A DNA stretch of 33,954 bases, taken from Parabacteroides sp. Lineage in GTDB: Bacteria; Bacteroidota; Bacteroidia; Bacteroidales; Tannerellaceae. The translations under genes and the position numbers were made by a program. Location: the NCBI GenBank assembly GCA_017937385.1, contig JAGBDR010000086.1, positions 1 to 33,954 on the forward strand, read 5' to 3'. The notes under the pieces are model-generated. The model ran no database searches, was not told the DNA's origin, and saw only the letters and a program-made list of their open reading frames with translations. Below are positions 1 to 33,954 of the stretch, piece after piece (position 1 is the first letter of the stretch; each line of letters begins with the position of its first letter).

Positions 1-55
1 CATAAATCATAAATCATAAATCATAATTTATAATTTATAATTCACAATTCACAAA
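1..55. repeat. AT-rich short-repeat leader before trpA
   Basis: This stretch is built of 7-base steps of the form ATAAATC followed by variants of ATAATTT and ATTCACA. Short slippage-type repeats like this are common between genes of Bacteroidales. No TAnnTTTG promoter is visible, so trpA is probably transcribed from upstream, in line with its usual place at the end of a trp operon. The upstream gene is outside the window. Confidence 0.5.
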
Positions 56-826
56 ATGAACCATATCACCAACTTATTCAACACAAAGAAAAACGGAATC
101 CTTTCCGTCTTCTTCACCGCCGGATATCCGAATTTGGAGGATACGACGAAGATATTAAAAGAGTTAGCAAACAAAGGGATAGACATGGTAGAGATCGGCA
201 TTCCCTTCTCCGACCCCATGGCAGACGGTCCTGTGATCCAGGAAGCCTCCACGGCCGCGCTACGAAACGGGATGTCGTTGCGTGTCCTGTTCAAGCAATT
301 GGAAAACATCCGTCAGGATGTACAGATCCCGATTATCCTGATGGGCTATCTGAATCCGATCATGCAATATGGCTTCGAAGCGTTCTGCCAAAAATGTGCA
401 CAGATCGGAGTGGACGGCATGATCATCCCGGATCTACCTTTCGCCGACTATATGGCGGATTATAAGGCTATCGCCGACCGATATGACCTCAAAATGATCA
501 TGCTCATCACCCCCGAAACCTCCGAAGAACGCATCCGCCTGATCGACGAACATACAAGCGGCTTCATCTATATGGTATCGAGTGCCTCCACTACCGGAGC
601 ACAAAAGAGCTTCGACGAACAGAAACAGGCCTATTTCCACCGTATCGACAAGATGAACCTCCGGAATCCCCGCTTAGTCGGTTTCGGTATTTCCAACAAG
701 GCTACTTTCGATGCCGCCACCGCCCACTCGTCAGGAGCAATCATCGGCAGCAAATTCATGCAATTATTGAAAAGCGAACCGATCGCTGCTGCCGTCGACA
801 AGTTACAGACGGCTCTCCGGCAATAA
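56..826 (+). CDS. trpA: Tryptophan synthase alpha chain
   Basis: Cytoplasmic enzyme that cleaves indole-3-glycerol phosphate to indole and glyceraldehyde 3-phosphate. It works with TrpB in the alpha2beta2 complex, at the last step of tryptophan synthesis. The 256-residue length is normal for the family. The catalytic Glu (residue 46, in [10 protein letters not shown]) and Asp (residue 57, in MADGPVIQ) are both present, as are the PDLPF segment and the phosphate-binding GFGISNK and GSKFM motifs near the C-terminus. The ATG at 56 follows the AT-rich leader and matches the family N-terminus. It is probably the last gene of a trp operon that extends to the left, and a hairpin follows its stop. 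Identification is secure. Confidence 0.97.
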
Positions 827-840
827 AGCGGATTATAGTT

Positions 841-886
841 GTACCCCAACAAAGGCGATGAGTCCAAACTACCTTTGTTGGGGTAC
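841..886. terminator. Hairpin between convergent trpA and efflux operon
   Basis: A perfect 15-bp inverted repeat (GTACCCCAACAAAGG at 841-855 and its complement at 872-886) encloses a 16-base loop. It lies 15 bases after the trpA stop and 34 bases beyond the ancestral stop of the convergent efflux gene, so it may serve both strands. There is no clear T-run on either side. It could therefore be a terminator that does not need one, or an RNA 3'-end stabiliser. Confidence 0.6.
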
Positions 887-919
887 GACAATATGAATCA
901 GGCTTATCTTAAAAAGCCG

Positions 920-1021
920 TTACTCACTTCCTCCTCCTAACGCCTGATACAGATTAATCACACCTTGTATCTCCGTAAAACGGTTTGCCACTTGCGTCAA
1001 CTGTGCGTTTAACAAACTCTG
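920..1021 (-). pseudogene. Stranded C-terminal 33 codons of the outer-membrane efflux gene
   Basis: Reading on past the stop at 1022-1024 in the same frame gives 33 further codons (start QSLLNAQLTQ, end INLYQALGGGSE) and a TAA at 920-922. This is the canonical C-terminus of NodT/OprM-type factors. The second efflux factor in this window ends with the matching AQRGLLDAQL to YKALGGGWE. A single change of CAA to TAA, which is base 1024 G to A on the plus strand, explains the break. Without it the protein would have 455 residues, against 456 for the intact paralogue. It may be a real nonsense mutation or a sequencing error. Confidence 0.85.
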
Positions 1022-2287
1022 TTAAGCTGTCAGGACTTCCAAATAGGTCGTGTTCCCGTACTGCATCGTCAAAGAAGTACTTTCGTATGCCCTTTCGAGT
1101 GAAGCGATCTGTTGCTCAAAAAGTCCGGCTTTATCACGCGCTGTCTGGTACTTCACCAATGCATCATTTACTTCCGAACCGGCATTGAGAAGAGCCTGCC
1201 GGAAACTCAACCGGGCTTCCTCCTGTTGTGCCTTTGCGATCTTCAACCGGGCGATATTCGCACCCCGATTAAACAAAGGCTGGGTGAGCGACCCGACAGC
1301 TGTCGCAAGAAATTCTCCGGGATTGACGATCATGCCTCCTGCCGAGTTAGTCCATCCGGCACTACCGCTCAGAACAACAGACGGATAGAACGCGGAACGT
1401 GCCTGGTTGGTCGCATAGAAAGCGCTTTCAAGCGAATGTTCCGCACGGCGCACGTCAGGACGGTTCGCAAGCAACTGCACCGGAATACCTACGGCAAGAT
1501 GTTCCGGCAAGGATTGTCCTTTCAGCTTACCCCGTTCGACACGGCCGGGACTTTCCGCCAACAGAAGCGACAGGCTGTTTTCCGTCTGGTTGATCTGTTC
1601 TTTCAAGCTGAGTATCGAGGTAGAGATATTATAATAGACTGCCTCCATCTGCGACACAGCGGCCTCATTTGCCAAACCTGCATTCATCAAGGCACGGGTT
1701 GCATCAACGGTTTCTTTCCATGAGTGTTGCGTACGTTCCGAAATAGCAAGCTGCTCGTCCAACATCAACAATGTGTAATAGACATTGGCAATGCTGGAAA
1801 CCAATTGCGTCTGGACCGCCTGCCTGTAATCATGGCTTTGTTCGAGCAACGCTTTCGCCTGAAGCTTGGCATTGCGCATACGGCCGAAAATATCCAGTTC
1901 CCAACTCGCCGTGACAGGTACAGAATAGGTTTGCGTCGCTTTGCCTCCGTCGAAACTGCTCACCACACCCTGTGGGGCAAGGGCAAACGAGGGCAGGAAA
2001 GCCAACTTAGCGGACATCAGCATGGCCTCAGCCTCCTTGACACGCCATTGTGCAGACTGGAGGTCGGTATTGTTCTGCACCCCCCGCTCGATCAAATGAC
2101 GAAGATGCGGATCGGTAAAGACCTCCCACCATCCCAGGTTACCGAGATTGTCCGCGCTGTCGCTTACCGCAACCTCTTCTCCATAAAGACCATCCGGCAC
2201 GTCGGCTGCCGGCTTATATTTCGTATAGATGCCGCAGCTATTCAACGTGAATGCTGCGACGGTTATAATCAGAATCTCTTTTCTCAT
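1022..2287 (-). CDS. Outer-membrane efflux lipoprotein, NodT/OprM (TolC) family, C-terminally truncated
   Basis: Outer-membrane channel of a tripartite RND efflux pump. The N-terminus is a lipoprotein signal with lipobox LNSC at about residues 15-18, followed by KYKPAADVP. The family's two repeated halves of long helices are visible, including the signature AVGIPVQLLANRPDVRRAEH around the middle and PSVVLSGSAGW after it. The gene is last in the adaptor-pump-channel operon, and its ATG overlaps the pump stop by 4 bases. The protein stops after YLEVLTA at residue 421, while the conserved last 33 residues remain in frame beyond the stop. Loss of the final helix probably weakens assembly or docking. 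The family call is secure, but function is uncertain. Confidence 0.9.
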   Translation of the reverse strand: MRKEILIITVAAFTLNSCGIYTKYKPAADVPDGLYGEEVAVSDSADNLGNLGWWEVFTDPHLRHLIERGVQNNTDLQSAQWRVKEAEAMLMSAKLAFLPSFALAPQGVVSSFDGGKATQTYSVPVTASWELDIFGRMRNAKLQAKALLEQSHDYRQAVQTQLVSSIANVYYTLLMLDEQLAISERTQHSWKETVDATRALMNAGLANEAAVSQMEAVYYNISTSILSLKEQINQTENSLSLLLAESPGRVERGKLKGQSLPEHLAVGIPVQLLANRPDVRRAEHSLESAFYATNQARSAFYPSVVLSGSAGWTNSAGGMIVNPGEFLATAVGSLTQPLFNRGANIARLKIAKAQQEEARLSFRQALLNAGSEVNDALVKYQTARDKAGLFEQQIASLERAYESTSLTMQYGNTTYLEVLTA

Positions 2288-5200
2288 TTCTTCTCTCCGT
2301 TTTTACTTTCCATGTGACGTTCTCTTTCTTCTTTTGCCTCCACATATTCTTCCTGAATCTGCCAATCGGAAGCCGGCTGAAACTGGATGGGACAGACCTT
2401 CTCCTGCAAATATTGGAACACGATGAACAAAGAAGGCACGACAAACAGCAATGCCAACGTACCGATCAGCATACCACCTACGGCACCCGTACCCAACGAA
2501 CTGTTACCGTTGGCTCCGACTCCCGTCGCCACCATCAGAGGCAACAAGCCGAATACCATCGTCCCGGCCGTCATCAGAATCGGGCGCAAACGGGCTTTGG
2601 CGGCAGAAAGGGCGGCAGAGGTCAGGCTCATACCCGCCTTACGACGCTCGGCAGCATACTCCGTCAGCAAGATAGCGGTCTTGGCAAGCAAGCCGATCAA
2701 CATGATCAGACCGGTCTGCAAGTATATATTATTCTCCAAGCCCATCATCCTGGCAAAAAGGAACGATCCGGTCAGGCCGAACGGAACCGCCAGCAACACA
2801 GCGAACGGTATCAGGAAACTTTCATAAAGCGCACTCAGGATCAGATAGATCATGAGGAAACAAATACCGAAAATGATAACGGTCGTATTGCTTTGCGTGT
2901 TCTCTTCACGGGTGATTCCTCCGAAGTCATAGCCGTAACCTTTCGGAAGGGCCTGTTCCGCCGTCTCCTGTACGGCACGGATGGCATCGCCGGTACTGTA
3001 TCCCTCTGCCGGCATCGCGTTCACGGCAATGGAGTTATACATATTGAAACGGCTCAAGGATTCCGCCCCGTAGCTACGTGTCAACTTCACGAACTGGCTG
3101 AGCGGCGCCATCTCTCCGTTGGACATACGCACGAAGATATTGTCTAACGAGGCCTCATCGACGCGGTATTTCGGATCAGCCTGTATCATCACTTTATACA
3201 CTTTGGAGAAGCGGTTGAAGTTGGAGACATACTGCCCTCCGTAGTAGCCCGACAATGTGCTGAGCACCGCATCCGGCGTGATCCCGGCACGCTTGCATTT
3301 CGAAGCGTCGATTTCCACGGTCCATTGCGGATAGCGGACATCGAAAGTAAAATAGGCCATCGAGATTTCAGGACGCTGGTTCAGTGCCCCCAAATATTGT
3401 TGTGTCGTCGCAAAGAAGGTACCGATATCACCACCCTGCTTATCCTGCATGTGCAATTCCAACGCGTTACCCATACCATAGCCGGGGATCATACCCGGAG
3501 AAATGGCGAAAACGCTGGCATCCTTTATATCCGCCGTCAAGCCGTAGACCTGCCCGATAACGGCTTGCACCTCTTCATCCTTGCCCGTACGTTCGTCCCA
3601 CGGTTTCAGCTTCAGGATCAACATACCGAACGAGTTTCCCTGTCCGGCCAGCAAACCGTAACCGGAAACTTTCTGGACGTGCAAGACCTGCGGGATATTC
3701 TTCAGCCGCTGTTCGATGCGTTTCATCACATCGTCTGTCGTCTTCAATGAACTACCGGCCGCCGTATTGACGTTTACAAAGACAACGCCCTGGTCTTCAT
3801 CGGGCACCAAGCTCGTCTTGGTCGTGTTCATCAGGTAGCCCAACAACACAACCGAACAGGCAAGCAACGACCAGACCATCCATTTCCGTTTGATGAAAAA
3901 CAAGACACCGCCTTTATACTTCTCGATCATCGAATCGAACGCCGCATTGAACGCCTTACGGAAACGGGCGGCAAAATTATCTTTCTGCGTACCATCTTCA
4001 TTGATATAAGGTTTCAAGAAAAGCGCACAAAGCGCAGGACTCAACGTCAACGCATTGACTGCCGAGATTCCGACCGCCACCGCCATTGTCAGACCGAACT
4101 GGGTATAGAACGTGCCCGAAGTCCCGCTCATGAACGAAACCGGGATAAACACCGCCATGAACACCAACGAAGAAGTGATGACGGCACCGCTGATTCCCTT
4201 CATCGCATCGATGCTCGCCATGTAGGACGAACGATACCCGACATCGAACCGCGCCTGCACCGCCTCAACGACGACAATCGCATCATCCACCACGGTCCCG
4301 ATCACCAGTACCAATGCAAACAGAGTAATCAGGTTGATACTGAACCCCGCAATCGACATGAAGGCAAACGTACCGATCAGTGAAACCACGATGCCCACCA
4401 GCGGAATGACCGTCGAACGGATATCCTGCAAGAACACGTACACCACCAAGATAACCAGCAAGATGGCCTCGAACAAGGTCTTTACCACCTCGTGGATAGA
4501 AGCGAACAGGAAGTCATTGGAACTCATCACCTGAGTCAGCTCCACCCCTTTGGGCAACTCTTTCTTCGCCTCCTCCAGAAAAGCGTCTATATTTCCGTTC
4601 ACCTCCGTAGCGTTTGAACCGGCCGTCTGGAAAATCATACAAGAAATACCGGGATGGCCATCCATACCTCCGTGATAGGCATAGGTCTCTTCGCCCATCT
4701 CCACATCGGCAATGTCTTTCAGCTTCAAGACTTCGCCGTCTTCAGTCGAGCGGATCACGATCTCGCCAAACTCTTCCGGTCTGATCAGGCGGCCTTTATA
4801 TTTCATTGTGTACTGGTAGGTCTCGTCCGAGTTCTCGCCAAACGAACCGGTTGCCGACTCGATATTCTGTTCAGCCAATACCCGCGTCACATCCGAAGGA
4901 ATCAGCTTGTATTGCGCCATCACATCCGGCTTCATCCAGATACGCATACTATAGTCGCCACCCATGATCATCATGTCGCCGACCCCTTGTATACGGAGAA
5001 TGGAGGGCTTCAGATTGATGCTGATATAATTGGAGAGGAACTTCTCGTCATAGGAATCGTCCGGGCTGTACAACGTAAACATCTGCAAGATACTGGTCTG
5101 CCGCTTGGAGGTCGTGATACCGACCTGCGTCACCTCAGCCGGCAACTGCCCGGTGGCTTTCGACACACGGTTCTGCACGTTGACGGCCGCCATATCCGGG

Positions 5201-5499
5201 TCCGTTCCTTGTTTGAAGTAAACCGTGATACTGACCGTACCCGCATTGGAAGCGGTCGAAGTCATATAGGTCATATCTTCCACACCGTTTATCGCCTCCT
5301 CCAACGGAGCGACGACACTCTTCACCAACGTCTCCGCACTCGCCCCGAAATAGGTCGTGCTCACCTGGATGGTTGGCGGCGCAATGTCGGGATATTGTTC
5401 CACAGGTAATGTAAAAAGCCCGATAATCCCCACAACGACTATCGAAATCGAGATAACAGCCGATAAAATGGGACGTTCTATAAAGGTTCTTAAATTCAT
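2284..5499 (-). CDS. RND multidrug efflux pump, HAE1 family (AcrB/MexB-like)
   Basis: Inner-membrane proton antiporter that exports drugs or other amphiphiles through the adaptor and outer-membrane channel encoded beside it. It has 1071 residues; HAE1 pumps usually have about 1030-1060. Visible are TM1 starting FIERPILSAVISI, the pore-domain segment LPVEQYPDIAPP, the paired TM4 proton-relay aspartates in GTVVDDAIVVVEAV (residues 405-406), and the late-TM segment LIGLLAKTAILLTEYA with the conserved Lys. The C-terminus carries an extra charged tail rich in Glu and Lys. The gene starts 9 bases after the adaptor stop. The substrate cannot be read from the sequence. The gene symbol is left empty because acrB and mexB are only analogies. 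Confidence 0.95.
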   Translation of the reverse strand: MNLRTFIERPILSAVISISIVVVGIIGLFTLPVEQYPDIAPPTIQVSTTYFGASAETLVKSVVAPLEEAINGVEDMTYMTSTASNAGTVSITVYFKQGTDPDMAAVNVQNRVSKATGQLPAEVTQVGITTSKRQTSILQMFTLYSPDDSYDEKFLSNYISINLKPSILRIQGVGDMMIMGGDYSMRIWMKPDVMAQYKLIPSDVTRVLAEQNIESATGSFGENSDETYQYTMKYKGRLIRPEEFGEIVIRSTEDGEVLKLKDIADVEMGEETYAYHGGMDGHPGISCMIFQTAGSNATEVNGNIDAFLEEAKKELPKGVELTQVMSSNDFLFASIHEVVKTLFEAILLVILVVYVFLQDIRSTVIPLVGIVVSLIGTFAFMSIAGFSINLITLFALVLVIGTVVDDAIVVVEAVQARFDVGYRSSYMASIDAMKGISGAVITSSLVFMAVFIPVSFMSGTSGTFYTQFGLTMAVAVGISAVNALTLSPALCALFLKPYINEDGTQKDNFAARFRKAFNAAFDSMIEKYKGGVLFFIKRKWMVWSLLACSVVLLGYLMNTTKTSLVPDEDQGVVFVNVNTAAGSSLKTTDDVMKRIEQRLKNIPQVLHVQKVSGYGLLAGQGNSFGMLILKLKPWDERTGKDEEVQAVIGQVYGLTADIKDASVFAISPGMIPGYGMGNALELHMQDKQGGDIGTFFATTQQYLGALNQRPEISMAYFTFDVRYPQWTVEIDASKCKRAGITPDAVLSTLSGYYGGQYVSNFNRFSKVYKVMIQADPKYRVDEASLDNIFVRMSNGEMAPLSQFVKLTRSYGAESLSRFNMYNSIAVNAMPAEGYSTGDAIRAVQETAEQALPKGYGYDFGGITREENTQSNTTVIIFGICFLMIYLILSALYESFLIPFAVLLAVPFGLTGSFLFARMMGLENNIYLQTGLIMLIGLLAKTAILLTEYAAERRKAGMSLTSAALSAAKARLRPILMTAGTMVFGLLPLMVATGVGANGNSSLGTGAVGGMLIGTLALLFVVPSLFIVFQYLQEKVCPIQFQPASDWQIQEEYVEAKEERERHMESKNGEKK

Positions 5500-5508
5500 T
5501 TTCTTGAC

Positions 5509-6624
5509 TTAGTTTTGTTTTACTTTAATAGGAGTTCCTTCACGCAACAAACCGACTCCTTCCGCTACAATCACATCGCCGGCCTGCAATCCTTCGTCCA
5601 CAATATATTCTTGGCCGCCATTCACACGTGTCACGCTGACGGGAGCGGATTGCGCCTTGCCGTCTACTACCTTATAGACATACACCTGGTCCTGTATCTC
5701 GAATGTGGTGGATTGCGGAATGACCAAGCTTCCTTTTTTGGAGACAGACAAGACGACATTGCCAGAAGTACCGCTATACAGCAACCCCTTTTCATTGGGG
5801 AATATGGCACGCAGGCTTGCCGTTCCGGTATTCCGGTCGACCACGCCGCTGATGGTCTCGATCTTTCCCTTTTCTTCATACACCGACTGGTCGTTCAACA
5901 CCAGTTCCACCTCCGGCATTCCTTTCAGAACCTCGGCTTTCGAACCATACTGCCGGGTCAAGGCGAGCAACTGGTTTTCCGTCATCGAAAAATATACATA
6001 CATGTCCGAATTGTCTGAAACCGTCGTCAGCGGCTGTGGCAAGCCGGCACTTACCAACGCTCCGACCCGGTAAGGCAAGACGCCCACCACCCCGTTGCAC
6101 GGGCTTTTCACTTCCGTATAAGACAAATTGTTACGGGCACTCAGCTCCAAGGCTTTCATCTGGGCCAATTGTGCCTTGGCACTCAGCCAACTGTTTTCGG
6201 CCGTCTTCAAGTCGAAATCGGAAACCACGTTACGGGCACGAAGCTCCTTTTTGCTATCATACGTCAGCTTGGCCGTCGCCAACGAAGCCGTAGCCGCCTC
6301 CACATTCGCCTCAGCCGTCTGCAAGGCAGCCCGGTAAGGCACCTGGTCGATCACGAACAGCACTTGCCCGCGACGGACCGCCTGTCCTTCCTCTACACAT
6401 AGCCGGGTGATAAAGCCGGACACTTGCGGGTAGATATCGATATCCTGCCGCCCACGAATCGTTGCCGAATAAGTTGTGGAAATCACTTTGTCCGAAGGTT
6501 CTACTTTCAGTACCGCATACGCAGTTTCCATTTGTACTGCCGGTGTCTCTTTACACGACACCATCAACGCCGTGCAACCGATGATACCCAACAGTTGCAC
6601 CCAAGTCTTGTTCATCATTCTCAT
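5509..6624 (-). CDS. RND efflux periplasmic adaptor lipoprotein (membrane fusion protein, AcrA/MexA-like)
   Basis: Lipid-anchored adaptor joining the inner-membrane pump to the outer-membrane channel. The 371-residue protein starts with a signal peptide ending ALMVSCKE (lipobox Cys). Next come the split lipoyl half-motifs (QVSGFITRLCVEEGQAVRRG, and later SPCNGVVGVLPYRVGALV), a helical hairpin rich in Ala, Leu and Lys between them, and a beta-barrel domain. The frame stays open to a TTG at 6648. That codon lies inside the promoter box at 6646-6653, so the ATG at 6624 (or the Met codons two and three residues later) is the likely start. It is the first gene of the operon and is divergent from the AraC regulator, which suggests local control by that regulator. 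Confidence 0.93.
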   Translation of the reverse strand: MRMMNKTWVQLLGIIGCTALMVSCKETPAVQMETAYAVLKVEPSDKVISTTYSATIRGRQDIDIYPQVSGFITRLCVEEGQAVRRGQVLFVIDQVPYRAALQTAEANVEAATASLATAKLTYDSKKELRARNVVSDFDLKTAENSWLSAKAQLAQMKALELSARNNLSYTEVKSPCNGVVGVLPYRVGALVSAGLPQPLTTVSDNSDMYVYFSMTENQLLALTRQYGSKAEVLKGMPEVELVLNDQSVYEEKGKIETISGVVDRNTGTASLRAIFPNEKGLLYSGTSGNVVLSVSKKGSLVIPQSTTFEIQDQVYVYKVVDGKAQSAPVSVTRVNGGQEYIVDEGLQAGDVIVAEGVGLLREGTPIKVKQN

Positions 6625-6645
6625 TTTCCAATCTTTAAATCGGCG

Positions 6646-6653
6646 CAAAGATA
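6646..6653 (-). promoter_or_regulatory. Bacteroidetes -7 box (TATCTTTG) of the first efflux operon
   Basis: On the minus strand this reads TATCTTTG, a full match to the Bacteroidetes -7 consensus TAnnTTTG. It lies about 21 bases upstream of the ATG at 6624. A possible -33 element (TTTTG at 6684-6680) is spaced a little too far away, at 26 bases. The box overlaps the upstream TTG of the adaptor frame and so decides the start of that gene. Confidence 0.65.
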
Positions 6654-6740
6654 GAAGCGATTCGGCTGGCGATAAAGTTCAAAATACAGTCGGAATTGTT
6701 CAAAACCGGAACAGACTTTCCGTTTTCCGGGAAAAGTCAT

Positions 6741-6748
6741 TACATTTG
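6741..6748 (+). promoter_or_regulatory. Bacteroidetes -7 box (TACATTTG) of the AraC gene
   Basis: TACATTTG matches TAnnTTTG exactly and ends 19 bases before the ATG at 6768. No good TTG -33 element is visible at the usual 19-21 base spacing, as expected for a promoter that may need an activator. Together with the opposite box at 6646-6653 it defines a divergent promoter region of about 140 bases, where the AraC protein probably binds. Confidence 0.6.
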
Positions 6749-6767
6749 TTTCAAAATAGGAACAAGC

Positions 6768-7604
6768 ATGGAATCAATACGTTTACGGGAACAGGAGCCG
6801 TTCATTGCCGGAACAAACGAAATCATGAACATACCCGTCAACCAAATCGCCAAACTGGAGGGAGCGACCATCTTTTTTTGCCATCGTGGCATGGCGCGTC
6901 TGGAAATCGACTTGCAATCATACGAGATCGTAGCGAACACGCAACTCGTGTTGCTTCCCGGCTCCATCATCAACTGCACGTATATCAGCAACGACTATAC
7001 GACCTCCTACATCGATTTCTCCCGGACCTTGTTCGAAGAAATCACCTCCCGCCTCGATCCGTCGTTCTTCCGTTTCCTGAAAGAACATCCCTGCATTGTT
7101 GTTCCGGAAGAGCGTGTCAAACCGGTCATCGGCCTGACCCTTGCCATGGAAGATCTTTACAAAGACCAGGCGAACTGTTTCCGCCTTCAGATATTCAAGA
7201 ACTACGTGCAGAACTTCCTGTTGGACTTTTACGACAAGACCCAACACCTGTTCCTGCAAAAAAAGCCGGAAGGACTGAGCCGGCAGGAAGAGATATTCAA
7301 ACGGTTCATTCATCTGGTGCTCAAACACTGCACCCGTCAACGCGAAGTCTCTTTCTACGCGGCCGAGCTGTTCATCACTCCCCGTTATCTGTCATCCGTG
7401 GTACAACACGTGACCGGCACAACAGCCAAAAGCATCATAGACCGCCACGTGATTCTCGAAATCAAGGCCCTGTTGCAATCGACCCATCTCAGCATACAGG
7501 AGATCGCCAACCAGCTTCAATTTCCGGACCAGTCGTTCTTCGGCCGGTATTTCAAGAAGCATACCGGCATCTCCCCGATGCACTACAAACGCAACCTTGG
7601 GTAA
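6768..7604 (+). CDS. AraC-family transcriptional regulator
   Basis: Cytoplasmic DNA-binding regulator of 278 residues. The N-terminal half (about residues 1-170) resembles a cupin-type sensing domain. The C-terminal 95 residues hold the paired helix-turn-helix of the AraC family, with AELFITPRYLSSVVQHVTG as the first unit and LSIQEIANQLQFPDQSFFGR as the second, ending in the signature FKKHTGISPMHYKR. The open frame extends upstream to 6696, but the promoter box at 6741-6748 and the MESIRLREQE start favour the ATG at 6768. The gene is divergent from the RND operon and shares its upstream region, so it is probably the operon's regulator. The inducer is unknown. Confidence 0.93.
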   Translation: MESIRLREQEPFIAGTNEIMNIPVNQIAKLEGATIFFCHRGMARLEIDLQSYEIVANTQLVLLPGSIINCTYISNDYTTSYIDFSRTLFEEITSRLDPSFFRFLKEHPCIVVPEERVKPVIGLTLAMEDLYKDQANCFRLQIFKNYVQNFLLDFYDKTQHLFLQKKPEGLSRQEEIFKRFIHLVLKHCTRQREVSFYAAELFITPRYLSSVVQHVTGTTAKSIIDRHVILEIKALLQSTHLSIQEIANQLQFPDQSFFGRYFKKHTGISPMHYKRNLG

Positions 7605-7636
7605 GGAAATCCGGAGCCGTCGGCTTTTACCTTCCG

Positions 7637-7724
7637 TTCCATAAGCATGAAAATCCGGTTCCATAGGCATGAAACTTTTATTCCATGGGCATGGAATTTC
7701 TATTTCATAGGCATGAAACGGTTT
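7637..7724. repeat. Array A: four 22-bp tandem palindromic repeats
   Basis: Four units of exactly 22 bp start at 7637, 7659, 7681 and 7703. Each begins with a 16-base near-palindrome: TTCCATAAGCATGAAA, TTCCATAGGCATGAAA, TTCCATGGGCATGGAA and TTTCATAGGCATGAAA. A 6-base spacer that is not conserved follows. Units 3 and 4 have perfectly complementary 4-base arms (TTCC/GGAA and TTTC/GAAA), a compensating pair of changes. Units 1 and 2 have one arm mismatch. The period is not a multiple of three, so this is not coding. It lies 32 bases after the AraC stop and ends 40 bases before the next promoter box. Confidence 0.9.
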
Positions 7725-7763
7725 TTATCCCGTAACCTTGTCCGATTATTCAAAGAATCATCG

Positions 7764-7771
7764 TATATTTG
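7764..7771 (+). promoter_or_regulatory. Bacteroidetes -7 box (TATATTTG) of the dehydrogenase gene
   Basis: TATATTTG matches TAnnTTTG. A TTG at 7738-7740 could be the -33 element, with a slightly long 23-base gap. The coding start at 7828 leaves a leader of about 50 bases, rich in A and T. Confidence 0.55.
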
Positions 7772-7827
7772 TCGTTAGGTTTAAAACCTTGTAAACTGTA
7801 TATTAACAAGATTAATTCTATTAGTAA

Positions 7828-9024
7828 ATGGGAAGAGTATTAGTGATTGGTGCAGGGGGCGTTAGTACCGTTGCTGTTAAGAAGATCGCGATGAACGCAG
7901 ATGTCTTTACCGATATCCTGGTTGCCAGCCGCACGAAAAGCAAGTGCGACCGGATTGCCGCCGATATTAAAAATGTAAAGGTCCAAACAGCACAGGTCGA
8001 TGCAGACAACGTGGAAGAACTCGTTGCCTTGTTCAACTCCTTCAAACCGGACTTAGTAGTAAACTTGGCATTGCCTTACCAAGACCTCCACATCATGGAT
8101 GCCTGCCTGGCATACGGTGTCAGCTATCTCGACACGGCCAATTACGAACCGCTGGATGAAGCTAAATACCAATACAGTTGGCAGTGGGCATACAAGAAAC
8201 GTTTTGAAGATGCCGGTCTGACCGCTATCTTAGGTTGCGGGTTCGATCCGGGTGTGACAGGCGTTTACACCGCTTACGCGGCCAAGCATCACTTCGATGA
8301 AATCCAATATCTGGACATCGTGGATTGCAATGCAGGCGATCACCACAAAGCATTTGCAACCAATTTCAATCCGGAAATCAATATCCGCGAAATCACCCAA
8401 CGGGGCAAATACTTCGAAGACGGGGAATGGAAAGAGACAGACCCGCTGTCCGTACACCAGCCGTTGAACTACCCGAATGTAGGCCCGAGAGAATCCTACC
8501 TGATGTACCACGAAGAGCTGGAAAGCCTGACCAAGAACTTCCCGACGATCAAACGCGCCCGCTTCTGGATGACTTTCGGACAGGAATACCTGACGCACCT
8601 GCGCGTGATCCAGAACATCGGGATGTCGCGTATCGACCCGATCTTGTACAACGGGCAGGAGATCGTCCCGATCCAGTTCCTGAAAGCCGTACTGCCGAAT
8701 CCGGGCGACTTGGGCGAAAACTATACAGGCGAAACGTCCATCGGTTGCCGTATCCGCGGGCTCAACAAGGAGGGCAAGGAGATGACCTACTACGTATATA
8801 ATAACTGTAGCCACCAGGCCGCTTATCAGGAAACCGGCGCACAAGGGGTAAGCTACACGACCGGCGTACCGGCCATGATCGGAGCCAAATTGTTCATGCA
8901 AGGCGTCTGGAAAAAACCGGGAGTCTGGAACGTAGAAGAGTTCGATCCCGATCCATTCATGAAAGAGCTGAACGAACAGGGGCTGCCTTGGCACGAACTG
9001 TTCAATGTGGACTTGGAACTTTAA
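7828..9024 (+). CDS. Carboxynorspermidine/carboxyspermidine dehydrogenase (saccharopine dehydrogenase family)
   Basis: NAD(P)H-dependent cytoplasmic enzyme of 398 residues. The N-terminus is a Rossmann nucleotide-binding site (VLVIGAGGVSTVAVKK, residues 4-19), followed by ASRTKSKCDRIAADI and the catalytic-domain segments GCGFDPGVTGVYTAY and TSIGCRIRGLNKEGK. Members of this family with this length and N-terminus in Bacteroidales are generally assigned to the alternative spermidine route, in which aspartate semialdehyde is condensed with a diamine to carboxy(nor)spermidine and then decarboxylated. The partner decarboxylase is not in this window. True saccharopine dehydrogenase activity (lysine metabolism) is the less likely alternative. 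The start is the ATG at 7828 after a promoter box. Confidence 0.85.
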   Translation: MGRVLVIGAGGVSTVAVKKIAMNADVFTDILVASRTKSKCDRIAADIKNVKVQTAQVDADNVEELVALFNSFKPDLVVNLALPYQDLHIMDACLAYGVSYLDTANYEPLDEAKYQYSWQWAYKKRFEDAGLTAILGCGFDPGVTGVYTAYAAKHHFDEIQYLDIVDCNAGDHHKAFATNFNPEINIREITQRGKYFEDGEWKETDPLSVHQPLNYPNVGPRESYLMYHEELESLTKNFPTIKRARFWMTFGQEYLTHLRVIQNIGMSRIDPILYNGQEIVPIQFLKAVLPNPGDLGENYTGETSIGCRIRGLNKEGKEMTYYVYNNCSHQAAYQETGAQGVSYTTGVPAMIGAKLFMQGVWKKPGVWNVEEFDPDPFMKELNEQGLPWHELFNVDLEL

Positions 9025-9031
9025 AAGAATG

Positions 9032-9102
9032 GACAATTGACAATGGAGAATTGACAATTAGTTGTCAGGGTCTTTTCATTGTCAATTGTCAATTGTCAAT
9101 TC
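9032..9102. repeat. Inverted clusters of the ATTGACAATT repeat
   Basis: Copies of GACAATTGACAAT and AATTGACAATT occupy 9032-9059, and their complements (ATTGTCAATTGTCAATT) occupy 9078-9102. The left outer block (9032-9045) can pair with 9077-9090, and the left inner block (9048-9059) with 9091-9102, so alternative hairpins are possible. Short repeats of this kind are common between Bacteroidales genes. The cluster separates the dehydrogenase from the radical SAM gene and could attenuate read-through. Confidence 0.6.
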
Positions 9103-9108
9103 ATTCAG

Positions 9109-10122
9109 GTGCGTAATATCTACAACATACTGCGTCTCGGTACACGGATCAAAAGCCGGAGGCTCAAATTGCTGGGCCTTTGGCTGTTTCATGTGTTAGG
9201 GAAACGGTACATCGGTGTTTTTCTCGACCCGGTCCTGGCTTGTAACTTCCGTTGCAAGATGTGTTACTTCAGTGACGAGGAGAAGCGGAAAAGCTTGCGG
9301 GGCAGTTTGAGCTATGAAGAGATGGAAGCGATTGCCGGAAGCCTGTTCCATCGTGCCTTGAAACTCCAGATCGGTTGCGGAGCGGAACCGACCCTGCACA
9401 AGGACTTGGTGCGGATCATCGCATTAGGCAAACGGCACAAAGTCCCTTACATCTCCCTTACGACCAACGGGAACCTGTTGACAAAAGAGCGATTGACCGC
9501 AGCCGTAGAAAACGGGTTGGACGAGCTGACACTCTCGGCGCACGGCTTCACTCGTGAAACCTACGAGTACCTGATGACGAACGGCAAATTCGACCTGTTC
9601 CGCCGGTTGCTCGCCGATGTAGCCGACGTAAAAAGGCAATACCCGCAATTCAAGTTGCGCATCAACTATACGATCAACAACGACAACCTCGAAGAACTGA
9701 GCCGGATATGGGAAGTCGTCGGTGACGAACTGGATATCCTGCAACTCCGTCCGATACAGAAAATCGGGGAAAGCGAATACCGGGACTTCGACCTGACTCA
9801 TATCCATGCAAGGTATGACGCCGTACTGAAGCCGCTGATCGAAGAATGCCGCCGCAGGCACATCACCTGCCTGGCTCCCGACAAGCGGAACATCATCGTA
9901 TTGGAAGAAAACGAGGCGGACGACAACAGCATCGAGAAGATCACCTATTGTTATGTCTCTTCGCAAGGATGCTGGCAGGACGATTTCGACTACCGGACAG
10001 AAACCTTCGAGTCCTATACAGCCCGCCATCATTGGGGGAAGAGGCTACTGGGTAAAGTCTGGGGACGGGAAAAACGCCAGAAAGTAAACGTGACACGTAA
10101 AATGAATTATAATATCAACTAA
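9109..10122 (+). CDS. Radical SAM protein of unknown substrate
   Basis: Iron-sulfur enzyme that would generate a 5'-deoxyadenosyl radical. The cluster-binding motif CxxxCxxC is clear (CNFRCKMCYFSD), preceded by VFLDPVLAC. Downstream come GCGAEPTLHKDL, in the place of the usual GGEP motif, and LTTNGNLL, typical of the radical SAM barrel. The C-terminal part has further Cys residues (HITCLAP and YCYVSSQGCW) that could bind a second cluster, as in SPASM-like proteins, but the spacing is not a standard SPASM motif. The frame extends to a TTG at 9079, which lies inside the short-repeat cluster, so the GTG at 9109 (337 residues, reading MRNIYNILRLG) is preferred. The strongly basic N-terminus with a hydrophobic stretch (LLGLWLFHVLG) suggests membrane contact. 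Confidence 0.85.
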   Translation: MRNIYNILRLGTRIKSRRLKLLGLWLFHVLGKRYIGVFLDPVLACNFRCKMCYFSDEEKRKSLRGSLSYEEMEAIAGSLFHRALKLQIGCGAEPTLHKDLVRIIALGKRHKVPYISLTTNGNLLTKERLTAAVENGLDELTLSAHGFTRETYEYLMTNGKFDLFRRLLADVADVKRQYPQFKLRINYTINNDNLEELSRIWEVVGDELDILQLRPIQKIGESEYRDFDLTHIHARYDAVLKPLIEECRRRHITCLAPDKRNIIVLEENEADDNSIEKITYCYVSSQGCWQDDFDYRTETFESYTARHHWGKRLLGKVWGREKRQKVNVTRKMNYNIN

Positions 10123-10132
10123 AACAACGTAT

Positions 10133-10591
10133 ATGGCAATACAAATAGGAGATAAAGCGCCCGAAGTGTTAGGCCTTGACCAGAACGGGAAAGAAATCAA
10201 ACTGAGCGACTTCAAAGGCAAGAAGCTCGCCCTCTATTTCTACCCGAAAGACAATACCAGCGGTTGTACGGCGGAAGCGTGCAGCCTGCGGGACGGCTAC
10301 AAGGAATTGCAGGCTGCCGGCTACGAAGTAGTGGGTGTCAGCAAGGACAGCGCCAAGTCTCATCAGGGATTTATCGCAAAACAGGCACTTCCTTTCAGCC
10401 TCATCGCTGATACGGAAACGACCCTGCAACAACAGTTCGGGGTTTGGGCAGAAAAGAAAATGTACGGACGTTCATACATGGGGACTCTCCGTACCACCTT
10501 TATCATCGATGAAGAGGGAATCGTCACCCGCATCATCGGACCGAAAGAGGTGAAGACTAAAGACCATGCAAATCAAATCCTTAATCTATAA
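10133..10591 (+). CDS. bcp: Thioredoxin-dependent peroxiredoxin, Bcp/PrxQ type
   Basis: Cytoplasmic peroxidase that reduces hydrogen peroxide and organic hydroperoxides with electrons from thioredoxin. The 152-residue length is usual for Bcp. The active-site segment [18 protein letters not shown] holds the peroxidatic Cys45 and a resolving Cys50, the five-residue spacing of the PrxQ group. The C-terminal [12 protein letters not shown] strand is typical. The gene starts 10 bases after the radical SAM stop and ends 7 bases before the recA start, so it is probably co-transcribed with both. Pairing with recA would fit a shared role in oxidative and DNA damage defence. Confidence 0.95.
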
Positions 10592-10598
10592 TAAGGAA

Positions 10599-11678
10599 AT
10601 GGCAAAAGAAGATTTATTTGAAGAAGGCAAGCAGCCGACAGCCGAAAAACCGGCTGTAAACGCAGACAAGTTGAAAGCGCTCCGCGCGGCAATGGACAAG
10701 ATCGAAAAGAACTTCGGAAAAGGTTCGATCATGAAGTTGGGCGACGAAAATATCGAAAATATCGACGTGATCCCGACAGGCTCGATCGCCCTGAACGCCG
10801 CATTGGGCGTAGGTGGTTATCCCAAAGGCCGTGTGATCGAAATCTACGGGCCGGAATCATCCGGTAAGACGACCCTCGCGATCCATGCGATTGCCGAAGC
10901 CCAGAAGAACGGAGGCATTGCCGCTTTTATCGATGCGGAACATGCTTTCGACCGTTTCTATGCAGAGAAGTTAGGTGTTGATGTCGAAAACCTGTGGATT
11001 TCCCAACCGGATAACGGCGAACAGGCGTTGGAAATCGCTGAACAGCTCATCCGTTCGTCTGCCGTGGATATTATTGTCATCGACTCGGTTGCCGCCCTGA
11101 CTCCCAAAGCGGAAATCGAAGGCGACATGGGAGACAGCAAGATGGGGTTGCAGGCCCGCCTGATGTCTCAGGCACTCCGCAAACTGACGGCCGCCATCAA
11201 CAAGACCAACACGACTTGCATATTCATCAACCAGTTGCGCGACAAGATCGGCGTGATGTTCGGCAATCCCGAAACGACCACCGGCGGTAATGCGCTGAAG
11301 TTCTATGCTTCCGTCCGCCTGGATATCCGCCGTATCGGACAGTTGAAAGACGGCGACGAGGTGAAAGGGAACCAAGTGCGCGTCAAAGTCGTCAAGAACA
11401 AGGTCGCTCCTCCATTCCGCAAAGCTGAGTTCGACATCATGTTCGGCGAAGGTATCTCCAAAGCCGGTGAGATCATCGACCTGGCTACCGACCTGAACAT
11501 CGTCAAGAAAAGCGGTTCATGGTACAGCTACAACGACACGAAGTTAGGACAGGGCCGCGATGCCGCCAAACAATGCATCGCCGACAATCCCGAACTGGCA
11601 GAAGAGTTGTCCGGCTTGATTTTCGAAGCCTTGAAAGACGGCAACCAGCCGGCCAAAAAAGGTACGTCGAAAGAGTAA
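10599..11678 (+). CDS. recA: RecA recombinase
   Basis: ATP-dependent strand-exchange protein of homologous recombination and the SOS co-protease. It has 359 residues. The Walker A motif GPESSGKTT lies at 84-92. Also visible are DAEHAFD, the segment [22 protein letters not shown] containing Walker B, and the L2 region [17 protein letters not shown]. The frame runs back to 10566, overlapping bcp, but the ATG at 10599 with ATAAGGA just upstream gives the expected [13 protein letters not shown]-terminus. No LexA-like operator was recognised near it. A 23-bp repeat array starts 17 bases after its stop. Confidence 0.98.
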
Positions 11679-11695
11679 AAAGAGCAAGCCGGCGG

Positions 11696-11856
11696 GAGGT
11701 GCCGCAGCCCCTTTCCGACATCTGCAGCAGGTCTCTTCCGGGAGCTGCTGCAGATGTCTTCCAAGAGCTGCAGCAGATGTCCCCCGAGAGCTGCAGCAGA
11801 TGCCGGAGGAGAGCTGCAGCAGGTGTCGGCAAGCATCTGCCGCAGTTCCTGAAGAA
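11696..11856. repeat. Array B: seven 23-bp tandem repeats after recA
   Basis: Units start at 11696, 11719, 11742, 11765, 11788, 11811 and 11834, always 23 bp apart. The consensus is GAGCTGCAGCAGATGTC plus a variable pyrimidine-rich or GA-rich end. The four middle copies are closest to consensus, and the first and last are degenerate. Each unit contains CTGCAG or GCTGCAGC self-complementary cores, and adjacent units can pair GCAGC with GCTGC. The period is not a multiple of three, and the open frames crossing it read as low-complexity Ser, Ala, Leu and Gln, so it is non-coding. There are no unique spacers, so it is not a CRISPR array. Confidence 0.9.
11717..11758 (+). terminator. Strong hairpin downstream of recA, inside array B
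   Basis: GACATCTGCAGCAG (11717-11730) and its exact complement (11745-11758) form a 14-bp stem around a 14-base loop that can pair further (CTC with GAG). It lies 38 bases after the recA stop. No T-run follows, so intrinsic termination is uncertain; pausing or RNA 3'-end protection is equally possible. Confidence 0.5.
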
Positions 11857-11904
11857 AAGTCTCCGACACCTCTTCCATCTACATTAAAAAACTTCAATGA
11901 CAGC

Positions 11905-12864
11905 ATGAAAGACAAATATCGCCAACTTTGCGACACAGAAAAACAGATACCGATCTTTTCACAGGCGTGGTGGCTCGATACGGTTTGCGGCAAAGACCAT
12001 TGGGATGTCTTGTTGATTGAAGAAAAAGAGAAAATCCAGGCAGCCCTGCCCCTCTATATCCCGCGCCGAGGCATTATCTCGATGCCCTCCTATACACAGA
12101 CCCTGGGTCCTTGGTTCGCTCCCGAATCCGGCGACACCAAATACACGAAAGCATTGGGCCGCCGCCAAGCACTCTGCAAACAGCTGTTGGACAAATTAGG
12201 AGCCCATTCCTATTTCCTGCAAAATTTCCATTACGGCATCACCGACTGGCTTCCTTTCTATTGGGAAGGATATAAACAGACGACCCGTTATACCTATCTG
12301 TTGAAAGGACTCCAACAACCGGACCGGATTTGGGAAAACATGAGCTCCAATATCCGCCGGAACATCACAAAGGCAAAAGAGAAACATCACATCACGGTCC
12401 GGAAAGGCATTTCCATCGACGAATTCCTGCAAATACAGGAACAGACGTTCGAGCGGCAAGGCATTCCCAACAAAAGCGACACCGGAACACTGGTCCGCCT
12501 CATCCGCACCTGCCGCCAACGGGGACAAGGCGACCTGTGGGGAGGTTATGACGAGCAAGGCCGCCTGCACGCCGCCGCTTTCATCGTCTGGCAGGAAAGT
12601 TCCGCCTGGTACCTGGCCGGCGGAGGGAATCCGGCCCTCCGGCAATCCGGGGCACACAGCCTGATCTTGTGGGAATGTATCCGTTACGTTTCCCGATTCA
12701 CGGACCAATTCGACTTCGAAGGCTCCATGATTCCGGGAGTCGAACGCTTTTTCCGTGAATTCGGAGCCATTCAAACCCCTTTCTTCACAATAACCAAGGG
12801 AAAATTAAGTTTAGTAGATAGAGCTTGTTTGAAAATAGGCAGGATAATAAACAGATATGAGTAA
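11905..12864 (+). CDS. GNAT/FemAB-like acyl- or aminoacyl-transferase
   Basis: Probable cytoplasmic transferase of 319 residues. It has the layout of the FemAB/BioF2-like branch of the GNAT fold: an N-terminal part with SQAWWLDTVCG and PRRGIISMPSYTQTLGPWF, then RRNITKAKEKHHITVRKG and a C-terminal GNAT domain with HAAAFIVWQESSAWYLAGGG and FDFEGSMIPGVERFFREFG. The last motif is typical of FemAB-related proteins in polysaccharide loci. The frame opens at 11800 inside the 23-bp repeats, but the ATG at 11905, after an AT-rich stretch, is the natural start. Its end overlaps the next gene by 8 bases. As first gene of the glycan operon it probably modifies a sugar amino group. The exact donor and acceptor are unknown. 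Confidence 0.8.
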   Translation: MKDKYRQLCDTEKQIPIFSQAWWLDTVCGKDHWDVLLIEEKEKIQAALPLYIPRRGIISMPSYTQTLGPWFAPESGDTKYTKALGRRQALCKQLLDKLGAHSYFLQNFHYGITDWLPFYWEGYKQTTRYTYLLKGLQQPDRIWENMSSNIRRNITKAKEKHHITVRKGISIDEFLQIQEQTFERQGIPNKSDTGTLVRLIRTCRQRGQGDLWGGYDEQGRLHAAAFIVWQESSAWYLAGGGNPALRQSGAHSLILWECIRYVSRFTDQFDFEGSMIPGVERFFREFGAIQTPFFTITKGKLSLVDRACLKIGRIINRYE

Positions 12865-14158
12865 TCACGCATTACATTATATAATACGTTTCCTCCTCGG
12901 AGAAGATATTTCCGAGGAAATTGTTGCGACCATCGGATACACGAATGATGTTACGCATTTTGAACGTTATAGTATCGTGATCATTCCTTCCGGATTCTTT
13001 TCCGACCCTATATACGGAACGGCATCTTCCCTTCCCCAATTGCCCTTGCCGGAAATCGAAGGGACTCCGCTCCTATTCGGTTCGCCTTTGATGGAATCAG
13101 TTGGTGAAACGCTGGTCATCCATGCAGATATCATAGCCAGCACATACTTTCTTATCACCCGCTATGAAGAGATTATACAACGGAACGTCAGAGACGAACA
13201 CGGCCGTTTTCCAGGAAAGCAGTCCCTTCCTTACCGGGCAGGTTTCATCCACCGCCCGATCGTCGATGAATATCGTCTGCTTCTACGCAAATGGTTACAA
13301 CGATACGGTTTCCGCATACCCGACATAAAAAAAGGTATACGGCAGATTTATCTGACCCACGACCTGGACGCTCCCACGCTTTATCGTACCTGGAAAGGTG
13401 TCATCCGTTCTATCCGGGACAAAAGAGGCATCCTGCGATCCATACGGGGAAAATACGGAGCGTTGGAAAAAGACCCGTACTATACATTTCCCTGGTTGTT
13501 CCAACAAGACAACTTATTACGGGAACAGGTCGGCAAAGAGATTTGCCAAACAATCCTTTTCATCCGAAGCGGAGGCAAAACCCGACAAGACAAACCTCAT
13601 TACGACTTGCGTAGCAAAGATATAGAGAAGTTACTGGCATCCGTCTACAACAACGATATGCAGATCGGGCTACACGCAAGCTACCAAGCCGGCCTGTCAC
13701 CGGACTTGATAAAAAAGGAAAAAGCGGCCTTAGAGAAATATACAGGAAAAAGTATCTGCCTGAACCGCCATCATTTCCTTTCCAGCCGTGAACCGGAAGA
13801 CATGACGCAACTGGAAGCTGCCGGCATAACGGATGATTTTACAATGGGATATGCCGATACCTCCGGATTCAGATTAGGCACAAGTTATCCGGTACGCTGG
13901 ATCAATCCGGTCAGCCGCCGTTTGTCTTCCATCCTGTTACATCCGCTCACAGTCATGGATTGCTCTTTGGAAGAAAAAAAATATATGGGATTAAACTACG
14001 AAGAAGCATGGGCTTATAGCTTGAAGCTAACCGAACAAGTGGAAAATGTCGGTGGAGAACTGACGCTCTTGTGGCATAATTCTTCCGTTCAGGATAATCC
14101 CGATAGTTATTTACGCAAACTATATAACAATTTATTAAACGAACTTACAAGAAAATGA
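12857..14158 (+). CDS. Polysaccharide deacetylase-like protein (carbohydrate esterase 4 fold) with N-terminal accessory domain
   Basis: Protein of 433 residues. The first 150 residues form a domain (DUF7033-like by position) with no motif I can assign. The C-terminal part carries NodB-like signatures: YLTHDLDAPT (Asp169 and Asp171, catalytic base and metal ligand positions) and a later IGLHASYQAGL with the metal-binding His. No signal peptide is present, so it would act in the cytoplasm, probably on a lipid-linked or nucleotide-linked amino sugar rather than on exported polymer. It overlaps its upstream neighbour by 8 bases and the epimerase by 4 bases, so translation of the three is probably coupled. 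The substrate is inferred from neighbours only. Confidence 0.8.
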   Translation: MSNHALHYIIRFLLGEDISEEIVATIGYTNDVTHFERYSIVIIPSGFFSDPIYGTASSLPQLPLPEIEGTPLLFGSPLMESVGETLVIHADIIASTYFLITRYEEIIQRNVRDEHGRFPGKQSLPYRAGFIHRPIVDEYRLLLRKWLQRYGFRIPDIKKGIRQIYLTHDLDAPTLYRTWKGVIRSIRDKRGILRSIRGKYGALEKDPYYTFPWLFQQDNLLREQVGKEICQTILFIRSGGKTRQDKPHYDLRSKDIEKLLASVYNNDMQIGLHASYQAGLSPDLIKKEKAALEKYTGKSICLNRHHFLSSREPEDMTQLEAAGITDDFTMGYADTSGFRLGTSYPVRWINPVSRRLSSILLHPLTVMDCSLEEKKYMGLNYEEAWAYSLKLTEQVENVGGELTLLWHNSSVQDNPDSYLRKLYNNLLNELTRK

Positions 14159-15240
14159 AAATTGTCACTATTGTCGGAACCAGGCCCCAATTTGTCAAGG
14201 CAGCCATGGTAAGCCGGGCGATTCACCTATACAACGAAAAAAATAATACCCAGTATGAGGAACTGCTTCTTCATACCGGGCAACATTACGATGCCAATAT
14301 GAGTGACACCTTTTTTAATTGTATGGGAATCCCCCAACCAGCCTGGAAACTGCAATGCGGAAATGGTACACACGGAGAGATGACCGGTCGTATGCTCATC
14401 GAAACCGAAAAAATATTACTGGATGTTTTGCCAGATTATGTACTGGTTTACGGTGACACCAATTCAACACTGGCAGGGGCATTGGCTGCCTCCAAACTTC
14501 ATATACCGGTTGTTCATGTAGAAGCCGGACTTCGTAGTTTCAACAAACAGATGCCGGAAGAGATCAATCGCATTCTGACCGATCACATGGCAACGCTCTT
14601 GTGTTGCCCGACGACTACCGCCGTCTGGCATTTGGCGGATGAAGGCATACGGGAAGGCGTCCATCATGTCGGAGATGTCATGTATGACGCGGCATTGACT
14701 TTCGGCAAATTGGCAGACACTTCGTCCGACATCCTCAACCGGCTCAAACTGAACAGCAAAGAGTTCAGAATATGCACGATACATAGGGCTGAGAATACCG
14801 ATAACCCGGAAAGGCTATCCGGTATCATGGATGCAATCAAAGAACTATCATCCATTTCCTGTCCGACTGTTTTTCCTCTCCATCCGCGTACACGGAATTG
14901 TTTGGAAAAACAAGGTTTGCTGCACGCATTGGAAATGCACGAAGGAATACGAATCATCCAACCTATCAACTTCATCGATATGGCCATGTTAGAAAAACAT
15001 GCAACAACAATTCTGACAGATTCGGGAGGGATACAAAAAGAGGCCTATTTCCACCATACTCCCTGCATAACCTTGCGGGATGAGACAGAATGGGTGGAAA
15101 CGGTTGAATCCGGTTGGAACCAGATAGCAGGATATAAGAAAGAAAACATCCTGCACTGCCTCGAAATCCAGCCAACGAGAAAAGAAATACTGGAATATGG
15201 GACAGGATGTGCTTCCAATAAAATCATCGATTTGCTATGA
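14155..15240 (+). CDS. wecB: UDP-N-acetylglucosamine 2-epimerase (non-hydrolysing)
   Basis: Cytoplasmic enzyme interconverting UDP-GlcNAc and UDP-ManNAc. It has 361 residues, normal for WecB. Visible motifs are GTRPQFVKAAMV near the N-terminus, LLHTGQHYDANMSD, VYGDTNSTLAGA, VHVEAGLRSFNKQMPEEINR and TDSGGIQKEAYF, together a full match to the family. It overlaps the deacetylase by ATGA and the following glycosyltransferase by 4 bases. In this operon it should supply an N-acetylmannosamine donor, or the precursor of a ManNAc-derived sugar. No UDP-ManNAc dehydrogenase is present here, so ManNAc itself is the simpler reading. Confidence 0.95.
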   Translation: MKIVTIVGTRPQFVKAAMVSRAIHLYNEKNNTQYEELLLHTGQHYDANMSDTFFNCMGIPQPAWKLQCGNGTHGEMTGRMLIETEKILLDVLPDYVLVYGDTNSTLAGALAASKLHIPVVHVEAGLRSFNKQMPEEINRILTDHMATLLCCPTTTAVWHLADEGIREGVHHVGDVMYDAALTFGKLADTSSDILNRLKLNSKEFRICTIHRAENTDNPERLSGIMDAIKELSSISCPTVFPLHPRTRNCLEKQGLLHALEMHEGIRIIQPINFIDMAMLEKHATTILTDSGGIQKEAYFHHTPCITLRDETEWVETVESGWNQIAGYKKENILHCLEIQPTRKEILEYGTGCASNKIIDLL

Positions 15241-16484
15241 AGAAAGTACTGATAATCTGTGATCTTTTTCCTCCGGCTTTCGGACCCCGCATGGGATATC
15301 TATGCAAGTACCTCAAATATTACGGATGGGAACCGGTTGTCCTGACAGAAAGCATAGAAGATAACACATTTGCATTCTTAGCCAATAAATGCAAGGTCGT
15401 ATATGTAAATTATTATACAGCCAAAGGTGCTTTTGCAAGAAATTTGCAATGGATCGGTACAATCTTGCTTGATTTTTGCTTCGGGTACAAAGATATTCGC
15501 TTGTTCAAAGAAGCTAAAAAGCTGGTAGAAAAAGAGCCATTCGAACTGGTTTTATGCAGCAGTTTTCGAACATTTCCTCTACCGGCAGCCTATAAAGTGG
15601 CCCAAAAATATCAATTACCTTTAGTAGTTGATTTGCGAGATATCATCGAACAATACACAAACGATGAATTCATATCTCATCCGTTCCCCTCGTTGTTTGG
15701 ACTAAACAAACTATTCATTTCCATTTTTAAGCGCAAAATGCTAAGCAGCAGAAACCGGGTGTTAAGGCAAGCCAACTTTATTACAACCATTTCTCCTTGG
15801 CACGTAAATATACTGAAACAGTATAATCCAAACATCGAGCTGATCTATAATGGATTTGATCCGGAACTGTTCCAACCCAAACAGGAAAAAACAGATCAAT
15901 TCATTATCACATATACAGGAAGATTACTGAGTACCGCAATGCGTGACCCCGGTCTATTCTTGGAGGCTTTAAGAATATTGTCCGAAGAAAAAGTATTGAC
16001 ACCCCAAAATTGCCAAGTACATTGGTATGTAGACGAGGCATCCTGGAAAATCATCTCGGAAGTGGCTAAGATGTGGGGGACACTTCCTTTTATGCATTTT
16101 AAAGGATATGTTCCGGCCTCGCATATTCCTTCCGTATTAAACAGCAGTTCCATTATACTATTGTTGACAAATCGAGCTTCAGGTTCTGGTCCTAAAGGCA
16201 TCATGACAACCAAGTTTTTTGAATCACTGGCAGTTGAAAAACCGATACTTTGCGTGCGGAGCGATGAAAGTTATTTAGCGGAAACGATTAAGGAAACAAA
16301 TGCCGGCCTTGCTGCGACAAATGTCAATGAGGTATGCGATTTCATCCAATTCCATTACAATGAATGGAAAGAAAAAGGATATACTACTTCTTCCGTAAAA
16401 AAGGATAAACTAAACCTCTTCTCGCGGAAAGAACAGGCAAAACAATTCATACAAATCTTCGAAAAAGTCCAAACTCATGGATAG
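15237..16484 (+). CDS. Glycosyltransferase, GT4/GT-B type
   Basis: Cytoplasmic or membrane-associated sugar transferase of 415 residues. The N-terminal half begins KVLIICDLFPPAFGPRMGYL, the usual GT4 acceptor-domain start. The linker LIYNGFDPELF and the C-terminal half with YTGRLLS, FKGYVPASHIPSVLNSSSI and KFFESLAVEKPIL (containing the Glu of the donor-binding EX7E region) are also typical of GT4. Base use differs from its neighbours: 15421-15480 is 38% G+C by my count, against 57% for 16681-16740 in the next gene. Together with AT-rich codons this hints at a separate origin. It overlaps both neighbours by 4 and 8 bases. Sugar and linkage cannot be predicted. Confidence 0.85.
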   Translation: MKKVLIICDLFPPAFGPRMGYLCKYLKYYGWEPVVLTESIEDNTFAFLANKCKVVYVNYYTAKGAFARNLQWIGTILLDFCFGYKDIRLFKEAKKLVEKEPFELVLCSSFRTFPLPAAYKVAQKYQLPLVVDLRDIIEQYTNDEFISHPFPSLFGLNKLFISIFKRKMLSSRNRVLRQANFITTISPWHVNILKQYNPNIELIYNGFDPELFQPKQEKTDQFIITYTGRLLSTAMRDPGLFLEALRILSEEKVLTPQNCQVHWYVDEASWKIISEVAKMWGTLPFMHFKGYVPASHIPSVLNSSSIILLLTNRASGSGPKGIMTTKFFESLAVEKPILCVRSDESYLAETIKETNAGLAATNVNEVCDFIQFHYNEWKEKGYTTSSVKKDKLNLFSRKEQAKQFIQIFEKVQTHG

Positions 16485-17607
16485 ACACCTGAACATCATA
16501 GCCTTCAACATCCCTTGGCCTGCCAACTACGGGGGGATCATCGATGTATATTATAAGATGAAGGCGCTGCACGAGTGCGGTGTAAAAATTATCCTGCATT
16601 GTTTCGAATACGAACGGGCACATGCGTCCGAACTGGAAGCGATCTGCGAAAAGGTATATTACTACAAACGGCATACGGGACTACGGGCCAATATGACCCT
16701 GCTGCCCTACAACGTGTACAGCCGCAAACACCCAGAACTGATCGCCAATCTGCTGAAAAACGATTATCCGATCCTGTTCGAAGGGCTTCATTGCTGTTAT
16801 TATATCCAGGACCCGCGGTTGAGAAACCGGAAAAAGATCTATCGGGAAGCCAATATCGAACATGACTACTATTTCCATCTGGCCCGGGCGGAGAAGCATC
16901 CGATCAGGAAAAGTTTCTTCCTGATTGAGGCTTGGCGATTCAGGCGCTATCAAAAAATACTGAGACACGCAGACCTGATGATTGCGGTGTCGACAACCGA
17001 TGCCGACTATCTCCGACATCAATTTCCCGACAAACAGGTCGAGTTCATGCCTTGCTTCCACACCAATGACCAAATTACGGTAAAGCCGGGCTCTTCCGAT
17101 TTTATCCTCTATCATGGCAAATTGTCTGTGGCTGAAAATACGCAAGCGGCCCTCTTCCTCATCCAGCATGTGTTTAGCAAACTGAATTGCCGTTGTATCA
17201 TTGCCGGGATGGACCCGCCCGCCTCTTTGTCGAAAGCGGCCGCTCCTTATCCGAATATCCACATCGAGGCCAATCCGCCGGAAGAACGGATGAGCCGGCT
17301 GATACACGACGCACAGATACACATTTTGATCACCTTCCAGGCAACCGGTTTGAAACTGAAGCTGTTGAACAGCCTCTTTGCCGGACGCCATACGGTGGTC
17401 AACCGGCTGATGATATCAGGAAGCGGACTGGACCAACTCTGCCATATTGCCGACACACCGGACGAAATGATCCGTATCTGCCGGGAATTGATGCAGACCG
17501 ATCTGACACCGGAACAGGTCGAACAGCGCCGCAAATTTCTTTATCCCACTTATTCCAATCAATATCAAGGCAAACGCCTAAAAACTTTTATTTATGGAAA
17601 TAAATGA
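16477..17607 (+). CDS. Glycosyltransferase, GT4-like
   Basis: Second glycosyltransferase of the operon, 376 residues. The N-terminus (IIAFNIPWPANYGGIIDVYY) holds the Gly-rich acceptor loop of GT-B enzymes. The middle has DLMIAVSTTDADYLRHQFP, and the C-terminal half has LYHGKLSVAENTQAALFL and HIEANPPEERMSRLIHDAQIHILITFQATGLKLKLLNSLF, the usual donor-domain pattern of this group. It is the last gene of the five-gene set and overlaps the previous one by 8 bases. It converges with folK with only 13 bases between the stops, so no separate terminator is seen. Donor and acceptor are unknown. Confidence 0.83.
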   Translation: MDRHLNIIAFNIPWPANYGGIIDVYYKMKALHECGVKIILHCFEYERAHASELEAICEKVYYYKRHTGLRANMTLLPYNVYSRKHPELIANLLKNDYPILFEGLHCCYYIQDPRLRNRKKIYREANIEHDYYFHLARAEKHPIRKSFFLIEAWRFRRYQKILRHADLMIAVSTTDADYLRHQFPDKQVEFMPCFHTNDQITVKPGSSDFILYHGKLSVAENTQAALFLIQHVFSKLNCRCIIAGMDPPASLSKAAAPYPNIHIEANPPEERMSRLIHDAQIHILITFQATGLKLKLLNSLFAGRHTVVNRLMISGSGLDQLCHIADTPDEMIRICRELMQTDLTPEQVEQRRKFLYPTYSNQYQGKRLKTFIYGNK

Positions 17608-17620
17608 CATCGTCATCGCA

Positions 17621-17995
17621 TCAGTCCGCAACAGAACGAAAAAGTAGTTGCACATACTCCTTTTCCCAATCGGTAGGTTTCAGGACCGTCCCGTTCCAGA
17701 GGAGCAGGTCTATATCAATCGGAATGATCCTGGTTCGTTTGCTATCCGGCATACGTCCCAACCGGTTTTCCATCTCCTTCAAAGCCTGTTTCACCTCTTC
17801 CAGCGGAACATCCGTATCGGAGACGGCTACCTGGTTCAGAAACAGGCCTGAACCAGGCAAACCTATCGGTTCCGTATAAACCGCTTCGGAGAACCGGACC
17901 GGACCGAAATAGGCACGCAACAACTCGCCAGCCGATTTCAGATTCGCCTCACAATCCGTATTAGTTCCCAAACATAATATAACCTTGTTCCGCAT
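17621..17995 (-). CDS. folK: 2-amino-4-hydroxy-6-hydroxymethyldihydropteridine pyrophosphokinase (HPPK), short form
   Basis: Folate-pathway kinase that transfers pyrophosphate from ATP to 6-hydroxymethyl-7,8-dihydropterin. The N-terminal LCLGTNTDCEANL loop and YTEPIG segment match the family, as does IPIDIDLLLWNG (the DxD magnesium ligands). At 124 residues it is clearly shorter than the usual 150-160, and it lacks the standard PHP..R.FVL segment near the end; DWEKEYVQLLF stands in its place. The usual G(R/P)R before the IDLDLL motif is also altered (KRTRIIP). It may be a compact HPPK or a relative with a changed role. The ATG at 17995 follows a possible promoter box at 18023-18030. Confidence 0.8.
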   Translation of the reverse strand: MRNKVILCLGTNTDCEANLKSAGELLRAYFGPVRFSEAVYTEPIGLPGSGLFLNQVAVSDTDVPLEEVKQALKEMENRLGRMPDSKRTRIIPIDIDLLLWNGTVLKPTDWEKEYVQLLFRSVAD

Positions 17996-18022
17996 AGTTG
18001 TATTTTAAAGCCTTTGAGACGG

Positions 18023-18030
18023 CAAAACTA
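18023..18030 (-). promoter_or_regulatory. Bacteroidetes -7 box (TAGTTTTG) of folK
   Basis: The minus strand reads TAGTTTTG, matching TAnnTTTG, 27 bases upstream of the folK ATG. No convincing -33 element is seen. It is divergent from the feoB promoter, and only 24 bases separate this box from the feoB -33 element. Confidence 0.45.
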
Positions 18031-18054
18031 ACAAAAAATACCTATAATACGGTA

Positions 18055-18085
18055 TTGACCATATTCCCATTTCATGCTACCTTTG
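18055..18085 (+). promoter_or_regulatory. Bacteroidetes promoter of feoB (TTG, 20 bases, TACCTTTG)
   Basis: A TTG at 18055-18057 is followed after exactly 20 bases by TACCTTTG (18078-18085). This fits the Bacteroidetes -33/-7 layout well. The -7 box lies downstream of an ATG at 18074 that also begins an open frame, which rules that ATG out and places the translational start at 18104. No Fur-like palindrome was recognised. Confidence 0.75.
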
Positions 18086-18103
18086 CGCAAGATAAAAAAA
18101 AAG

Positions 18104-20584
18104 ATGAGACTATCAGAACTTCGTACAGGTGAAAAAGGGGTTATAGTAAAGGTAATGGGACGCGGGGCTTTCCGCAAGCGCATTATCGAAATGGGATTTA
18201 TCAGAGGAAAAGAGGTTGATGTCATCCAAAATGCACCGCTTAAAGACCCTATACACTATCGTGTAATGGGGTATGACGTTTCACTAAGACGAAACGATGC
18301 ACAAATGATAGAAGTTGTCAGTGCGGCCGAATTCACAGATGCCGACAGCCGGCAATCGGACAACCGCCCGATAGATGCCTATATCCAAACATCCGACAAG
18401 GATTTGCAGGCTATGGCCATACACAAAGGCAAAACCATCAATGTCGCACTGGTCGGAAATCCGAATTGCGGTAAAACATCTTTATTCAATTTCGCATCCG
18501 GCGCACACGAACATGTCGGCAACTACAGTGGTGTGACCGTCGATGCCAAAGCCGGTACCTTTCATCAGAACGGCTACACGTTCAAGATCGTAGACCTGCC
18601 GGGAACCTATTCCCTTTCGGCCTACACGCCGGAAGAACTCTACGTCCGCAAACATCTGAATGAAGAACAGCCGGATGTCGTGATCAATGTGGTCGATGCC
18701 TCCAACTTGGAGCGCAACCTGTATTTGACCTGCCAACTGATCGATATGGACGTACGTATGGTGATCGCCCTCAATATGTACGACGAACTGGAACGGCACG
18801 GCAATAAGTTCGACCATAACTCGCTCTCAAGGATGATCGGCACGCCGATTGTCCCGACCATCAGCAAGACCGGTTTCGGTATCGAAGAGCTTTTCAACCG
18901 AGTCATAAAAGTCTACGAAGAAGAAGACCCCGTGCTTCGTCATACCCATATCAACTATGGCGATGTATTGGAAAAGGCTATCTATCCGGTCAGACACGCA
19001 TTGAAACAGAACGGCAACATTCCCAAAAGCCTCTCCAAACGGAACCTTGCCATCAAACTCCTGGAAGGTGATCCGGAAGTAGAATCGTTTGTGAAATCAA
19101 TGCCCGGCTTCGAAACGGTCATTCAAGAGCGCGACCGCAATGTCGCCCAAATCGAAGCCCTTCTGAAAGAAGATTGCGAAACGACTTTCACCAACGCCCG
19201 TTATGGCTTCATCTCCGGAGCATTGCGTGAGACATACGAGCAAAACAAAATAAAAGAAGCGACAAGCACACAGATCATCGACCTGTTCGTAACCCACAAA
19301 GTATTGGGCTTCCCGATCTTTATCCTGTTCATGTGGGTCATGTTCGAAGCGACTTTCCGGTTAGGTGAATATCCGATGGAATGGATCGAAACGTTCGTGG
19401 GTTGGATCGGAGAGTTCGTACGTGGCAACATGAACGAGGGCCCGCTGAAAGACCTGTTGGTCGATGGTATCATCGGAGGTGTGGGAGGTGTTATCGTATT
19501 CCTGCCCAACATCCTGATACTGTATGCTTTCATCTCCTTCATGGAAGACTCCGGCTACATGGCACGTGCCGCTTTTATCATGGATAAGATCATGCATAAG
19601 ATGGGGTTGCACGGCAAATCGTTTATCCCGCTTGTGATGGGCTTCGGTTGCAATGTGCCGGCGGTCATGGCATCCCGCACGATCGAAAGTCGGAACAGCC
19701 GGATGATGACCATGCTTGTCACCCCTTTGATGAGTTGTAGTGCCCGCCTTCCGATCTATGTCTTGTTGACAGGTGCGTTCTTTCCACAGACCGCCGGAAC
19801 GGTCATGCTACTCCTCTATGCTTCGGGAATCCTGCTTGCCGTCCTGATGGCACGCCTGTTCAAACGTTTCCTGTTCAACGATGAAGATGTGCCTTTCGTG
19901 ATGGAGCTTCCCCCCTACCGTATGCCGACAGGAAAGTCAATCATGATCCACATGTGGGAAAAAGCCAAGCAATACCTGCACAAGATGGGAGGTATCATCC
20001 TGGTCGCTTCCATCATCATCTGGTTCTTGGGATATTTTCCACGCCACTCGGAAAAAGGAGATATTTTCGACAAACAGATTGCCGAACTGGAACAGTCCGA
20101 CACGACTCCGGAAAAGAAAGCGGAAGCGATCGCCGAACTGGAACATCTGAAATCGATGAACCATCAACAGGAATCGTATATCGGCCGTATCGGACAAGCC
20201 ATACAACCAGTGCTCCATCCGTTAGGCTTCGACTGGAAAATGAGTGTCAGCCTGTTGACCGGGATGGCCGCCAAGGAAGTCGTTGTCAGCACGTTGAGTG
20301 TTTTGTATACAGGAGAATCAGACGATAGCCAAGTATTGACCGAACGACTGAAACAGGATCGGAATGCCGGGGGAGAACCGGTCTTTACTCCTTTGATCGC
20401 ACTGAGTTTCATGCTCTTTGTCTTGATCTATTTCCCCTGTATCGCTACGATATCGGCTATTGTCCACGAATCGGGTTCCTGGAAATGGGGCCTATTCGTC
20501 ATCTTTTATACTTGCATACTGGCATGGATCGTTTCGTGCGTGGTCTATCAAACCGGGCATTTCTTTATGAATCTATTTAACTGA
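18104..20584 (+). CDS. feoB: Ferrous iron transporter, FeoA-FeoB fusion
   Basis: Inner-membrane ferrous iron importer with a cytoplasmic G domain. It has 826 residues. Residues 1-75 form an SH3-like FeoA domain (MRLSELRTGEKGVIV, GFIRGKEVDV, GYDVSLRR). Then comes the FeoB G domain with G1 GNPNCGKT at 118-125, G3 DLPGTYS and G4 NMYD, a guanine-nucleotide dissociation-inhibitor-like helical region, and the membrane region with its two Gate motifs (GFGCNVPAVMASR, and IYFPCIATISAI near the end). FeoA-FeoB fusions are usual in Bacteroidales. The frame extends to an ATG at 18074, but the promoter box at 18078-18085 excludes it. The small Cys-rich partner follows after 21 bases. Confidence 0.97.
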   Translation: MRLSELRTGEKGVIVKVMGRGAFRKRIIEMGFIRGKEVDVIQNAPLKDPIHYRVMGYDVSLRRNDAQMIEVVSAAEFTDADSRQSDNRPIDAYIQTSDKDLQAMAIHKGKTINVALVGNPNCGKTSLFNFASGAHEHVGNYSGVTVDAKAGTFHQNGYTFKIVDLPGTYSLSAYTPEELYVRKHLNEEQPDVVINVVDASNLERNLYLTCQLIDMDVRMVIALNMYDELERHGNKFDHNSLSRMIGTPIVPTISKTGFGIEELFNRVIKVYEEEDPVLRHTHINYGDVLEKAIYPVRHALKQNGNIPKSLSKRNLAIKLLEGDPEVESFVKSMPGFETVIQERDRNVAQIEALLKEDCETTFTNARYGFISGALRETYEQNKIKEATSTQIIDLFVTHKVLGFPIFILFMWVMFEATFRLGEYPMEWIETFVGWIGEFVRGNMNEGPLKDLLVDGIIGGVGGVIVFLPNILILYAFISFMEDSGYMARAAFIMDKIMHKMGLHGKSFIPLVMGFGCNVPAVMASRTIESRNSRMMTMLVTPLMSCSARLPIYVLLTGAFFPQTAGTVMLLLYASGILLAVLMARLFKRFLFNDEDVPFVMELPPYRMPTGKSIMIHMWEKAKQYLHKMGGIILVASIIIWFLGYFPRHSEKGDIFDKQIAELEQSDTTPEKKAEAIAELEHLKSMNHQQESYIGRIGQAIQPVLHPLGFDWKMSVSLLTGMAAKEVVVSTLSVLYTGESDDSQVLTERLKQDRNAGGEPVFTPLIALSFMLFVLIYFPCIATISAIVHESGSWKWGLFVIFYTCILAWIVSCVVYQTGHFFMNLFN

Positions 20585-20605
20585 CGACAGAATCAGATTG
20601 TAATC

Positions 20606-20791
20606 ATGTGGCAGGAAATAGCAGTTCTCATCATCGGCCTTATCGTCATCCTCTACATCGGATGGAAACTATATCGGTTGCTGGCACATCCCACCGGAAC
20701 GGACAATCCTTGCCACGGATGTCCGGGATGTGCACTAAAGGATAAGGCAAACGCACCTGATTTCCACCCCAAGCGCAAGAAAGCCCAATAA
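20606..20791 (+). CDS. FeoB-associated Cys-rich membrane protein
   Basis: Small protein of 61 residues with one N-terminal membrane helix (IAVLIIGLIVILYIGWKLY). A cytoplasmic Cys-rich motif CHGCPGC (CxxCxxC) follows, and the tail is basic. This is the layout of the small proteins found directly after FeoB in many bacteria, which are thought to assist ferrous iron transfer or FeoB assembly. It is probably translated from the feoB transcript, as the gap is only 21 bases with no promoter box. Confidence 0.92.
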   Translation: MWQEIAVLIIGLIVILYIGWKLYRLLAHPTGTDNPCHGCPGCALKDKANAPDFHPKRKKAQ

Positions 20792-20831
20792 ATCGGACTT
20801 TGAACTATCCGCATGGAAAAAAGATTTACAT

Positions 20832-20839
20832 TATCTTTG
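20832..20839 (+). promoter_or_regulatory. Bacteroidetes -7 box (TATCTTTG) of apbE
   Basis: TATCTTTG fits TAnnTTTG and ends 22 bases before the apbE ATG at 20862. The nearest TTTG upstream (20799-20802) is too far (29 bases) to be a standard -33 element, so only the -7 part is supported. Confidence 0.55.
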
Positions 20840-20861
20840 CAGAAAACTAAATGACAAAAAG

Positions 20862-21872
20862 ATGCATAAGAGAATTTACGTATGGGTTATGTTTATGGTA
20901 GGGACTTTGTCCCTTGTTTCCTGCAAAGAGAAAAAGCAATATTACGAAGAAAACGGTACGGTGTTTCATACCTTATACACAATCAAATATGAAGCCCCTC
21001 GGATATTAACGGATAAAATTGATGCCGAACTACAAAAGTTCAACCTGTCCCTGAACCCTTTCAACCCGAATTCGATCATCGCGAAAGTAAACAAGAACGA
21101 ACCGGTGGAGGTCGATGATTGGTTTACGGAAGTATTCAACAAATCGATGGAGGTCTCCCGCAATTCGGAAGGTGTTTTCGATATCACCTGTGCCCCTCTG
21201 GTCAACCTCTGGGGATTCGGTTTCAGCAAGAAAGACAGTGTGACACCCACCATGATCGACAGCCTCAAAACGTTTGTCGGTTATCAGAAAGTCCATTTGG
21301 AAGGTAAGAAAATCGTGAAAGACGATCCCCGCCTGTTACTGAACTGTTCCGCCATCGCCAAAGGATACTCCTGCGATGTGATCGCCCGCCTGCTTGAAAA
21401 GGAAGGGGTTGAGAACTATATGGTCCTGATAGGCGGAGAAGTGGTGGTAAAAGGGGTCAATCAGAATGGCGTATGCTGGCGCACCGGTATCAACCTTCCG
21501 GAAGAAGACCCGACCGGCACTAAAAACAATTATGACGAAATCGTCCAGCTATGTAAAAAAGGAGCAATCGCTACTTCCGGCAATTATCGCAACTTTTATA
21601 TCAAAGACGGCAAGAAATATGCCCACACGATCGATCCCCGCACCGGCTATCCGGCCGAACAGAGCGTGTTGAGTGCCACAATCGTAGCCGACGATTGTAT
21701 GACAGCCGATGCATACGCCACCGCATTTATGGCGATGGGACTGGAAAAAGCCAGGCAAATGGCAGATACCATACCGGAGATCGAATATTACGTGATCTAC
21801 GCGGACGAAAACGGGAAACATCAGATCGAATATTCAAAAGGAATGCTCCAATATCTACCCAAACGGCAATAA
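20862..21872 (+). CDS. apbE: FAD:protein FMN transferase (flavin transferase) lipoprotein
   Basis: Periplasmic, lipid-anchored enzyme that attaches FMN covalently to Thr residues of target proteins such as the NqrB/NqrC or RnfD/RnfG subunits. It has 336 residues. The signal peptide ends LSLVSCKEK (lipobox Cys). Family motifs include FDITCAPLVNLWGFG, NCSAIAKGYSCDVIARLLE, VLIGGEVVVKG, ATSGNYRNFY, AHTIDPRTGYP and DDCMTADAYATAFMAMG, the last holding the metal-binding Asp. It has its own promoter box and follows the feo genes, but no functional link is needed. Its stop codon is followed, in the same frame, by the eroded ATPase fragment. Confidence 0.95.
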   Translation: MHKRIYVWVMFMVGTLSLVSCKEKKQYYEENGTVFHTLYTIKYEAPRILTDKIDAELQKFNLSLNPFNPNSIIAKVNKNEPVEVDDWFTEVFNKSMEVSRNSEGVFDITCAPLVNLWGFGFSKKDSVTPTMIDSLKTFVGYQKVHLEGKKIVKDDPRLLLNCSAIAKGYSCDVIARLLEKEGVENYMVLIGGEVVVKGVNQNGVCWRTGINLPEEDPTGTKNNYDEIVQLCKKGAIATSGNYRNFYIKDGKKYAHTIDPRTGYPAEQSVLSATIVADDCMTADAYATAFMAMGLEKARQMADTIPEIEYYVIYADENGKHQIEYSKGMLQYLPKRQ

Positions 21873-22622
21873 TCATCCGTTGGGAACAACGAACTACAAG
21901 AGGAATACCGCGCCATACAGAAAGCTTTCTACGGTGTCTTGAAAACCATGGACGGATATATCAAACTGGCATTCCTGACAGGAGTCACCAAGTTCGGGAA
22001 AGTCAGCGTGTTCAGCGATTTGAACAACCTCATGGACATATCCATGGACGACCGATACATTGAAATATGCGGAATCACAGAAAAGGAAATCCATACCTAT
22101 ATGGAAGAGGGAGTGCACGAACTCGCCTGCGCACAAGGCATGACCTACGAGGCTACCTGCCTGAAACTGAAGGAACGGTATGACGGTTACCATTTCACCG
22201 AAAACTCAATCGGTCTATACAACCCTTTCAGCCTGCTGAACACATTCGCCAAAAGGAAATTCGGAGACTATTGGTTCGAGACAGGAACGCCCTCCTACTT
22301 GGTGGAACTGTTGAAGCATGCCCATTACGACCTGTACGAAATGGCGAACACCGAAACCGATGCCGATGTGCTCAACAGCATCGACGCGGCTTCCCGAAAT
22401 CCCATTCCCGTCATCTATCAAAGCGGATATCTGACCATCAAAAGATACGACCCTGAATTTGGTATCTACAAATTGGGATTTCCGAACTTGGAAGTAGAGG
22501 AAGGATTCGTGAAATACCTCCTACCCTTCTATACCAGTGTCAGTGCGTCCAAAATGCCTTTTGAAATCGGGGTGAACTTCTCGGCCGAGACACGGAACAT
22601 CGAGCGGTGGGTGGTGGAATAA
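21873..22622 (+). pseudogene. Eroded AAA-ATPase-like/PD-(D/E)XK_9 family gene
   Basis: The frame is open directly from the apbE stop for 249 codons. It matches the middle of the large Bacteroidales ATP-binding family that joins an AAA-ATPase_like domain to a PDDEXK_9 nuclease domain: YRAIQKAFYGVLKTMDGYIKL, FLTGVTKFGKVSVFSDLNNL, YWFETGTPSYLVELL and SGYLTIKRYDPEF. The N-terminal P-loop half is missing. The frame then jumps from LLPFYTSVSA straight to IGVNFSAETRN, the usual extreme C-terminus, so the nuclease domain (roughly 130-150 residues in relatives, from memory) has been deleted in frame. No normal start is present; a TTG at 21939 or ATG at 21948 could give about 225 residues. It is probably non-functional. 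Confidence 0.75.
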
Positions 22623-22643
22623 AAGAGAACGACCGCTTTGAGG

Positions 22644-22703
22644 ACGGATGCCCATCCGTTTGAAAAGGGATGCCCATCCGTTTGAAGACGGATAAGCATC
22701 CCT
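22644..22703. repeat. Array C: three 22-bp tandem palindromic repeats
   Basis: Three 16-base near-palindromes start at 22644, 22666 and 22688, exactly 22 bp apart: ACGGATGCCCATCCGT, AGGGATGCCCATCCGT and ACGGATAAGCATCCCT. They are separated by 6-base spacers (TTGAAA, TTGAAG). The middle 8 bases are ATGCCCAT, which is ATGGGCAT on the other strand, or ATAAGCAT. These are the same cores as in the array at 7637-7724, but the 4-base arms differ (ACGG/CCGT rather than TTCC/GGAA). The array follows the eroded ATPase gene by 21 bases. Unit 3 is followed by a short T-run, so on the plus strand it could also act as a weak terminator. Confidence 0.88.
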
Positions 22704-22745
22704 TTTTTGAAAGGCCAAATCGCCTATCTAATGCATACGCGAGCA

Positions 22746-25130
22746 TCACATGAGCGTCACTTTCACCAACTCATTCTTTTTCTGGTGCAAGCTGACACGT
22801 ACCTTACGGTCGTCGCCATACTTCCAGTCGGTCACCGGAACATCATTCACCAACACTTCCGATGGGCGTTCCGGAGCATCGATTTCCAAACAATAGGTTC
22901 GCGATTCACACATGCCGTCATACGAACCTTTCACGGGAAAGACGGTAAACTCGATCTTCCGGCCCTCTTTCCGGCATTCAAAGCGGGTTTCGGCAATCTT
23001 CCCCTCTTCATATTGGTAGGTTATGCCATCGTCTTCATACAAGGTATAGGAAGACAAGCCTTTGGGAAATACTTTCACCGTCAAGGTATCTAACGGCTTC
23101 TCCCCGATGAATTGCATATCTTGCTGGAACGGGATGATCGCTCCTTCGCGGACAAACAACAATCCGGCGCGATTATCAGGTATCGTATGCTTGATTTCCC
23201 TTCCGCCGGCCACCTTCTCGCCGGTCCAGAAGTCAAACCAGTTTCCTTTCGGCAAGTAGATCGAATCGCTGAAAATGCTAAGCAAGAAGTGCTCGCCAAA
23301 CATATATTGGTAAATCATATCGTCCGCTTTCCGGTCGTCCGGGAACATCAAAGGCATGGAACGTATGATCGGCATTCCGGTCTGCGCTCCCTCCAATGCC
23401 GCCGAATAAATGTAAGGCATCAAAGAATAGCGCAACTTCACATAATCCCGATATATATTCTTATTCTTTTCCGGAAAATAGAAAGGTTGTAACAAGGAAT
23501 ACCAACTGTTGATCTGTACCCAAGGCAAGAACAAACCGAAATGCAAGCTCTGCATCTCCTGGTCTTTACCGACCGACATCACATCGCAGGAGGTATTCAT
23601 AAATCCGCTCATGCCTAAATTCAGCTGGTCGAACAAAGCGGTGCGCCCGCCTCCATTGTCCCCGCTTGTCGAAGCGCTCCAATGTTGCGTGCCGGCCCAC
23701 CCTGCGGTATAATGATGCCAGGAGCGGCGTCCGGTATGTTTACGCGTCATCTTGTACATCTGTTTCGGAAGCAAAATCTGGTTCAGGTTATGCATTTCCT
23801 TATCCGTCCGCCCATTATAATAGTTGAACCCCGGATGCTCATCGATCGTACGGGCAGGGTCCAATTTGAAGCCGTCCACTCCGTTATCCATGAAATGGGT
23901 CAGGTGGTCCATCCAATGCTCCAAGCCGGAAGTATCTTTTCCCGCCTGTAGAGCCAGTTCGTCTTCTTCGGCAATGCTCAAGTCATACTCCTCGCACAGC
24001 CAAAGCCCCAGACGGAACCCCATCCCATGCAAACGGCCGATCAACAGACGATGGTTCTCCTTTTTCGGATAACGGACCGAATCCCAATAAGCCTCCGCCG
24101 AAAAGAGTTTATAATTCCATTTCTTCTTGGTCGAGAAATCATAGCGTTTCTCCATCCATTGCGGTTCGAGCCAAAAGAGGTCGCAGGGGACGCCCATTTC
24201 ACGGAAACGCACGGCATCACTCAGGATGTCGAACTGGTCTTCCAGCATATTCGGACCGAAGCATAGCCCGTATGCATACTTCGGCAACAGGTAGGGCCGG
24301 CCGGTAATGGCCGTATAATCATTGATCACATCCGGCATCGAATTGCCGAACATCAAGTAGAAGTCGGCTTCATCTGTCGTATTATAAATGGATAAAACAT
24401 CCGGCTGGTAGCTACCGATATCGAAGAAGTTCTTCCGCGTCGTGTTGTTGAAGACACCCCAGTTTTCGGAACTGATGACAAAAGGCATGGGGATCTCGGC
24501 ATGCTGGTAAGTGGTCCACATACGCAAGAGTTCCCCCCGGTGTTGGATATGATCGCGACTTGTACTGCCGCCGCCATAGAAACGCTCGCCGTCTTTCAAC
24601 GAGATCGAGAGGATGCTGGTATGCTTGTAATCGCCGGTTTCCGCCTGGTCTTTCAAGGCACCCGGGTTTTGGTCGTCGCCTATGATCGTGCCGTTGTTGG
24701 AGACTTTCATGTCCTTATATCGGGCATTGATCACTTCTCCCAAATCGGTACACAACCGGTCGGAAGCGGTTAGAAAGACCGCTTTTTCGATAATCACCCG
24801 GCCTTTCCGGTCGGAAACCGATAGGGCTCCGGTCTTTTTATCGATTTTCAACCGATAAGAGCCGGTCGCCACTTCAAACGTCTGTTTGTTGTCTTTCGGG
24901 GAAACCGGAACCGGCTCCCAATCCGTTTTAATAATTCCGTAGCGTTGCATCAACGACTCGGAAAAAGTCGAACGAGGAGTAACCCGAATCCGGAATATCC
25001 CATCCGTACAGACTTCCACATTCATGTTCAGCCCGTTCTGCAAGCGGACATCGAAAGACTGTTTCTCCTTTGAGGCAAAAGCTGACTGCAAGAAAAACAG
25101 GCATACAAGCAAATAGTAGATCTTTTTCAT
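22746..25130 (-). CDS. Secreted glycoside hydrolase family 31 enzyme
   Basis: Probable periplasmic or exported retaining alpha-glycosidase (alpha-glucosidase or alpha-xylosidase type). It has 794 residues. A signal peptide (MKKIYYLLVCLFFLQSAFAS) is followed by the N-terminal beta-sandwich. The catalytic barrel has the nucleophile Asp424 in DGFKLD and the likely acid/base Asp491 in STSGDNGGG. C-terminal beta-domains follow, the last being DUF5110-like (FPKGLSSYTLYEDDGITYQYEEG). The FKLDPART sequence after the nucleophile differs from the common WNDMNE form, so specificity cannot be read with confidence. No SusC/SusD pair or other glycan genes adjoin it, so it appears to stand alone. The promoter box is at 25152-25159. 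Confidence 0.93.
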   Translation of the reverse strand: MKKIYYLLVCLFFLQSAFASKEKQSFDVRLQNGLNMNVEVCTDGIFRIRVTPRSTFSESLMQRYGIIKTDWEPVPVSPKDNKQTFEVATGSYRLKIDKKTGALSVSDRKGRVIIEKAVFLTASDRLCTDLGEVINARYKDMKVSNNGTIIGDDQNPGALKDQAETGDYKHTSILSISLKDGERFYGGGSTSRDHIQHRGELLRMWTTYQHAEIPMPFVISSENWGVFNNTTRKNFFDIGSYQPDVLSIYNTTDEADFYLMFGNSMPDVINDYTAITGRPYLLPKYAYGLCFGPNMLEDQFDILSDAVRFREMGVPCDLFWLEPQWMEKRYDFSTKKKWNYKLFSAEAYWDSVRYPKKENHRLLIGRLHGMGFRLGLWLCEEYDLSIAEEDELALQAGKDTSGLEHWMDHLTHFMDNGVDGFKLDPARTIDEHPGFNYYNGRTDKEMHNLNQILLPKQMYKMTRKHTGRRSWHHYTAGWAGTQHWSASTSGDNGGGRTALFDQLNLGMSGFMNTSCDVMSVGKDQEMQSLHFGLFLPWVQINSWYSLLQPFYFPEKNKNIYRDYVKLRYSLMPYIYSAALEGAQTGMPIIRSMPLMFPDDRKADDMIYQYMFGEHFLLSIFSDSIYLPKGNWFDFWTGEKVAGGREIKHTIPDNRAGLLFVREGAIIPFQQDMQFIGEKPLDTLTVKVFPKGLSSYTLYEDDGITYQYEEGKIAETRFECRKEGRKIEFTVFPVKGSYDGMCESRTYCLEIDAPERPSEVLVNDVPVTDWKYGDDRKVRVSLHQKKNELVKVTLM

Positions 25131-25151
25131 GATACTTAAAAGTTAATACCA

Positions 25152-25159
25152 CAAAAATA
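25152..25159 (-). promoter_or_regulatory. Bacteroidetes -7 box (TATTTTTG) of the GH31 gene
   Basis: The minus strand reads TATTTTTG, matching TAnnTTTG, 21 bases before the ATG. A TTG on the same strand at 25186-25184 is 24 bases away, a little long for a -33 element. Confidence 0.5.
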
Positions 25160-25221
25160 GAAACTTCCTATCTGCTTTACCTTCAATAAATCATCTTAAA
25201 ACATAGAATTTTGTCCGATCT

Positions 25222-25812
25222 TCAGAACTTCTTCAACTCCCGGTAAAGCAATCGGACCGGCAGCCCCATGACGTTATAAAAACTTCCGTTGATAGCCTCG
25301 ACCGCCACATAGCCGATCCATTCCTGTATGCCATAGCTGCCCGCCTTGTCAAACGGACGGTACTTATCGACATAGTAGGTAATCTCCTCCTCGTCAAGCG
25401 CCGCAAAACAGACGGAAGAGGTGGCGGAAAAGTCGACTGTCTTTTCTTTCGTCGTCAGGCAGACACCGGTCACAACCTCATGCGTATGGCCGGAGAGTTT
25501 GCGAAGCATGGCGACGGCGTCTTCGCGGTCTTTGGGTTTACCCAATATTTCTCCGGCGTTCAACACGACCGTATCGGCCGTAATCAGCAGTTCGTCGGGT
25601 GCAAGGGAAGGGATGTAGGCTTCCGCCTTTTTCCGGGCGATATGGAGCGGAACCTCCTCCAACGGCAAAGTCGGAGGATAGGATTCGTCAATACCGGGAA
25701 TGGTCTTTACTTCAAAATCGATATCCAACCCTGCCAGCAGTTCGCGCCGGCGGGGGGAGTTGGAGCCTAAAATGATCTTATAGCGGCTCAAGTTGGGGAG
25801 TATCTGTTTCAT
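25222..25812 (-). CDS. maf: Maf-like nucleoside triphosphate pyrophosphatase (dTTP/UTP type)
   Basis: House-cleaning enzyme that hydrolyses non-canonical or excess nucleotides such as dTTP and UTP. It has 196 residues from the ATG at 25812. Family motifs are IILGSNSPRRRELLAGL at the N-terminus, ELLITADTVVLNAGEILGKPKD, and the C-terminal YGIQEWIGYVAVEAINGSFYNVMGLP. The frame continues upstream to 25857, overlapping kdsC, but that extension lacks family sequence, and the Met at 25812 gives the normal N-terminus (MKQILPNLSRYK). It is the last gene of a four-gene minus-strand operon and starts 22 bases after kdsC. Confidence 0.94.
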   Translation of the reverse strand: MKQILPNLSRYKIILGSNSPRRRELLAGLDIDFEVKTIPGIDESYPPTLPLEEVPLHIARKKAEAYIPSLAPDELLITADTVVLNAGEILGKPKDREDAVAMLRKLSGHTHEVVTGVCLTTKEKTVDFSATSSVCFAALDEEEITYYVDKYRPFDKAGSYGIQEWIGYVAVEAINGSFYNVMGLPVRLLYRELKKF

Positions 25813-25834
25813 TCTGTTGTTTTCAATCGGATTT

Positions 25835-26356
25835 TTACCAGCCGAAAGCCTCGTCACTCATCCAGTGGCCTTGGGCCTTCAGCGTTTGTTCAATGACATC
25901 ACGAGCAACACCATAGCCTCCATTTTTGTGGGAGATATATTTGGCGATCCGCTTGATTTCAGGAGCTGCATCGGCAGGTGCCACAGGTAGGCCGACTTTT
26001 GTCATCACTTCGTAATCGGGAATATCATCGCCGGCATACAGAATCTCTTCGGGTTGCAAACCGGTCTTTTCCAGAAAATCTTCGTAATCGTGGATCTTTA
26101 CGGCACTCTTCATGTATATATGGGAAATGCCGAGACGCGAAAAGCGGATCCGGACCGCTTCCGTATAGCCTCCGGTGATGATGGCGACCTGATACCCCTT
26201 TTTGACAGCGAGTTGCAAGGCGTAGCCGTCCTTGATATTAACGGTCCGCATGGGATCACCATTGGGATGCAACGGGATTACCTCACCGGACAAAACACCG
26301 TCTACATCAAAGACAAAGGCCTTTATCTTATTCAGATCATAGTTGATGCTACTCAT
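25835..26356 (-). CDS. kdsC: HAD-family phosphatase, KdsC-like (3-deoxy-D-manno-octulosonate 8-phosphate phosphatase)
   Basis: Cytoplasmic phosphatase that probably releases Kdo from Kdo 8-phosphate for lipopolysaccharide core synthesis. The 173-residue length is right for KdsC, a capless HAD enzyme that works as a tetramer. The nucleophile loop is [13 protein letters not shown] (DxD), motif II is [14 protein letters not shown], and motif III/IV is [16 protein letters not shown]. The end [15 protein letters not shown] is also typical. Related C0-type HAD phosphatases with other sugar substrates cannot be excluded. Its start overlaps the DUF2520 gene by 8 bases, so it belongs to the nitroreductase-maf operon. 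Confidence 0.88.
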
Positions 26357-27116
26357 GTTGCGCCTCCTTATGTATGCTTTGGCTGAGCAGCCGGTAGATC
26401 GACTGCATATCGGGATCGTCCAGCATCGCTATATGTTTGTGGATCACGTTCTCATCGTACCGGATAGCCGGACCGGTCTGCGCCGCCCGCGGCGACATCG
26501 TGTGTATCTTGGCCGCCGTCTCGTCGATAAGCGGCAACAGGACATCTGCCGGTATATCTTGTTCCTGCAACAATTTAACGGCCAACGCATAAATATGGTT
26601 GGTGAAATTACAGGCAAAGACAGCCGCCAAATGCAGGCTCTTCCGTTTCTCTGACGACAGGAAACGGACATTTCCCGAAAGCATCTCCGCTACTTTTTGC
26701 AATTTACCGGCATTTTCAGACGTATTGGCCTCAATGAAAAAAGGAATAACACGGAAATCGACCTCGCGCGTTTTGCTGAATGTCTGCATCGGATACAAAA
26801 CGCCGTAGTTGGCGGTATAGCCACTGAAAACATCCATCGGCATACTGCCTGCCGTATGTACCCACAAGCCGCCATTCGGCCGCATACGGGCAATCACATC
26901 CGCCAAAGCCGTATCTTTCAAGGAAAAGACATACAGGTCGGCATCCGGATCGACGGTATCGGGATCGGTTGTCCAGGAACAGCCCAAACGGGTGGCCAGC
27001 CGTTGCGCATTTTCCGATGTATGGCTATACACCTGCCCGATTGTCATCCCTTTGCGGTGCATTTCGAGCGAGAGGCGCGTTGCCAAATTGCCGGAACCTA
27101 AAAAGATGATTTTCAT
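26349..27116 (-). CDS. DUF2520 (Rossmann-like) oxidoreductase-type protein
   Basis: Protein of 255 residues with an N-terminal NAD(P)-binding Rossmann motif ([21 protein letters not shown]) like that of F420-dependent NADP oxidoreductases and ketopantoate reductases. [19 protein letters not shown] and [16 protein letters not shown] follow. The C-terminal helical domain ([21 protein letters not shown]) is characteristic of DUF2520. The enzymatic reaction is unknown. It overlaps both neighbours (4 and 8 bases), which points to coupled translation with the nitroreductase and the KdsC-like phosphatase. The reason for that grouping cannot be read from the sequence. Confidence 0.88.
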
Positions 27117-27673
27117 GCTTCCTCCTGTTGGTTTTCAGTTGGCATACGGAAAGTTCCGAGATGGATCTTTTCCCATTGCAGGTGCGACTCGTCAAACGGT
27201 TTCCGTTCCTGTCCCTTATATCCGAAGCCGATGATGGAAAGGACTTCCAACTGGTAAGGCACGTCAAGCAGCCCGCGCACATACTGGGCCGCATCCGTAT
27301 CATCCTCCGTCTGGCGGTTACGGATCTGGCACCAGCAACTTCCCAGTCCCAAATCTTCGGCCTGCAATTGCATATAGATGGAAGCGATCGAAGCATCTTC
27401 CACCCATACGTCGCTTTCCATCACATTGGCCAGCACGACAACAGCCAATGCGCAATCTTTCAGAAAAGCAGCCCCGGCCGGTTTGCATGCCGACAACTTG
27501 GCCAGCATCTCTTTATCTTCCACGACAACAAACTGCCAAGGATTTTTCCGTTTGGAAGCCGGTGCCATCAAAGCGGCTTTCAAGATCATTTCCACTTGAT
27601 CGGGATTCAATAACTGATCCGTGAACTTACGGGTACTTCTTCTACTCTTTATTAATGTTGCAAAACTTTCCAT
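27113..27673 (-). CDS. Nitroreductase-family FMN oxidoreductase
   Basis: FMN-dependent NAD(P)H oxidoreductase of 186 residues. The family start LIKSRRSTRKFTDQLLNPDQV carries the flavin-phosphate-binding Arg pair. ALMAPASKRKNPWQFVVVEDKEML and LGLGSCWCQIRNRQT are also characteristic. Natural substrates of such enzymes are rarely known; they can reduce nitro drugs such as metronidazole or nitrofurans. It is the first gene of the nitroreductase, DUF2520, kdsC, maf operon. A well-formed promoter lies just upstream (27709-27738), overlapping the end of the neighbouring efflux channel gene by a few bases at most. Confidence 0.92.
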   Translation of the reverse strand: MESFATLIKSRRSTRKFTDQLLNPDQVEMILKAALMAPASKRKNPWQFVVVEDKEMLAKLSACKPAGAAFLKDCALAVVVLANVMESDVWVEDASIASIYMQLQAEDLGLGSCWCQIRNRQTEDDTDAAQYVRGLLDVPYQLEVLSIIGFGYKGQERKPFDESHLQWEKIHLGTFRMPTENQQEEA

Positions 27674-27708
27674 GTCTATTCTGTTTTTATTGATTGCGAA
27701 AGCGGAAA

Positions 27709-27738
27709 CAAAGATAATGAGATTTTCGGTATGACAAA
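27709..27738 (-). promoter_or_regulatory. Promoter of the nitroreductase-maf operon
   Basis: On the minus strand TTTG (27738-27735) is followed after 18 bases by TATCTTTG (27716-27709), close to the Bacteroidetes -33/-7 layout. The leader to the ATG at 27673 is about 30 bases. The promoter lies immediately after the stop of the upstream efflux gene, so the two operons are separately started. Confidence 0.65.
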
Positions 27739-27739
27739 A

Positions 27740-29110
27740 CTATTCCCAGCCGCCTCCCAACGCTTTGTAAAGGTAGACCGTCGACAAGAGTTCATCCAGC
27801 ATAGCCCTGTTCAGACTGAGCTGGGCATCCAGCAAACCGCGCTGGGCATCCAGTACATCCATATAGCTGGTGACTCCGTTGATATACTGCAATTGGGCCA
27901 GTTGAAGATACGTGTCAGCCGCCTTGAGTAATTTCTCGTATGACAAGCGAATCTCTTTCGCCTTGCGGATCGTGACAATCGCACTGTTGACTTCCTTAAA
28001 AGCACCAAGCACACTTTTCTGGTAACTGTACACTTCCTGTTCATAACGGCTGCGGGCGGCTTTCAGCTTCGCCTTGTTCTTCCCCATAGCAAACAGCGGT
28101 TGCAGCAAATCGCCGGCAAAGAACCAGGCCGGGCTCTTGATAAAATTCGTCAGTTCCTTGTTTTCAAAACCCAAATTACCAGTCAGGCTGATCTTCGGAA
28201 AAAGATCGGTCTGGGCAACCCCGACCCGGGCATTCGCTTCACGCAACTTCTGTTCGGCCTGCCGTATATCCGGACGCCGTTCAAGCAAAGAAGAGGGCAA
28301 ACCCACCGGCAGTGTTTCCGGCAAATGTTGTTCACGTAATGACAATCCGCGCGGGACATCCCCCGAATACTGTCCGAGCAGGAAAGACAAGTCGTTTTCC
28401 TTTATCTTGATTTTCTGTTCAAGCGCAGGAAGCAGTGTTTCCGTACGGGCCAATTCCACCTGGGCCTGGCTATAAGAGGTCTCGGATGTCAGACCGCCTT
28501 CGAAACGCAACTTAGCCAGGCGGACCCCCTCACGGCGGGCAGCCAATGTATGGCGGACAATCTCTTGTTCCTGGTCAAGCGCACAAAGCTCATAATAAGC
28601 GGCAGCCACTTCCGCCACCAACGTCATCTGCAAAGCGCGGCGTGCTTCCACCAGTTGCAGATAAGCGGCGATGCCGGCTTCGTTGGCCCAACGGAGATTT
28701 CCCCATAGGTCCAATTCCCAGGCAAGCGTCAATTTCGCTCCGTATTCAGGGTCAGGAACCGGGTTTTCTCCTCCGTAATTCAGACGTTCTTTCTGTCCGT
28801 AAATCCGGGCTCCTATTTCCGGGAACTGTTCTGCAAAGGTGATCCGCTTCGAGGCAATCATCTCTTTGATCTTCGCCGCGGCCATCTTCATGTCTTTATT
28901 ATTATTGAGCGCCAGGGTGATCAGGCGCTGTAAAGTCGTATCGGCATATAGGCTCTGCCAGGAGATACTGTCGATCGAAGCGGTATCTGCCCCTGCCACA
29001 ATCTCTTCCGGAAGATCCAGTTCCGGACGGGCATACTTCCGGCCGATTTTACAGGAAGAAAGTACCAGTACAAAGGACAGAAATGTAAATAGATAGAAGT
29101 TTCGTTTCAT
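27740..29110 (-). CDS. Outer-membrane efflux lipoprotein, NodT/OprM (TolC) family
   Basis: Outer-membrane channel of the second RND system, 456 residues and apparently intact. The signal peptide ends VLVLSSCKIG (lipobox Cys). KYARPELDLPEEI, LTLAWELDLWGNLRWANEA, GLPSSLLERRPDIRQAEQKL, PKISLTGNLGFENKEL and the C-terminal SYMDVLDAQRGLLDAQLSLN through YLYKALGGGWE are all present. This makes it a good internal reference for the truncated paralogue at 1022-2287. It starts 20 bases after the pump stop and ends the operon. It could perhaps also serve the first pump if that system's own channel is damaged (inference). Confidence 0.94.
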   Translation of the reverse strand: MKRNFYLFTFLSFVLVLSSCKIGRKYARPELDLPEEIVAGADTASIDSISWQSLYADTTLQRLITLALNNNKDMKMAAAKIKEMIASKRITFAEQFPEIGARIYGQKERLNYGGENPVPDPEYGAKLTLAWELDLWGNLRWANEAGIAAYLQLVEARRALQMTLVAEVAAAYYELCALDQEQEIVRHTLAARREGVRLAKLRFEGGLTSETSYSQAQVELARTETLLPALEQKIKIKENDLSFLLGQYSGDVPRGLSLREQHLPETLPVGLPSSLLERRPDIRQAEQKLREANARVGVAQTDLFPKISLTGNLGFENKELTNFIKSPAWFFAGDLLQPLFAMGKNKAKLKAARSRYEQEVYSYQKSVLGAFKEVNSAIVTIRKAKEIRLSYEKLLKAADTYLQLAQLQYINGVTSYMDVLDAQRGLLDAQLSLNRAMLDELLSTVYLYKALGGGWE

Positions 29111-29130
29111 TGTAATTATTTACTTGTAGT

Positions 29131-32100
29131 TCAACGAAGCATATATTCCATTCTGATTTTCCCCTTTATCCTATAAATCAAGACAAAAAAGAAAGGAACC
29201 AGAACAATCCCGATTGTAATGGCGACCAACATTCCAAAGAATACGCCTGTACCGATACTATGACGGGAAGCTGAACCCGGCCCGCTTGCCAATACCATCG
29301 GAAGCATCCCCAAGACGAATGCCAACGATGTCATCAGGATCGGACGGAAACGCATCCGGGCGGCATGAAGGGCGGCTTTGACCACCTCGACTCCGGAATC
29401 GACCTGCACTTTGGCAAACTCAACGATCAGGATTGCATTCTTTGCCGCCAAACCGATCAACGTCACCAGGCCGATCTGGAAATAAATGTCGTTGTGCAAA
29501 CCCGCCACCCATATGCCAAGATACGCACCTAATGCAGCCACCGGCAATGACAGCAATACAGCGATCGGCACAATCCAACTTTCATATTGGGCAGCCAGGA
29601 AAAGAAACACAAAAAGAAAGACCAGCGCCAACACGAATCCGGTCTGTCCACCAGCCTTTTTCTCCTGATAAGAAAGTCCGCTCCATTCCAGTCCGATATT
29701 TTCCGGCAGATGCTCACGGGCAATCTGTTGCATGGCGGCCATTGCTTCGCCGGAACTATATCCGGGAGCGGCAACGGCACTGATAGCCGCTGTTGTGAAC
29801 ATATTGAAACGCTTGATCGTTCCCGGTCCGGTCGTATAACGGGTTGTACCCAAAGCTGTCAACGGAACCATCGAACCGTTCTGCGCACGGACGAAAAACA
29901 GACCGAGATTATCAGACGTTGCCCGATAGGGGGCTTCCGCCTGTATGTACACCTTGTATATACGGTTGAACATATTAAAATCATTCACATACACGGAGCC
30001 TAAATAAGCCTTCATAGTCGAGAAGATATCAGTCAACGGAATACCAAGAAACTTTGCACGGTCGCGGTCTACATGAAAGTAAAGTTGCGGTATCTCCGAC
30101 TGTAAAGCGGATGCTATCCCGGTCAGTTCCGGCGCTTGCGACGCATAGAGCAAGAATGTATCGGTAGCCGCCACCAGGTTTTCCCAACTGGCATCACCAC
30201 GGGCCTCCAGTTGCATTTCCAACCCTCCGCTCTCTCCCAATCCCGGAATCACGGGAGGACGGTTCAGGTAGGCTTGAATCTCCGGATAATAAAAGAACTC
30301 TTTACGGCATTGTGCCATCACGTCCTCCACAGCCATGTTGGATGACTCGCGTTCTTCCCAAGGTTTCAAGATAACGGTCAAGGTGGAACGGTTCTGCGAA
30401 GTTCCGACACGTGCACTGCTACCGGTTACGTTCTGTACATATGCGACAGCGGGCAAGCTCTCTATGAAAGCGATGGCGCGGTCCGTCACTTTACGGGTAC
30501 GTTCCAAGGTAGCCCCTTCGGGCATCACCAATTCTACGGTAAAGAATCCTTGGTCTTCCTCGGGAATAAAGCTGGTCGGAATCATTCTGTTCAGTACGAA
30601 TATAAACACGATCACCATTCCGAAACCGGCCAGAATGCGTCTTGGATTTCGAATCGCTTTTTCCAACAAATGGCTGTATTTATTGTTTCCTTTAGCCAGC
30701 CAAATATTGATTTTACGGAAAACAATATTCTTTTTCTTCCTGTTCGGACACAGGATAATCGCACACATGGCAGGACTTAGCGTTAATGCCACAACCGTGG
30801 ATAACAGGACAGAAACAACAATCGTAATGGAAAATTGACGATACAAGGCCCCGGTTATTCCGCTCAAAAAACTGACAGGGACAAACACGGCGGCCAATAC
30901 CATAGAGGTGGCGACCAAGGCTCCCGAAAGTTCACGCATGGCTTTATGGGTAGCCTCACGTGCCGTCAAATGTTCTTCGTGCATCAGACGTTCCACATTC
31001 TCCACAACAACAATCGCATCATCCACCACAATACCGATTGCCAAGATCAAGCCCAACAATGTCAGCATATTGAGAGAGAACCCCATAATCAACATAAAAC
31101 CGAATGTTCCGATCAGGGAGATCGGAACCGCGATTGTCGGGATCAGGGCCGCACGCCAGTTCTGCAAAGACAGAAAAACCACCAAGACCACCAAGAACAG
31201 CGCTTCAAACAGGGTTTTATAAACTTCGTGGATAGACTGCGAGATATATTCGGTCGCGTCAAAAGGAAACTTGTAGTCCAATCCTTCAGGAAAATTCTGA
31301 CTGATCTCTTTCATGGCTTCCTTTACATGCGTAGCCACTTCCAGTGCATTAGCACCAGGCAACATATAGATACCGAGGATAGCGGCGTTTTTCCCATTCA
31401 GTCCGCTTTCCGTCGAGTAGGAAGAGGCTTCGAGCGAAACTCTTGCCACGTCCCGGATCCGGACAATGGAACCGTCTGGATTGGCACGAACTACAATATC
31501 TTCGAACTCCTTTACCGTAGACAAACGGCCTCTGGCTGTAACAGGCAGGGTGATGTCGACATCCAAGATGGGTTGTTTCCCCAACTCACCGGCTGCCGAT
31601 TCGCTGTTTTGCTCTTTCAGGGCATTCTGCAAATCTTTTACTGTCAGGCCCATGTTTGCCAGACGGTCCGGATATACCCAAATCTGCATACCATAATAGC
31701 GGCTACCGATATTCGAAACACGTCCTACACCGGGAATACGGCGCAGCACGTCCAACACATTTATCGTTGCAAAATTACTCAAATAAATCTCGTCAAAACG
31801 GGGATCATCCGAAAGTAGACTTAATGTCATCAACTGACTGGCCGATTGCTTTTCAACTGTGATACCGTTCTGCACAACATCTGCCGGCAAACGGGACTCC
31901 GCCAGTTTCACACGGTTCTGGATCTCTACAGCCGAAAGGTCCGGATTCGCATTCACGTCGAATGTGACAGTGATGGTCAATCCTCCTGAATTGGTACTGC
32001 TACTTTGCATATAGATCATACCGGGCGTACCGTTCAGCTCCTGTTCAATGGGAGTCGCCACAGCCTGCGATACTGTCATGGCACTTGCTCCCGGATATGA

Positions 32101-32244
32101 AGCATTAATCTTCACAACCGGTGGAGTAATCTGTGGATACTGGTCCACCGGCAACATCACCAGTCCGATAACTCCGACAATGACAATCACCAAAGAGAGT
32201 ACTGTCGAGAGCACAGGGCGGTCTATAAAAAAACCTGGTTTCAT
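29131..32244 (-). CDS. RND multidrug efflux pump, HAE1 family (second system)
   Basis: Inner-membrane proton-driven exporter of 1037 residues, the usual HAE1 length. It has TM1 FIDRPVLSTVLSLVIVIVG, the pore-domain start LPVDQYPQITPPVVKI, TM4 aspartates in GIVVDDAIVVVENVERL (residues 408-409), and a late TM with LIGLAAKNAILIVEFAKVQ (conserved Lys). The sequence is more like classic AcrB/MexF pumps than the 1071-residue pump at 2284-5499, and it lacks that pump's charged C-terminal tail. Its ATG overlaps the adaptor stop (ATGA). The substrate is unknown; multidrug or bile-acid export is typical for the family in gut bacteria. Confidence 0.95.
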   Translation of the reverse strand: MKPGFFIDRPVLSTVLSLVIVIVGVIGLVMLPVDQYPQITPPVVKINASYPGASAMTVSQAVATPIEQELNGTPGMIYMQSSSTNSGGLTITVTFDVNANPDLSAVEIQNRVKLAESRLPADVVQNGITVEKQSASQLMTLSLLSDDPRFDEIYLSNFATINVLDVLRRIPGVGRVSNIGSRYYGMQIWVYPDRLANMGLTVKDLQNALKEQNSESAAGELGKQPILDVDITLPVTARGRLSTVKEFEDIVVRANPDGSIVRIRDVARVSLEASSYSTESGLNGKNAAILGIYMLPGANALEVATHVKEAMKEISQNFPEGLDYKFPFDATEYISQSIHEVYKTLFEALFLVVLVVFLSLQNWRAALIPTIAVPISLIGTFGFMLIMGFSLNMLTLLGLILAIGIVVDDAIVVVENVERLMHEEHLTAREATHKAMRELSGALVATSMVLAAVFVPVSFLSGITGALYRQFSITIVVSVLLSTVVALTLSPAMCAIILCPNRKKKNIVFRKINIWLAKGNNKYSHLLEKAIRNPRRILAGFGMVIVFIFVLNRMIPTSFIPEEDQGFFTVELVMPEGATLERTRKVTDRAIAFIESLPAVAYVQNVTGSSARVGTSQNRSTLTVILKPWEERESSNMAVEDVMAQCRKEFFYYPEIQAYLNRPPVIPGLGESGGLEMQLEARGDASWENLVAATDTFLLYASQAPELTGIASALQSEIPQLYFHVDRDRAKFLGIPLTDIFSTMKAYLGSVYVNDFNMFNRIYKVYIQAEAPYRATSDNLGLFFVRAQNGSMVPLTALGTTRYTTGPGTIKRFNMFTTAAISAVAAPGYSSGEAMAAMQQIAREHLPENIGLEWSGLSYQEKKAGGQTGFVLALVFLFVFLFLAAQYESWIVPIAVLLSLPVAALGAYLGIWVAGLHNDIYFQIGLVTLIGLAAKNAILIVEFAKVQVDSGVEVVKAALHAARMRFRPILMTSLAFVLGMLPMVLASGPGSASRHSIGTGVFFGMLVAITIGIVLVPFFFVLIYRIKGKIRMEYMLR

Positions 32245-33410
32245 TTTCGATCCTCCTCTGCCTTTAATAGATCTATCGCTTTATCGTCACCCGCCTGTAC
32301 CGGCTGTACCGCCATACCGGGTACTAACTTATGGTAGCCTTCTATTACAACGGACTCGTTTTCCCCCAATCCGCGTTCTATGACCATATGGTTTCCGATT
32401 TCCGGCCCTGTCTGCACAAAGCGTTTTTCTGCCACATTATCCCGCCGGACAACATAAATGAAAGCCCCCCCTTTCTCGATGGAAATCGCTTTGCGGGGAA
32501 CAACAATAGCACGTTCACGGACATCCAACAAGAGTTTCACCTTTGTGAACTGTCCCGGAAGAAGTTTCCGGTTCAGATTGGGAAGTTCTGCACGTACCCC
32601 GAATGTACCGGTTTGCGGATCGACAATCGGGTCGGCAAAATCCACAATACCTTTAACCGGATATTCGGAATCGTCGGCTAAAGTAACCGTTACAGTCGGT
32701 TGCCACGAGCGGGAGGTATCTTGCTCGCCGAACTTAATATTACGACGTTCTGCACGCAAATAATCCAATGCCGTCATCTTGAAATCAACCAAAACCGTAT
32801 CGCTCTTGACGACAGCCGCCAATTTGGAGTTCACACCGGGCCCGACCAACGCGCCGACATCAACAAAACGTTCGCTAATATATCCGGTAATCGGTGAAGT
32901 GACCGTTGTATACCCCAGCTCCAGTTGTGCCTGATCCAGGTCAGCTCTGCTCATTGCGATATTAGCTTCCGAATCATCCAGCAAAGCTAATGCGTTGTCA
33001 AGATCCAACTGGCTGGCAGCATGCTGCTCATACAACGGCTGTAAACGTTCTACATCTCTTTTGGCTTTTGCCGCCTGAGCCTCGTTCTTTTTCAACTGTG
33101 CTTTCGCTTTCTCCACGCGTGCCTTATAAAGTGCTGAATTTATAATAAACAAAGGTTCATTTTGTTTCACCTGTTTACCTTCTACAAACAGCATCCTCTC
33201 CAGATAACCTTCTACGCGTGCATGTATTTCTACATAACTTGAGGCACGAATACGGCCTACATATTCACCAAAAATTTGCACATCTTCTTTCTGAGGCTTG
33301 TCAACTATGACAAGGGGACGCAACAGCTCTTCTTTTTTTCGACATCCTGTTGCCAACATTAAAAGGGCGACTAATACGATACCTCCTCTTACTAATCTTT
33401 CTCCTACCAT
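32241..33410 (-). CDS. RND efflux periplasmic adaptor lipoprotein (second system)
   Basis: Adaptor of the second pump, 389 residues. The signal peptide ends LLMLATGCRKK (lipobox Cys). The lipoyl half-motifs HARVEGYLERMLFVEGKQVKQ and TSPITGYISERFVDVGALVG flank a helical hairpin rich in Lys, Ala and Gln (KAQLKKNEAQAAKAKRD). FVQTGPEIGNHMVIERGL lies in the membrane-proximal domain. The frame runs to a TTG at 33416, but the ATG at 33410 is the more likely start. It is the first gene of the operon. A TATTTTTG box on the minus strand at 33631-33624 could be its promoter, with a long leader of about 200 bases, but I am not confident of that. Confidence 0.93.
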   Translation of the reverse strand: MVGERLVRGGIVLVALLMLATGCRKKEELLRPLVIVDKPQKEDVQIFGEYVGRIRASSYVEIHARVEGYLERMLFVEGKQVKQNEPLFIINSALYKARVEKAKAQLKKNEAQAAKAKRDVERLQPLYEQHAASQLDLDNALALLDDSEANIAMSRADLDQAQLELGYTTVTSPITGYISERFVDVGALVGPGVNSKLAAVVKSDTVLVDFKMTALDYLRAERRNIKFGEQDTSRSWQPTVTVTLADDSEYPVKGIVDFADPIVDPQTGTFGVRAELPNLNRKLLPGQFTKVKLLLDVRERAIVVPRKAISIEKGGAFIYVVRRDNVAEKRFVQTGPEIGNHMVIERGLGENESVVIEGYHKLVPGMAVQPVQAGDDKAIDLLKAEEDRK

Positions 33411-33688
33411 TACCAATACCTATAAATGATATTCAAATCTTCTGTTATTCTATCTCTATATGGTAAGAATGAAATAATCGTACCATTGTTCAATACCGTC
33501 TGTTAAAAAAGGCTATTTTCCTAAATATTAACCGCATAAATAAACAACCCAAGAGAACAACTTCTTCACAGAAATGAGGTTCGTAGAATTATTCCACAGA
33601 CAAATGCCACAAAATCCACAAAACAAAAATAAACCAAAGACCAATAAAGTATTTATGGAAAGTCCGAACCATCGGCTATAAACACAAA
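33411..33688. other. AT-rich intergenic region without recognisable gene
   Basis: Between the second efflux operon and the rRNA terminator I see no credible coding frame. The region is AT-rich. On the minus strand it holds one match to the -7 consensus (TATTTTTG at 33631-33624), but no matching -33 element at normal spacing. Regulation of the efflux operon probably resides here. A short sequence CATCGGCTATA near 33670-33680 partly repeats the terminator stem. Confidence 0.5.
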
Positions 33689-33716
33689 AAAGCCGACTCC
33701 CATTGGAATCGGCTTT
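33689..33716 (-). terminator. Intrinsic terminator of the rRNA operon
   Basis: AAAGCCGACTCC (33689-33700) and GGAATCGGCTTT (33705-33716) form a 12-bp stem with one mismatch and a 4-base loop. On the minus strand it lies 10 bases after the 5S gene and is followed by a run of T, the normal intrinsic terminator form. Confidence 0.85.
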
Positions 33717-33726
33717 CTTAACTAAA

Positions 33727-33834
<108 letters not shown>

Positions 33835-33954
33835 TAATACCTTTTACGCTTTTCGGCTCTTAACCGTAGCTCTTAAGATTTTGACCGGACAACTCCATCT
33901 TCAGATCCGTAACCCTTACTTTCAGAGCTTATCCTAATTCATATTACATGAACC
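33835..33954 (-). other. 23S-5S spacer of the rRNA operon
   Basis: The 120 bases upstream of 5S on the minus strand show no conserved 23S motif that I can identify, so they are probably the internal spacer. The 23S gene should begin (its 3' end) just beyond the right edge of the window. No tRNA is seen in it. Confidence 0.5.

Follow-up and report, generated by a model that had tools for sequence, protein, structure and literature searches.

A palindromic core repeated at two-turn pitch in Parabacteroides, with a predicted bidirectional terminator between convergent genes

The DNA analysed here (the window) is a stretch of 33,954 nucleotides from a Parabacteroides draft genome (G000; 128 contigs, 90.5% complete). 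Its array C, a set of short palindromic units, lies between two convergent genes, while arrays A and B lie elsewhere in the window:

21939..22622, + strand: gene for a 227-aa protein; 25 bp from its stop to the first array C core
22644..22659, − strand: array C unit 1, ACGG-ATGCCCAT-CCGT as read on +; its core is ATGGGCAT on the − strand
22666..22681, − strand: array C unit 2, AGGG-ATGCCCAT-CCGT as read on +; three of four arm pairs within the unit
22688..22703, + strand: array C unit 3, ACGG-ATAAGCAT-CCCT; three of four arm pairs within the unit; orientation opposite to units 1 and 2
22648-22655 (ATGCCCAT), 22670-22677 (ATGCCCAT) and 22692-22699 (ATAAGCAT): array C cores, pitch exactly 22 bp
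22663..22708, no strand assigned: hairpin of array C units 2 and 3, arms 22663-22681 and 22688-22706
22746..25130, − strand: convergent gene for a GH31 family glycoside hydrolase; 46 bp from the last array C core to its stop
7641..7714, + strand: array A, four units with ATRRGCAT-type cores, 22-bp pitch and TTCC/GGAA-type arms
11694..11845, no strand assigned: array B, tandem 23-bp units with the palindromic core CTGCWGCAG, directly after recA

The 227-aa protein had no match in Pfam or NCBIfam. Array C is present where an earlier note, made from the sequence alone, had placed an array of 22-bp period; it has three units, with cores at 22648, 22670 and 22692. The ACGG/CCGT arms which that note ascribed to the whole array hold for unit 1, the only one with fully complementary arms, but not for unit 2 (AGGG/CCGT) or unit 3 (ACGG/CCCT), each of which carries one mismatch. 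Perfect arm pairing is found between units, the left arm of unit 2 pairing with the right arm of unit 3 and the right arm of unit 2 with the left arm of unit 3. This inverted pair is 89% complementary across 19 nt and is flanked by six T on the + strand and four T on the − strand; the region folds with z of -5.3 on + and -6.3 on −. On both strands, as in intrinsic terminators, a hairpin and a T tract follow soon after a stop codon. A stricter terminator scan recovered the inner stem on the − strand only and none on +. From this hairpin of opposed units, with its 19-nt arms and its A and T tracts between convergent genes, we propose that array C serves as a bidirectional intrinsic terminator; judged by sequence, units 2 and 3 probably serve both the 227-aa gene and the GH31 gene in this way.

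Behind the GH31 homologue at other loci, the terminator-like hairpin is an inverted core pair at 22 bp in L105 and L098 and of the ordinary kind in L032 and L033; L031 shows no array. Searches of Rfam 15 gave 13 matches at array C, all far below gathering scores, and across the whole window only 5S rRNA reached its gathering score (the gene lies at 33726-33836, − strand). An Rfam family was rejected as the identity of the arrays, since none reaches gathering score.

The earlier note's second locus with the same core and geometry was likewise confirmed: array A holds four cores of the same kind at 22-bp pitch, and begins 36 bp past the stop of an AraC-type gene (6768-7604) and ends 113 bp ahead of a saccharopine dehydrogenase gene. 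Array B resembles arrays A and C in the design of its pitch, but its core is unrelated; CTGCWGCAG is found as a core a second time between genes on contig C94 (~147330-147445). Tandem 7-bp repeats of the AATTGAC/ATTGTCA and CATAAAT types occur at 9028-9101 and 1-55 of the window, and words related to them are among the most over-represented intergenic 8-mers of a 360-kb sample of G000.

Arrays A and C belong to a family whose core is ATRRGCAT in either orientation and whose pitch is 22 bp; a second class, made up of dispersed elements, has a pitch of 23 bp. The pattern core-N14-core had 70 matches in G000 and none when reversed, which upholds the view that a fixed core and a fixed geometry mark a real repeat family. 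With the gap left free between 0 and 30 bases, 122 core pairs were found against 3 in the reversed control and, among the matches listed, all but one were spaced 22 or 23; inverted core neighbours occurred at 19 places (control 0), 17 of them at these same spacings. No in-phase core pair arose in 400 order-2 simulations of the window and, taken with the 70 matches against 0 genome-wide, this led us to reject a chance origin of array C. The check on 22-bp periodicity which the earlier note had suggested thus came out in its favour, neither shuffled nor reversed controls reproducing the periodicity.

Sixty loci fetched from G000 yielded, with the window, 68 arrays. The 22-bp class accounts for 45 of them (128 units) and the 23-bp class for 23 (86 units). 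The 360-kb sample, which consists of the two largest contigs and is not random, contains ATGGGCAT 25 times in 47 kb of intergenic sequence against an order-3 expectation of 1.6, an expectation that is low at order 3 only; at order 6 it is 21.1, because the repeats themselves set it. The same word occurs 11 times in 313 kb of coding sequence (order-6 expectation 10.2). A coding repeat was rejected on this latter count and because 22 is not a multiple of 3. The pitch remains exact over diverged spacers, the mean pairwise identity of central spacer bases being 0.36 in the 22-bp class and 0.52 in the 23-bp class. In seven genomes, cores no more than 60 bp apart at the array loci retrieved were spaced 22 or 23, except for 3 of 44 and 1 of 15. 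Core and pitch are the constants of the family; hairpin potential is not. The fixed spacing of 22-23 bases suggests that a protein reads the repeats, although tandem duplication by itself yields a uniform pitch at birth, which counts against this.

According to the earlier note, the arrays are structured repeats whose self-complementary arms identify the locus. The arms of G000 are TTCC/GGAA with variants, plus a CGG/CCG subtype, and other species have other dialects; an arm sequence is mostly such a dialect, common to many loci. Nor does self-complementarity define the units. Perfect 4-bp arms are found in a minority: 33 of 128 units in the best set and 3/86, 18/87, 5/25, 2/35 and 0/14 in the other genome and class sets that comprise five arrays or more; the counts leave out another two sets, which have two arrays apiece. 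When one unit per array was compared with re-dealt arms, the innermost arm pair was complementary in a fraction of 0.79 against 0.68 in the 22-bp class of G000, 0.70 against 0.57 in G001 and 0.72 against 0.46 in G012. The corresponding values were 0.25 against 0.33 in G010, 0.25 against 0.34 in G140 and 0.53 against 0.63 in the 23-bp class of G000. The excess of arm complementarity that had been anticipated is therefore real but modest in the first three sets and absent from the last three. Covariation of arms, sought in 23 aligned elements of the 23-bp class, was supported under none of three hairpin models, paired cells amounting to 68.9% observed against 71.0% shuffled, 77.9% against 78.1% and 69.3% against 72.7%; in these models the true register paired better than slid registers. 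The modest innermost-pair excess, and the presence of CGG/CCG beside TTCC/GGAA arms, speak for arms as identifiers of a locus. With most units lacking fully paired arms, arms shared among several loci, two genomes without complementarity and a class without covariation, we find that reading scarcely tenable; the arm-pairing test largely refutes it.

The arrays lie mostly between genes. Those of G000 comprise 38 in co-directional gaps, 14 in convergent and six in divergent ones, eight inside ORFs and two at contig edges; gene calls came from a simple ORF scorer, and these counts vary by one in several classes. Within co-directional gaps the array is nearer the upstream stop than the next start in 30 of 38 cases (52 of 61 across six genomes), where symmetry would lead one to expect half. 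The array at L112 (~2501-2530) occupies the C-terminal tail of a protein of the FtsW/RodA/SpoVE family (PF01098) and is immediately followed by a gene for a glycosyltransferase 28 (PF03033 and PF04101), which we take to be of the MurG type, and the array at L140 (~2501-2530) lies inside an Exo_endo_phos_3 protein; the counterparts of these two in-gene arrays in another species are L201 and L230.

Such placement bears on whether the arrays are operators of one transcription factor controlling the adjacent genes. The fixed core, the two-turn phasing and the indifference to core orientation would suit operators, as would the position of array A beside an AraC-type gene and the four of nine G010 arrays that lie in divergent gaps. 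We nonetheless regard this as very improbable, since 14 of the 68 G000 arrays lie between convergent genes, where a promoter is not expected, co-directional arrays favour the stop in the 30 of 38 cases given above, and 6 of 68 arrays fall in divergent gaps though 13,525 of the 44,973 bp that lie between genes in the sample belong to such gaps. The more general assertion that a fixed core with locus-specific arms is unlike a site for one transcription factor was not established; a core and pitch with degenerate flanks fits a protein that binds duplex DNA.

Terminator-like hairpins were found at 37 of the 61 G000 gene 3' ends that face an array (32 overlapping the array and 5 before it), leaving 24 without, and at 61 of 120 control 3' ends with no array. 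Ends that face an array are therefore hardly better terminators than others and, as a hairpin overlaps the array at 32 of 61 ends and controls reach 61 of 120, in about half of cases the array stands in for a terminator instead of supplying an extra one.

Folding was assessed as the mean best-strand z, which in G000 was -4.3 for the 45 arrays of the 22-bp class and -5.5 for the 23 arrays of the 23-bp class, against -1.85 for 68 intergenic controls. Mean z with 30-nt flanks was low in G001 and G012 too; array-only folding (10-nt flanks) was weak (-1.64 in G001, -1.93 in G012). Six of the nine G010 arrays have all units in the same orientation and fold no better than shuffles, and the three with inverted units fold strongly. 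The six G140 arrays hardly fold, most of them no better than shuffles, and keep core and pitch; arms in these two genomes are not palindromic. One might suppose from the G000 values, from the strong 3'-end placement with the array itself forming the hairpin at 32 of 61 facing ends, and from the strongly folding G010 arrays, that these are REP/BIME-like repeats whose whole function lies in the RNA: as hairpins at the 3' ends of transcripts they would end transcription or protect the mRNA, core and pitch being by-products of hairpin geometry. Palindromic repeats, however, beat shuffles through symmetry alone, cores are more conserved than spacers, the 23-bp class lacks covariation, and the same-orientation G010 arrays and most G140 arrays are unfolded yet retain core and pitch. 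We consider a purely RNA-level role unlikely, if by no means far-fetched.

The 23-bp class consists of a dispersed element of ~88 bp with sharp borders and four cores, of which the first is usually inverted. Its information content is 0.13 and 0.20 bits in the flanks, 0.97-1.31 in the spacers and 1.56-1.88 in the cores. Over 18 aligned elements, consensus identity was 0.96 for the inverted first core and 0.99, 0.97 and 0.89 for the others, against 0.74, 0.73 and 0.82 for the spacers, a contrast somewhat inflated because the alignment register was chosen by total core match. The inverted first core, which the search pattern did not demand, was ATGCCCAT in 15 of these 18 elements and ATGCCTAT in one. 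At one locus (L134) the orthologous sites of G015, G012 and G014 lack the element, and the class thereby combines the dispersed copies, defined borders and empty site in relatives that characterise a MITE. No tested boundary pair gave identical 4-mers, as a target-site duplication would, in at least 4 of 23 copies.

All 92 core centres in the 23 aligned elements are GG or CC, with both states seen at homologous positions; GG-type centres were imposed by the search pattern only on those cores through which arrays were found and, when GC and CG were also permitted, centres among the matches listed were GG or CC only. The 23-bp class is present in 8 of 38 genomes of the genus, G004 among them. 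Matches to the element in a plasmid collection comprised 8 records, all labelled P. distasonis, 7 of which had no annotated feature under the match; a phage origin was rejected, as none of 50,697 phage records matched.

The 22-bp pair was found in 18 of the 38 genus genomes, with four or more matches in nine of the 18 and a single match in six; G016 gave 2 matches in the reversed-pattern control. Pairs at exactly 22, among all pairs with gaps of 0-30, numbered 40/45 in G001 (6 in the reversed control), 68/72 in G010 (4), 10/16 in G012 (4), 12/16 in G026 (2), 12/16 in G006 (1) and 8/13 in G140 (0), where the other 5 of 13 pairs had different spacings. Among 393 Bacteroidales genomes, only G140 exceeds two matches outside the family (it has 8), and G363, of the same family, has 3. 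G140 belongs to another Bacteroidales family and carries, at L215-L220, ATAGGCAT arrays of 22-bp pitch with different arms. None of 14 other genomes of its own family had a match and, G140 being alone among 15, transfer or a binning error is possible. No direct core pair was present in 75 loci of named relatives.

Conservation in place is observed at some loci. Eleven pairs of loci from different species correspond on either side of the array, and each member of the pair has one; cores are often kept and spacers changed, a pattern favoured because both members were found by their arrays, and unit number differs between orthologous arrays. These data allow a further alternative to be weighed, that the arrays are neutral or selfish repeats, akin to MITEs or minisatellites, which spread without host function and survive behind stop codons and in loose protein tails. 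The sharp-bordered ~88-bp element and its absence from the L134 site in G015, G012 and G014 suit this account, and so do the arrays in the FtsW/RodA-type tail at L112 and inside the L140 protein, the patchy distribution (18 of 38 and 8 of 38 genomes for the two classes) and the variable unit number of orthologues. The eleven both-flank pairs between species, several with cores kept and spacers changed, the lack of a target-site duplication and the exact pitch over diverged spacers do not, and we hold it to be an improbable explanation overall.

Our preferred reading, to which we give about an even chance of being correct, is that array C is one locus of a REP/BIME-like family which acts here as a bidirectional intrinsic terminator, and whose core at two-turn pitch is read by a putative duplex-binding protein. 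It has two layers. The first is the hairpin of units 2 and 3, which we infer would terminate transcription in vivo. The second is the family-wide signal, an 8-bp core recurring every two helical turns (22 or 23 bp), whose reader would most likely be a sequence-specific protein that contacts one face of the duplex, accepts either core orientation, and may hold or mobilise the arrays. Several results count against this reading. A cognate protein was not found, the only candidate tested being the Y1/RAYT transposase (PF01797). Arrays in divergent gaps, 4 of 9 in G010 and 3 of 6 in G140, oppose a general 3'-end role. Further results on this side are the eight of 68 G000 arrays inside ORFs, the 24 of 61 facing 3' ends without a terminator-like hairpin, the lack of a + strand result at array C in the stricter scan and the 5 of 13 G140 pairs at other spacings.

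G000 also has tandem arrays of 21-23 bp between genes that are built on other, unrelated palindromic cores, array B after recA among them. TRF rows of period 22 or 23, which include ATRRGCAT arrays and which overlap, so that rows do not equate to arrays, numbered 18 in the 360-kb G000 sample and 10 in 210 kb of genus loci, 58 loci fetched by the flanks of two arrays and thus not random. There were none in 725 kb of other Bacteroidales and none in 8 named Parabacteroides loci (68 kb), where three rows of period 21 were found. Several unrelated cores with a common 21-23-bp pitch point to a common constraint. A broader proposal, which we think distinctly unlikely, is that there is a general class of duplex-DNA arrays with unrelated palindromic cores (ATRRGCAT, CTGCWGCAG, CACAGCTGTG, CACTGCCGGAGTG, GAAGACGGTCGTC), each intergenic and at about two helical turns; every core would have a reader to itself, all of these readers belonging to an undescribed protein system that serves to organise the chromosome, to set transcription boundaries or in defence. 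As a separate observation, a repeated element of ~500 bp, apparently non-coding, adjoins arrays in G001 (L190, L193, L199, L203, L204, L207, L212); in L193 and L199 it contains 21-22-bp repeats with the core CGACCGTCTTC and, by eye, has TTATTGTA at both ends.

The arrays offer concrete baits with which to look for a DNA-binding protein in this common gut genus. The conserved quantity is the core and its helical pitch rather than a hairpin sequence, and the family accounts for terminator-like structures behind a number of Parabacteroides genes. Searches of the open-access papers in PMC yielded no description of these repeats, in line with the suggestion that the family is undescribed.

Among known systems, REP/BIME elements are similar in their short palindromic units, which are mostly extragenic, clustered, present in many copies of mixed orientation and divided into species-specific subfamilies. 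The Parabacteroides arrays show these same traits, with the exceptions of the eight of 68 inside ORFs and of the arms in G010 and G140, but differ in their strict 22/23-bp core pitch and in not tracking Y1 transposase genes. REPs or atypical structures are reported to accompany Y1 subclasses 2.4 and 2.6 of Bacteroidetes (PMC6006769), and a REP is defined by a GTAG or CGTC tag beside the palindrome (PMC3733652). That tag is absent from the 23-bp consensus and not constant in the arrays inspected. The conserved protein that was expected to accompany the arrays did not emerge from the one candidate tested: PF01797 is absent from G000, occurs in 8 of 38 genus genomes and, among array-rich genomes, is lacking in G010, G012, G006, G026 and G008 and present once in G001. 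A RAYT-driven REP was rejected on the absence of PF01797 from G000 and its failure to track the arrays.

The BrickBuilt MITE of Porphyromonas gingivalis likewise places tandem 23-nt repeats between genes of a Bacteroidales genome (PMC4596501). Its consensus, AGAYCATARTATCCTCTCRTRTG, has another core, and BrickBuilt has a leader and a tail with terminal inverted repeats (PMC4596501); it was rejected, the two consensus sequences differing when compared by eye. The 23-bp class resembles MITEs more generally as a dispersed non-coding element whose end cores are inverted in most copies and whose orthologous site is empty at one locus, but differs in that no target-site duplication was found. Intrinsic terminators, finally, resemble array C, in which a hairpin with an A tract and a T tract follows the stops of two convergent genes, whereas arrays are used so at 32 of 61 facing 3' ends only, and the core and its pitch are foreign to terminators.
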